Below are positions 1 through 64,000 of a stretch of DNA of 64,000 bases, in pieces. Position numbers and translations under genes: made by a program. Source of the DNA: Tilletiopsis washingtonensis. Taxonomy: Eukaryota > Basidiomycota > Exobasidiomycetes > Entylomatales. The stretch covers positions 1 to 64,000 of the forward strand of contig NW_020312022.1 of assembly GCF_003144115.1 (NCBI RefSeq), in the 5' to 3' direction. The notes under the pieces were generated by a model. It was not told where the DNA came from and did no database searches. It saw only the letters and a program-made list of their open reading frames with translations. How positions within the stretch are numbered: position 1 is the first letter of the stretch; each line of letters starts with the position of its first letter.

Positions 1-95
1 ACCCTAACCCTAACCCTAACCCTAACCCTAACCCTAACCCTAACCCTAACCCTAACCCTAACCCTAACCCTAACCCTAACCCTAACCCTAACCCT
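1..95. repeat. Telomeric repeat tract (CCCTAA)n
   Basis: About 15 to 16 perfect tandem copies of CCCTAA, the C-rich strand of a TTAGGG telomere, read inward from base 1. The orientation shows that base 1 is the chromosome end. The tract stops abruptly near base 95, inside a partial repeat, and runs straight into retroelement sequence with no subtelomeric spacer. TTAGGG is the usual telomere repeat of basidiomycetes and of many other fungi. Confidence 0.97.
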
Positions 96-854
96 CTCCA
101 GAAGCCTCCTACCTACAACGGAAAGAACAGGAAGGAGGCCCAGACGTTCATTGCGCACCTCAAGCACTATATCAACGGAAATCCGGAAACCTTCCTCACA
201 GATGACACCAAGATCACATTTGCGGTGTCATATCTCCGCGATGCCGCCTTCAAGTGGGTGGAGCCTCATCTTCTCAAGGGCTCCAGCCCCCCACTCCATG
301 ACTTCCAGCTCTTCCTAAATGAGCTTCTGCGCAATCTGGGAGATCCGGACCGCACCAGGACCCTCACTAAGGAACTTCAGGCCCTCAAGCAAGTAGGATC
401 TGCGGCGCACTACACCTCTCAGTTCTACCAGGTCTCTTCCTTCCTGGGATGGAATGATGAGGCTCTGCGCGGACAGTACTACACTGGCCTCAAGCCTGAG
501 GTAAAGGATGCGCTTGCATACGCTTCAGAGGACCCTCAGACCCTCAAGGACCTCTCAGACCTTGCCATCAAGCTGGACAACCGCCTCTACGACCGCCGTA
601 TGAACAAGTCTGGCCCAAACAACCGGCACCAAGGTCCCCAGCAGACCCGGGAAGCAACTCTGCAGGCACCACAAGCTCCAACCTCTGATCCTACCCCTAT
701 GGATCTCGATTCTACGGCCACCCTGCGCAAGTTCAAGCCACTTACAGACGCAGAGAAGAGGTACAGACAGGAAAATCACCTCTGTCTCTACTGCGGCAAC
801 AAGGGACACAAGGCCAATCAGTGCCCTGCCAAGGCTCAGCACTCAGGAAGATAA
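96..854 (+). pseudogene. gag-like fragment of the Ty3/Gypsy relic
   Basis: A fossil gag segment. The visible part resembles the retrotransposon gag domain (aromatic residues and leucines in the capsid-like helices, a PLTDAEKRYR stretch before the knuckle) and ends in one CCHC zinc knuckle, CLYCGNKGHKANQC, at about 784-825. It runs directly from the telomere repeats, so it lacks its original beginning. It belongs to the relic spanning 96-1830 and is not a host gene. Confidence 0.75.
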
Positions 855-975
855 AGAGGCCTGCCCTTCTGGCATATCTCAGGCCCCTCTCTGCACCAAG
901 TCAACACAACCTGCCCAGAACAGCCTCTCCTCCAGCATCACTCCTGGACTCTACAGACAACCATCCCGCCTCATG

Positions 976-1240
976 GGTGTTGCAGGGCCTCTCAACCTGG
1001 ACACCATCAACTGCTGCGCTGCAGGACAACTCCACCTGGACGCTGCCTCTTCCTATGCCTCTGGTGTTGCAGGACCTTTCAACCTGGACACCCTCTGCCA
1101 TGGCTGCGCCGACAACTCCACCTAGACGCTGCCTTCCCCCTCTCTCAAGTGGTGTTGCAGGACCTCTCAACCTGGACACCCTCTGCCGCTGCGCCGCAGG
1201 ACAATTCCACCTGGACGCAGCCTCCTGGATCCCAGCATCA
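976..1240 (+). repeat. Three tandem units of about 87 bases inside the relic
   Basis: Units begin at about 976, 1063 and 1151 with GGTGTTGCAGG and share the phrase CAACCTGGACACC and a later CTCCACCTGGACG-like phrase. The units are 87 or 88 bases long with scattered differences. A second, looser repeat built on CAGAACCCTCTGGAAC follows at about 1375-1510. Both lie in the interior or LTR-like part of the retroelement relic. Confidence 0.8.
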
Positions 1241-1346
1241 GAGCTGGACCCTTCAAGCTCCCTGGTCAAGAGCTATCACCGGCGCTATCCTCACCGTCCA
1301 GGGCCCTAACCGCGCTCGTGGAACAAGCGCTTACACCCGGGGGTAC

Positions 1347-1830
1347 TGTCATGAACCAAGCGGCAGATTGCCTACAGAACCCTCTGGAACCCTGCGTAAC
1401 TCCATGGATCCTCAGAGAACCCTCTGGAACCCCATGGAACGTCCTAGAACTCTACAGAACCTGACAGAAGCGTACGGAACTGTGCAGAAGGTTACAGAAC
1501 CTCACAGATCCGCCTGGAACATTCTACCAGGTTGCATCTGTTTCCACTACCTTCCATCCCCTTCCATGAGCTTCCCTCACAGAACACTGTAGAACCTGCG
1601 TTGCGTCTTCCCTGCTCTGCCCTCTAAGGTATATAAGGAGGGCCTCCCCCACTCCCACATGTAGATAGTCAGTTCTGATCTTGCATTGTCACACCCTCCT
1701 CTCCGGCAAGGGTCTAGGTTCTTGACTAGGCTTCCAGAGCTTACTCAGATCCTGCGTGGCTGCCTGCCAGACTCCTGTTGCCTTCCTCCTGGGCCTTGCC
1801 CACGTGACAAGTGCTATTGCTGACATATGC
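1347..1830 (+). repeat. LTR-like segment with TATA-like box
   Basis: The segment begins TGTCATGAAC just after a short GGGGG-containing stretch, the arrangement expected at the start of a 3-prime LTR. A TATATAAGG box lies at about 1630, followed by a pyrimidine-rich stretch of the kind seen in R/U5. The 3-prime edge is uncertain; I place it near the TGACA at about 1818-1830. No matching copy is present in the window. Confidence 0.5.
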
Positions 1831-2158
1831 TCAGTTGTGACCTTCTTGGAGGTCTTCTCTGCGGGCTTTTTGCAGAAGCAAGACTCCAGTCAGAGCAGCA
1901 CACTGAGCCAGGAGGTAGCGCGCTTTATTGCGCCAGCTGCTTGGCCTGGCCCTGGCCCCATTGGCATGGCTCCTGCCTTTGCACCTCAGCAGGAGGCGGC
2001 GCAGGGTCAATCCACCCCGCTCAGCAAGCCTGTATGCCTGACCTTACGCTGCGGTGCAAGACGGTCGCGCATGGCCCTCAACGCGGCAGTACGGCGCGCC
2101 CGCCAGCTCACGCCGCAGACAGCTCATCCAGGTGACGCAATCTATTATCCCTATCCCT
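1831..2158. other. Spacer between relic and FUM1
   Basis: About 330 bases with short open frames in several registers and nothing recognisable. It must hold the FUM1 3-prime end. It is the only non-element sequence between the telomere-linked relic and the first conserved gene. Confidence 0.6.
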
Positions 2159-4513
2159 CTACTGCTTCGGCGGCTCGTCGGGGCCGAGCATGAGCTCCGG
2201 GCGCACCTTCTCGTCGAACTCCTCGGGCGTGAGGAAGCCGAGCTTGACGGTGGCCTCCTTGAGCGTCGTGCCCTCCTTGTGCGCCGTCTTGGCGGCCTTG
2301 GCGACGTCTGCAGAAGGGGGTCAGCGCTCGCATCCACCGCACATCACCCGCATCGCGCCACTCACTGTCGTAGCCGAGGTGGCTGTTCAGGATCGTCGCG
2401 AGCATGAGCGACTCGTTGAGGATCTTCTTGATCGTGTCGCGGTTCGCCTCGATGCCCACGACGCAGTTCTTGGTGAAGCTGCGCGCGCCGTCGGCGAGCA
2501 GACGGATGCTCTGCAGCAGGTTCTTGACGAGCACGGGCTTGAAGACGTTGAGCTCGAACTGGCCGTACGAGCCGGCGATGCTGATCGTCGTGTTGTTGCC
2601 CATGACCTGGGCGGCGACCATCGTGAGCGCCTCGCACTGCGTCGGGTTGACCTTGCCGGGCATGATGCTGCTTCCCGGCTCGTTCTCGGGCAGGCTCAGC
2701 TCGCCGAGGCCGCAGCGCGGGCCCGAGCCGAGGTAGCGAATGTCGTTGGCAATCTTCATCAGCGACACGGCGACGGTGTTGAGCGCGCCGCTGGCCTCGA
2801 CGATGGCGTCGTGCGCGGCGAGCGCCTCGAACTTGTTCGGCGCCGTCTCGAAGGGCACGCCCGTGAGCTCCGAGATCTTCTTGGCCACGGCAACGTCGAA
2901 GCCGGCGTACGTGTTGAGGCCCGTGCCGACGGCGGTGCCGCCCTGCGCGAGCATGCTGAGGCGCGGCAGCACGGCCTCGACGCGCGCAATGCCGTTGGCG
3001 ACCTGCATCACGTAGCCGCTGAACTCCTGGCCGAGCGTGAGCGGCGTGGCGTCCTGCAGGTGCGTGCGGCCGATCTTGATGATGTCGTCAAACGACGCGC
3101 GCTTGGCGTCGAGCGCCTCGCGCAGCTCCTCGAGCGCCGGCAGCAGCGAGTTGCGGATCTGCAGCACCGAGGCGACGTGCATGGCCGTCGGGAAGCTGTG
3201 CGCAGCGTCAGCACCGGCGCTGGTGCTGCACCACCCGGCGCACTCACGTGTCGTTGCTGCTCTGGCTCATGTTGACGTGGTCGTTGGGGTGCACGGGCTT
3301 CTTGGAGCCGAGCTCGCCGCCGAGAATCTCAATGGCGCGGTTCGAGATGACCTCGTTGACGTTCATGTTCGTCTGCGTGCCGCTGCCCGTCTGGAAGACG
3401 ACGAGCGGGAAGTGCGACTCGAGCTTGCCCGAGATGACCTGCCGGCGCGGCGTGAGCACAGCGTAGCTGCAGTCGGGGTCTACATTGGTGCGCCTCGCTG
3501 CCAGCTGGCACGCTCGCGGAGCCGCATCGCCAGCACCAAATCAACCGTCGAGGCACACCTACGCAGCCGCATCTGCCGAGGCGCACGCACAGCCCCTGCA
3601 CACCGCCCTCAGCGCATGTCATTCTTACTCACCTCGTCGGCGGCCTGGCCAATGGCATCGGCGATCTTGGCGTCGAGGCCGTACGTCTGGTTCACAGCGG
3701 CGGCGGCCTTCTTGAGCACGCCGAACGCCTGGATGAGCGGCAGGGGCATGCGCTCCTGCGCGCCGCCAATGTCGAAGTTCTGCAGTGAGCTGCGGAGAGG
3801 TGTGAGCAGCTGGCGCGGCGGCAGCAGGCGAGAAAGGCAGCACGCTCCATGCCGCATCACGGCGCACAGGCCCGCAGCGCCCAAGCCGCAGGCGCTGCAC
3901 AGCCTGGTGCCCCCGCGCGATCGCATCCGCCTCGCTATCCAGCTGCACACCAGCGCCCGTGTGCACCACTGACGCTGCACAGCCGCCCGCCAGCCGTCGG
4001 ATACGATCTGCCTCCCAGCCACTCGCCGCACACTCCTCCGGCACACGCTGCATCGCCGCTCCTCGCCGTGCGCCGACTCACCGCTGCGTCTGTGCGCCCC
4101 AGTAGCGGTCGGCGGGCACCTGCAGGTCGCCGAACGTGTCGCGCTCGGCGCGGAACTTCTGGGCCTGCGCGCGTGGTGAGCAGCTGTGTGCGCGCGCGCA
4201 CGAGGTGGAGGCACGCACCATGCTGGCAGAGAGGGAGAAGGCGCGGGTGCTGGCGGCGGCGGCGGGCGTCTGGAGGAGGCGGGTGAGCGGTGCTCGTGGT
4301 GGTGCGGAGGAGAGCGCAGCGCCGGCGGCCGCCCGTTGCATGCGGGGAGCGGTGTTGGACAGCGCGCGCCCACGGCGCATGCGCGGAGCAGGTCGGGTCG
4401 GAGCACGGCACCGGCGCCGTGCCGGCACCTAATGCTGCCAGCCCATCGCAGCAGCCACGCGCACTCACACGCAGCACCGACGCAGCGCGCAGAGAGGCAC
4501 GGGCAGCGAGCAT
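2159..4513 (-). CDS. FUM1: Fumarate hydratase, class II, with mitochondrial-type leader
   Basis: Converts fumarate and malate in the TCA cycle; fungal enzymes also work in the cytosol. I read seven exons: 4513-4469, 4428-4219, 4164-4082, 3789-3633, 3438-3248, 3195-2366 and 2307-2159. Together they make an even frame of 554 residues. Landmarks are [20 protein letters not shown] near the core start, [18 protein letters not shown], the [14 protein letters not shown] substrate-site region, and the superfamily signature [11 protein letters not shown]. The core matches normal fumarases of about 470 residues; the extra 80 or so are an arginine- and alanine-rich leader typical of mitochondrial import. 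An in-frame Met just before AQKFRAERD, at the end of exon 2, could start a cytosolic form. The first exon is the least certain part. Confidence 0.95.
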
Positions 4514-4805
4514 CGTCGAGGAGGTGCGGATAGGTTAGGGGAGGTGGTGGGTCAGGAAGAACGTCGTTGGGGGGCGCGGCGTCGGTCTCGGCGCTGCCGC
4601 GGCCTTTGCGCGCCTCGCCGTTGTTGGCGCAGCGCGCCGCCGGCGGCCGACGCGGCCCTGCATCTGAACCTCGCCCGCGCCCGACTCGCTCCGACCGGCC
4701 AGACGACCGCGAGCGACCGCACGTGACGCGCGCGCCCGCCCCGCGCCGCCTGTGTCAGCCGCGCTTGCTCCACATCGCGCCGCCTCCTCCCCACCACCAC
4801 CCGCC

Positions 4806-5174
4806 ATGTCGGCCACACAGCGCATCTTCCCGCTCCTCATCGCCGCCACCGTCGGCGTCGTGTCGGGCGCCTACGTCTTCGACCCGCTGCTGCGCCAGTA
4901 CGTCGCCGAGCGCCCCGCCGTCGCATCGGCGGCGGGGCGCGAGGCCGACGCGCCGCCCGTGCTCACGCCCGAGGCGCTGGCCAAGCAGCAGCAGGCGCCG
5001 CCGCGCACCATCGCCGAGGAGGGCCGCGCCGAGCTGCGCGAGCTTGCCGAGAAGCTGCAGCGCAAGAGCGAGGGCGTCAAGGAGCGCGCACAGGCGCAGG
5101 CACCGGCCGCAGCACCAGCACAAGCAGCCGCGCAGCCGCAGCCCAACAGCGCCGCGCAGCAGAAGCTCGTCTGA
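4806..5174 (+). CDS. Small membrane-anchored protein, possibly a mitochondrial MICOS-type subunit
   Basis: A single-exon protein of 122 residues. The start is chosen at CCGCCATGT because it gives a compact protein with a hydrophobic segment (IFPLLIAATVGVVSGAYVF) close to the N terminus. This is followed by a charged, partly coiled region (EEGRAELRELAEKLQRKSEGVKERAQ) and an alanine- and glutamine-rich tail. This layout resembles small inner-membrane proteins such as Mic12/Aim5, but that is inference from shape alone. It is divergent from FUM1, with starts 292 bases apart, so the two may share a promoter. A longer start at 4752 is possible but adds a low-complexity leader. Confidence 0.65.
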   Translation: MSATQRIFPLLIAATVGVVSGAYVFDPLLRQYVAERPAVASAAGREADAPPVLTPEALAKQQQAPPRTIAEEGRAELRELAEKLQRKSEGVKERAQAQAPAAAPAQAAAQPQPNSAAQQKLV

Positions 5175-5614
5175 GGCGTGGCGTCGTGATGGCGGAGCAT
5201 GGGCCGGGAGAAGAGACGGGCCAGGGCTGCGCAAGCTACGGCCACGAAGCATGCCCAGCCGCCATGGAAGGATGCCGGGCGCAAGCAGCCACGCACGCCA
5301 GACGCTTTTCCGCCAGCAACGGCACATGCAGCGCCGGCACGTCGAGGTCTCGCAAGGCGCAGAACGCCACCATCAGCGGCGGTGTAGTCACACAACTTCT
5401 CGGCTCGCTCACACCAGCACCTGCAAGCGATACCCAACATGCATCACCTTCAGACGTGCAGTGCCGCTCGCGCTCGTCTTCAGCGCCAGCACCATGACTT
5501 GCGCACGACCAATAAGGGTATAATGACGTCTAATGCACCTGTTGTCCCGAGAGAGTGGAAGTCAGGCTGCAGGCGGAGTGAGGCGCGCGGTCTCGTGTAG
5601 CCTGCGGCGGGCGT
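5175..5614. other. Convergent spacer between the small membrane protein and SED5
   Basis: About 440 bases between two stop codons. Short open frames exist in all registers but none shows conserved sequence. I see only 3-prime flanks here. Confidence 0.5.
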
Positions 5615-7216
5615 CTAGCTGACGACAATGAAGAGCAGAAAGAAGACGATGAGGACCTGCAGTGAAGCACCTGTCAGCGACGCCCAGCTGTGCACTGCTC
5701 GCAGTGACTCACGCCAAAGATCTTGAGCATCAGCCAGCGGTTGCTCGAGACATTGGCAAAGTACTTGAGCAGCTCGCGCTGCGCGCCGTCGACATTCAGG
5801 CCGACCTCTTCGACGTCGGCATCTATCCTGCTCGCCTCGCATCAGCTCGTGCCACACATTGGCTCACACAGGTGCCTCACCGGGTGACGGTCTCGCCCTG
5901 CTCCTGCACCATGTGCGCCAGCTGCCCAAAGATCTGTCCCAGCTCCGAGATCGTCGACTCAATCGACTCGATGGCCGTGGAGCGTTGTTGCAGGTACGCA
6001 TCCTGCTGCGCCATCAGCCAGTGCGCCACACAAGATTCTCGCTGGCACTCACGTTGCCGCCGCTCTCCATCAGCAGCATCTGGTCCTGCTGCTGGCCCAT
6101 GTCCAGCGCCAGGAACTCGCCGCCGCCCTTGGCCTTTGGATCATACCCGTCGGCGCCCGCGAGCGCCGGGTCGAAGGCTGCCCTCCCGGCCGCCGCCTGC
6201 GCGCCGCCGTGCGGCTTGTAGAGCGGCGAGTCTGTCGGCAGGTTGCGCGCGCGCAGCACTGACGGGCGTCAGTGACATGAGCGATGCGGTCGCCGGCAGC
6301 ACGACGCGGCACAGGCACGCACCGGAGTTCTGCCCGGGCGCCGGTGCGCCGCCGGAAAAGGCAAACTGCTCGCTGCGGTCGCGCGACGCCTTCATGTTCT
6401 GTGTGGAGCTGCTTAGCCGGGTGCCACAGCTGCTCACCACCTTCGCGCCACGCACCTTCGTCCGCACCTCGAGCACCTCCTGGAACGCACTCGTGGCGCC
6501 CGCCAGGCGGCTCTGCAGCAGCGTGACGACGTTGCCGCGGTGCTCCTCGGCGCGGTCGCGCTTCGCCGCGCCGGGCTTGGCCTTGGAGGCGAGGTGCAGC
6601 GTCTGCAGCTGCGAGAGCTGCCCGTTGATGCCGGCAATGTCGTGCTTGATGATGTACGTCAGCTCCGAGATCTCGACGGGCCGGTCGTCGAAGAGCGTCT
6701 TGCGCTTGGCCACTGTCGGCGGTGTGAGCGGTGTGGCCGACACAGGTGGGAGCCAATCGGGCGGCAGGAGCAGCCGCGAGCAGGCCAGCGGGTGCCGTGT
6801 TGTGGCATGCGCATGCGATGAGGAGCCCGGCCAGCGCTGTCAAAGAGGTGCGATGCTCCTCGAAGGGCTGCGGCCCACTGCGCCCTCCTCCGCAGCTGCC
6901 GTGCCCTTCGCTCATGACCCTCCGCCGCTGGCACTCGGCACCCATCGACATCGCCTCGCCGCGGCCTTCTGCCATTATGCTGCATCGCTTGGCCACCCAA
7001 CTCACGCTGCGCCAGACGGCCGAGCTTGGCGCTCGTGTCTGCAATCTCGCGCGCGACGGCGCCGGCGCGCTTGGCGAACTCGCCGCGCGCGCCGGGCGTC
7101 TCGCGCGGCGCTTGCACGAGGCGCGAGCTGCTCGACGCGGCCACGTCGCCCTCGTGCGCCGAGAGGAGCGCGCGAAAGTCGGACGTGCGGTCGCGCAGGC
7201 GGGCGACGGCGGACAT
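5615..7216 (-). CDS. SED5: Syntaxin-5 type t-SNARE (Sed5)
   Basis: A Golgi t-SNARE that drives fusion of ER-derived vesicles with the cis-Golgi. The N terminus MSAVARLRDRTSDFRAL carries the short peptide bound by Sly1-type SM proteins. A syntaxin N-terminal helical region follows (LFDDRPVEISELTYIIKHDI, ending near VLEVRTK), then a linker (NMKASRDRSEQFAF). The SNARE motif includes RSTAIESIESTISELGQIF and MVQEQGETVTRIDADVEE, and the protein ends in a tail anchor, VLIVFFLLFIVVS. There are several short introns; for example the VRTK/NMKAS junction is a clear GTGCGT...CAG intron at about 6402-6460, and a final small exon encodes the membrane tail. It is divergent from HAPX. Confidence 0.9.
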
Positions 7217-7390
7217 GGCGGCGAGGTGGGCGAGACGCGATGGGTGCGGGACGGATGACTGCTGGCGCGCGCGGAGTGTTGGTGACGTGGGCGGCGCAGC
7301 GGCGGGGCGGGGCGATGGGGCGACGCACGTGACAGCAAGCGTGGGAGCAGCGCGGCTGGTGCCGGCGGATCGGCGCGATCAGCGCCGGTC

Positions 7391-7395
7391 CCAAT
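7391..7395 (+). promoter_or_regulatory. CCAAT box in the SED5-HAPX divergent promoter
   Basis: A CCAAT pentamer lies about 117 bases upstream of the HAPX start. CCAAT is the site of the Hap2/3/5 complex, the partner of HapX, so self-regulation is possible. The motif is short and could occur by chance; no experimental support is visible. Confidence 0.35.
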
Positions 7396-7511
7396 CTAAT
7401 CAGATCTGGCGACGGCGCCATCGCGGCCGCAACCCCAAGACCATTCAGGCCTCTCGGTCCTGTGCGCCTTGAGCGGTGCTCGCTCGTCGCTCCTCTCCAC
7501 CACCCATCAGC

Positions 7512-9833
7512 ATGTCGCGCCTCGCACCCGCGCCCGCCGCGCCGCCGCGTCCACGCCTCCTGGCGCCGCGCCCCATCGCACCCGCGCCGCACGCAGCATC
7601 GTCGAGCCGCAGCGCCGGCGTGCGCAGCATCCAGCCGCGCCCGGCTGCCATCCGGCCGCGTCCACCCGTCCAGGAGCCGGGCAGCGCCGCAGCAGCGTCA
7701 GCGCCGGCACCGCAGCCTCGCACGCAGCCGCCGGCGTCGACGCCCGCTGCTTCAGGGGCACCCGCTGCACCGCGCACCCCTGCGGCCAGCACCTCTGCTG
7801 CGGCTCGCGCACCTGCTGCACCTGCTGCACCGCAGGCAGCTCAAGCTGCTACAGCATCTGGCACGCCGCAAGCTGCCGCACCAGCACCACCACGCTCAGC
7901 ACGCGCCGCATCGCCCTCGCGCTCGGCGTCGCCCACGCGCGCCAGCTCCACGTCCGTCTCGCTGCACGACGAGCCGTCGGGCAGCAGCAGCGCCAGCAGC
8001 AGTGCCGGCAGCAGCAGGAGCAGCAGCGCCACCTCGCCTCCAGCAGCCGTGCCCGCCAACGCGCGCCCGCTCGTCGCCAGCGCCGCCAGCGCCGTGCAGC
8101 CGTCGCGCACCTGGGTGCTGCCGGCACGCGCCAAGCCCGGCCGCAAGCCGAGCGCCGAGGAGCCGCCGACGGTGAGTGCACACACACCCCTGCTCGCCAG
8201 TCGCACACTCACGTCCCATCGCCAGAAACGCAAGGCGCAGAACCGCGCGTCGCAGCGCGCCTTTCGCGAGCGCAAGCAGTCCTACCTCGCCGGCCTCGAG
8301 GCCAAGGTGGCCGCGTACGAGGCCGCCGGCGTCGAGGCGGCGACGGAGCTGCAGCGCGTGGCGCGCCGCATGAAGGAGGAGAATGCGGCGCTGCGCAGCG
8401 AGAATGCGGCGCTGCGGCTGCGCTGCGAGAAGCTGGACAAGGCGGCGGCGGCCGGCCGCTGCGTCGAGGGCCAGGGATGCAAGCGGCCGCTGCACGAGCA
8501 GCCGGCGCCGGCGCAGCCCGCTCCGCCGACGGCGACGACGGCCGTGGGCCCGAGTGTGCGTCTGCCCCGTCAGCCACGGCCGCCGCCGCCGGCTGCGGGC
8601 CTCAACATGCACCCGCACGCACCGCTGTCGCCGCCGTCGGCGCTGGCGCTGCACATCGACCGCGACTGCGGCATCTGCACGCAGGACACGCTCTGCCTCT
8701 GCCGCGGCGAGGTGCTCGACCTCACCGGCTCGCCCGAGCGGCACTCGCCCGAGCGGCACTCGCGCTCGTCGGTGTTGGCGATCAAGCAGGAGGAGGATGC
8801 GGCCGAGCAGCTGCCGGCACTCCGCCTCGAGTCGCTCCTCGCACCCGCAGCGCCAGCTGCACTTCTGGCACGCCGGGCGCCGAGCGGCAAGGCGCGCCTC
8901 TGGAGCGTCGTGCCGCCGCCGTCGCCCCACCGCACCGCCGGCGCCAAGCAGCCGCTGTGGCCGCTGCACGCCTCGTCGCCCGGGCCGCGCTTCACGCTGG
9001 CCGCCGGTGCGCCGGCGGCCGCCGTGTGCTCGGGCGACCCGTCGTCGTGCGGCGCGTGCGGCGCCGATCCGGCCCTGGCCGCCTTCTGCGAGGCCGTGTC
9101 GCGCGGCGCCGGGCAGGACGCAGCGGGCGCCACGTATCTCGACGCCGGCAACGCCGTGCCGCTGCGCCAGCGCCGAGTGCAGCCGGCAAAGAGGAGCGTG
9201 TGGTACACGGAGCCGCCGACGCGCCCCGCTGCGCCTCCAGCGCCGTCGCCGCGGTCGGCCGCTGCGCCCCAGCAAGCGAGCATTCCCGAGGCGTGGCGCA
9301 TGCTGCGCTCGCACCCGTCCTTTCCCGCTTTCGAGGCCAGCAGCACCGGCGGCCTGACGCTCCTCGCCGACGTCGTGTCCGGGCGTGCGCCCGCCGCCAT
9401 GCCCGCGCCGCCGCGCCCGCCGCTGCTGCGCCATCGCAGCTCGGTCTCGGCGCGCTATACCTACCAGCCGCTGCGCCGCGACAGGGACGCACAGCGCGAG
9501 AGCGTCGAGATCGAGCCGCAGACGCCGCCGCCGCAACAGCACGGCAGTGGTGCGGGCGGAGCAGAGACGCCCGGCCGGAAGCTCGTGGCGCTCGAGTCGC
9601 TCCAGGCGGCGAGTGCAGCGCGCGACGCTGGACTTCCCCCTGCGCCGCAAGAGGAGCCGCTCAGCGCCGACCGGGCGCACAAGCGGCGCCGGCTGGCGTA
9701 CGTCGAGCAAACGCGCGTCGAGCAGGCACTCGCGCTGCTTGACGGGCGCATCGCGCGTCCCAGCGTCACGACGCCGACGTCGGAGGAGCGCACGGGCAGC
9801 GCCGCCTGCCCGTGCCCGTGGTCGCGCACCTAG
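7512..9833 (+). CDS. HAPX: HapX-type bZIP iron regulator
   Basis: A bZIP factor that binds the CCAAT complex and controls iron-dependent genes. Two exons, 7512-8171 and 8226-9833, give 755 residues. The intron keeps the frame open, so the gene could be misread as intronless. Residues of about 198-220 carry WVLPARAKPGRKP, the Hap4-like contact to the CCAAT complex, placed directly before the basic region KRKAQNRASQRAFRERK. A leucine-zipper-like heptad region follows. Two cysteine-rich clusters, CGICTQDTLCLC (about 368) and CSGDPSSCGACG with a later C (about 488), match the iron-sensing clusters of HapX in kind. The order Hap4-like motif, bZIP, Cys clusters is diagnostic. The rest is alanine-, proline- and arginine-rich and poorly conserved. 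The start at CAGCATGTC is preferred over an upstream ATG at 7476. Confidence 0.9.
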   Translation: MSRLAPAPAAPPRPRLLAPRPIAPAPHAASSSRSAGVRSIQPRPAAIRPRPPVQEPGSAAAASAPAPQPRTQPPASTPAASGAPAAPRTPAASTSAAARAPAAPAAPQAAQAATASGTPQAAAPAPPRSARAASPSRSASPTRASSTSVSLHDEPSGSSSASSSAGSSRSSSATSPPAAVPANARPLVASAASAVQPSRTWVLPARAKPGRKPSAEEPPTVSAHTPLLASRTLTSHRQKRKAQNRASQRAFRERKQSYLAGLEAKVAAYEAAGVEAATELQRVARRMKEENAALRSENAALRLRCEKLDKAAAAGRCVEGQGCKRPLHEQPAPAQPAPPTATTAVGPSVRLPRQPRPPPPAAGLNMHPHAPLSPPSALALHIDRDCGICTQDTLCLCRGEVLDLTGSPERHSPERHSRSSVLAIKQEEDAAEQLPALRLESLLAPAAPAALLARRAPSGKARLWSVVPPPSPHRTAGAKQPLWPLHASSPGPRFTLAAGAPAAAVCSGDPSSCGACGADPALAAFCEAVSRGAGQDAAGATYLDAGNAVPLRQRRVQPAKRSVWYTEPPTRPAAPPAPSPRSAAAPQQASIPEAWRMLRSHPSFPAFEASSTGGLTLLADVVSGRAPAAMPAPPRPPLLRHRSSVSARYTYQPLRRDRDAQRESVEIEPQTPPPQQHGSGAGGAETPGRKLVALESLQAASAARDAGLPPAPQEEPLSADRAHKRRRLAYVEQTRVEQALALLDGRIARPSVTTPTSEERTGSAACPCPWSRT

Positions 9834-9940
9834 GCGCCGCACTGTATACTAGCACCCTGTGAACGACACCTGTACATCAGCCGAGTAGATTAGTCTAGGT
9901 GGTGTGCGTGACTCGACATGTGTGCGAAGCGGCACGGCGC

Positions 9941-12900
9941 TCAGGCGGCGTGCGCATCGGCCAGGCGCTGCAGGGCCGCGAGCGAGCGCCGCAGGATGAT
10001 GGCGCCGCCGCCGCTGAGGCGCGTCACCGCTGGCCCGTCCACCGTGCCCGTCTCCTCCTGCTCGCCCTCCTCCTCCGCAGCGCTGCCACGCGCATCGACG
10101 CCGGCCAGCAGCTTCTGCGCGCGCTCGATGACGCGCCGGAGGCGCGACGGGTGCGTGGCGTCGCCGTAGTAGAAGTAGGCCAGCTCCGTCTCGAGGCCCT
10201 GCACCGGATGCTCAAGGGCACGCCGGACGAATGCGCGGCTGGAGAGACGGGTGAGCAAGCTGCACGGCACGTGCGCACGACATACGCACGAGAGGATGTA
10301 GCTCTTCTCGTTGTACAGCCGGCTGTTAAGTTCCGCCTCGTCTGTGCCGGCCGTGCGCTCCAGGCTCGGCTCTGTGAAGTATGGCTTCGTGACGAGGACG
10401 AGCGCCTGGATGCTGACGAAGAGCTGCAGCAGGCTGCTCTTGGATGGGTTCCACGACTCGCTGCTCTTCTCGCCGGCCCAGGTCCCGAGCAGCTGCCGAG
10501 GCCGTCAGCACAGCGCAGCGAGAGAATGACGGCGATACGCACGCTCAGGCAGACCTTGCCGTCGTGATAGAGATTCGGCGAGATGCGGTCACCCTGGCGC
10601 AGCATCGAGTCAGCGAAGCACCGCCCTTGACCATGCGCATACGCACGCTTGTCCAGCTGTGGTAGTGCGCAACGGGCGGCGAGTGCGGGTAGTCGGCCTT
10701 GAGGGAGAAGTCGACTAGGATAGGGGCGTCTTCATACGGCGTGCCCTCGCTGCCGATGATGAGGACGCGCAGCAGGTCCTGCCGGTCCTCGTAGCTGCGC
10801 ACCAGGATCGAGTCTGGCAAGGAGGTCAATCGCGTGCACAACGCAAGTCACACCGCTGCACGCACCAGGCAGGCTGTTCTGCAGGATCTTGAACTCCTTC
10901 TGCAGGCGCGAGAAGAAGGCCTTCTTCGGCGCCTCGACCTTCTCCTTCAGAAAGGCGTGGTCCGCAGGCGCCTCCTCGAGAATGGCAAAGCGCTCCCACC
11001 GCGCATCCGACGGCATTGAGGCGCCCGCTGCTTGCGGCACCGAGGCGAGCGCAGGTGTGAAAGCCGGCACGGCAGACGTAGAAGCCTGCGGCTCGCTCGG
11101 CACGGCCGAGGTGCTGGCCTCAGCAACGGCTGGCTGCGCGGCCTCGGGCTCGGGAGCCGGCGGTTCAGCGGCAGCCGGCGCCGCCCTTGGCTGCACCTCT
11201 TCATCGACCAGCTCGTCCTCCTCATCGACGTCCATGTCCTCCCACGTGTCGCCCTCCTCGGGCTCGACCTCCTCGCCGTCCTCGGTCGTCCACATGACAT
11301 CCTCCTCGCTGTCCGTCTCGAACTCTGAGCTCTCGTCGTCGCCCCAGCCGCCGTCGTCGCCCTCGAAGCCGTCGACCAGCAGGCTCAGGTGCTCGTACTT
11401 CTCCTCGACGCTGCTGCCGTCGGGCAGCCGGATCTGCACGAGGCCGGCGGGCGAGATGCCGGTGACGGAGCCGTACCAGTCGATGCCCTCGCTCGGCGCC
11501 GCCGGCAGGACGAGCGGGCACTCCTTGTCGAAGCGCTGCGCGTACGCCATGCCCAGGTGACTCATCTCTGCGCGCAGCTCCTCGTCCTCGGGCATCTCCT
11601 CGAGCTCGCCGAGGCGCGGCAGCGCCGGTGGCAGCACGCCCGTGGGCCGCGAGGCGATGAGCACCGTGTCGCCGCGGTGCAGGCCAAACGCCGCCGTCTC
11701 GGGCCCGTGCACGTCGAGCTCGAGCACGGGCACGGCCTCGGTCGTGTCGCTGCCGTAGATGCGCAGCACGGCGGTGCGCTCGCGCGCGTCCATGCTCTGC
11801 ACGACGCCCACGCGCTCGCTGGCCGCGCCGCCGTCGTCGGCGTCGGCGTCGGGGCGGTGCAGCACAAAGTCGCCCGGCCACACGTCGTGCTCGTCGAGGT
11901 TGAGGTGCGGCACGAGCGACGTCGACTCCTCGACGCTGCTGCTGCCGTCCTGCCAGAGCACGGAGACGGATGACGACGTCGAGACGACATTCATGGCGCC
12001 GACGGCGACGCGCGCGCCGTCGGGCCCGTGCTGCGTCTCCTCGAGGCCGTACTGCGCGGCGAGCTCGGGCGTCTTGAAGATGACCTTGTCGCCGACAGCG
12101 TCTGTGGCATGCGTCAGTAGTGCACCAGGGAGAAGCTGCGGCGCCACTCACGCGCGTGCTCGGAGAAGGAGCGCACGAGCGTCAGCTCCGTCATGTCGGC
12201 GTCCCAGAAGCGCTTCGGGCGCGGGCGCGCGTCCTGCTCGGCCGGCTCGAGGCGCTGCGAGAGCGCGAGCCAGTTGACGGCAACTGCAGCGGGTGTCAGC
12301 CAGGGCGGCGGGTCGCAGCACGCGCCACGCACTGAGCGTCTGCTTGACGGAGAGCACCGTGTTGGTGACACGCTCCGGCGGCGCACGGCGCGAGAAGAGG
12401 GCGCTCCAGCCCGATGCCGCATTGGCCGCCTCCTGCTGCGTGTCAGCCGTTGCGGCCACACGCCGCACGCGCCACTCACGTCGCCGCTCTCCTGCTTCTC
12501 GCCGACGCTGAGGCGCGAGCCGACGTCGCAGACGCGCACGAGGTCTGCGGACACGGAGCTCTGCACGATGCCCTCCTCGAAGACCTCCTCGACGACGCCG
12601 ACCCAGCCGGCGCGCGCGTGCACGACGTGGTCGCCGACGAGGACGCGCAGCGCGTTGGCGACGTGCGCCGCGGGCACGGCGGCGACGCGCTGGCCGCTGA
12701 GGACGTGTGCGAGCTGCAGCGTCATGGCGACGTCGGTGACGATGCCGGTGCTGCCGGTGCTGGTGCTAGTGCTGGCGCTGTCGCTGCTGCCCGCCTCGCC
12801 GCTGCGCCGCGCCACGTCGCCGACCTGGAAGGCGCGGTCCCACAGCTGCAGCTGCTCCTGGCGCACAATCTCGCGCGTCGCCGACGGGTACCACGCCACG

Positions 12901-13127
12901 CCCAGCTCGCCGTCGCGCAGCGCGCGGTCGATGCCGGCGGCGTCGACGCCGGGCGCCGGCGGCAGCGCCTCGGCCTCGTCGTGCCAGCAGCGCACGACGA
13001 CGCCGCGCTCGCCGGGCGCGCCGGCGGGCAGGCCGGCGAGCTGCGAGGGCGAGGGCGCGGCGTCGGCGCAGCGCACCACGACGTCCTCGTGGAAGAGGCG
13101 GGGTGCGGCAGGCGCGGTGCGCGGCAT
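9941..13127 (-). CDS. Large E2 ubiquitin-conjugating enzyme, UBE2O-like
   Basis: Transfers ubiquitin; UBE2O-type enzymes are large hybrid E2/E3 proteins. The N-terminal half (from MPRTAPAAPRLFHEDVVVRC) has repeated small beta-rich units such as GDHVVHARAGWVGVVEEV and VWPGDFVLHR, the tudor/KOW-like modules of the family. An acidic stretch follows (DESSEFETDSEEDV onward), then a coiled region (EKVEAPKKAFFSRLQKEFKILQ). The C-terminal UBC fold reads SILVRSYEDRQDLLRVLIIG, YPHSPPVAHYHSW, then NLYHDGKVCLSLLGTWAGE, where the Cys after KV is the expected catalytic residue. At least five introns interrupt it. It converges on HAPX, with about 107 bases between stops. Confidence 0.85.
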
Positions 13128-13304
13128 GATTGCTGGTGGTGGTGTGGAGTGGAGAGAGGCGAGCGAGAGGAGCGAAGTGGCTGAGGCGGCCTGGCTGGCT
13201 GGGCGGCGCACGTGACCGCGCTGCATGCCGCCTGCTCCCGCATGGCTCGGGCGTCTCGCTTCCCGCCTCCTGCCTTCTGCCCACCTCCACCTCACTCCAA
13301 CACG

Positions 13305-14921
13305 ATGGACGACGACGCCTTCGACCTCTATGCCGTGCGTCGCCCGCGCCGCACGCGCCGCACAGCCACTCACGCCCGCCGCAGGACGCCGACCTCTACT
13401 CGGCCGAGCGCCGCGCCTCCGACGCCGACGACGACGAGCGCGCCGCCTCGGACAGCGGCGCAGCGGGCGCACCCGAGGCGGCCGCTGCGCCGTTCCTGCC
13501 GCCGGCGCCGGCAGTGAAGCAGGAGCAGGGCGCGGCCAGCGCGGCGCCGGCGGCCGGAGCGGGCGCCAAGCGCGGGCGCGACGACGACGACGAGGTGAGG
13601 CGCGCTGCCGGCCGCCGCCAGTGCCGGGCGCTGATGTGCGCCTGCAGAAGCCGCCGTACGACGCCTTCTCCGCCGCAGGCAGCAGCAGCACCGCCGAGGC
13701 GCCGCCTGCCGCCCGTGCCGCGCTTGCCGGGCGGCCAAAGGTGACGGACCCGAGCATCCAGAACGCGCTGTACATCGGCGAGCTCGACTGGGTGCGTGGC
13801 CTGGCGGGCACGCGTGTGTGCGCACGCTGACGGCGCGATCAGTGGGTCACCGACGACGAGCTGCGCCAGATCGCCGAGCGCGAGGTCGGCGCGCAGGTCG
13901 CGCTCGCCGACATTACCTTCTCCGAGCACAAGGTCAACGGCAAGAGCAAGGGGTGCGTGGCATGTGCTCTCTGGCCGCATGTATGCGCTCACACGGCAAC
14001 CTGCAGCGTGGCGTGGATTGAGCTGGGCGACGAGGACGAGGCGCGGCGGCTGAAGGGCTGGTTCGACGAGAAGTGAGTCGGTCTGCCGCCGTGCGCTCGC
14101 TGCAGCTGCTCATTGCGCGCAGCGACTTCCACCACAAGCGCGCCCTCGTCACGCTCAGCACGTCGGCGCACGGCAACCCGTTCCGCACGCTGCCCAAGGG
14201 TGCGTCGCGCGTGTCTCTGCCGCTGCGTCTCTGCGCTCACTCTCCACGCAGACCCGCCGGCACGCGACGGAGCACGCAGCGGTGGCGCCCGCGGCGGGCC
14301 CGGCGGCTCGAGCAGCGGCATGCGCGACCGCGGACGTGATGGCGGGCGCGACGGCCGCGACCGCGCCGGTGGCAGCAACGGCGCAGCACCGCCGCCATTC
14401 GCGCCGCCCATCCGGCTGGGCGGGGCCAACGGCATGCCGCCAATGATGCTCGGCATGCCGATGCTGCCTGGCGCGGGCGCTCCGGGCGCACCTCCACCTG
14501 GCGGCGCCGGGCGCGGCTTCCCGCCGCAGGGCATGGGCTACATGGGCTATCCGCAGCAGGGCAGCCGCGGCGGCGGAGGCGGGAGAGGCGGGTATGGACG
14601 TGGCGGCGGCGGCGGCGGCGGAGGCAGGAATGGCGCACCGCCGCCGCAGCAGGGCGGCATGGGCGCCGGACACTTTGTGAGTCTGCCGCGTCTGGTGGGG
14701 ACCTACGCGGCGCTGACGCTACACCGCAGAACCCGCAGTTCTTCGGCATGGGCATGCCGATGATGCCGGGCATGATGGGCATGCCGCAGATGGGCGGCAT
14801 GATGGGCTTCCCGGGCGCGGCGCCGCCACAGGGACAGCAGTCATCGCAGGGCCAGATGGGGCAGCAGCAGCAGGGCGGCGGCGACGAGCGGGAACGGAAA
14901 CGCGGACGCATGGACGACTAG
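13305..14921 (+). CDS. RRM protein of the CPSF6/CFIm68 type
   Basis: Likely a subunit of a 3-prime mRNA processing factor. The first exon is only 30 nt ([10 protein letters not shown]). An acidic linker leads to one RRM: RNP2-like [25 protein letters not shown], then [12 protein letters not shown] (RNP1 region) and an end such as [10 protein letters not shown]. The WW in the RNP2 loop and the position of the RRM after an acidic N terminus match CPSF6/7. The C-terminal half is Pro/Gly/Met-rich low complexity (many [11 protein letters not shown] and [11 protein letters not shown] runs) and ends ERKRGRMDD. Seven or eight short introns interrupt it. It could instead be a different single-RRM protein with the same layout. 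Confidence 0.75.
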
Positions 14922-14971
14922 GGCGCGCAAATGAGCTACTTATTAGCAGTGGCAGGCATGGCATTGGCAGC

Positions 14972-16319
14972 TCAGCTCGCCAGCTTGACGGCGTTGGAGC
15001 CACTGGCGGCCCAGCGCGGCACCTTGGTCGCTGCCGCTCCGCCGCGCCCGCCGCCTCGGCCGCCGCGTGCGCCTCCTCGGCCGCGCGAGGAGGCGTCGCC
15101 GCGCCCCCACTGCGCCTCGCCCTCGCCGTCGGGGCGCACGCGCTTGGCGGCCGGCTCGGCGGCGGCGGCCTTCTCGGCGGCCTCGCGGCCCTTCTCCTTG
15201 CGCTTCTCCTCGGCAGGCTTGACGTACTTCTCGTGCAGCTTGCCGCGCTCCTTTTCGAGCTGCGCGTTCTTGCTCGCGATCTTGCCGCGGCGCGCGCCGC
15301 TCTGCCCGCCGCCGCCGGCGGTGAGCTCGACGTTGATGGTGCGCCCCTCGAGGAGCGTGTGGTGGAACTGCAGCGCGCGCTGCAGGTTGCCGGCGCTGGC
15401 AAACTCGACGAACGCGCAGCCGCGCGAGCGCGACGCACCCGGGTCGGCGGCCTTGCCCTTGGCGATGCTCTTCTGCTTGCTCTTCGACAGCGCCTTGGCC
15501 GCCTCGGGGTCGACGCGCGTCGTGAGGAGGCGCACGCTGGGCGTCTCGTTGCAGCGCGTGGCAAAGTGCGCGGCGAGCGTCTTGGCGGTGGTGGTGAAGG
15601 CCATGTTGCCTGCGCAGCGGGTCAGCCACAGGGAGCGTGCGATCAGAGCAGCTGCACGCACCGACAAAGACGATGAAGCGCTTCTTGCCCTCGTCGGCCG
15701 CCTTGGGCGCGGCCGTGGCGTCGGCGGCGGGCGCCACCTCCTCGGCGGCCACCTCGCCGTCGGCGCCAAACGTCGTCTTGCGCTTCGTCGCCGGCGCCTC
15801 GTTGGCCGCGCGCTTGCGTTTCCGGCTCGGTGCGGCGGCGGTGGACTCCACATCTGCGGCGGCCGGGGCAGGCGCAAGGCCGGCGGCGGCGAGCGCCCGC
15901 AGCGCCTTCTTCTTCAGCGGCTTGGCCGGTGCGGCGGCGGCGGCGCTGCTGCTGCCCGACGGCGCGTCTGCCTCGGCCTCCACGGCCGGCGCCTTGCTCT
16001 TCTTTGTGCGCACCGGCGCCGCCTCGCCAGCCGCTGCCTCGTCGGCCGGCGCCTTGCTCTTCTTGGTGCGCGCCGGCGCTGCACCATCGGCCGCTACCTC
16101 CTCGGCGGGCGCCTTGCCCTTGCCCTTGGCCGCCGCCGGCACGGGCGCCTGGTCGGCGGGCACGTCGGGCTCGGGCACGTCGCCGCCGTCGGGCACGTCG
16201 CGGCGGCCGCGCTCGTCGTCGGCGGGCGGCGGGGCGCGCGCACCGCCGGCCTTGGCCTTGAAGGCGGCGGCCTTGCGAGCCTTCTTCGATGCGCCGGCGG
16301 GAGCGGCGGCGGGCGGCAT
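14972..16319 (-). CDS. NOP6: Nop6-like ribosome biogenesis RRM protein
   Basis: Nop6 helps assembly of the small ribosomal subunit in the nucleolus. The protein begins MPPAAAPAGASKKARKAA and carries two similar lysine-rich motifs (ARTKKSKAPADEAA and VRTKKSKAPAVEAE). The RRM starts at KKRFIVFVGNMAFTTTAKTL and continues to SRGCAFVEFASAGNLQRAL and LEGRTINVELTAGGGG; the RGCAFVEF block is RNP1. A basic coiled tail (KIASKNAQLEKERGKLHEKY) and an RGG-rich end (GRGGARGGRGGGRGG) follow. One intron splits the RRM after FIVFVG. Single RRM, KKRFIVFVG entry and basic tail are the Nop6 pattern. It is divergent from PEX11, with starts 257 bases apart. Confidence 0.75.
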
Positions 16320-16575
16320 GGTGTGTGTGGGATGTGGTGGAGCAGAGGCAGGAACCACGAAATGCCGGCGCCGCGCCGCCGACGCGCCGCCAAAAAAGCG
16401 TGGGAAGGCGCGACTCCGGCCATCGGGCAGCGGGCGGCGCGCCTTGGGCTTTCAGCGTGCGAAGCGGGCGACGCGGCCGCCGCCGGCCCACGCCGATGCC
16501 GGGCCGTTGGCGTGCGATACGGGCAGCACGGCCGCACCCGGCCTCCCACCACCACCCCCCGCACCCTCGCCCAGC

Positions 16576-17863
16576 ATGTCCGCCCTGCAGCAGCTCGTGC
16601 TGCACCCGTACCTCTCCAATGTGGTGCGTGTGTTGCAGCGCATACACGCTGCTCTGCACTGGCTTACACTCTCCACAGCTGCGCTTCTGGGCCACGACCG
16701 TCGGCCGCGACAAGACGTACCGCGCCGTGCAGTATGCCGCGCGCTTCCTGGCGTGGTACGAGTACCGCAAGGGCGCCAGCAAGGAGACCGTCGCACGCCT
16801 CACGGCGCTCAAGAGCAACCTCGGCCTCAGCCGCAAGCGTGAGTGGCGCGCGGCAGGCGTGCAGCGCGGCGGCGAGAGGGCCAGGGCGCAGCGCGGCGGC
16901 GGCAGTGGAGGGCGCGGCGGCGGTGGAGAGTGCGATGCGGTGTGAGGGGACAGGGGCGAGACAGCGAGCGCAGTCGCGACAGCTGCAGCAGGCATGGGTG
17001 CAGCGAGAGGTAGGCAGAGCGGTAGCAGCAGGACAGCGAGCTGGTCCGCAGCAGAAGCGTCGGCCATCGCCGCAGTGAACGCATCATTGGCAGGCGGTAG
17101 CGGACCGGCGCCTCACAGAATCGCACCGGCGCCGCCGTCTCGGCCGTGCTTTGCTGCGCATGTGCCGCATCGGTCGTGCACTGCACCGCTCGGCTGCTCG
17201 ACACTGCATGGCGCTCCTGCTGTGCTTCACATGCCTCCACGACACATGCTGACACGGCCGCCCAGTGATGCGCGTGGGCAAGTTCCTCGAGCACGCGCAG
17301 AGCGCCCTCAAGGCCACCGCCATCCAGGATCCCGTCGTGGCGTACACGGCCGTCGGCCGGCAGCTGGGCTACATGTGCTACCTGACGCTCGACATGCTGC
17401 AGTGGGTGCGTGCGGCGTGTGTGGGACAGACATACCCGCGGCATCCTCAGGGCTTACCACCCACACCCCACAGGTGCACGGCTCCAAGGCCTACCAGTTC
17501 GCGCCCGACACGGCGGCACGCATCAGCAAGAACGCGGCGCGCTTCTGGCTCACCGGCCTCTCCTTCTCGCTCGTGTCGAGCGCGTACAAGACGTACGCGC
17601 TGCGCACGCGCGCCGCCCACGCCGGCCGGCCGCGCGCCACGGCCGAGAAGGAGGCCGCACGCCGCGCCGAGCTGGCGCAGATCCGCACCGAGCAGGCCGC
17701 CGTGCGCTGGCAGGCCACGCAGGACGCGCTCGACTGGCTCATCCCCGCCACGGGCGCCGGCGTGCTCGACCTCGACGAGGGCGTGCTGGGTCTGGCCGGT
17801 TTCGCGACCAGTCTCATGGGTGCGCGCAGCCAGTGGCAGGCCGTGCACGGCGCCAAGAAGTGA
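16576..17863 (+). CDS. PEX11: Peroxisomal membrane protein Pex11
   Basis: Promotes elongation and division of peroxisomes. Four exons, 16576-16623, 16679-16838, 17266-17405 and 17474-17863, sum to an even frame of 245 residues, the normal family size. Landmarks are RFWATTVGRDKTYRAVQYAA with FLAWYEYRKG (the amphipathic helix region), LMRVGKFLEHAQSALKA, and a C-terminal hydrophobic helix near GVLGLAGFATSLMGA. Intron 2 is 427 nt, about eight times the usual size here, and shows no recognisable gene. The CDS ends 67 bases before the convergent BUD22 stop. Confidence 0.92.
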
Positions 17864-17930
17864 GGCGCGAGGGTACAGAGCTCCTCCCTGCAGACGCAAT
17901 CACGATTCATACATGCGACACCCGATGGCA

Positions 17931-19832
17931 TTAGTCGAAGACGATCTTCTTCGCCTTGATGGCGCCCTTTGCCGCCTGCGCCGCGAGCTCCTTCTGCTTC
18001 TGCTTGGCGATCCACGACGGGTGCATCTGCTCCTGCTTGGCGGCCGCCGGCGGCGCGCTGCGCGGCGGCGGCCGTGGCGCCAAATGCTGCTGCGGGCGAG
18101 GCGGCCGCGCCGGCGGCACCGTGGGCCGCGGCGGTGCCGGCTTGGAGTTGGCCACGCCGCCGCCCCAGCCGCCGTCGACACGGCCGGGCGCCAGGAAGGG
18201 CGCCGGCCGCTTGCGCGCGCCCGACGCATCGCGCGTCGCCGGCGTGGTGGGGTCGTAGACGCGCGTGGCGGCGCGCGCCTCCTTCTCGCGCAGCTTGACG
18301 TGATTGGCGGCGCGGCCGTACTTCTTCTCCCAGATGCTGTAGTGTCCGCGTGTCAGCTATGCACCCCTCGCTCCAACCACGGCCACTCACGCGCGCCGCT
18401 CGCGCTGTCCGCGCCTGTTCTTGCGCTCGACCTTCTTGCCGTCCTTGCCGCGCTCCTCGGCGTCCTCGTCGATCTCGCTCAGCTCGCCCTCGCTGCCGCT
18501 GAAGTCGTCGCCGTCCTTGCCGAGGCGCAGCCCGCGGCCGCTGACGAAGCCGCTCGAGAGCGACGGCAGGAACGTGCTGCTGCCGACCGTGAGCGGCTCC
18601 ATCTCTGCGCCCGCCTTCTCCTTGCCCTTCTTCGCCGCCTTGCCGGCCTTGGCGCTGGCGGCCGGCGAGGCGCTGCGCTTGCGCTTCTTGGGCTCTGCCG
18701 CTGCCGCAGAGGCCGCCTGCCGCGCCGCTGGCCGCGCCGAGCCTTCGGCCTCGCTGCTCGCCGCGCTGTCCGCACTCTCCTCCTCGTCGGATGCGCCGCC
18801 GAGCATGGCGTCGAAGCGGCTCAGGTCGCCGAGCGCCGCGACGCGCCGCGCCGCCTCGGCCTCGTCGACGTCGCTCTCGCCGTCCTGCGACTGCTCGTCC
18901 TCGGAGCCGGATGCCTCGTCCTCGACCTCTTCGTCGCCCTCGTCCTCCTCGCCGGACCACTCGCGCTCGAGCAGGCCGGCCTCGCCGAGCGGCACGAAGC
19001 CCGGCGCGGCGCGCGGCGGCGGCGGCGCCTGCTCTTTGCCCTTGCCCTTGTCCCCGCGCGGCTCGCTCGGCGCCGCAGCCGCAGCCTTGGGCGGCGCGCG
19101 CACCTCGTCGGGCCGCACAAGGGCACGCAGCGCGTCGACGGCGTGCAGCACGTCGTCGGCGAGGCCCTTGTTGCTCAGCAAGCGCGCCTCGACCTTGCCG
19201 GCGGCGCCCGTGGCTGCAGCAGCGGCGCCCGCAGCGGCGAGCGCCTCGTGCGCCTCGATGTGGCGCAGCAGCGGGAACTCGGCAGCGTCGGGCGCGGTGC
19301 CGCGCGGCAGCAGCTTGGCCTTGACGAGCTTGGAGCGCAGCGCGCGCGCGGCCAGCGGCTCGGGCAGCAGCGCCTTGAGCGCCGCCAGCTCGTCTTCGGC
19401 AGCGCGCGCCTCGGCGCTCCCGGCGGCGAGCGGCTTGAGGCGCTTGATCTGGCGCTGCAGCTCGTGCGTGCGGGCGCGGCGCACGGCGGCGGCGACGGTG
19501 CGGAAGAGGTGGTGCTGGGCAGCATGTGAGCCGAGTGAGCAGGAGCGAGGTGCGGCGCACTCACGAGCTTCGTGCCGAGCTTGCGGTCCGCTTGCTGCGC
19601 GCGCCGCTCTCTGTCTGCGTCAGCCTGCGCCTGTGCGGCCTCGTCGTCGTCTTCGTCCTCTTCGTCGTCGTCGCCCGCCTGCTCTGCGTCCGAGAGCGAG
19701 CGTGTGGACGCAGGTGCGGCGGCGAGCTCTGCATCGCTGTCGGCGCTGCTGCTGCTGCTCGAGCTGCCAGAGCTGCTGCCGCTGCTGCTGCTGGCCGCCT
19801 GTGGCGCGGCGACGGGCGCGGTGCGAGGCATG
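17931..19832 (-). CDS. BUD22: Bud22/SRFBP1 family ribosome biogenesis protein
   Basis: Bud22 is a nucleolar factor for 40S subunit maturation. The protein starts MPRTAPVAAPQAASSS, with a serine- and acid-rich leader. The conserved helical region is HELQRQIKRLKPLAAGS followed by LKALLPEPLAARALRSKLVKA. A long acidic and lysine-rich middle follows. The family C terminus reads SIWEKKYGRAANHVKLREKE, then LHPSW-like MHPSWIAKQKQKELAAQAAKG and the end AIKAKKIVFD. The C-terminal block is the strongest evidence. At least three exons; a short intron separates the QRERRA and SIWEKK exons. It is divergent from TRM8, with starts 172 bases apart. Confidence 0.88.
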
Positions 19833-20004
19833 GTGCGAGGTGAGGGAATGGCGGTGGGAAGAACGGCGGCGGCGCACTGATTCGACTTTTGGCTCGCAGC
19901 TTTTTGCCCGCTGCCGCATGAGAGACGCGCGCGCGACTTTTGCCCTCCCGAGTGCCCTGCCGCGCCTGGCCTGCTTTCCGCCCGCCATCCCCACACACTC
20001 CGCC

Positions 20005-23511
<3,507 letters not shown>

Positions 23512-23741
23512 GCTGGGCAGAATGCCGCAGTGGTGTGTGCGCTGCGGTGCGGGGCGAGGGAGGATGAGGAGACGAGGCAGGAGTGGAGGCGAGTCGCGTG
23601 CCGCCAGTTGTATTCGGCGCACGCCGCGCAATACAAACGCAGCGCTGCACGGACCAGCGACTACAGCGGCGCGGCGCTTTCCCACGCGCCAGTTTTGTAC
23701 TCGGCGCTTCCCGCTGCTCCTCCATCCTAGATCCCGCCTCG

Positions 23742-25165
23742 ATGCCCTCGGCCTTCAAGCGCCGCCTGCCCGCGGCCGCTGCGGCGCGTGCGGCAGCCGC
23801 AGCGTCGGTGCCAGCCACAGCCGCAGCGGACGGCGGCGCCGCCGCGGCCTCAGCGCCGCCACGCAGCTCCTTCCCCTCGGGCCACGCCATCCTCGACGCT
23901 CTGCTGCCGCAGGGCGGCCCCGTGCGCCTGCTGCTGCCGGCGCCGCATCTCGGCCACGCGCGCCCACTCGAGGCGCACGAGCTGCCCGCTGCTCACACCG
24001 CCGCCGCGCACGCCTCCTCGCTGGCGCTGCTCGGCGCCGGACGGGCCCTGGCGGATGCTGAGCGCGTCCTCGTCGTGGCGCCGCAGATCGCCGAGGCGCG
24101 CTCGTGGGCAGCACGGATACCGGCACCGGCACCGGCCGCGAGTGGCAGCAGCTCAACCGCGTCTACTCCAGTCGCTTCTGGCTCTACGACGCCAGCCGCG
24201 GCGCTCGCCAAGGCCGCCAGCGACGAGAGCAGCCTGGGCAGTGCGGCGCGCTATGCGCATCTCGTGCCGCAGCTCGCGGCCCGCGGCGTGCCGAGTGCAG
24301 GCAGCGGCGGCGAGGCTCTGCTCGATCTCGCACGCACGCTCGGTGTAGAGCGTGCGCAGCAGCTCGAGGCGCAGGGCGCGCTGCGTTGTGCAGCACTGGG
24401 AGAGGGCAGCAGCGAGGTGGACGCCGTGCGTGTGCTGCGTGAGGTGCAGAAGGAGTGAGTGCTACCTCAGCGCAGTGGCCGAATTCACACTGACGCCGCC
24501 TCAGCGGTCCTGTGCACGCTGTGCTGCTTCACGCAGGCGCCGCACTCGACAGCCGTGCCCTCTTCCGGCGGCTGCTGAGCCTGCGCGCGGCGCTGCACGC
24601 TTCATCAAGCCTCACACTGCTCCTTTCGCCGCACTGGCTGGCACAGTGCACGCCTCCTGCGCTTTCTCGGCTGTTAAGTCTCTCTGACTCGGGGCTCTGC
24701 CTCTCCGTCTTTGCCTCGCCGCTAGCCGAGGCGTTCCCCGCGTACAGCGGTGCGCTTCGCTGCGCCGTGCAGCGCGCACCGCCGGGTCGGCTCGTGTGCA
24801 GTGCGCCGCCCGAACTGGGCTACCGCGCACGGCGGCGGGGCATAGGCATCGGCCTGCTGCACCTCGACGTTGGCGGCGGCGTCGGTGAGCGCCGCACCAA
24901 GCCCGCCCCGACGGGCGACGACATCGAGGAGGCGGGCAGCAGCCTGGCGCGCAAGGGCGTGCCGCATGCCCATGCGCACGAGCATGCAGCGCCGCACGAG
25001 GACAAGCATGCACATACAGCGGACCCGCAGCCAATACCGCAGCCACCGCCCCCTGAGGCTGCGCCGAAGCTGACAGGCCTGGCGGCGCTGCGGGCGCGAG
25101 GTGCTCAGAAGCGGGCAGAGGCAGCGGCAGCAGCAGCTGCCGCAGCTCAACACAGCAATACATGA
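23742..25165 (+). CDS. ELP4: Elongator complex subunit 4 (Elp4/PAXNEB)-like protein
   Basis: Elp4 is a RecA-fold subunit of the Elongator Elp456 ring, which supports wobble-uridine modification of tRNA. Two exons, 23742-24454 and 24505-25165, sum to 457 residues. The start MPSAFKRRLPA and the block SSFPSGHAILDALLPQGGPV occupy the position of the family N-terminal SSGxxSLDxLLGGG region but have diverged. The middle has the RecA-like strands PVHAVLLHAG and LTLLLSP. The end GLLHLDVGGGVGERRTKPAP matches the conserved Elp4 tail block, whose usual form is LHLDxEGGV.ERRT. The C-terminal tail is alanine- and histidine-rich. Identification rests mainly on the tail block and overall layout. Confidence 0.65.
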
Positions 25166-25623
25166 CACCTCGGGGACCATTCAGGCTCTGCCTCTGGCGG
25201 AATGTGTGCTGCACCTGCCTGCGTAGAGGTGCAAGGTCTGCGGCCTGGCGGCGGCAGAGTATGCCGCCACTTTGAGGGCGTTGCGCTCAGTCTGGCTCGC
25301 TGCGGCGACGTGGCCATCGTGTCTGACACTGCCTGTGAACCGTGCACGCAACCCTGACTGGCCTTCGTGGGGCGCGGGTGGAGCGGTCTCGCCCTGAGCT
25401 GCGAGAGCATGCGCGCCAGTCCTATGGCGCTTGAAAATGTGCCAGTCGAGGCGCGTGGCCTGCTCTCCGGTGTCTTGCAGCAGGGCTACTCGTTCGGCTG
25501 GGAGGCCGCGCGCGTGGGAACACGAGGACCCGAGCGGCGCTGCGGGCAGCGCACTGGCAGAGCCAGAGCGACATCGGCGAGGGCGCCGCCTCTTGCCGCA
25601 CACCACCATCTCCGATCAGCAGC
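25166..25623. other. ELP4 to PP2A-activator spacer holding a JEN1-derived fragment
   Basis: A 458-base interval upstream of the PP2A activator gene. Most of it is unremarkable. Bases 25415-25499 are a near-identical copy of part of a JEN1 exon (listed separately). The rest must include the ELP4 3-prime end and the promoter of the next gene. Confidence 0.6.
25415..25499 (+). pseudogene. 85-base fragment copied from JEN1 or a close relative
   Basis: By eye these bases match 60841-60925, inside exon 4 of the JEN1-type permease gene, at 81 of 85 positions, in the same orientation. The copied part encodes MALENVPVEARGLLSG and the following QQGYSFG. The similarity stops abruptly at both ends. The flanks have no transporter homology, so this is a bare fragment rather than a decayed whole gene. 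The source could be the 60 kb gene or an unseen paralogue. Confidence 0.85.
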
Positions 25624-27379
25624 ATGAGCACCTCACAGCTGCCGCCCGCACCCGTGCTCGCGGCCGCCGCTGCGTCTGCCGCCGAGCAGCCGCGCGCCGC
25701 GCTCGACGCCCTCGCCGCCAAGCTGCGTGCGCCGCGCTCCGCTCCCTCGGCGCCCGACCCGCGCACGCAGCCCCTCGCCACACGCACCGTCACGCCGCCC
25801 GCCTCGCCGCCGCCGGCACCCGCGGCGCCGGCAGAGACGGTGCCGGCGCGCTTTGTGCCCGCCAGGAAGCGCATCGTCTCGCCAAAGCAGCTGCAGCGCT
25901 GGGAGCACAGCGACGCCTGCCGCGAGCTGCTGGCGTGGATCACCGCGTGCAACGAGGCAGTCGTGGGGCGCTCGCTGCGCGACGACGTCGAGACGAGCAA
26001 GGTGCGTGCGGTATCCAGATGGCGTGCGAGGGCCGCTGGGACAGCGCGGCGCGGTGTGTAGAGGCGGCGAAGGGCCCGAGAGGCGCAGTCGCAACAGGAC
26101 GTAGGCGCAGCGATGGCTCGGACTGTCGCCTGGTGGACTAGGGCGTGCAGCGGTTACTGCCCCCCTCAGGCATGGCCCTACACACCAGACACCTGGAGAG
26201 CCCGTGCTGACGCCCTTGCCTAGGCCGTCGAGGCGCTGCTTCTCATTCTCGACCGAGTCCGCGAGCTCGTGCTGGCCACGCCCGCCGACAGCTCGTCGTC
26301 GTCACGCTTCGGCAACCCGGCCTTCCGCACGCTGCACTCCAAGCTTGGCGAGGCCAGCGGCACGCTGCATGCGCTCATCCCCGACCTGCCGACGGCGGCC
26401 GTGGAGGAGATTGGCGTGTACTTCTGCGAGAGCTGGGGCAACGCCACGCGCATCGACTATGGCAGCGGCATGGAGCTCAACTTTGCGACGTGGCTGTGCG
26501 TGCGAAGTGCCTCGTGATGGCCGGCTGCCTGCTGACATGCAACCCACAGCTTCTGCCTGACGAAGCTCGGCATCCTTTCGCTCGAGCGCGACGCGCCAGC
26601 CGTCGTGCTGCGGGTCTTTTGGCGCTACGTCGAGGTGATGCGCCTGATCCAGAGCACGTACTGGCTCGAGCCGGCTGGCTCGCACGGTGTGTGGGGCCTC
26701 GACGACTATCACTTTCTGCCGTTCCTTTGGGGCAGTGCGCAGCTGAAGGGTGCGTGTGGTCGCGCGCGGGTGCTGCATCTGGGCTGACATCTGCGGCAGA
26801 CCACAAGCACCTGCGCCCCAAGTGCATCCACGACGCCGAGATCGTCGAGGAGTTTGCGCCCGACTACATGTACCTGGCCTGCATCCGCTTCATCAACAGC
26901 GTGCGTCGCAGAAGATACGCTCTTGCAGCTAGGCAGCGCTGACACGGCCCGCACAGATCAAGACGGCGTCGCTGCGCTGGCACTCGCCGATGCTCGACGA
27001 CATCAGCGGCGTGCGCGCCTGGCGCAAGGTCAACGAGGGCATGCTGAAGATGTACCGCGCCGAGGTGCTGCTCAAGCTGCCCATCGCGCAGCACATCTTC
27101 TTTGGCTCGCTGCTCGCCTTCCCACCGCCGGCCGCTGGCGAGGCAGAAGACGAACAGGCCGGAGAGGAGGATGCACACGGCCACGTGCATCCGCATGCCG
27201 CCAAGCACGGCACGGGAGAGGGCCAGGCGGCGGGCTGGGGCGACTGCTGCGGCATCCCCATCCCCTCGGTCTTTGCTGCCGCCGAGGAGGAGCGGCGGCG
27301 TGCTGCTGGCTCACGCGACGTGGCGGTGCCGGGTGCAAGCGTGCCGGGAGGTGCTGTGCGGCGTGTGCCGTTCGACTGA
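25624..27379 (+). CDS. PTPA: PP2A phosphatase activator (PTPA/Rrd family)
   Basis: A peptidyl-prolyl isomerase-like protein that activates protein phosphatase 2A. After a proline- and alanine-rich leader of about 80 residues comes [20 protein letters not shown], then [21 protein letters not shown]. The core signature follows: [36 protein letters not shown], then [20 protein letters not shown] and [17 protein letters not shown]. The end has [20 protein letters not shown] and [18 protein letters not shown]. Intron 1 (26002-26223) is 222 nt, longer than most here; later introns are short. The tail beyond about residue 430 is histidine-rich and not conserved. Confidence 0.93.
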
Positions 27380-27763
27380 GCGAATGCATGACTGAAACGC
27401 TGTCAAGTGAGCGCCCTGCGGGAGAGCGCAAGGCGGCTGAGTGGCAGAGCGCGGCAGCTGCACAGCAAACAGGCTGGCGCCCAGATACGCGCGCAAAGGA
27501 GCCGAGACGCCTACGACCTGGCCGTCTGTGGACTGCGAGGCTGCCGGCCGAGGAGCTGTGAGAGATCCACAGCGAGCCAGCCGAGAGCGGCCAGAGAGGG
27601 GGATGAGCTTGGACAGCGTGGGAGCACGGCGCCTGGCCCGAATGCCGGGGCCGCGTCACGTGCGTGCGGCCAAAAAGTGCCCTGAAATCTGGAGCCAAGG
27701 CTGCATGCTGGAAGATGGCGGCGTGCGTGACGCCGAGCCACCACCACGCCCCTCTCACACATC
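27380..27763. other. Spacer between PP2A activator and RRP5
   Basis: About 380 bases, promoter side of RRP5. I see no gene, RNA or strong motif. Confidence 0.5.
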
Positions 27764-30700
27764 ATGCCGGGCCTCAAGCGCACTCGCGAGAGCGCCGACG
27801 CGGCCGCCTCGTCAAAACCACGCACCAAGGACGAGAGCAAGCGGCCGCGCAAGGACGCCGCCGCCGCCTCGTCCTCCAAGGTCGCCGCCGTGCTGCCGCC
27901 GGCCGTCGAGGCCGACTTTCCGCGCGGCGGCGGCTCCGGCCTCACGCCGCTCGAGCACGCCCAGGCGCTGCGCGAGGGCCGCGCCGAGCGTGCCTCGGCG
28001 GCGGCGGGCAAGGATCTCTTCACCGACGGCGCAGCGCGCAAGAAGGGCAAGGGTGCTGCCGCCGGCGCCTCGGGCGGCGACGATGTGGCGGCGCAGAAGG
28101 AGAAGAAGCGCAAGGACTGGCGCGAGATGAAGAATGCCAAGAAGAAGAAGACGGCGATGGGCGTGGAGCGTGCTGGCCAGGGCGAGCTCGACCACACGCG
28201 CGTCGAGCACCTCAACTACAAGGTGAGCCGTGCTGCCGTGCCGCCGTGCTGGACCTTCACTCACTCGTTCCCACAGCGCCTGGCGCCCGGCTCGCGCCTG
28301 CTCTGCTCCGTCCTCGCCGTGCACCCGCTTGCGCTCGTGCTGAGCCTGCCGAACCAGCTACTGGGCCACGTGCCGCTCACGAGCATCTCGTCGGTGCTGA
28401 CGGAGCGGTTAGACGCCGCTGCCAACGCCAGCGACTCGGAGTCCGAGGCCGAGTCGTCGGACGACGAGGACGAGGAGATGAAGACGGCTGGCGACGTGCC
28501 GGAGCTGCGGGATCTGTACAAGGTGGGCGACTGGGTGCGTGCCTCCGTCGTCAGCGTCAAGAACGCCGGCAACAAGGGCCTGGGCCGCGAGGGCCAGGAG
28601 TACGTGCGCGAGGCCGGGCGCGTGGAGCTCTCGCTGGACCCGGCACTGCTCAACGAGGGCATCGAGTCCGCCGACCTCATCCCTGGCGCCGTGCTGCCCG
28701 TCACTGTCAAGAGCCGCGAGGACCACGGCTGGACACTCGACGCGGGCATCGGCATCTCTGGCTTTGCGCCGCTCGATGCCGCGCCCAGCGACGTGCAGGT
28801 CGGCGCCGTGCTGCCGGCTGCAGTCACGGCGCACGTCTCTGGCTCGCGGGCATTCACTGCCTCGCTGCAGCCGGCTGCTGTGCTCTCGGCGCGGCTCGGC
28901 CCGACGCACGCGCCGACGCTGAATGGCCTGCTGCCCGGCACCTACGTTACGGCGCTCATCACCAACGCCAGCGCCTCGGGCCTCTCGGCAAAGCTGTGGG
29001 GCTTCTTCGATGCCTCCATTGACCCGACTCACCTGCCGCTGCCGCACGGCAAGACGGCAGCGGACGTGTACAAGGAGGGCCAGAAGGTCAAGGCACGCGT
29101 GCTCTGGGACCTCGGGCCGCACGCTGCTGGCGCCGACCCGCTCGAGGTCACTGCCGAGAAGCAAGGCGGCCGGAAGCTGGCGCTCAGCGCAGCTCCACAC
29201 GCGCTGAAGCTCTCGCCGCCGCCGGGCCTGTCGCACTATCCCATCGGCACCAAGCTCTCTGTGCGCGTGGTGCGCGCCGACAAGGACTGGGGCCTGGCCT
29301 GCGAGATCGAGGACGCAGACGACGAGGTGTCGCCGCAGGTCTTCTGTCACATCAGCCACGTCGCAGACGAGCACATCGTCGCGCTCTCTGCGTCGTCTGG
29401 CACGTGGAAGGAGGGCTCGGTCCACCCAGCGCGTGTGACTGGCCACGCACCGACGGACGGGCGCGTGCTCGTCTCGCTGCAGCCCAGCGTGCTGAAACGG
29501 GCCTTCATGCGCGTCTCCGAGGTGCAGGTCGGCAGCATCGTCCGTGGCACTGTCGCACGCCTGGGCCCGAACGGCAACGCGATCTTCCTCGACCTGGGCG
29601 GCAGCGTGCACGGCGTTGTGTTCCCGCTGCACTTTGCCGACGTGCCGCTGCGCAAGCCCGAGAAGAAGTACAAGGTCGGCGCCACCGTCAAGGCGCGCGT
29701 GCTGGCCGTCGACCCGCTGAAGAACCGCATCAGCTGCACGCTCAAGAAGAGCCTCGTCGGCTCTGACCTGCCGATCGTCGCAGCGCTGCAGGATGCGCGT
29801 CCCGGCGTCGTCACGCAGGGCACTGTGAGCCGCTTCATCGAGCCGACGCCCGGCAAGCCCAACGCCCTGCTCGTCGATCTCTTTGGCGGCCTGCGCGCCC
29901 TGGTGCCGGCAGTCGAGGCGACCGAGGCTGCACCCGGCGCACAGCCGCTGCAGCTGAGGTCTGCGTACTTCGAGGGCAAGGTGGTGCGTGTGCGCCTCAC
30001 GCACGTCGACTATGCCTCGGCTCGCATCACGGCATCCATCCGGCAAGCGGCACCCTCGTACCTTGCCCGTCTGGACGTCGACGCTGTGACGCTGGGCCAG
30101 AAAGTGGACGCACGCACAGCTGCTGTGCACGCCGATGTCGTCGTGCTGGAGCTGCTGCCATCGCGCGCCCGCGCCCTTCTCAGCCTCGCGGCGCTCGCCG
30201 AGGAGCGCGGCAAGAGCGTCGAGGAGGTGCGCGCCGAGCTGGAGGAAGGCGAGGTCCTCACCGGCCTGACGGTCATCGACAAGAACAAGGACAAGGGTCT
30301 GGTGATTCTCGGCAACTCCAGTGCCCAGCCGCGGTCAAACAAGGCCGCCGAGCTGCAGCCTGGACACCTCGCCGCCGGCAAGGTCATTGAGAGCGGACGC
30401 GAGCCCAACGCAGTCACGGTGCTGCTGCCGGGCGGCGTGCGCGCACGACTGCACGCGACGGACTGCGCAGACGAGTTCTCCGAGGAGCCCCTTCCGCCAG
30501 TCGAGAAGGACAAGGACAGCAAGCCGCTCGATGTGGTCGTTCTTTCCATCCGCGGCACGACGAAGAAGCGCGCCGTCGTCAGCACGCGCCCGTCTGTGCT
30601 GGCTGCCGCTCGCGGCGAGACCGCGGCAGCTCCTCGCGACGCAGTCGTCGAGTCCGCCGCCGATCTGCAACCGAAGGAGAAGCGGCGCGGCTATGTCAAG

Positions 30701-32815
30701 GCCATTGCCGACTCGGGCCTGTTCGTCGACCTCGGCCGCGGCGTTACTGCGCGCGTCATGATCGCCGAGCTTTTCGACAGCTACGTCAAGGACTGGAAGC
30801 CGCGCTTCCGCGTCGGACAGCTCGTCGAGGGCACCGTGATGAGGTGAGTGCCGCAGTCGTGCTGCCATTGTCCGTGGCTGACGTGCCCTTCCAGCGTTCT
30901 GGCGGCGCAGAGCAAGGTCGAGTTCTCGCTCCGCTCGGAGCCTGGCGTGTCCAGCAAGGACCGCAAGGGCTCAGCAGCGAAGAAGGCCGAGGCCGGCGAG
31001 CAGGCAGCAAAGGGCGGCGCTGTGCGGCTGCGCGATCTGCAGAAGGGCCAGAAGGTCAAGGGCTTCGTCCGCGCCATCACGGACTTTGGCGTGTTCGTCC
31101 AGATCGAGGGCTCGGATGTCAGCGGCCTCGCGCACAAGAGCCAGGTGAGTAGCAAAGGCTGCAGCGACCCACCGGGGTGCTGACACTCCTGCACAGCTCT
31201 CGGACAACAAGTCTGCGGACGCGCTCAAGGCGTTTGCGATTGGCGACCGTGTGCGCGCCATCGTGCTCGAGGTCAACAGCGAGAAGAAGCGTCTGGGCCT
31301 CGGCTTGAAGCCCAGCTACTTTGACGCCGAGGACTTTGCAGACTCGGACGCGGAGATGGCAGACGGCGACGCCAGCGAGGCGGAAGACGGAGCTGACAGC
31401 AACGAGGAGGAGGCCGAGAGCGGCGAGGACTTCGACGGTCAGGTCGATGACAGCGACGATGAGGGCAGCGACGCGAGCCTCGACGACGACGACTTTGAGG
31501 GCGCAGACGAGTCGCTCGCTCGGCTGCTCGCGGCCGACGCGCCCTTCGAGGAGGAGTCGGACGTTGAGTCGGACGATGACGAGGAGTCTAAGGAGGCAGC
31601 CGGCGAGGCTGCCTCCGACGCGGACTCGGCCGCAGAGGACGAGTCCGAGGACGAGGCGCCGCGGACCGTCGCACCGGCTCTCGAGCTCTCGGGCGGCTTC
31701 AGCTGGTCCGCACCCGATGCAGTCGAGGCAGCCGACGCAGGCGCCAGCGGCTCTGACTCCGAGTCCGATGACGACGAGGCGGCGGAGGCCAGCGCCAGCA
31801 AGTCCAAGAAGCGCAAGGCCAAGGCCGCCGCCGCGCCGCAGCAAGACATGACGGCAGACCTGGCAACCAAGGCGCCCGAGTCGACGGCCGACTTTGAGCG
31901 GCTGCTGCTCGGCTCGCCGCACTCGTCGTATCTCTGGATCCAGTTCATGTCCTTCCAGCTGCAGCTCTCGGACATTGACAAGGCGCGCGAGGTGGCGCGC
32001 CGAGCGCTCAAGGTCATCTCCTTCCGCGAGGAGCAGGAGCGCATGAACGTGTGGATCGCGCTGCTCAACCTCGAAAACGCCTACGGCACGGCCGAGACGC
32101 TCGACACCGTCTTCAAGCAGGCCGCGCAGGCCAACGACTCCAAGACGGTGCACCTGCGCCTGCTGGCCATCCTCGAGAAGGCGGACAAGCTCGACGCCGC
32201 CGAGGAGCTGTGGCGCAAGACGGCCAAGAAGTTTGGCTACTCGTCCAAGGTCTGGGTCGGCTGGGTGCAGTTCTACCTGCGCCACGACCGCGCCGAGGAC
32301 GCGCGCAAGCTCGTGCCGCGCAGCATGCAGAGCCTCGAGAAGCGCAAGCGTGAGTTGAGCCGGGCACGAGCACCCTGCTGGCAGCTGACACCTCGGCACA
32401 GACGTCAAGACGGTGCTTGCCATTGCGCTCTCCGAGTACAAGCTCGGCGACACGGAGCGTGCGCGCACCGTGTTCGAGGGCCTCGTCGACAGCCACCCGA
32501 AGCGCCTCGACATCTGGCTGCAGTACGTCGACCAGGAGGCGCGCCTCGGCGAGGTGGCCAACGTGCGGTGAGTGACGGCCGCATTGCTCTGCCCCAACGA
32601 GTGCTCACACCCCCTGGCGCAGGAATATCTTCGAGCGCATCCTCGCGCTGCGGCAGAGCAGCAAGAAGGCCAAGTCGGTGCTGCGCCGCTGGCTGCTCTT
32701 CGAGCAGAAGCACGGCAGCGCCGAGGGCGAGCAGAGCGTGCTGGCGCGTGCGCGGGCGTGGGCCGAGCAGATGCAGACGCGCCAGCAGGGCGGCGAGGAG
32801 CAGGAGGGAGCATGA
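27764..32815 (+). CDS. RRP5: rRNA biogenesis protein Rrp5
   Basis: A very large nucleolar scaffold needed for both 18S and 5.8S/25S rRNA processing. The lysine-rich N terminus (MPGLKRTRESADAAA) leads to about a dozen S1-type RNA-binding repeats, for example VQVGSIVRGTVARLGPNGNA, YKVGATVKARVLAVDPLKNR and KGQKVKGFVRAITDFGVFVQ. A long acidic and serine-rich linker follows (about 31340-31800). The C terminus holds HAT/TPR-type repeats: SSYLWIQFMSFQLQLSDIDK, VWIALLNLENAYGTAETLD and KVWVGWVQFYLRHDRAEDAR. It ends GGEEQEGA. Introns sit near 28221, 30845, 31144, 32350 and 32568; the first keeps an open frame. The order S1 array then HAT repeats is unique to Rrp5. Confidence 0.95.
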
Positions 32816-34017
32816 GACGTGGGCATCCAACACAGAGCATTCACAGCCACTGCCCAACACATGTGAGGCGAGGGCACGTTTTCGTGTGGGGGCAGACTGC
32901 TGCGCAAGCAGCCACACGGCCCCTGGCCGCGCATCGAGGCCAGAGATTTGCGCAGGTGCAAGGAACGGATGGGTCCGGAGATGTCAGCGGGCAAGAGGCG
33001 CCGGTGCAGAGGAGAATGCCAGGCGCGAAGGAGAGCGCAAGGGTCGATACCGCGTTCGACGTCGAACCGGACGCTGAGGCAGAGTCAGAATGCCAGCCTG
33101 CATGCATGAAATGCCGCGGGGCAGAGGGCAATCAGCACGCAGCACGGGCGCAGGAGAGGACGCCGCTCTCATGCCGACAGGCGCCAAGCACGAGGACGTA
33201 TGCCGGCCGCCAGGCGCCAGGCGCCAACCGCCGGCGCCGGGAGCCGACAGCTTGCCGAGCCGCAGCGCCCGCAGGATGCGCCGGCGGCAATCTCCGCAAA
33301 GTGCGTTCCACAGGCGGAGCCGGTGCGACGGCAGTGAGGAGAGCGGGCGCTGTGACAAGGGCGCCTGAGCATATAGCGTGCGTGCGGGGCCCCGCGGCCG
33401 CATGGCAGCAGACATGCACGCCAAGCACGGCATACTGCGCCCGCGTCCCGTCACGCACGGCCGGACATGCGGCGTGCATGAGCACAGGCAGCTGCGGCGG
33501 ATGCGGCATCTGATGCTGCGCTGCAAGGCCGCGGGCAGCATGCAGATGCAGCGGCCCAACGCCAGCGGGCAGACTAGAGCTGCAAGCTGTGGGAGAGGGC
33601 CGCTTTGCCGCTGGATGCTGGGTGCCGTGTCGAGACACAGCGTCTCCCGTTGCGCGTGAGGGAGCTCACGCCATCCCGCAGACATCTCGGATCGGACGCA
33701 TCCGCGTCCTGATGCGTGCCGGCAGGCCGTGCGCTACCCCGCACGAGGGTCCAGCACAGCCGGCAGCATGCGAACCGTGAGTGTCGAGGCGGCTGCGGGC
33801 ACGGCGCTCAGCCGGACCAGGCGGCAGCGCAGGCACGGCATCACACGCACACTCCCGCTAGCGACGGCCAGGTACGGGCCTATGCTGACGGCAGTGCTCG
33901 CCCTGCACGCCGGATGGTGCAGTGCCTCGCACGGCACCCCGCATCGCTGCTGTGCACGTCGAAGCGCCTGCTAGGCCTGCTGCTGGGGTGCGAGAGGTCC
34001 TGACCGGCACGCTTGCG
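32816..34017. other. Long gene-free upstream region of the GH93 gene
   Basis: About 1.2 kb between the RRP5 stop and the GH93 TATA box. Open frames exist on both strands (for example 33132-33638 minus) but their proteins are compositionally odd, without domains, and lack plausible splice structure. The most likely content is a long regulatory region for a nutrient-controlled gene. Confidence 0.55.
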
Positions 34018-34025
34018 TATAAAAG
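34018..34025 (+). promoter_or_regulatory. TATA box of the GH93 gene
   Basis: A perfect TATAAAAG sits 65 bases before the GH93 start codon. Clean TATA boxes are uncommon in this GC-rich window and are typical of strongly regulated genes. Confidence 0.75.
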
Positions 34026-34089
34026 GAGCTCGAGACGAGGCCCAAAGGTCAGGCGGCACAGCAAATCCTCACCTTGGTCTTCAGCAGCC

Positions 34090-35283
34090 ATGCTCGCCGC
34101 AAGCCGCTCTCCGCTCGCCTTCGTCTTCGTGGCGCTGGCCTTTCTGGCTGCCACCTGCCTCGGCTCGCCGACGGTCGCCGGCCTGGCGGACCGCAACGGC
34201 GTCTCGAAGCGCGACTTTGGCCCCGTGACGATCTACACGCCGCCGTCCAACTACCAGCGCGAGCGCTCCCTCTACGCCCGCCACGTCATGCTCAACGACA
34301 GCATCGGCACCATCCTCGCCACGTGGGAGAACTACTCGCCGGCCGGCTCGCCGCCGTGGTTCCCCATCTACCGCTCGACGGACCACGGCTACACCTGGTC
34401 GCAGCTCAGCACCGTGCGCGACACGGTCAACGGCTGGGGCCTGCGCTACCAGCCCGAGCTGTACCAGCTCAAGAACGCCGTCGGCTCGTGGCCCAAGGGC
34501 ACCGTGCTCTGCGCCGGCAACTCGATCCCCGACGACCTGAGCCAGACGAAGCTCGACATCTACGCCTCCAAGGACGCCGGCGCCACCTGGACCTTCGTCT
34601 CGTCCGTCGCCCGCGGCGGCCGCGCCTACCCCGACAACGGCGAGACGCCCGTCTGGGAGCCGTTCTTTATGGAGTACAACGGCCAGCTCGTCATGTACTA
34701 CTCGGACCAGCGCGACAGCGCCTACGGGCAGAAGATTGTGCACCAAGTCTCGTCGGACCTGCGCAACTGGGGCTCCGTCGTCAACGACGTCGCTGTGTCG
34801 CCGTACAGCGCACGTCCGGGCATGCCGACGATTGCCAAGCTGCCCAACGGCCAGTACATCATGACGTACGAGTACGGCGGCGCCTCCGAGGCCAACTTTG
34901 CAATCTACTACAAGCTCAGCTCCAACCCGCTCAACTTCGGCAGCGCCTCGGGCCGTGTGCTGCGCACCACGGATGGCGCCGTATTCACGAGCTCGCCGTA
35001 CGTCGTCTGGACGCCTGCCGGCAGCGCCAGTGGAACGAGCAACGGCGCCATCGTCGTCTCGGCGATGAGCTCGACAGATCTCTTCGTCAACCGCGCGCTT
35101 GGCGACCCGTCGAAGTGGACGCGCCTCAGCGCACCGGGCACGGCTGGTGCCTACTCGCGCTCCCTCTCCGTCGGCTTCCTGCCCAAGGACATCGTCATCA
35201 CGGACGGCGGCTACCTCAATGCGGGCAGCAGCAACAAGGTGACGTTTGCGGCCCGCGACGTCAACGGCTGCAACACGTGCTAG
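34090..35283 (+). CDS. Secreted GH93-type exo-arabinanase
   Basis: GH93 enzymes attack the non-reducing ends of linear alpha-1,5-arabinan and release arabinobiose. Intronless, 397 residues. A signal peptide is clear (SPLAFVFVALAFLAATCLGS), with a KR at about 40 that could be a Kex2 site. The sialidase-like beta-propeller shows Asp-box-type motifs, STDHGYTWSQ and SKDAGATWTF. Family-like blocks are YQPELYQL, WEPFFMEYNGQLVMYYSDQR and RPGMPTIAKLPNGQYIMTYE, and the C terminus ends in a CNTC pair. The start is the first Met after the TATA box; upstream in-frame codons lack a signal peptide. It sits tail to tail with an MFS porter and near a GH51 enzyme, which supports the arabinan assignment. Confidence 0.8.
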   Translation: MLAASRSPLAFVFVALAFLAATCLGSPTVAGLADRNGVSKRDFGPVTIYTPPSNYQRERSLYARHVMLNDSIGTILATWENYSPAGSPPWFPIYRSTDHGYTWSQLSTVRDTVNGWGLRYQPELYQLKNAVGSWPKGTVLCAGNSIPDDLSQTKLDIYASKDAGATWTFVSSVARGGRAYPDNGETPVWEPFFMEYNGQLVMYYSDQRDSAYGQKIVHQVSSDLRNWGSVVNDVAVSPYSARPGMPTIAKLPNGQYIMTYEYGGASEANFAIYYKLSSNPLNFGSASGRVLRTTDGAVFTSSPYVVWTPAGSASGTSNGAIVVSAMSSTDLFVNRALGDPSKWTRLSAPGTAGAYSRSLSVGFLPKDIVITDGGYLNAGSSNKVTFAARDVNGCNTC

Positions 35284-35902
35284 GCGGTGCAGGAAGCAGG
35301 CCGCTCGGAGGCACTCTGGTCTTCGGGCCCGGCGCCATGTATGCGGCGCGGTGATGCTTTGGTAATTGATATGTCTCTGTCGAAAACCACATCTCGTGCT
35401 ATCTGATGGCTGCGCGCGTGTGAAGTCGTTTGACGTGCTGTGGCAGGCTCTGCAGCGCAACGCAATCGCCGCGGCACGCGCACGCGAGCAGCAGGCCCCT
35501 GCCGCACTCGGACGCGACGCGCGGCGTAGCATGCTTTCGCGTCGGCGCGTGCACCCAGCTCTCACTCTCGCTGCGCTTGCTGGATACTCGGCCCACTCGA
35601 CCTCTGCAAGACCGCACCGCACAATCTATAATCAGACTGCGGATGCTCGAGATGAAAAATGTATCCGCCTCGGATGGGCGCTCGGCTCGCTGCGGTGCCT
35701 AGCCACGCCGCGGTCACAGTACAGGCAGCAGAGTAGGGAGTGCGATTTCTCAATTCACAGCCAACGAGCAATTGGGAATACAGAGACAGTGAGCGACCGG
35801 TGAGAGGACGCGCGACGCAGGGGAGAGAGGCCAGAAAGAAACATCGAGGGCGCGTGACAGGCGTGACGAGAGAGAGAGAGAAGGCGCGCGACGTCGACGC
35901 GA
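35284..35902. other. Convergent spacer between GH93 and the sugar porter
   Basis: About 620 bases between the two stop codons. It is a little more AT-rich than its surroundings and has a short GAGAGA run near 35872. No gene or RNA recognised. Confidence 0.5.
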
Positions 35903-37563
35903 CTAGACCTTCTGCGCGAGCTTCTCGTCGTTGTTGCTGTACTTGTCGCTGTCGCCGGCCGAAGGCACCTGCTGCACCTGCTGCAGCACCTCGTCGGCGC
36001 CGGTGACGGCCGTGATGCCGCGGCGCAGCTCCTCCTCGCGCTCCGTGGCGCTGCGCAGCCCGCGCGACTTGTGGAGCGGCACGAGGTAGCCCGACTCGTT
36101 GATGTACTGCTCCATCTCCTCGAGCGTTCGGCCGGCCGTCTCGGGGAAGAAGAGGTAGAACGTGAGGGCGTTGGTGAACGAACACACGACGAAGACGAGA
36201 TAATATCTCCAGCCGATGCTGTCCAGTGCGATCGGCGAGACTTGGGCGATCATGAAGTTGGCGACCCAGCACGCCATGCTGGTGACCGCCGTTCCCTTGG
36301 CGCGGATGGACGTCGAGAAGATTTCTGCAGGATAAGCCCAGCTGATAGGGCCGACGGCGCAGCTGAATGCGAAGTTGAAGAGCCACGTCATGACGATGTA
36401 CGCGTAGGCGGCTCCGATGTTGCCAGTCGATGCCGGGTAGCGCGCCTGAAGCGCTGTGCCGATGATGAACGTCACGCCAATGGCGATGTTGGCCCAGATG
36501 AGAGGCTGGCGACGTCCGAGGCGATCGACGAGGAGAATGCAGGAGAACTGTGCGATCAGCGCGACGACGCTGCTGATGCTCTGGAAGAGAAGCGAGCGCT
36601 CGGCGCCGAAGCCGAGGTTGGCGAAGACGGCCGGAGCGTAGTACTGGAAGACAGAGACGCCGGTCATCTGCACGCTGAACTGCAGCGTGATGCCCATGAG
36701 GATGCGGCGGAAGTTCTTGCGGTTGGTGAAGAGCGAGGCCCAGCCCGTCTCGACCTCGCGCTCGTGTGCCAGCGCAGCCTTGAGCTCGGCGGCCTCGGCG
36801 AGCACGAGATTGTCCTTGGTGTCGCCGTTGGCGTGCAGGCGAGCGAGCGCAGCGACGGACTCCTCCTCCTTGCCGACGGACATGAGCCAGCGCGGCGACT
36901 CGGGGAAGAGGAAGATCATCGTGGCGAGCGGCACACATGGAGCCATCTGCAGGCCGAGCGGGAAGCGCCACTGGGCGGCGGTGCCGGCGTGGTGCACCTG
37001 CATGCCGTAGACGACAAACGAGGCGATGAAAGCGCCGATGCCGAGGAAGAATTGCTGCAGCGTCGTGAGCCTGCCCCGAATCGAAGGGTGGGCGATCTCG
37101 GACTGGTAGAGCGGCGCAAGCATGGACAACATTCCAATTGCCATCCCTGCAAAGAAGCGGCCTGCAATCATCATCTCGCGGTTCATGGCGGCCGTCTAGA
37201 GGACGCAGAGGCAGTGAGCGACGCGTCCGGCGCAGAAGTGACGCGTCTGGCGCAGGGGCGCCGCGGCAGACTCACCTGCAGGATGCCACCGAGCATAAAG
37301 ATCACACAGCCCACCACGATGGCCCAGCGACGGCCAAAGCGGTCGGCGAGCAGGCCGGCGGGGATGCAGCCGCAGAAGGCGCCGAGGAGCAGCGCGCTCA
37401 CGATGAAGCCGATGTACGTGGCGTCGGGGTTGCCCGTCGTGTCGATGAAGTCCTGGGCAACGAGCACACCGGCGATGACACCGAGGTCGTAGCCGAAGAG
37501 GATGGAGCCGAGCGCAACGAAGCAGCCCGTGGCGAAGGTAAATGCCTTCGGAGATAGACCCAT
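35903..37563 (-). CDS. MFS sugar porter in the arabinan cluster
   Basis: A twelve-helix sugar/proton symporter of the sugar porter family in the plasma membrane. Two exons, 37563-37276 and 37195-35903, give 526 residues. Family marks are GSILFGYDLGVIAGVL in helix 1, GLLADRFGRRWAIVVG, PLYQSEIAHPSIRGRL, then PESPRWLM and ILLVDRLGRRQPLIW. The second half has AVGPISWAYPAEIFSTSIRAKG and ends FFPETAGRTLEEMEQYI. The tail is polar (SAGDSDKYSNNDEKLAQKV). The substrate is not readable from the family marks. Its neighbours, a GH93 enzyme that makes arabinobiose and a GH51 enzyme without a signal peptide, point to L-arabinose or arabinobiose by inference. Confidence 0.9.
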
Positions 37564-38971
37564 GGCGGCGGAAGAGGGGGGGAGGAAGTGGGAGAGGAGG
37601 ATTATGGACAGGCGATGTCCGAGGCTGTCGAGTGCCAGGCTATATAGGCCACGGGATAGGGTGTGCTGCCGCTGCCTCTGGAAGGAGCGCTTGTGAAGGG
37701 CGACGCAGGAACGGGCGCGCTTAGGGCAGCGCACATCTCTGGCTCGCCGGACGCAGGACACGACGGGACGGCGCTGCGGACAGACAGCTCGAGGGAGCAG
37801 CGTGCATGGCGGCAGCCGCAGGGTGCAGGCATGGCGTGCCCTGCATGCTGTCCTGCGGCTGGCTGTTGACGCGAGGCACTGGCCACGGCCACGGCGCACG
37901 GCAGCGGCAGGCGCCGAGTGCCGGACGGCGGAGCTGGCGCGCCGCGTCGCGTGGCCTGGGAACCCCACACTGCGCCACTCCGCGGCCGCAGCGCAGCATG
38001 CTGATACTGCACGTCGGCCGTTGCACGGCGTGCTGCTGCTGCAAATGAGGGCGGAGCAGTGCTGCGATCGTGCCGCCGCAGAGTCCGTGGCGCCGTCTAC
38101 CCCGCATCGCTGCACGTTCCTGCCGCGTGCTGATTTCGCGCCGACATGCACGCGTCGCGCCTATGTCGCGCAGTGCAGCACAGCGGCGCAAATGGCGCAA
38201 GGCTCACGCTCGCCAGCCCGCGGGACTTTCGCCGTCCGCTCAGATTCCCGCCGCTACGCGCGCCTTTCCCGCGCGGCATAACAGCTGCTGCTGCAGGCAC
38301 GACGCTTGGCAAGCGGCGGAGCTGCAGGGGTGCAGCACGTGCAGCCGCGCGCAGGAGGGCGCCGTGCGGCGGGAGTGCGCGGCGCGGCGCCGCGCACCGC
38401 CCGCGCGCCGCCATCCCGCCCGCGCTGCGCCCCGCACTCGCGTCTGTCGCGCCCACCGCGTGGTCGCACGTCGCAGCCGCATGCCGCTTCACATGCCACC
38501 TGCCCTGCAGCCGCAGACAGCACAGCAAGCGGCAGAGATCAGCGATGCACTTTGCCGAGCTGCGTCCATGCGCCGCGAGAATGCCGCCGGGTACCGCACC
38601 GCCTGCGCCGGCGCCCGGCGGCCGGCAGCGTGTGCGCCGCCGGAGCGGACACGGGCCCGTCGGGAATCGCAGCGTCAGTCGGGAATCACAGCGTGCAGGG
38701 GCTTCGTGATAGACGCATCTCTCCGTCCCTTGCCTTGTCCTCTTGCGGCTCCGCCGTCGCCGCCCTGGCCACGCAAAGTGCGGGGTAAGGGCCGCGGGAT
38801 GCAGAGCCGGCCGTGTCCAGTCCCTGCGTCGTGCCGCACGGCCGGCACACTGGCCCGTGCGGCCGCGAGCCGAGCCAGGAAGCTGCTCAGGGCCGCAAAT
38901 GCAGTTTCGCAGCAGTGACGAGGGCGCGTCAGGCAACCACCACCACACCCCAGCAAGCATCCGCGCCCGCC
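37564..38971. other. Divergent promoter region of sugar porter and GH51
   Basis: A 1.4 kb gene-free interval shared by two divergent genes. Open frames occur on both strands but are compositionally biased (many His, Arg and Cys) and carry no domain. It is far longer than the 170 to 300 base divergent promoters of the housekeeping genes in this window, which suggests complex regulation. Confidence 0.6.
37640..37647 (-). promoter_or_regulatory. TATA box of the sugar porter
   Basis: CTATATAG lies about 77 bases upstream of the porter start codon on the minus strand. With the TATA box of the GH93 gene, it suggests that cluster members share a regulated promoter style. Confidence 0.65.
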
Positions 38972-40789
38972 ATGGTGAGCGCCCAGCACTCGACGTCGCT
39001 CTCCAAAGCGCCGCTGCGCATCGCCGTGGGCGCGCCCGCCGTGTCGGCCGCGCGGCCCTGCCTCGGCAGCCTCCAGGACGACGAGGCAGCAGCATCAGAC
39101 AAGGTCGCGCTGCCCAGCGGCGCCGTGTACGTGCCCAAGCGCCTCTACTCGGGCTTCCTCGAGCACCTCGGACGCTGCATCTACGGCGGCATCGTCAACG
39201 ACCCCGCCGAGCCGAGCCCACAGGAGCTCCTGGCGCCGCTCGAGTGGAAGGCCGACCCGGCGGCCGACTCGGCACTGACGCTGCCGGGCCGCCTGCCGCT
39301 GCGCATCGATGTGCTGCACGAGCTGGCGCGCGAGATGGGCGTCAAGGTCGCCGACTGGGCCTCGCTCTCGGGCGCCGAGCGCCGCCAGCGCCCGCTGCTG
39401 CGCTGGCCCGGCGGCAACTACGTGAGCAACTACCACTGGCAAGACGGCATCGGCCCGCTCTCCGAGCGCCCGACGCGCATCGAGCTGGCGTGGCACTCGA
39501 CGGAGACGAACCTCTTCGGCACAGACGAGTTCATCGAGTACTGCCGTCTGCTCGGCGTCGAGCCGTACCTGTGCCTCAACATGGGCACGGGCACGCTCGA
39601 CGAGGCACTCGCCTGGCTCGAGTACTGCAACGGCACGGGCAACACGCACTGGGCCAACCTGCGGCGCAAGCACACCGGCCGCGACGCGCCGCACGCCATC
39701 CGCTTCTGGGGCCTGGGCAACGAGATGTGGGGCGAGTGGCAGGTCGGCCGCATGAACGCCGACGAGTACACGCGCACGGCGCAGCGCTGGGCGCACGCAC
39801 TCAAGCTCGTCGACCCCAGCATCGTGCTCGTGTCGTGCGGCAAGGAGGGCGCCACCGAGTGGGACTGGACCGTGCTCAAGGGCCTCACGGGCGCCGTCGA
39901 CATGCACAGCATCCACTACTACTCGATGCTGACGCACCAGAAGCACGTGCGCTCCGACGAGGCGGCCAACGAGCCGCTGGGCGGCGGCGCGTTTGGCGCA
40001 TACGAGAAGAACGTCTTTGGCGCCGCGACGGCCGAGGCGTTCATCCGCACCTGCGCGCGCCTCATCGACCTGGCGCGCATCGAGCACTACTTCGACCGGC
40101 CGCTGGAGGGCCTGCGCGAGGCCGTCGGCGGCACGGGCAAGGCGCCGATCGGCATCTGCTTCGACGAGTGGAACGTGTGGGACGACCACAAGGCGACGCC
40201 GCAGCGCGGCCTCGAACAGCGCTACGACTACACCGACATGCTCGGCACCATTGCCTGGCTGCACGTGCTGGTGCGCAACGCCGACCGCGTGCCGATTGCG
40301 TGCCTGGCGCAGAGCGTCAATGTGCTCTCGCCGCTGCTCACCAGCGGCACGACGACGCTGCGCCAGGCGACGTACTATCCCGTCTCGCTCTTTGCCGAGC
40401 ACATGAGCCACGCGCTGCTGCTGCAGCACACGCTCGCGCTCGACGTGTACGAGGGCCCGACGTTCCCCGCGTGGGTGCGCGATGTGTCGCGGCCGGCGTA
40501 CGTCGACGTCGTGGCGGTGCGCTCGCTGGCCACGGGCGCCGTGCACGTCAGCGTGCTCAACCGACACCCCACGGCGGCGTGGGAGGCGCCGCTGCTGCTC
40601 GACGACCACACGTTCGCCAGCGTCGAGGTGCACAGCATGCAGAGCGACGACCTGGCGGCGGTGAACACGTTTGAGGCGCCCGACGTGCTTACGCCGCACG
40701 TCGCGACGCTCAGCGCCGCCGAGTGGCAGCAGGCGCAGGGCGTGCATGCCGTGCCGGCGCACTCGTGGGCGCTCTTCCTCTTCCGCTAG
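38972..40789 (+). CDS. Intracellular GH51 alpha-L-arabinofuranosidase
   Basis: Removes terminal L-arabinofuranose from short arabino-oligosaccharides by a retaining mechanism. Intronless, 605 residues, with no signal peptide, so it is expected in the cytosol. Blocks shared with bacterial-type intracellular AbfA enzymes are LYSGFLEHLGRCIYGGI, LLRWPGGNYVSNYHWQDGIG and IELAWHSTETNLFGTDEFIE. The acid/base Glu lies in IRFWGLGNEMWGEWQVG and the nucleophile Glu in GICFDEWNVWDDH. Compared with the bacterial type there is an extra stretch of roughly 30 residues (LEWKADPAADSALTLPGR and after) before the RWPGGN block. The ATG is followed by GTGAGC, which resembles a donor, but the frame is open throughout. 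Confidence 0.9.
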   Translation: MVSAQHSTSLSKAPLRIAVGAPAVSAARPCLGSLQDDEAAASDKVALPSGAVYVPKRLYSGFLEHLGRCIYGGIVNDPAEPSPQELLAPLEWKADPAADSALTLPGRLPLRIDVLHELAREMGVKVADWASLSGAERRQRPLLRWPGGNYVSNYHWQDGIGPLSERPTRIELAWHSTETNLFGTDEFIEYCRLLGVEPYLCLNMGTGTLDEALAWLEYCNGTGNTHWANLRRKHTGRDAPHAIRFWGLGNEMWGEWQVGRMNADEYTRTAQRWAHALKLVDPSIVLVSCGKEGATEWDWTVLKGLTGAVDMHSIHYYSMLTHQKHVRSDEAANEPLGGGAFGAYEKNVFGAATAEAFIRTCARLIDLARIEHYFDRPLEGLREAVGGTGKAPIGICFDEWNVWDDHKATPQRGLEQRYDYTDMLGTIAWLHVLVRNADRVPIACLAQSVNVLSPLLTSGTTTLRQATYYPVSLFAEHMSHALLLQHTLALDVYEGPTFPAWVRDVSRPAYVDVVAVRSLATGAVHVSVLNRHPTAAWEAPLLLDDHTFASVEVHSMQSDDLAAVNTFEAPDVLTPHVATLSAAEWQQAQGVHAVPAHSWALFLFR

Positions 40790-41346
40790 ACTGAATGCAT
40801 AGATGCGCTGCCGAGGTGGTGAGAAGGTGCTGTCAGGCGCAGCTCGCGCTTGCAACGTCAGCCTGGACGCCGGCTGAGAGCGGCTGCGGGTGGCTCGGCG
40901 GATCTGCAGATCTCGTGGCTGTGGCTTGACACGCGTTAGCGCCGCATGAGCGCTGCGGCGCACGGCGGCTTGGCCGTGACATCATCACGGCGTGCCTCGC
41001 GCCCCAAAAGCGTGCCGCATGCGCTGCGCTGGACGCACGGCGTGCGGCGTTTGTTCTGCTCTACTCGCTACTGATGGCGTGCGCTCGAGCCGCCGGCAGC
41101 ACAGCCGCAAGTGTTGCGGTGTCGAGTGCGGCGCCGAGCGGCCAGCGGCCGGCGACAGGTGCGGCCGCGAGACCCCGTGCGGCCTGACGCTGCGGCTTGC
41201 TCAGCGAGGGCTTGGCGTGCGCGGCACTCCACACGCCGCCCGACCCTGACTCTCCTTTGGGCGTGGCGCGGCACGCTGGCGTCTTCATCGATGCAAGCAC
41301 CGAGCTGCGCCCTTCCTTCTCTGCCATCAACACCCACACGCCCATC
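40790..41346. other. Spacer between GH51 and the GATase-like gene
   Basis: About 560 bases with the GH51 3-prime end and the promoter of the next gene. An in-frame ATG at 41197 extends the GATase frame upstream, but that extension has no conserved sequence. Nothing else recognised. Confidence 0.5.
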
Positions 41347-42195
41347 ATGACCGCCAAAGAGACCATCCGCATGCTCGTGCTCGAGACCGACGAGCCGCAC
41401 CCCAAGACGGCCGCCAAGCGCGGCTCCTTCGGCGACATCTTCCACTCGCTCTTCGCCCGCGCCGGCGACGCACACGCGCCGGCGCTCGGCATCGAGACGG
41501 ACATGCACTTCGTCGTCGACGACGCCAGCCAGGGCCACACGGGCCGCGTGCCGCGCGCCGACGAGGTGCCGGCCGACGTGCGCGCCATCCTCATCACGGG
41601 GAGCATGTACGACGCACACGGCGACGACGAGTGGATCGGCGCGCTGCTGGCGCTGCTGCGCGAGCTGTGGCAGACGCGGCCCGACATGCGCTTCGCCGGC
41701 GTCTGCTTCGGCCACCAGCTGCTGGCGCGCCTGCTGGGCGGCGCCGTCGAGCAGCACCCGGGCGAAAAGTGGGAGCTGAGCCACACGTCGATGCAGCTCA
41801 CGCGCGTCGGCAAGCAGCTCTTCCGCACCGACGACGACGAGCTGGCGCTGCACCAGATGCACCAGGACCGCGTCACGCGCCTGCCGTCGCCGAGCAGCAG
41901 CGGCGGCCTGCTCCCCGCCGACGCCACCGTGCACGTCTGGGCCTCGTCGCCGCACACGAGCATCCAGGGCATCTACATCCGCGACCGCGTCTTCTCCACG
42001 CAGGGGCACCTCGGCTTCGACGACACGATGGTGCGCCGGCAGATCGAGCTGCGCAAAAAGGCCGGCAGCATCAACGAGAGCGACGCGCTCGAGGTGGCCG
42101 AGGCCGAGGAGAAGGCGCACCTCGAGCACGACGGCGTCGTCGTGGCCGGCGCCATCCTGCGGTTCTTCCACGGCGACGCGCACGACATTGAGTGA
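41347..42195 (+). CDS. Class I glutamine amidotransferase-like protein
   Basis: A stand-alone protein of the class I GATase fold, 282 residues, intronless. It begins MTAKETIRMLVLETDEPHP. The oxyanion strand ILITGSMYDAHGDDEWI leads to the nucleophile elbow FAGVCFGHQLLARLLGG, where the Cys is the predicted nucleophile. The His of the triad may be in ALHQMHQDRV. A long helical insertion (LRKKAGSINESDALEVAEAE) lies near the end. Relatives in fungi are putative cytosolic amidotransferases or gamma-glutamyl peptidases of unknown substrate, such as yeast YLR126C. The start at 41347 has a CATCATGAC context and gives the normal length. It may or may not belong to the arabinan cluster. Confidence 0.85.
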   Translation: MTAKETIRMLVLETDEPHPKTAAKRGSFGDIFHSLFARAGDAHAPALGIETDMHFVVDDASQGHTGRVPRADEVPADVRAILITGSMYDAHGDDEWIGALLALLRELWQTRPDMRFAGVCFGHQLLARLLGGAVEQHPGEKWELSHTSMQLTRVGKQLFRTDDDELALHQMHQDRVTRLPSPSSSGGLLPADATVHVWASSPHTSIQGIYIRDRVFSTQGHLGFDDTMVRRQIELRKKAGSINESDALEVAEAEEKAHLEHDGVVVAGAILRFFHGDAHDIE

Positions 42196-42273
42196 TGAAT
42201 AGAATGCAAAATGAACAAATGACCTAGAGCGCGTGATGGGGTGAAGTACAGAGGGGACTGGCTAGGCTAGGCA

Positions 42274-44516
42274 TCAACTCCGCGCCGCCTTGCCCTTGGC
42301 CGCCTTGGCCGTCGAGCTGGCCTGCTTCTTTGCCGGCGCCTTCTTCGCCGCAGCGGCCGGCTTCTCCTCGGTAGCCTTGGCGCCGCTCTTACCGCGCCGC
42401 TCGTCGCGGTCGAGCTGGGCGCGCTTCTGCTCGAGGCGTGCCGTCTCCTCGCTGCGCTTGCCCTGCGAGTAGCTGAGCTTCGTGTAGAGCTTGCGCTGCT
42501 TGTTGCTCATGAGCATCTTGGCCATGCTGCGCGCCTCCTCCTCCTCCTGCTGTGCTGCGCTGGCCTTGGGCCGCTTGCCTGCCGTGGCCGGCGCGGCGTC
42601 TGCTGCGGCCTTGGCCAGCTTGCGGGCGCGCTTGCTCGCCGCGGCGTGTGCGGCGTGCAGTGCCGCAAGCTCGTCCTCGCCGCCCGCAGCCTCGGCCTCG
42701 AGCTCGGCAGCCGCCTCGAGGCCGGCACTGGTCTCGTCGAGCGGGTCGGCCAGGAGTGCCGCGAGTGCTGGCCGTGCGTTCTCGTCGACCTCTGCATCCA
42801 TGGCCTCCTCCTCCTCTGCCTCGGCCTCCTCTTCGCTGCTCTCTGCCGCCTCCTCGTCCGCAGCGGCAGCCTCCTCGGCGTCGGCACCCGCGATGATCGC
42901 CTCGCGGGGGGCGTAGCCACCGCGTGCCTTGATCGCGGCATCGTCGACAAAGGGACTCAGGTGCGGCGGCAGCTGTGCGCCGGGTGCGTACGGGCCCGTC
43001 GGCAGGATGGTGCCGGCGTTGGCCGAGTCAACGACCCACTGCGGCTGCACGCGCGCCAGCTTGCTCGCGCCGCTGCTCGCGCCGGCGACAGGCGGCCGGT
43101 CGACGATCATGTGCGTGATGCGCTCGTCGGAGGCATCGAATGCCGAGCCGGCACCCAGCACGGCGTCCCAGCCGACGTGCGACGCCGGCGCGCCGAAAGA
43201 GCGCAGCACAAACTCGACGACGCCGCGCGGGCACTCGCGCGAGATGTAGAAGTAGTACGGCGAGAAGAGGTCGGCGCTCGAGGAGCCGGCGCTGCCGTCA
43301 AGTGCTGCGAGCGACACGAGGCCGGCGCTGGTGCCGTCCTTGGAGGGCGCCTCGGTGAACTCGTCGCCGCGCACGGCATCGTCGGCTGCCGGTGCGGCAG
43401 CCTCGCCACTCTCTGCATCATCAGCCTCAGCCGGCGTGTCCTGCTGCGCGATGGCCTTGATGGCCTTCTTGACCTCGCGCGAGCTGACCTTCTTGCCGGC
43501 CGCAACCGACCCGGCATCCGTGCTGGGACCGACCGGTGCCTGCGACTGCTCGACGAGGCGCAGCGCGCCCAGCGGGCCGGCGCCCGCGTCGTCGCTCGCG
43601 GCCTCGAGCGCCGGCGGGTAGACGAGGTTGAGGTCGGTGTAGAGGCGGAAGAGCACGAAGCCGAGCAGCGTCTGGTAGAGCTCGATGAAGGTGCTCATGA
43701 TGCGGAAGTCGACGTCTTGCGGCACCTGTGTGGGGTGTCAGCGGCGCGTATAGAGACACAGCGTCTGCACGGCAGCCACACGGAGCAGCATGCCACTGCA
43801 CAGCGTCTCTCGTAAAGCACCGCAGCACCGGCACAGCAGCGCATCTGCACCAGCTCTGCACAGCACCGCGCACATCCAACGCGACTCACATGCTGCGTGA
43901 AGAGATACGGCACGAGCCAGGTGATCGTCTGGCCGCGCACCTCGGCCTGGAAGTAGACGCCCTTGATGCTGAGGAAGACCTTGCGCAGCGCCTGGGCGCG
44001 CACGACGTACAGCTGCCACTCGGCGACGATGCGCGCGCACTTGGCCACGAGCGCCGCGGCGACGTGGTCGCTGGCGGGCAGCGCGGCAAAGAGCGTGAGC
44101 AGCGAGAGGGCGTCGTCGAGGTCACGCAGGCTGTCGTCGAACGTCGGGTAGCGCTCGCGGATGATGTGGTCGAGGCGCGCCACGGGCCGGCTCTCCTGCA
44201 GGCCCTTGGCCAGGCCCCACTCCTGGCGGCCCACGGCGCGGCTGAGCTTCTTGGCGAAGGCCTTGTGCGCGCGCAGCGTCTGCAGCACGGGCTCGTGCGC
44301 GAGGAACGCAATGTCCTTGGCGTAGTAGAAGGAGGCGGGCGCGGTGCTGCCCTTGTTGGCACGCTTGGCGTGGCGCGGCGCGCGCGGGTGGATGCCCTTG
44401 AGGATGCACAGGCGGCGGAAGTCGGCGAGCGTGAGCTGCAGCTTCTTGAGCGCCTGGTTGCGCGTGATGTAGTTCTTGGCCGCGCCGGCCTCGCCGCGCT
44501 TCTTGATCTTGGCCAT
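42274..44516 (-). CDS. NOP7: Pescadillo ribosome biogenesis factor
   Basis: A member of the Nop7-Erb1-Ytm1 (PeBoW) complex for 60S subunit maturation. The N terminus is MAKIKKRGEAGAAKNYITRN, then LADFRRLCILKGIHPRAPRH, FYYAKDIAFLAHEPVLQTLR and YPTFDDSLRDLDDALSLLTL, all in the Pescadillo N-terminal domain. One intron of about 165 nt after FTQH precedes VPQDVDFRIMSTFIELYQTL. A BRCT domain follows (YYFYISRECPRGVVEFVLRS, ITHMIVDRPPV, RVQPQWVVDSANAGTILP). The C terminus is acidic, then basic with EEARSMAKMLMSNKQRKLYT. An unusually long acidic and alanine-rich linker separates the N-terminal domain from BRCT. Confidence 0.95.
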
Positions 44517-44824
44517 GGTGGGTGCGGGTGCGTGGGGAGGGGTGGCAGTCGAGTGGCAGGGAGCAGGGAGCAGGAAGCACGGCCGGCTCAGGCGCGCTGC
44601 TTGCACCGCCGCCGCGCTCAAAAATTGGGCACACGTGACGCGGTCCTTTCCCCTGGCCCGAGGGCCAGGCGCCATGCTCCCACGCTGCCACGCCATGCCT
44701 GGCGCGCCGGAGCAACACCTGCCGCGAGGCTGCTCCTGCTCAACGAGCAACGACCATCATCGCTGCTGCAAGACAGACACAAGCACTGGCAATCGCAGCC
44801 GCTGCACGCGGTGAGGCGCCACCG
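44517..44824. other. NOP7-APC10 divergent promoter
   Basis: About 308 bases between two divergent start codons; no motif stands out and no extra coding sequence is recognised. Confidence 0.5.
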
Positions 44825-45766
44825 ATGGGCTTCTACGACATCGACGGTGCGCACCGGCCACACGAGCCCAGCCGCGCGCCTGCTGACGGCGCCTGCAGAT
44901 CTGCGGCACAAGGTCGACGTCGGCTCGCGCCTCGGCACACGCTGGAGCCTGAGCACCAGCAAGCCCGGACACGGCGTCGCAGCGCTGCGCGACGACGATC
45001 TGGAGCGCGTGTGGCAGTGAGCGCGGCGGAGTCCTGGCTGAAGAAGCGGCACAGCTGACCCCTGTGACGCTGCAGAAGCGACGGCACGCAGCCGCATCTC
45101 GTCAACATCCAGTTCGCACGGCGCACGGCGCTGACTGTGAGGCCGTGCTGCAGTGATGTGCATTCGCACTGGCACTGACGCGCTCCTGCAGCACATCTCA
45201 ATCTACCTCGACCACCAGCGCGACGACTCGTACACGCCGCAGGTCATCTCCGTGCGCGCCGGCACGCACTACCACGACCTCGTCGAGGTGCGGAAACGGT
45301 GAGCGAGGCATGCATCGCACCACTGCCAGTCGTGCGCTGAGACGCCGTTGCCAGCACATTCAACCAGCCGCAGGGCTGGCGGCACTTTGACCTCGCCAAG
45401 ACGGACCTCTCGCGCGACGAGGAGGCCTCGGACCACGAAGACTCGACCAGCGAGGCAGGCTCGACGCAGCACAAGCGCGCCAGCGGCGGCCACCGCGGCG
45501 AGGTCATCCATGCCAATCTCGTGCAGCTTGCGGTGCTGCACAACCACCTCAGCGGCAAGGACACGCACGTGCGCGGCCTCAAGGTGTGGGGCCCGGCGCC
45601 GACGGCCCGGCAGCCCGCGCCCACCACGCAGAAGGCGGACGCCGCGAGCCTGCTGCGCATGCTCGAGGCCGACGACGACGCCGATGAGGCCGCTGACGCG
45701 CCAGAGCCAGCAAGAGCGGGCCTCGTGGACCCGCTCATGGAGCGTGCGATGCGCATGATGCGGTAG
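44825..45766 (+). CDS. APC10: Anaphase-promoting complex subunit 10
   Basis: The Doc1/Apc10 subunit helps the APC/C ubiquitin ligase bind substrate destruction motifs. Five exons, 44825-44846, 44899-45016, 45076-45136, 45192-45298 and 45355-45766, sum to 239 residues. The first exon is only 22 nt (MGFYDID). The DOC domain reads DLRHKVDVGSRLGTRWSLST, then ERVWQSDGTQPHLVNIQFAR, ISIYLDHQRDDSYTPQVISV, GTHYHDLVEV and GWRHFDLAKTDL. It ends NHLSGKDTHVRGLKVWGP and a tail MERAMRMMR, in place of the IR tail of human and yeast proteins. Splice phases agree at every junction. Confidence 0.94.
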
Positions 45767-45898
45767 CACTGCGGCAGGCTGGGCGCGCCGGCCTGCCAGG
45801 CCGTCACTCGACATCACTCCCTCGCTGCTGGTCTCTAATACATTGATCACCACATCTCAGCGGCGCTGCTGTGGCCCGCCACCCCGACGTGTGACCCT

Positions 45899-47803
45899 TC
45901 ACCGGCGCGGCACACCGCCCCGGCCGCGTCCTCGCATTGCCCGCTGCGCGGTGCCCGGCGGCAGGGGCTTTTGGTTGGGATTCGGCTGTTGCATGCGGGT
46001 CAGTGACGGTCACGGCAAGACAGTGCCGCGCGACTCACGCGCTCGCTCTGCTCGTTCTTGATCGTCTCATCGACGGAAAGAATCAAGCATGCAGCCTCTG
46101 CCGCCGAGCCCAGCGCATTGATCTTGATCAGCGCCGGCTCCCAAACGTGGCGCTCCATGTTGTCTGCAACGCTCTCCGTCTCGATGTCGACACCCTCCCA
46201 CTGGTGGCCCTGCGCGTGGCGCATGCGCAGCTTGTTCAGCAGGTCAGTCGCATCGAAGCCGGCATTGTCGCACAGCTGCCGCGGGATGCACTCGAGCGCC
46301 TTGGCAAATGCAGCAATGATGAGCTGCTGCTTGCCCTCGACGGTGCGTGCGTGCTCGCGCAGGTAGCGCGACACCTCCATCTGCGGCGAGCCATCAGCAA
46401 CGCGCCTGCCAGTCGAGACTCGGCTCAACTCACCTCGGTAGCGCCGCCGCCCGCCACGACCTGGTTGTTCTTGATGGCACGCTTCACCACCATGATCGAG
46501 TCGTGCAGCGAGCGCTCCACCTCGGCGATGAACTGCTCGGCGCCGCCGCGCAGGATGAGCGTGCACGTCTTGGCCTGCGGGCAGCCCTCAAAGATGTTGA
46601 AGCGCTCGCCGCCAATTTGCCGCTCGTCGAAGCGCGCGCACTGGCCGAGGTGCTTGTCCTCAATGTCCGAGCACGTCGACTGCACGGCGCCGCCCACCGC
46701 CTGCGTCACGCGCCGCAGGTCATCAGCCGCCACGCGGCCAGCGCAGAAGATGTCACGGTCGGCAAAGTACTGCGTCGCCAGGTCGCCGATCGGCAGCTTC
46801 GAGAGCACCACCTTGGCGCCGGTCTTGACGATGGCCTCGAGCTTGGCGTAGATGATCTGCCACTCGGCATCGACGATAGCCTGGTACTCGGACACCTCGT
46901 TGATGCGCACCTCGGCGTTGTCCTTCTCCGCCTTGAGCTCCAGCTCGACGTTGAGGCAGAGGATCTTCGGGTCGACGAACGACTTTGGCTGCTGCTCGAA
47001 GCCGGCGTATGCAAACGTCTTCTTGAACGCGACACCCTGGATCAGCAGCGAGTCCTGCATGGCGCCACCGGGCACCTTCTTGACGCCGATCAGGCCCTCG
47101 TCCAGGTCCTCCTGGTCCAGCACAGCGACAGCGTCCACCACCATCTTGGTGAAGAAGTCGCGCTGCGCCGAGATGAGCTTCGAGTTCATGCTCGTGCCGG
47201 CGCACTTCTGCAGCAGATCTCGGAAGGCGCTGCGGAGAGCGTCAGCCATGCGTCGCGCGCCGCACACGCTGCGTGCTGACTCACACAGGGTCCGACTTGT
47301 CGATAGTCACGGCCATGTCGCGGACCTTGGCGATAGCCTGCGCGGGACGTCAGCACCAGCGGCACAGAGGCACGGCACACACTCACAAGCTGTGCAGCCT
47401 TGCGGAAGCCCTTGATGAGTACGTGCGGGCTGACGCCCTCCTCGATGAAGGGGCGCGCCTCCTTGAGCATCTCGCCGGCCAGCAGCACGACGCTGGTGGT
47501 GCCGTCGCCGACCTCTGCGTCCTGCGCGCGCGCAATGTCGACGAGCGTCTTGGCGGCGGGGTGCACAATGTCGAGCAGCTTGAGGATGGTGGCGCCGTCG
47601 TTGCTGATGGTGGCGTCGCCGCGCTCCGACACGATGAGCTTGTCCATGCCGCGCGGGCCGAGCGTCGAGGCGACGCAGGCGACGATGCTGAGGCAGGCGC
47701 CGATGTTGCTCAGCAGCTGGCCGGTGCCCTGCGACGTGTCGGTGCCCTCGCGCAGCACGATGACCTGCGGCTGCATCATGCCGAGGCGGTTGCCCTGCGA
47801 CAT
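45899..47803 (-). CDS. CCT7: Chaperonin TRiC/CCT subunit eta
   Basis: One of eight subunits of the cytosolic chaperonin that folds actin and tubulin. The N terminus [20 protein letters not shown] with [20 protein letters not shown] is the eta form. The ATPase signature is present: [20 protein letters not shown] and [20 protein letters not shown]. Later blocks are [20 protein letters not shown] with AGGGATE, and the hinge region [20 protein letters not shown]. The last exon, after a junction at EQSER, encodes a Gly/Arg-rich tail ending [11 protein letters not shown]. Four or five short introns. Normal length for the family. Confidence 0.95.
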
Positions 47804-48052
47804 GCTGGGCGTGTGAGTGTGGGTGGTGAGGGTGGAGAGTGGTGGTGGGCCGCAGCGGTGCCGCTGCGAGCATCCGGCCGAGGTGTCAGTGCGCGCGCCG
47901 CTCCGCCAGACGCGCCGCCGCCTGCGAAGCTCGAAGACGCGCACCGGCGCTCATCGGCCGACGCGCGTGGGAACACGCGCTGCCCGCCCGAGTCCCGCGG
48001 CAGCGCACCCTGTGCCAACCCTCCCTTCCCTCTCACCACCACTCCGCTCAGC

Positions 48053-50800
48053 ATGGCCTCGCCGCCACCTGCGCCGCTCTTCAAGAAGCGCCGCGCACGT
48101 CCTGCAGGCGCGGGCGCCGCGGCGTCGGCGGCATCGGCCGGCGCCTCGCAGGCTGCCACGCGCCGCCCGGCCGACGATGATGAGGACGCCGACGAGGGCC
48201 CCGCCGTGGTTGTCCGCTCGCGCACCACGGCGGCCGGTACTCCGGCAGCAGGCGGCGCACCCAAGAAGGAGCGCAGCAAGGGCCTGCGCGATGCGGCGCT
48301 GCGGCCCACTGTCACAGGCGACGAGGCGGACGAGCGGGAAGAGGTGAGTGGCATGCCTCAGGGGGACGTATGGCAGATGCATCGCAGGTCGTCGCTTGTC
48401 AGCAGGGCCATTGGGACGTGCACCTTCCCTGCGAGCTTGCACTGACATCTCTCTGTCAGGCATTCACACTCAGGCGCTCTGCGCTCGCTCAGGCGGCTCG
48501 CTCTAGCCTCTCTTCACTGCCCGAGCAAAGCGCAGCAGGGCCGTCTACGCCGTCTGCCTACACCCCAGCAGCCCTTGCCGCCCTGAAGGCTTCAACGCCG
48601 ACGCTCTCACGTGTCGCATCGCACAACGGCAACGGTCTGGACGCAGACATGGAGGATGGAGATGCTGCAGGCGCAGGCGAGACGCTTATCCCGAGTGCAG
48701 CCCGCGTCCGCGAGCTCAAGGAGCGGCGGCGCGCGGCAGCTGCTGCGTCGGCCGCTGGCGGAGGCGCGGGACAGCAGGAGGCGGCAGACTTCATTGCGCT
48801 CGGCGAAGGGTCAGAGCCGCATCCAGCCAGCCGGATGATGCGAGAGGAGGACGAAGCCGAGGAGGAAGACGCGTGAGTCCGCCGCCGTTCGCGTGCGTGT
48901 AGCCTGCTCACGCTGCATCGTGCGCAGACATGCTGGCTTCACTGGCTCAGCCGAGCGCATTGCGCTGGGCGACGAGGCGCGCAAAAAGGAGCACAGGCGG
49001 AAACGGCAGGAGCTACGCGAGCTCGTCGAGCAGGATGGCGAAGGTAGCGCAGACAGCCAGGACGAGTGGGAGAAGGCTCAGATGGGACGCATGGGCTTCC
49101 GAGTCAAGGATCGGGTAAGCCTGAGAGCGTGGCCGCGGACTCACTCCGCGAGCTGACGCTCGCTGTCACAGGGACCGTCGCCGTATCGGTCTGCGCCAAT
49201 ACCTGCCGTCGTGCCGCTGCCGACCTTGAGTGGCACGTCCACGCGCCTCTCCATTCGTCTCGTCGAGCTCGACGAGGCAATCTCGTCGCACGAGCGCGTG
49301 CGAGACGACGCCACGCGCGGCATGGCACAGCTCGAGGAGGAGGAGAGTGCGAACAAGGAGCAGGTCGTCAGTGCCGGCGACACGGAGGCCTGGTTCCGCG
49401 AGCTGGATGATTTCGTCCTCAACCTCGCCTCGCTGCTGGAGAAGAAGGTGAGTGGCGCTGCGGCCGCTGACGCTGCGTGATGCTGACGCAATATACTGCA
49501 GGTCCCAGCCCTTGTCGACACTGAGCGCGCTGCAGCCTCGCACCTGGCTGAGCGCGCAAGACTAGTGCAACGGGCGCGCGCCAAGCAGATGGAAGACGAG
49601 CTGGCGCTCTTCCACGGCGTGCCCGAGCTCTCGCTGCTGCCGCCAGTGCCATTACGCGCTGATGCTGAGCCCGACGAGGTCGCCGAAGCGGAGCCAAGTC
49701 CTGGCGACGATGGCGATGCCATGTCAGATACGCGAGCAGCGCGCCGGGAACAGCCGACGCTGGACGATCTCCGTCCGGAGGATCAAGCCGCCTTCGCAAA
49801 AGCATGGCAGGGCATCACCACGCGTCTCGACGAGCTGCTCTCCGACGTGCAGGCGCCCGAATATCGCTCGCCAGCAGCACAGGTCGAGCGGCACGGCACC
49901 CTCGTGCCACACCCGGCCTCGCTCGTCTCGCGCTTCTCCGACTGGCGCACGCGCTACGCCGACGAGTATGCCGGCGCCTGGGGCGGTCTGGCGCTCTCCG
50001 GCGCGTGGGAGTTCTGGGTGCGCAGGGAGATGGGTGCATGGGACGCCCTGCGCTGCGCTGCTGGCGGTGCATCTGGACCGCAAGGACTTGACGCCTTTGA
50101 GTGGCACGCGCAGCTCGGAGCATATGCAGAGGCACAGCCGGAGCCTAGCGGAGGCGACGAAGAGGCGGTCGGCAACGTCGTCAGCACCGTCGTGGTGCCG
50201 CTGCTTGTAGCGCGCGCCGAACGAGGCGCCTACGACCCATGGAGCGAAGTCGAGACACGTGGCGCCATCGAGCTGGCCGAGCAGGTCGGCTACGTGCTCG
50301 AGCGCGACGGCTGGCGCTTCCAGGTGAGTCCGCCTTGGCCGCTTCGAGGTGCACAGCTGACATTCTCGTCTCAGTCTCTCGTTGCCGCCCACATTGCGCC
50401 CTTCCGCACGCACATCGCAGCGCTGCAGGCCTCGCTCGACTCCGCCGTGCTCTATCCGGCACCAGGCTTCCACCCACTCTCTCCGCCCGCACGCCTCTCT
50501 TTCGTGCGCCGCCTCGTGGGCCTGTTGCGCCACCTCGGCCGCTGGAACCGCTACGTCGGGCCAGGCGAGCGTCCGGCCTACGCGCAGACAGTCGACACGC
50601 TGCTGGACCGCCTCATCTGGCCTCTGCTGCAGCAGAGCAGCGACACCGGCGGCAAGGACACCGCGAAAGAGGTGAGTGCTGCGTCAGGCTCCACAGTCGC
50701 TGCCGCTGACCGCCTTTGTACCCAGGTCATGTCTGCAGTGCCGCCGACGCTACTCCCTACTGAGCTCCGCACACGGCTCCTTGCCTACGTCGGGTCGTAA
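48053..50800 (+). CDS. GCFC/PAXBP1-type splicing factor
   Basis: Proteins of the GCF family (PAXBP1/GCFC2) act with the spliceosome, mainly at disassembly. The N terminus MASPPPAPLFKKRRARP is basic, followed by alanine- and acid-rich low complexity. Family-like blocks are FTGSAERIALG and DEWEKAQMGRMGF, then RLSIRLVELDEAISSHERVR and WFRELDDFVLNLASLLEKK. The GCFC domain follows: VSRFSDWRTRYADEYAGAWG and ALSGAWEFWVRREM, then AERGAYDPWSEVETRGAIEL. The end is PTLLPTELRTRLLAYVGS. Seven or so short introns; the block at 48900-49120 is the hardest to splice by eye. Its stop is 56 bases from the convergent SEC5 stop. Confidence 0.8.
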
Positions 50801-50830
50801 TCGATGCATGACGGACACAAGTACAGATGT

Positions 50831-50851
50831 GGGGGGGGGGGGGGGTGGGGG
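50831..50851 (+). repeat. Poly-G tract between convergent genes
   Basis: Fifteen consecutive G residues, one T, then five more G. The tract sits in the 56-base gap between the GCFC-type and SEC5 stop codons. It is the only long homopolymer in the window. Confidence 0.95.
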
Positions 50852-50856
50852 CGTTC

Positions 50857-53800
50857 TCATCGCCGTCGCTCGGACGACGTGCGTATCTCGCTGCTCGAGG
50901 GCGCAGCGCCGGCGCTAGACGGTGCCGAGCCATCGCGGCTGCGTGCGTCGCGCGCCCTCGAGTCTCGCTCCTCGCGCGGGCGGCGGAAGCAAAGAAACTC
51001 CAGCGCCGTTGCCTTGCGGCTCGACACGAGGGTGCGCTTGACGCTCTCCAGCTCGCGCTGCAGCGCCTCGGCCTCGGCCGTGCCGGCGGCGCCGCTGCCG
51101 CGCACGTACTTGCGGCTGATCGTCTCGTAGATCTGCTTGAGCGTGGCCTCGGACTTGGGCGTGACGTACTGCGAGAGCGTCTGGTGCAGGAACTCGATCT
51201 CGAGCGTGGCCTGAGCAAAAGGCGTTAGCAGACGCTCCGCGGCTGGGTCAGGGCGCCGACGCACCTGCAGCATGCCGCCCATGCCGAAGCGCGGGATCTC
51301 GCCAAACGCCTCGAGGATCACGCCGGCGAGGTCGTCGAGGAGCGCCGAGATTGTGCGCTGCACGAGAGGCTTGGCAACAGCCCGCACTTGTGCGTGCACC
51401 TGAACGAGCGAGAGCAGTGCCTCGTAGATGAATGAGTGCACCTCTGCGGAGACGGGCCTGTCAGCACTTTGCTCGCTGCGAACCACGACGCCATCCGCTC
51501 ACCAGCAGGCTTGGGAATGGAGTGCCACGCGATGTCGCTCGAGAGGATGCCCGTCCGGAAGATGTCGGCGATCGCATCGCCCTTGCGCTTGACGAAGTCT
51601 GTGAAGAGAATCTCGTCGAGCTGTTGTGCGACCTCGTCGATGGTCTGTCAAGATCGGGTCAGCCGGGCACAGGATGGGATGGCATGCGGCGGCGCACCTT
51701 GAGGTCCTCGCCCATCTTGACGTTGAACGCGTCCTGGAACTGCTTGGCGAGCGCGGGCACGACGACCTTGTTCAAGTGCTCCAGGTTCGTGACGCTGAGC
51801 AGGATGCGTGTGTCGAGCTCCTGCACGTCAAGCGTCAGGCGCGAGTCTGCGACAACCTTTTGGCTCGTCGTGAGCGCAGGATCGAGCGGATCAAAGTCGG
51901 AGAAGGCAAGGTGCACGAGCCCATCGAGGAAGGCGTAGAGGGCGTCCAGGAAGGCCGCCTTGATGCGCGCAGTGAACTCGGGCGCGATCGCAACGGCGCT
52001 CTGTGCGAGTCGCGTCAGTAGTCGAGCTTTGCACGGGCCCTCGGCACGCTCACGTCTTTGCTTCGCGATGACGTGTCTGCTGTCTCAGACCCGCCAGCGA
52101 TGAAGTACGCTGCGCGCGCGTTGGACTTGTGGAACGTCGAGAGGTCCTTGAGGTACAGCGTGGTAGCCTCAGTGTCCGGGCTCAGCGACCAGTCTTCGAG
52201 CATGAAGAAGAGCTTTGCATCTGTGATGCCAGCGTCAGATGCACTCGCGTTGATGAGCAGCGGCACGTACCGTTCTGCCACAGATGGCACAGCGTCTCGG
52301 TGAAGGTGAAGCGCGTGTTGTTCAGCAGGCCCTTGAGGCTGCTCGGCGTGCTACCGATGCCGAGCGCGGTGAACTCCTTGACCGCCTCGGCCAGCTCGCC
52401 GAGCGTGAGGCGCATGTAGTGCGCGGCAGTGACGCTGCAGCCGTTCTGCGGCACCCACGAGCCGAGCGGCGAGAGCGGCTTGCGCGCCAGCAGCGTCACT
52501 TCGGTGAGGTTGAAGAAGTGCGAGAGCATTGCGATGTAAGCCTCGACGGACTCCGTCGCCCACGCCCGCGCCTGTGCCTGAAGTCCAGGAGCCTGCTCGC
52601 CAGGCGTCAGCTCGGTGCCTTTAATCCTAGACGCCGCACTCACGCGGCTCTTGATCTTGCCCTCCATGTTGTTCTTGCACACGCGCCAGAAGCTGGGCAG
52701 CGTCTGGACGAGTGTCTCAGAGAGGTGGCGCACGAGCTCGTGGATGGCCTGCCACGCCTCGGCACCCAGGCTGCGGTCTGCGCCGGGCACGATCAGCGCC
52801 TGTGGTCCTGGACTGCTGCTTGCTGACGCACCGTAGTTTTGCTCTGCGCGCGACAGCTGCCGCACGCACGCTTGAATGTCCCGCGCCCGGTCCTTGTCAC
52901 CCACGTTCTGGATCGTGGCCACAGTGGCGGCAGCTGTGGGAAGCGATCAGCAGCAGCCTGAGGGCGTGTGACGCGCACTACGCACCCGAGACGCGAGCGT
53001 GATGGCCGTCGAACGACTTGCGCATCAACGTCTTGATGTGCTCGTGCTGCGACTCGAGGAAGATGGACACGGGGTCCTGCTGCGGCTCGAGCTCGAGCAG
53101 GATCCTGGCACGGGTGAGCAGGGCTCCGCGTCAGCGCACCAGCAACACTCACTCGATCGTACGCTCCTGCTCCTCCACGCCGCGCTTGGGCTCGCGCAGC
53201 AGCGCCACGAGGCGCTCACGCATCTCACGCATCGTCTCCTCCACGGCGTCCCAGACCTTGTTGAAAACGCGGCGCTGCTGCGCCTGCTGCTTGGCATTGC
53301 CCTTGCTGCCGTCGGCCGTGTTGAAGGCGAGCAGCTGGCCGGGACGCGCGTCGAGCAGGTACTTGCCCTTCTTGTAGTCGCGCAGCGCCACGTCCCAGCG
53401 CTCGGCGGCGACGGCCTCGCCGAGCGAGCCGGGCAGGTTGAAGAAGAAGCGCGAGCGCTCAAAGACGCCGAGCGTCGAGCGCAGCTTGGCGGCCTTGAGG
53501 TTATTCTCGAGCACAGGCATGAAGACCTGGTCCGCCTTGGCGCTGGCCTGCGCGAGGATTGCCTTGAGCTGCGCCGTGCCGTAGTCGGCATCGGGGCGCA
53601 GCGGGCCCGCGGCGCCGTCGCGCATCTCGCGGAAGACGCCGTCGGTGGTGGCCTTGACGGCGACGAAGCGGTCGAAGTTGTCCTGCACGAGCACCTTGAG
53701 CGCCTCGCTGCGCTGCGCCATGCTCTCCTCGAGGTGCTGCACGGCGCGCGAGAGGTCGGCAAACGTGGCGTCGGGGTGCAGCGTGGAGAGGTAGAGCTTG

Positions 53801-54030
53801 GCGTCGAAGGCCTTGCTCGCCAGCAGCACCTGGGCGCGCACGTCGGGCGCCAGGGCGCGCGACGTGGCCTCGACGTGTGGCCCGCGCAGGCCGAGCGCAT
53901 CGGGCTCGTCGGGCAGCAGCGCGAGCGGCGCGCCGGACGCCGAGGCGGCCGACGAGGCCCAGCGCGTCGGGGTGAGCGTGTCGAGCGAGTAGAGCTTGAG
54001 CAGCTCGGCCTCGTCGGTCTCGAGCGCCAT
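50857..54030 (-). CDS. SEC5: Exocyst complex subunit Sec5
   Basis: A tethering subunit that docks secretory vesicles at the plasma membrane. The start MALETDEAELLKLYSLDTLT is followed by HPDATFADLSRAVQHLEESM, ALKVLVQDNFDRFVAVKATT and LKAAKLRSTLGVFERSRFFF. Next come NLPGSLGEAVAAERWDVALR and DYKKGKYLL. These are the conserved Sec5 N-terminal blocks. The middle has DPVSIFLESQHEHIKTLM and SRVNNMEGKI-like pieces. The C terminus runs through EFLHQTLSQYVTPKSEATLK and IYETISRKYVRG, and ends in an arginine- and serine-rich tail. About eight short introns. The start has a GCCATGGCG-type context. Confidence 0.9.
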
Positions 54031-54470
54031 GGCGGCGGCAGCGCTTGTGCGCAGCGTGGCTGGCGGGCGCTGCAGGTGAGGGGGCCGCAAGGGCAGATGC
54101 AGTGGTGGTGGTGAGAAGGAGAGGAGCGAGCAGACGGCGTACAGGAGGCGCACAGACAGCGAGGCGCAGCTCCGCGCTCTCCGCGGCCCATTCCAGGCAC
54201 GCCGCCTGTCGAGCTGCTGGCCCGTGCACTCCCGCTGCTCGACTTGCTCCCTGCCGCGCTCCACCCGCCTCTTGCCTCTCACTACCACCGCAGCCGCGCC
54301 GCAATCATCACTCCAGGCATCGCCACACCACCTCTCGCCTGTCGATGTGAGCATCGCACGGGCGCCGATCGCATGCACGCTGCACCTCGGACCAGCTCTG
54401 GCACACTCGCGGTCACGCATCGGGTCCGGGTAAAAATGGGATGGTCATTCAGCACAGTACAGCAGCAGCA
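54031..54470. other. SEC5 promoter and 3-prime flank of the GPI-type gene
   Basis: About 440 bases upstream of SEC5 and downstream of the repetitive secreted protein gene, both on the minus strand. No gene or RNA recognised. Confidence 0.5.
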
Positions 54471-56470
54471 CTACAGCAGCACGCCCACGCCGAGCAGCGC
54501 CGAGACGAGCAGCATGGCCGTCGGCGTGCGCAGGCTGAAGGCGGCGTCCTGCTTCGACGTCGACGTCGCCGGCGCCGCCTGCGCCTGCTCGGCCGTGCTG
54601 GGCGGCGCGGCCGTCGCGTTGCTCGTGCTCGACGCCGGCTCGGCGGCAGCAGCGGCGCTGGCGGGCTCAGCAGCGGCACCGGCAGGCTTCTCCTCGGCAG
54701 CGCTGGCGGGCTTCTCGGTGCCGGCGGGCTGCTCAGCTGCGGCACTGGCGGGGGCCTCGCCGGCGGGCTTCTCGGCGCTGGTCTCCGGCGTCGCGGCAGC
54801 CTCCTTGGTGCCCTCGGCGGCCGAGCTGGCCGTCTCCGTGCTGTTCGCGCTCGGCATGGTGTTGACCTCGACGACGCGGATGATCGAGCGGCGCGCGAGC
54901 TGGGCCACGTTCCACGAGCGGCGGCCAGGGGCGTCGTAGCGGCGCGGGTTCACCGAGCGGCGCTCCACGGGCGAGACCATGCGCCGCGGCGGCGCAAAGT
55001 ACTGCGGCTCCGTCGAGCGCTGCTCCGTCTTGCTCGGCGGCGCCGCCGTCGCGTTGGCCGCGGGAGCAGCCTCGGGTGCAGGTGTAGCGGCGGGAGCAGC
55101 CTCGGGTGCAGGTGTAGCGGCGGGAGCAGCCTCGGGTGCAGGCGCATCAGCCTTGGCAGCCTCAGGTGCAGGCGCCGCGGCTGGTGCAGCCTCGCCCGCG
55201 GGCGCAGCAGCAGCGTCCTTGGCCGGTGCGTCTGCAGGCACGGGTGCCGCTGCAAGGGCAGCGTCCGCCTTGGCGTCGATGATGTCGGCCAGCTGCCGCA
55301 GCTCCGTCTGGTTGAGCCCGACGAGGAGCAGGTCGAGCGAAGGAGTGGGCAGCGTGCCGGTCGCGTTCGTGGTGGCCTCGCTGACTGCCGGCGCCGCGGC
55401 CTCGGGAGCTGCGGGCGCCGGTGCGTCGGCGGCAGCAGGTGCCGGAGCCTCAGCAGCAGCAGGCGCCGCTGCCTCTGCTGCTGGCGGCGCTGCGTTGGCG
55501 GCGACTCCGGCATTGGCGCTGCTCACTCCGCTGGTGACGGCACTCACGCCGCGCGTCGAGGTGTACTGGTCGGGCTGCGCCGACGGCTCCTGCGACGCAT
55601 CCACGGGCTTCTGGAGCAGCACGGGGAAGCCATCGACGAAGACGATCTGGCCGGCGTCGAGCTGCGGGCTGCTGGGAGCCGCCGCCACCTGGGGAGTAGC
55701 GGCGGCGCTCTCGTCGGCCTGCTTGGCAGAGCCTGCCGGGCGCGAGTTGTACATGCCGGCGTACGGGTCGGCGGCCAGAGCAGCCGGCGTATCCGTCGAG
55801 CCTGCGGGGGTCGGTGCCGTGGCGCTCTCACCGCTGGCAGGCTTCTCGGCGCTCGACTCGGCTGTGCTCGGAGCGGCCGAGGCTGTCTGGGATCCCGTGC
55901 TGGCAATGAGCGCCGCAATCTCGTCGGCGGTCAGCTCGATCGTCGGAGCGGTGCTGGTCGAGGCTTCCTGCGGCTTCGTCTCGGCGGCCGCAGCAGCGGG
56001 CGCCGGCTCGGACTGCGCGGCGCCACTCTCTTGACGGGCGACGTAGCGGGCAGCGCGAGGACCGTAAAAGCCCATCGGCACGCCGCTGCCCGGCTGGGCG
56101 CGGCCATCTGGCACCTGGCGCAAGCCAGGGTAGCCCCCAGGGTAGCCCGCCGGCACGGCGTTGCCAGCCTCGGCGCGCTCGTTGATCACCTGGCGCGAAC
56201 CGTAGTAGCCGAGTGGGACGGCATTGTTCGATTGGCGGCGCTCGGCCACCTGGCGGGCGCCGTAGTAGCCGCCCGGCACCGCTTCGCCGCGCTGCGAGCG
56301 CACGTCGACGACGACCGGGCCGTACTCGGTGTCGCGGCTGAGAGCGTCGCGTGTCAGCGCCAGCCACGACCGAAGCACTGCGCCGCGACTCACATGACGT
56401 AGCGGGCCTGGGCGCCCGTTGCCGCAATGGCGGCCGTGACGAGGGCGAGGTAGGCGGGAGTGAAGTGCAT
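54471..56470 (-). CDS. Repetitive secreted protein with GPI-type tail and possible Kex2 sites
   Basis: I do not recognise this protein. Exon 1 encodes a signal peptide (MHFTPAYLALVTAAIAATGA) and ends at RYVI; one short intron follows. The next part has four imperfect repeats of 20 to 25 residues built on VPxGYYGxRQV (AVPGGYYGARQV, AVPLGYYGSRQV, a GYPGGYPGLRQV form and VPMGFYGPR). A long alanine-, proline-, glutamate- and serine-rich region contains perfect repeats of APAATPAPEA. Near the C terminus a basic block has five RR pairs in about 45 residues (PPRRMVSPVERRSVNPRR and beyond). The protein ends in a hydrophobic stretch, TAMLLVSALLGVGVLL, after small residues, as in GPI-anchored proteins. 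The layout suggests a cell wall or secreted, proteolytically processed protein. Confidence 0.8.
55057..55145 (-). repeat. 30-base minisatellite in the secreted protein gene
   Basis: Three units of 30 bases, GCGGGAGCAGCCTCGGGTGC plus ten bases, are identical or nearly so. They encode APAATPAPEA repeats in the protein on the minus strand. Such repeats commonly vary in number between strains. Confidence 0.9.
56030..56290 (-). repeat. Four imperfect coding repeats (VPxGYYGxRQV)
   Basis: Degenerate repeats of about 60 to 75 bases in the N-terminal coding part of the secreted protein gene. The third carries a doubled GYPG piece. They differ in DNA but keep the same peptide core, which suggests selection on the peptide. 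Confidence 0.75.
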
Positions 56471-59400
56471 GGTGGTCTCGGGCAATGGGTCAAGGAGGAG
56501 GGGATAAGGAGGTGGAGAGGCGGGTGAGGAGTAGCGATAGCAATGGCGAAGGGCCAGCCTTCGAAGTGGAAGAGGGAGAGCGGGAGAGAGTGGGGAAGCG
56601 GGTGGACTTGAGCTGTAGGTCGCAGACAAGGAAGCGGGAGAGGAACGTGGGCAAGCGGCGCCCTTTATGCCTTTCACCTGACGATCGTTTACCAGGCTCG
56701 CACGAAGCAGCAGCATGCCACGCCGTACCATAACGCGCCGAGTCCTCTCCTCTGCGAGGCGGCGCAGGGGTGGCCTGACGTGCGAGACGCCGACGAGGCG
56801 CCCCCGATCTTCGTGGACGGCGCCGAATGCGCCCTCAGGAGCAGCCATGGAGCGGCATCGGCTCAGACGCCCGGCGAGAAGCTTCGACGACTCCTCTGGG
56901 CTGCGCCTCCGCTACGCCCTCGTCATCAGACTGCTCCGTCTCACCCCTGAACGTCCCAATCTGACGCCTCCGGCACTGCCGACTCGGCTAGCACAGCCGC
57001 CTCGGCATCCGCGAATTGCCACTTCTGCCTTGCGCACCTCCTGTCTGGGGCTGAGGCCAGCCCCTCTCGCGGACGGAAGCACCGCCCGTCGCCCTCCAAT
57101 GGAGTCAACGCCCTCCTTCGGCGTTCAGACGAGCTCGAGGGCGCATTCTTCGAGCACTTGCCCTGGATTCGGCGCGTTCCACGGTCTTGGCGGGGGCTGC
57201 AGCTGGCAGAGGTGTGCGGCGCACAGCAGGTGGGCTGCGCAGCGCGTATCCATTTGCGGAAGCAGCACGAGGGGCAGAGCGGTGAGTCGAGATGGCGGCG
57301 CTCTGGACCTGGCAGTGTGGGCGTCGGCGCAGCAAGCGGTGCGGTCAGGAGCCTGCCGCACAGTGGCTGCGCCCTCGACAGGGCGAACGATGCCCCTGAC
57401 ACGTGACTGGGCGCTGTTCAGGCTGAATCTGGACCTCGCTGCCCATCATCTCGGGCTCTCCTCTTGCTGCAGAGCAAGGTCATCGCTTGCCTTGTGGGCC
57501 CAGGCCGTCCGGCGTCGTCTGCACGTCGCGCTTCTTTGGCACGGCGACGTCCAGCGGGATCCTCCCCCCGCGCGCGCCACCGCGCCGCGCCTGCTGGCAT
57601 GTCGCACGGTCAGAATTCTGCTGCGCCGCGGCCTCTGCGAGACTGCAACCCATTTCCCGGAGCGCACCACGAGCTCTTCCGACCCCGCACAGGTCGCGAG
57701 GCGGGGCAGTGGGGCGACTCCCCGGCGCAGGCAAGGCGGAGTGGGCGACACGGGAGCGTCTGGCGTGCGGCGGAGGCGGCGCCGCCTCGCGTGGGACAGC
57801 CGCAAGGTGGGGCCCAGCAGCCGGCCCGCGGAGCGGCAGCAGCCGATGAGAGCATGTTGGGCATGGCAGCGGCATCTCGACGCCGTCGTCCCGGACTCTC
57901 GTGCTGACAAGGTCGCTCGCAAAGAGAAATAGCTGCCGCCGCTCAGGTGCAGGCGGCAAAGCACCTTGGGCCTGTCGTCGCCCACCCGCTGCAGCATCCG
58001 GGCGCGGGCTGCGAACTCGCCCAGAAGCGATTAGCCACGCCTCGCACTCCGCCCCGGGGCCCGCGTGGCGCTGCGGGATCGACCGGACCGGCGGGCCTTC
58101 CACGCCGGCGTCGATGCTCCTTCTTGCTGGCCTGCGCCCGCGAGGCGCTTTGCCCGCCCTGCGCGCTGCGACGCCGCCTGCGACCGCTTCCGTCGGCTGC
58201 GGCGCCGTCGACTCGGGAGCGTCGGACCCTGCGAGCGTGTCTATGGCCTGGCCTGGCACGTCTGCGATGCGGCGACCGACGCACGACGATGTCACCTCCG
58301 TCGCGGCGTCGATGCCAGATTGACAAGCGTGCTCCGCTGCGCTGCAACGGTGACCGATGGGCCGCGGGCGATGCTGCGCTGCTGGAGCTGCTTTCCGAGG
58401 TCGCTCCACCGAGGGCAAGCGGCGCGCCAAGGCTCGCAAAGCGTCACGCAGCTCCAGCGCCCTCGCCGTGCGCTCCCGATGACCCAACAAAAGCGTCTAG
58501 GGTGCCCGCACGCGCGCAGCCGGTGCGGCGTCCTCGTCGAGCTCTCTCTGCACTTGCCGCCGGCTCGGCCACCTGGACGTCTGCACATGCTCGCACGTCG
58601 AGGTGCACTAATCGGCAGCGGTGCCTGCGCCCCGAGTGCAGCTGCAGGCTTGGCCCGGCGCATCACATGCTAGGCGGCTCAACGTCGCAATGCGCAGCAA
58701 GGGGCGACACGCCGGACAGCGGCAGGCGATGCCAGAGAGAGCGGTGTCATGCCGCACGAGACCTGCCAGCGAGGAGTCTCGGAGCGGACCGGTGCGGCGC
58801 ATGCGGCAAGGGCGGGAGCGGCGGCGGAGCCGCAACGTTGCCTGCGGCTCGGCGATGCGGCTCCATGCACCTTCTGGGCCACGCTGCATGCGCCGCCGCT
58901 GCTCATGCTGCCGATGCGTGATGGCCTTCCTGCGGCCTCGAGATAGAAGCGGCGCTGTGCAGCCACGAGTCTCGAGGAGCTGCGCCGGGCGCCACAGCAG
59001 GCCGGAGCCGCACACGCCGGCCTTCGCATTTGGGGGCCCCGCGTCCAGCCATCTGCGGAGCCGCGCGGTTGCCGTCAGGAGATGGATGGGTGGGGTCGAG
59101 CGAGAATAGCAACGCGCACGTCAGCGGCGACGTTCTGTGTGCCTCGGAGGGGTCGTATGGTCGCTCGCTGTGCAGCCCTTCGTGACGCGGCCTTGTCAGC
59201 GCATGGACGGCCTGCCAGCTCCGCCGGCGGGTGCATTCCTGCAGAGCGCGAGGTGGTGTTGCCGGCGCCAGTGGGTGAGGAGGAGGGCGCTGGTGCTGTG
59301 CCCGCTCGGCGGCGGCCCCGAGCCCGGCTGTACGTATTCTGCGACCCCGCAGCCGAGGCACGAGAGGAGCACACACTTTGCCGCTGCCAAGACCCACTGC

Positions 59401-60124
59401 GGCGCTACGTGGCGGAGCCCACGACACCGCTTGCATGCCTCGTGCCTCTCCCATGGGGCACGCCAGCGGTGTCCGCGCCGCCAGCGGGCTGCGCCCTAGC
59501 GCCTGTGGCATGCGGCACGCCGCGTTCTCCGCTCTGCCGCGGCGGCCCGCCTGTGTACCGCGCCTGCGGCAGCGGCTGCACTGCCGGCGGTGCGGGCGGC
59601 TTGCGGCGGCAAGCGCCGGGCCTCCGGTCCGCCGCCGCGCGCCGCAACCCAGCAAACCGCAGCGCGGGCGCGGCGCCACGTTTGGCCACGCCTTGCCGCC
59701 TCGCGCTCGCCGCTGTGGCGGCCCCCTGGGGCGCAAGAGCAGTGCCACAGCGGCCTCCGGCTCCTCCCGACGCTGCACTCAGCGCACCAAAATGCATGCT
59801 GCAGCACAAGCGTGAAGGGTCGAGGTGTGCTGGGGCAGCAAGTAGAGTGCGTGCCTGCGCCTGCGCCTGCGCCTGCTTCCCCGCGTCTGCGCGGTACCCC
59901 GCCCCCGCAGCGCAGGCACTCGCGCCTGTGCCTGCCCGCTTGTTGAGCCGCAGGTGCAGAGACTGGCTCCGTCTGCAATGGTCTGCCGAGGCAGGCTGTC
60001 AGTGACGGCGCTCTTACCCCATGGGGCTCGGGCCTCCGAGCCGCGCGCCGCATAAGAAGCGCGCCCTCGCGCAACCCTCCTGCTCCCCGCACCTCTCCCA
60101 CCCCACTCCCTCCTCAACATCACC
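56471..60124. other. 3.65 kb gene-poor interval
   Basis: Between the starts of the secreted protein gene and JEN1 no conserved protein can be read. Long open frames on both strands (for example 56715-57932 plus and 57480-58490 minus) overlap one another, are Arg-, Ala- and Cys-rich and have no domains; they are what random GC-rich DNA gives. No tRNA, rRNA or transposon part is recognised. A short CCTGCG hexamer run lies at about 59853-59876. It is several times longer than other spacers here and is probably regulatory or decayed sequence. Confidence 0.6.
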
Positions 60125-62002
60125 ATGGCCACCAAGCAAGAGCTCGGCGTCCTCGCCGGCGCCCGCGAGTCGGTGCTCGGCCTCTTCCGCTGGCGCACGC
60201 GCGTCGTCGTCATCGACGAGCTCGGCAACGAGAGCGTCGAGTGGCAGGCGCCCGAGTGGCCCGCCAACCCGTTCAAGCTGCTCGGCATGCTCACCGCCAA
60301 CAACTGGCTGTACTACAGCGTCGGCTTCCTCGGCTGGACCTTCGACGCCTACGACTTCCACGCCCTCTCCATCCAGACGACCAAGCTCGCCCTCTACTTC
60401 AACGTCTCCAAGAGCGACGTCACCACCGCGATCACCCTCACGCTTCTTCTCCGCTCGGTCGGCGCCATCATCTTCGGCATTGCTGGCGATTACTGGGGAC
60501 GCAAGTGGCCGTGAGCAGCATTTTTCTGCGCGTGTCCAAGCATGAACTGACACGCTCTCGCGCCCTCCCAGGTTTGTGGTCAACATGATCTGGTGCATAC
60601 CTTCTCGACGCGGCGCGTCGCGTCCCTGCGTCTGCCCGGCTCGCGCTGACACCTGCTTCCTTTCCCTTCCCTTAGCCTCGGCCTCTTGCAAGTGGGGTCA
60701 ATTTATGCAGTCAGTCCATGAGCGCGGTGCAACCAGCTTGCCTCGGTGCTGATCATGAGCGCACTCCGCAGCCGACCTTCAACACGTTCCTGGCCGTGCG
60801 CGCGCTCTTCGGCATCTTCATGGGCGGTGTTTTCGGCGGAGCCAGTTCCATGGCGCTTGAAAATGTGCCAGTCGAGGCCCGTGGCCTGCTCTCCGGTGTC
60901 TTCCAGCAGGGCTACTCGTTCGGCTACGTGATCGCGGCCTGCGCCAACCTCGGCGTCGGCGGCGCCACCAGCTCGTGGCCGACGATGTTCTGGATCGGCG
61001 CCGGCGGCTCGTTCGCCGTCGGCATTGCCCGCATCTTCTTCCCCGAGTCACGGCAGTTCATCGAGGCCAAGAAGAACGGCGGCAAGGGCGGACACACCGG
61101 CGCGTTCATGAAGGAGGCCGGCGTGGTCGTCAAGCAGGAGTGGCGCCGCATCATCTACGCCGTCATCCTCATGGCTCTCTTCAACTTCTTCTCCCACACG
61201 ACGCAAGACTCGTACACGACGTTCATGAAGGTCGGCAAGGCGCTCGACAACGCCGCCGCCTCGCGCGCCTCGATCCTCATGAAGACCGGCGCATGCGTCG
61301 GCGGCACGATCATCGGCTACCTGTCGCAGTCGATCGGCCGCCGCCGTGCCATCTTCATCGCCGCACTCATGACGGCCGTCTTGATTCCCGCCTGGATCTT
61401 GCCGTGGGTCACCCGAATCCGCTTTACCACTGGCCTGTGCTGACCTATTTACCTCAGGAACACCGAGTCCGGCCTCGAGGCTGGCGGCTTCATGCTGCAG
61501 TTCTTCGTGCAGGGCGCGTGGGGTGTCATTCCCGTGAGTACGCGCGTGCCGCGGTGTGCGCCGCGCTGTGGCTCACCCGCTCGCGCAATTCCAGGTCCAC
61601 CTCCAGGAGCTCAGCCCGCCGGCCTTCCGTGCCTCGTTCCCCGGCATCACGTACCAGCTCGGCAACGCCATCAGCTCGCCGAGCGCCCAGATCGTCAACG
61701 AGCTTGCCGAGAAGGTCTTCACGGTCATGGGCCCCAAGGGACGCCGCGTCGAGGCCTACGGCCCCGTCATGGGTGTCGCGACGGCCATCATTGCCGTGTT
61801 CATCGCTGTCTGGATCGCCGTCGGCCCGGAGAAGAAGGGCAGCCGCTTCGAGCAGGCCTCTGCCGCCGGTGCGGGCCCCGACCTGGGCCACCCCGAGCCG
61901 CTGCACAAGGAGCCGGACCACCTCGTCAAGACCGACTCGCTCGAGAAGGACGCGCACTCCGACGCGCCGGCGACGCTCACGCGCGACGCCTCGCGCCACT
62001 AG
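60125..62002 (+). CDS. JEN1: Jen1-type monocarboxylate/proton symporter
   Basis: Imports lactate, pyruvate or related carboxylates with protons at the plasma membrane. Six exons, 60125-60510, 60572-60592, 60676-60709, 60772-61403, 61458-61533 and 61595-62002, sum to 518 residues; every junction agrees in phase. The hallmark of the Jen1 family, N-x-x-S/T-H-x-x-Q-D-x-x-x-T, is present as NFFSHTTQDSYTT. Other landmarks are FTDxxD-like FLGWTFDAYDFHALSI, SMALENVPVEARGLLSGVFQ and FQQGYSFGYVIAACANLG. Exons 2 and 3 are only 21 and 34 nt, and are easily missed; together they restore FVVNMICLGLLQVGSIYA. Its long upstream region would suit strong carbon-source control. Confidence 0.93.
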
Positions 62003-62254
62003 ATATCTCTCTTCCCTTCCTGGCCTTCTGCTGTTACTTCTGTGACCCTCACGCTGTCGAATGTCATCTTGCTCTGCCACCTCCGCCACAGCCTCGCGTT
62101 CCTGTGCGCCCGCCGCGTTGCGCAGCGACCCTTGTCCGCACTCAGACTCTCCTTCGCACGCCTTGCCGCACACCTCATGCTCGTGAACGGCGCTCGGCCT
62201 CGCAGACATCAGTCGACGACGACCGTCAGACGTCACGCAGTCAGAAGCTTTGCA

Positions 62255-63820
62255 TTACATACGCGTGCCGGCCATGCCGCCGCCACCGCCATAGCCCTCA
62301 AAGGAGCCCACGCTGCGCATGCTCGTCTCGCTGGCATCGCTCTCGCCGCCGTCGCTGCTCGAGCGCTGCTCCTCGTCGGGCAGCGGCTCCTCGACGGTGG
62401 CCGTGCCGTCGGCGCGCTTCTTGCGCCGTGCCGCTGCGGCGCGTGCCAGCTGGACGGGCGGCGCATCGAGGTCGCGCACCTCGTCGGGCATCTGGCTCAC
62501 GCCGCCCTGCGTCAGGCTGGGCAGCACGGCGCTGCGAGTGTCGAGGCGGCGCGCATCGGCTGGCATCGCCTGCGAGAAGGCTGCGCTGCTGTGGCGCTTC
62601 GCGGCGGGATGCTCCTCGACATAGAGCATCAGCTGCGCATGGCGTCAGCAGGCGTTGCAGCACTCGGCAGCGCTGCGGCTCACATTGATCACGCCCGTGT
62701 CGAGGCTCTTGATCGGCAAAATGGACGGCGGGTCGTCGGCGCCAACGTGGCCGCCAGCGTCGCGCCCGCGAGGCATGGCATTCGTCAGCGAGCCGCCGAC
62801 CTGGCTCGTGCTGCGGTCGGCCGAGCTCGAGCTCGGAAACGAGCCTGCCAGCGCCGAGGAGGTCGGAGAGGAGCGAGGCGATGGCGGCAGCAGCGGGCCG
62901 TCGTCGAAGGGCACCCATGGTCCTTCGGGCGGCTCCTACAGCAGGCTTTAGCTCCTGCAGTAGGTGCATCGCACGCATCACCCACATTGCCGGTCTTGTC
63001 ATCGGTCTGCGGCGCACAGCCGTCACGAGGGACCAGCACGAATGCCCAGGTGAGATCTGAGGGCCGCTTTGTCAGAAGAGCACATGGCAGCATTGCCCTC
63101 CACGCACCGTCCGGCTCGTCGAGATCCTCGAGCGCGCCGTCGAGCGCAAGCAGCTTCTGCATAAAGGCACGCAGGTGCAAGTCGATGCCCTGCTGCGTCA
63201 TGTTGCCCGGGATGCTGCACGGCGAGGCCCGTCAGCCGAGAGCCACTGCTTGCTCTCCAGAGCACGCACGCCAGGTCGCAGTCTCGGGCCGCGACGGGCG
63301 GCACGAGATAGTCCAGGTCGAAGCGGTAGCGCTCAAGGATGTTCTGCGTCGCGAGAGACGAGAGCACGATGTGGCAGGCCTGCACGTTTCGCTGCGAGGT
63401 GCGCAGCGTCAGACTCGGCATACTCGCGTCGCAACAGGTGCCGCACCTTGAGGATCTGCACACGCGCCGCGGCGATGATGTCGTCGATGTACTCGTTGAG
63501 CCCGGGATGCCGCGAGGCCCACACGGGCACCGAGTAGCTCTGCTTGCGAGAGAAGACGCTGGCGGGATAGACGCCGCGGAAGCAGAGGATCGAGTGCAGC
63601 GCCACGGTCACTGGCCGGCCTCGTCAGCATGCCAATGCGTGGCTTGACCATCGTGCGTGCTCACTAAAGCTGCACAGAGCGTCGACCGTCTCTGGTGGGT
63701 GCAGGCGGTAAGCAGGGGTCGCCCGAACGAGCACAAGGCCAGCTAGGCACCATTGTATGTGAGCTCGCTGCCGTCGAAGCGCAGCGCTCCGGCCGCCGAT
63801 GTGGAGGCGTCTGCGTTCAT
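62255..63820 (-). CDS. REV7: HORMA-domain protein Rev7 (Mad2B)
   Basis: A subunit of DNA polymerase zeta for translesion synthesis, which closes around a Rev3 peptide. I read exons 63820-63751, 63691-63665 (27 nt), 63610-63447, 63390-63270, then one from 63214 and further short ones. The small exon joins to give ETVDALCSFMTVALHSILCF, which lines up with the first HORMA helix of other Rev7 proteins. Next are FRGVYPASVFSRKQSYSVPV, ASRHPGLNEYIDDIIAAARV and NVQACHIVLSSLATQNILER, with NMTQQGIDLHLRAFMQKLLA, DLTWAFVLVPRD and EPPEGPWVPFDDGP after it. The safety-belt region reads SILPIKSLDTGVINLMLYVE. A tail of about 110 residues, basic then glycine-rich, follows the usual end. Confidence 0.88.
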
Positions 63821-64000
63821 GTTTTCAATGCTTGCGGTGCGGCGCTCTGTGTACGATGCCGTCCTGCACACCACGGTCCTGTGTGCCCTGTGCTTCGGCT
63901 GCCCTCTTGAAGAGAGCGGCGGTCTGGGTGGAGGTGAGAAGGCACTTTCAGGCACGCTACTTCTACGGCGGCGAGGCCGACTTCAGCCAGCGTTTGTAAT
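63821..64000. other. Right edge of the window
   Basis: About 180 bases upstream of REV7. Short open frames run off toward the edge on the plus strand, but nothing conserved can be read. Confidence 0.5.

Follow-up and report, generated by a model that had tools for sequence, protein, structure and literature searches.

Three adjacent genes in Tilletiopsis washingtonensis, encoding a secreted GH93 enzyme, a sugar porter and a GH51 enzyme, probably form an arabinan-to-cytosol uptake module, a basidiomycete counterpart of LAC12-LAC4 with predicted import of arabinobiose. Fungal arabinan breakdown is usually pictured as completed outside the cell. In the module proposed here, the secreted GH93 would clip arabinobiose from plant arabinan outside the cell. 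The MFS porter, most likely proton-coupled, would move arabinobiose, and probably related short arabinofuranosides too, over the plasma membrane, and a cytosolic GH51 would then cleave arabinobiose to L-arabinose for the pentose pathway. Porter and GH51 may be the older core, which GH93 probably joined later, in part of Ustilaginomycotina. Arabinobiose import with a cytosolic final cut is the best-supported reading of these sequences, having gained from the linkage of porter and GH51, from the leaderless relatives of the GH51 and from a porter pocket unlike that of XylE. That arabinobiose is the porter's substrate, and that the trio is co-induced, we infer.

The window, the whole 64-kb stretch of DNA that was analysed, holds the genes in the order GH93, porter, GH51, with the porter on the strand opposite to both enzymes. 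The GH93 gene, for an exo-1,5-alpha-L-arabinanase (arabinobiohydrolase), is intronless and lies on the plus strand at 34090..35283 (ATG at 34090, stop at 35281-35283), encoding 397 aa with a predicted N-terminal signal peptide. The porter, of the SP family of the MFS, lies on the minus strand in two exons recovered by a protein search of its own genome: exon 1 (37276..37563, residues 1-96) and exon 2 (35903..37195, residues 97-526 and the stop). Between them is an 80-bp GT-AG intron (37196..37275, minus strand), whose splice sites were predicted from the sequence by eye. The GH51 alpha-L-arabinofuranosidase gene is on the plus strand at 38972..40789 (ATG at 38972, stop at 40787-40789) and encodes 605 aa without a signal peptide, predicted to be cytosolic. 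GH93 and porter converge, 619 bp apart from stop to stop, and porter and GH51 diverge across 1,408 bp (37564..38971), probably a shared promoter region. The sequence-only reading had placed the three genes side by side, and all three were found at their positions. It had also allowed no other gene between them, which holds for the gap frames tested: six open frames of more within the gaps, five of them in the porter/GH51 region, gave no Pfam match.

The GH93 protein aligns over query residues 41-391 with the solved GH93 structures 2w5n, 3a71, 2ydt and 2ydp (E 6e-107 to 7.5e-106) and is the single match of its kind in its own genome. Its leader is strongly hydrophobic, with a 10-residue Kyte-Doolittle maximum of 2.98. 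E190, E261 and Y355 fall at the positions of the catalytic residues E170/E242/Y337 of PMC11813348, given an offset of 14 in the catalytic numbering that was inferred from the 2w5n alignment. GH93 exo-arabinanases release arabinobiose (PMC11813348), and the locus GH93, its catalytic residues kept, is predicted to do the same. In a Ustilago secretome a GH93 is highly abundant and was detected on starch, not arabinan (PMC11312366), so arabinan-specific induction is not favoured.

The closest solved relative of the GH51 protein is 8i0a (E 1.9e-124 over residues 47-573). Its C-terminal arabinofuranosidase domain, PF06964, is matched at a Pfam E of 5e-29, the only PF06964 match in the genome, and PF22848 reaches 20.2 bits, below its cut-off of 22.2. 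GNEMW (E251) and FDEWNVW (E399), which we take to be the acid/base and nucleophile glutamate motifs of GH51, are both present, and both glutamates are invariant across nine aligned proteins. The database model P0123 omits a 14-residue segment (39347..39388, plus strand), apparently treated as a 42-bp intron. Because Meira P0124 holds a 14-residue segment aligned to it, this stretch is more likely coding than intron.

The start of the GH51 is less hydrophobic than the GH93 leader (10-residue maximum 1.73), and its relatives are alike in this. With a strong leader defined as a 10-residue Kyte-Doolittle hydropathy of at least 2.0, strongly hydrophobic starts occur in 0 of 121 GH51 proteins compared with 105 of 120 GH93 proteins, among the best 120 relatives listed per family; the GH51 set is the locus protein plus its 120 listed relatives, including a database copy of the same gene. 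These starts point to a cytosolic location for the GH51. The GH51 enzyme SfABF51 of Saccharomycopsis fibuligera also lacks a signal peptide, from which its authors infer intracellular enzymes (PMC9705838); P0217, from a congener of this yeast, is 40% identical to the locus GH51. It is improbable that the GH51 is instead exported unconventionally to work on the wall, leaving the porter just to recover released L-arabinose. Such a role has a precedent in Ustilago maydis, where afg1 and afg2 (GH51) and afg3 (GH62) are treated as wall-degrading and their triple deletion reduces plant penetration (PMC4102580), a likeness to the locus GH51 at family level. The absence of any strong leader among the 121 proteins speaks against it, as does the inference of the Saccharomycopsis authors.

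The 526-aa, two-exon porter is a member of the MFS sugar porter family, with a Pfam Sugar_tr match at E 4e-108 and the signature motifs GRR, PESPRW and PETAGR. TIGR00879 gives 286 bits against a cut-off of 238, scored on P0003, a metagenome copy of porter exon 2. The fold is clear from the sequence, and comparison with XylE points to an altered pocket. We take XylE Q168, Q288, Q289, N294, N325, W392 and Q415 to be its polar sugar contacts. The porter departs from this contact set of XylE/GLUT/STP-type monosaccharide carriers, keeping Q168, Q289 and W392 and changing four (Q288 to V, N294 to S, N325 to A and Q415 to C). The alteration is conserved across its family, judging from the best 120 relatives listed, a set that includes a metagenome copy of the same gene. 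XylE Q288 is retained in 0 of 119, N294 in 0, N325 in 2 and Q415 in 0 of 120 of these relatives, and Q168 and Q289 in 119 of 119, W392 in 120 and W416 in 117 of 120. At the position of XylE L297, glutamine is found in all 120. The QQ pair is retained at 9 of the 13 readable porter paralogue loci of the same genome. The changed residues do not by themselves identify the substrate.

A different role for the porter, as an importer of L-arabinose or of pentoses and hexoses in general, is unlikely but deserves weight. Secreted GH43 enzymes would then finish arabinobiose, and the GH51 would trim arabinofuranosides that enter or arise inside the cell in other ways. The sugar porter family itself fits this reading; the porter's closest solved members are monosaccharide carriers, and database names of its relatives include 'glucose transporter', beside 'quinate permease'. 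The genome also holds three GH43 matches, two above the family cut-off. Starts that look secreted lie near one of these, L002, and near L004, which is below the cut-off; L002 also weakly resembles the exo-arabinofuranosidase 3akf (E 3e-6), so arabinobiose might be finished outside. Searches of the genome for GH62 and GH54 gave no match, with controls equally silent. Against a monosaccharide importer stand the four XylE contacts changed in nearly all of the 120 relatives, set beside a QQ pair that most paralogue loci keep. Arabinose import would, moreover, leave the lasting pairing with a leaderless GH51 unexplained. Import of an arabinofuranoside is the simplest explanation for a predicted cytosolic arabinofuranosidase that stays beside a porter.

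That pairing extends well beyond this genome. The nearest relatives of porter and GH51 share one contig in 23 of the 39 species present in both listings (2.48 expected), and in 14 of 26 species they share a contig shorter than 1 Mb (0.59 expected), the P values of the latter count serving as a guide only, as the species are not independent. In 16 of the 39 species the pair was not seen on one contig. Linkage was read from contig sizes and locus tags in lists of the best 120 proteins per query, a cluster's contig size being that of its longest contig. The count took 104 of 120 porter, 90 of 120 GH51 and 20 of 120 GH93 rows. It left out most metagenome rows, rows without a contig, the window's own gene and non-basidiomycete GH93 rows, and Rhizoctonia rows without a strain did not enter the tally of species. 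That tally of 39 comprises 38 names plus one further assembly, and different strains of one species (e.g. Kwoniella heveanensis, Schizophyllum commune) were scored as not linked. Closer adjacency is seen in two Kwoniella species with consecutive porter and GH51 locus tags (IAR55_004226/004227 and L201_001424/001425). In Marasmius and Pleurotus the two are fused into one gene model (P0207 and P0213), on one strand there as against divergent in T. washingtonensis. On these listings, many Basidiomycota conserve porter and GH51 as a pair, a finding new here. Chance neighbourhood of genes with no common function is already disfavoured and very improbable. The unrelated flanking genes (a HAT-repeat protein, a class-I glutamine amidotransferase and Pescadillo) would suit it, against a porter-GH51 co-location far above expectation and an adjacency that recurs in Kwoniella, Marasmius and Pleurotus with a strand layout differing from that here.

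GH93 is a looser partner of the pair. Among basidiomycete GH93 rows, 2 of 12 species have it on the porter's contig and 3 of 9 on that of GH51, against 1.0 expected in either comparison. Testicularia and Violaceomyces have GH93 on the contig of GH51, with the listed porter elsewhere. A contig filed under Adiantum nelumboides carries GH93 and porter close together (tags L7F22_044274 and L7F22_044276). All three genes adjacent in a second genome were not found in the contigs and locus tags of the protein listings. In place of the trio whose synteny in relatives the sequence-only reading had proposed to seek, the porter-GH51 pair emerged as the conserved unit. The sparse linkage of GH93 leaves a smaller but real chance that porter and GH51 serve general arabinofuranoside salvage, for example of arabinoxylo-oligosaccharides, with GH93 a local addition; this reading overlaps with the preferred one, and the odds of the two do not sum to one. 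The Saccharomycopsis GH51 cleaves arabinoxylo-oligosaccharides too, and yet prefers arabinobiose among arabino-oligosaccharides (PMC9705838). The nearness of GH93 to the porter, both here and in the contig filed under Adiantum nelumboides, likewise argues for arabinobiose at those loci.

Promoter sequences were compared within the window and the genome. TATAWA occurs at three places in the window, two of which belong to locus genes: TATAAA at 34018..34023 (plus strand), 72 bp ahead of the GH93 start codon, and TATATA at 37641..37646 (minus strand), 83 bp ahead of that of the porter. None lies ahead of GH51. Patterns for CreA, XlnR, AraR, CCAAT and Gal4-like sites, ascomycete arabinose and xylan regulators among them, showed no enrichment either ahead of GH93 or within the divergent region. 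These two regions share 28 10-mers against 15.1 in first-order shuffles and 13 11-mers against 4.6, and the excess is less clear for 12-mers (5 against 1.2, P 0.07). The longest common word is the 15-bp ACCCCGCATCGCTGC, a weak candidate for a common regulatory site, found on the plus strand upstream of GH93 (33936..33950) and inside the divergent region (38099..38113). The genome has exactly two copies of the 14-bp core of this word, both of them at the locus, against roughly one expected from base composition. With up to two mismatches ACCCCGCATCGCTGC has 6 sites in the window against 4.4 expected, and with up to one it has 102 in the genome, where its reversed pattern has 14. Another word that both regions share, 11 bp long, was equally unremarkable (6 sites against 3.7 with one mismatch). 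A shared 15-mer also turns up by chance, in 3% of shuffles of second order and in 7% of window pairs drawn at random, and we give ACCCCGCATCGCTGC no great weight as evidence of co-regulation.

A wider claim, for which we judge the chances about even, is that the porter founds a dedicated arabinofuranoside (arabinobiose) transporter family across Basidiomycota, tied to cytosolic GH51. If so, many mushrooms, yeasts and smuts would import arabinan fragments intact and complete their breakdown inside the cell. As far as the searched literature shows, this would also be the first eukaryotic system described for arabino-oligosaccharide uptake. A search by title and abstract opening, with most subscription journals outside its scope, found no fungal arabinobiose transporter or GH93/GH51/porter cluster, an absence that is weak evidence. 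Basidiomycetes with such a module would keep part of the arabinan sugar private through disaccharide import, much as lactose and cellobiose are imported by some fungi. On this proposal, a large porter family with generic or perhaps wrong names gains a specific substrate that can be tested, and the engineering of yeast toward arabinan-rich plant residues gains a ready two-gene part.

Known systems resemble the locus in different parts. In bacteria such as Bacillus subtilis and Weissella cibaria, arabinan is cut outside, short arabino-oligosaccharides are imported and an intracellular GH51 or GH43 acts on them. W. cibaria grows on arabinobiose and not on arabinotriose, and the extracellular step of B. 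subtilis is a GH43 endo-arabinanase, where the T. washingtonensis locus has GH93 (PMC9705838, PMC7125115, PMC11813348). S. fibuligera shares the leaderless GH51, but it is an ascomycete yeast, and the cited passages on SfABF51 describe no porter partner (PMC9705838). The porter here adjoins a hydrolase gene without a signal peptide, the fungal pattern of a permease with an intracellular hydrolase. In the LAC12-LAC4 and CEL1-CEL2 pairs of Kluyveromyces, a sugar porter likewise adjoins the hydrolase of the imported disaccharide; these differ in serving lactose or cellobiose, with a lactase or cellobiase, in budding yeasts, and the cited passages mention no secreted polysaccharide-cutting partner, a place taken here by GH93 (PMC6926475). 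In Neurospora crassa the porter NCU00809 adjoins NCU00810, predicted to be intracellular and related to beta-galactosidases, and clusters like it occur in many fungi (PMC10774165). NCU00809 and CDT-1/CDT-2 are disaccharide porters for lactose and cellodextrins, not arabinofuranosides, and NCU00809 is likened to the locus by its arrangement (PMC10774165). With the LAC12-LAC4, CEL1-CEL2 and NCU00809-NCU00810 pairs known (PMC6926475, PMC10774165), the earlier suggestion of a strategy unlike that of fungi was too strong. By analogy with these pairs, the locus would be a known fungal strategy with a new sugar.

The genome around the window spans 18.7 Mb in 32 contigs, and the window itself has a G+C content of 69%. 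T. washingtonensis, an exobasidiomycete within the Ustilaginomycotina, lives on leaf surfaces. Gene models place a GH93 exo-1,5-alpha-L-arabinanase at 34090-35283 on the forward strand, an MFS sugar porter with one 80-bp intron at 37563-35903 on the reverse strand, and a GH51 alpha-L-arabinofuranosidase at 38972-40789 on the forward strand. The porter and GH93 are convergent, and GH51 and the porter are divergent. The sequence-only reading had put the three genes side by side. The models bear this out, and none of the six open frames tested within the gaps between them has a Pfam match. The flanking genes (a HAT-repeat protein, a glutamine amidotransferase, and Pescadillo) are not tied to sugar use.

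For each of the two enzyme families, a single member was found in the genome. GH93 aligns with four distinct GH93 sequences of known structure, with E-values no higher than 7.5e-106. The catalytic residues named in a 2025 review (PMC11813348) correspond to E190, E261, and Y355 in the window enzyme, with an alignment offset of 14 inferred in chain 2w5n. The abstract of that review gives arabinobiose as the product of GH93 enzymes "exclusively", and another part says "primarily". GH51 matches the solved structure 8i0a at E 1.9e-124 and retains both Glu motifs on motif inspection. Its database copy (P0123) differs solely by the absence of a 14-residue segment (39347-39388), which resembles removal of a 42-bp intron. 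Since a homologous 14-residue stretch is present in Meira P0124, the reading of 605 residues is the more likely one.

The proposed route, in which the porter would import arabinobiose and GH51 split it in the cytosol, joins two genes that are linked well beyond this genome. We compared the best 120 listed porters with the best 120 listed GH51 proteins, judging a contig to be shared when its listed size was equal in both lists; no contig size coincided between different species. Porter and GH51 lie on one contig in 23 of the 39 species present in both lists, against 2.48 expected for an 18-Mb genome per species (larger genomes would lower this expectation). On contigs below 1 Mb the pair is together in 14 of 26 (0.59 expected), and below 200 kb in 4 of 7 (0.02 expected). 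The pair lacks a common contig in 16 of the 39 species, where some rows are different strains or possible paralogues. Consecutive locus tags mark adjoining genes in Kwoniella newhampshirensis (IAR55_004226/004227) and K. dendrophila (L201_001424/001425). In Marasmius (P0207, 958 aa) and Pleurotus (P0213, 983 aa), GH51 continues directly into the porter within one database protein. The GH51 tail and the first porter residues are missing at the junction, so these proteins are most likely adjacent same-strand genes joined by the gene caller. The pair is divergent in the window and on the same strand in these two genera; the neighbourhood has therefore outlived a change of orientation.

We assessed leaders by simple hydropathy among best-listed GH93 and GH51 proteins, some of which may be incomplete. 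At a cut-off of 2.0, 105 of 120 GH93 and 0 of 121 GH51 proteins have a strong leader, in keeping with the earlier claim of a leader on GH93 and none on GH51. Lowering the cut-off to 1.6 raises these numbers to 115 and 10, and the window GH51 and its database copy are among those 10. In a study of Saccharomycopsis fibuligera (PMC9705838), GH51 enzymes likewise lack a signal peptide and are taken by the authors as intracellular, with activity on arabinobiose 5.5 to 31.7 times that on longer linear and branched arabino-oligosaccharides. The window GH51 shares 40% identity with P0217, a protein from this genus. For GH93, a study of the Ustilago secretome (PMC11312366) reports one abundant member in culture on starch.

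Alternatively, arabinan could be finished outside the cell by a putative secreted GH43, which is possible because the genome has three GH43 matches, some with secreted-looking starts. Two exceed the family cut-off, and the third (L004) falls below it with an internal stop. The secreted-looking starts belong to L002, which weakly resembles the secreted exo-arabinofuranosidase 3akf (E 3e-6), and to a frame adjoining the L004 match. The last exon of L003 weakly matches GH43 enzymes including endo-arabinanases, and its best E-value is to a carbonic anhydrase entry. GH62 and GH54 gave no match in the genome, though control queries were equally silent. Three loci with matches to FGGY kinases are consistent with a pentose pathway.

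For the porter pocket, we compared positions with XylE, a monosaccharide porter, at residues that we take to be sugar contacts. The equivalents of Q168, Q289, W392, and W416 are retained, and Q288, N294, N325, and Q415 are replaced by V, S, A, and C. Among the best 120 listed relatives, including one metagenome copy of the window porter, none of the 119 scored retains Q288; of all 120, none retains N294 or Q415, 2 retain N325, and 117 retain W416, and every one has Gln at the L297 position. Own-genome paralogues, the nearest 31-35% identical over long stretches, retain the QQ pair in 9 of 13 loci readable at both positions (5 further loci are unreadable there). The changes support a different ligand, without pointing to any particular one.

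The 64-kb window contains three TATAWA sites (34018, 37641, and 1630). The first two stand 72 and 83 bp ahead of GH93 and the porter, respectively, and none precedes GH51. A 15-mer common to the GH93 upstream and the divergent region is a weak candidate for a shared regulatory site.

GH93 is a looser partner. It shares a contig with the porter in 2 of 12 species and with GH51 in 3 of 9 (about 1.0 expected for each). Sympodiomycopsis carries all three genes on one contig, a weak case because that contig is 4.5 Mb. GH51 and GH93 share a 391 kb contig in Testicularia and a 111 kb contig in Violaceomyces, with the listed porter elsewhere in both. Records filed under the fern Adiantum nelumboides (P0022 and P0253) also have GH93 and the porter two locus tags apart, on a fungal-looking contig of 135,561 bases that is likely contamination or an endophyte. 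In the synteny check proposed earlier, porter-GH51 linkage stood, but no second genome with all three genes adjacent is shown among the species of the contig and locus-tag comparison. From these few cases, we infer that GH93 joined an older porter-GH51 pair within the Ustilaginomycotina to give the trio. GH93 relatives of 54-62% identity (P0245, P0247, and P0284) occur in the chytrids Cladochytrium and Zopfochytrium and in Streptomyces, there with ricin-type domains; GH93 might have been transferred between kingdoms.

Titles and abstract openings in a literature search yielded no published description of such a porter/GH51/GH93 cluster. Bacteria handle arabino-oligosaccharides by the same strategy as that proposed here; Weissella cibaria can use arabinobiose for growth, and the enzyme involved is expected to act inside the cell (PMC7125115). 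The novelty lies in the proposed sugar, the hydrolase family of the partner, and the spread over Basidiomycota, together with the secreted GH93 beside the pair in the window.
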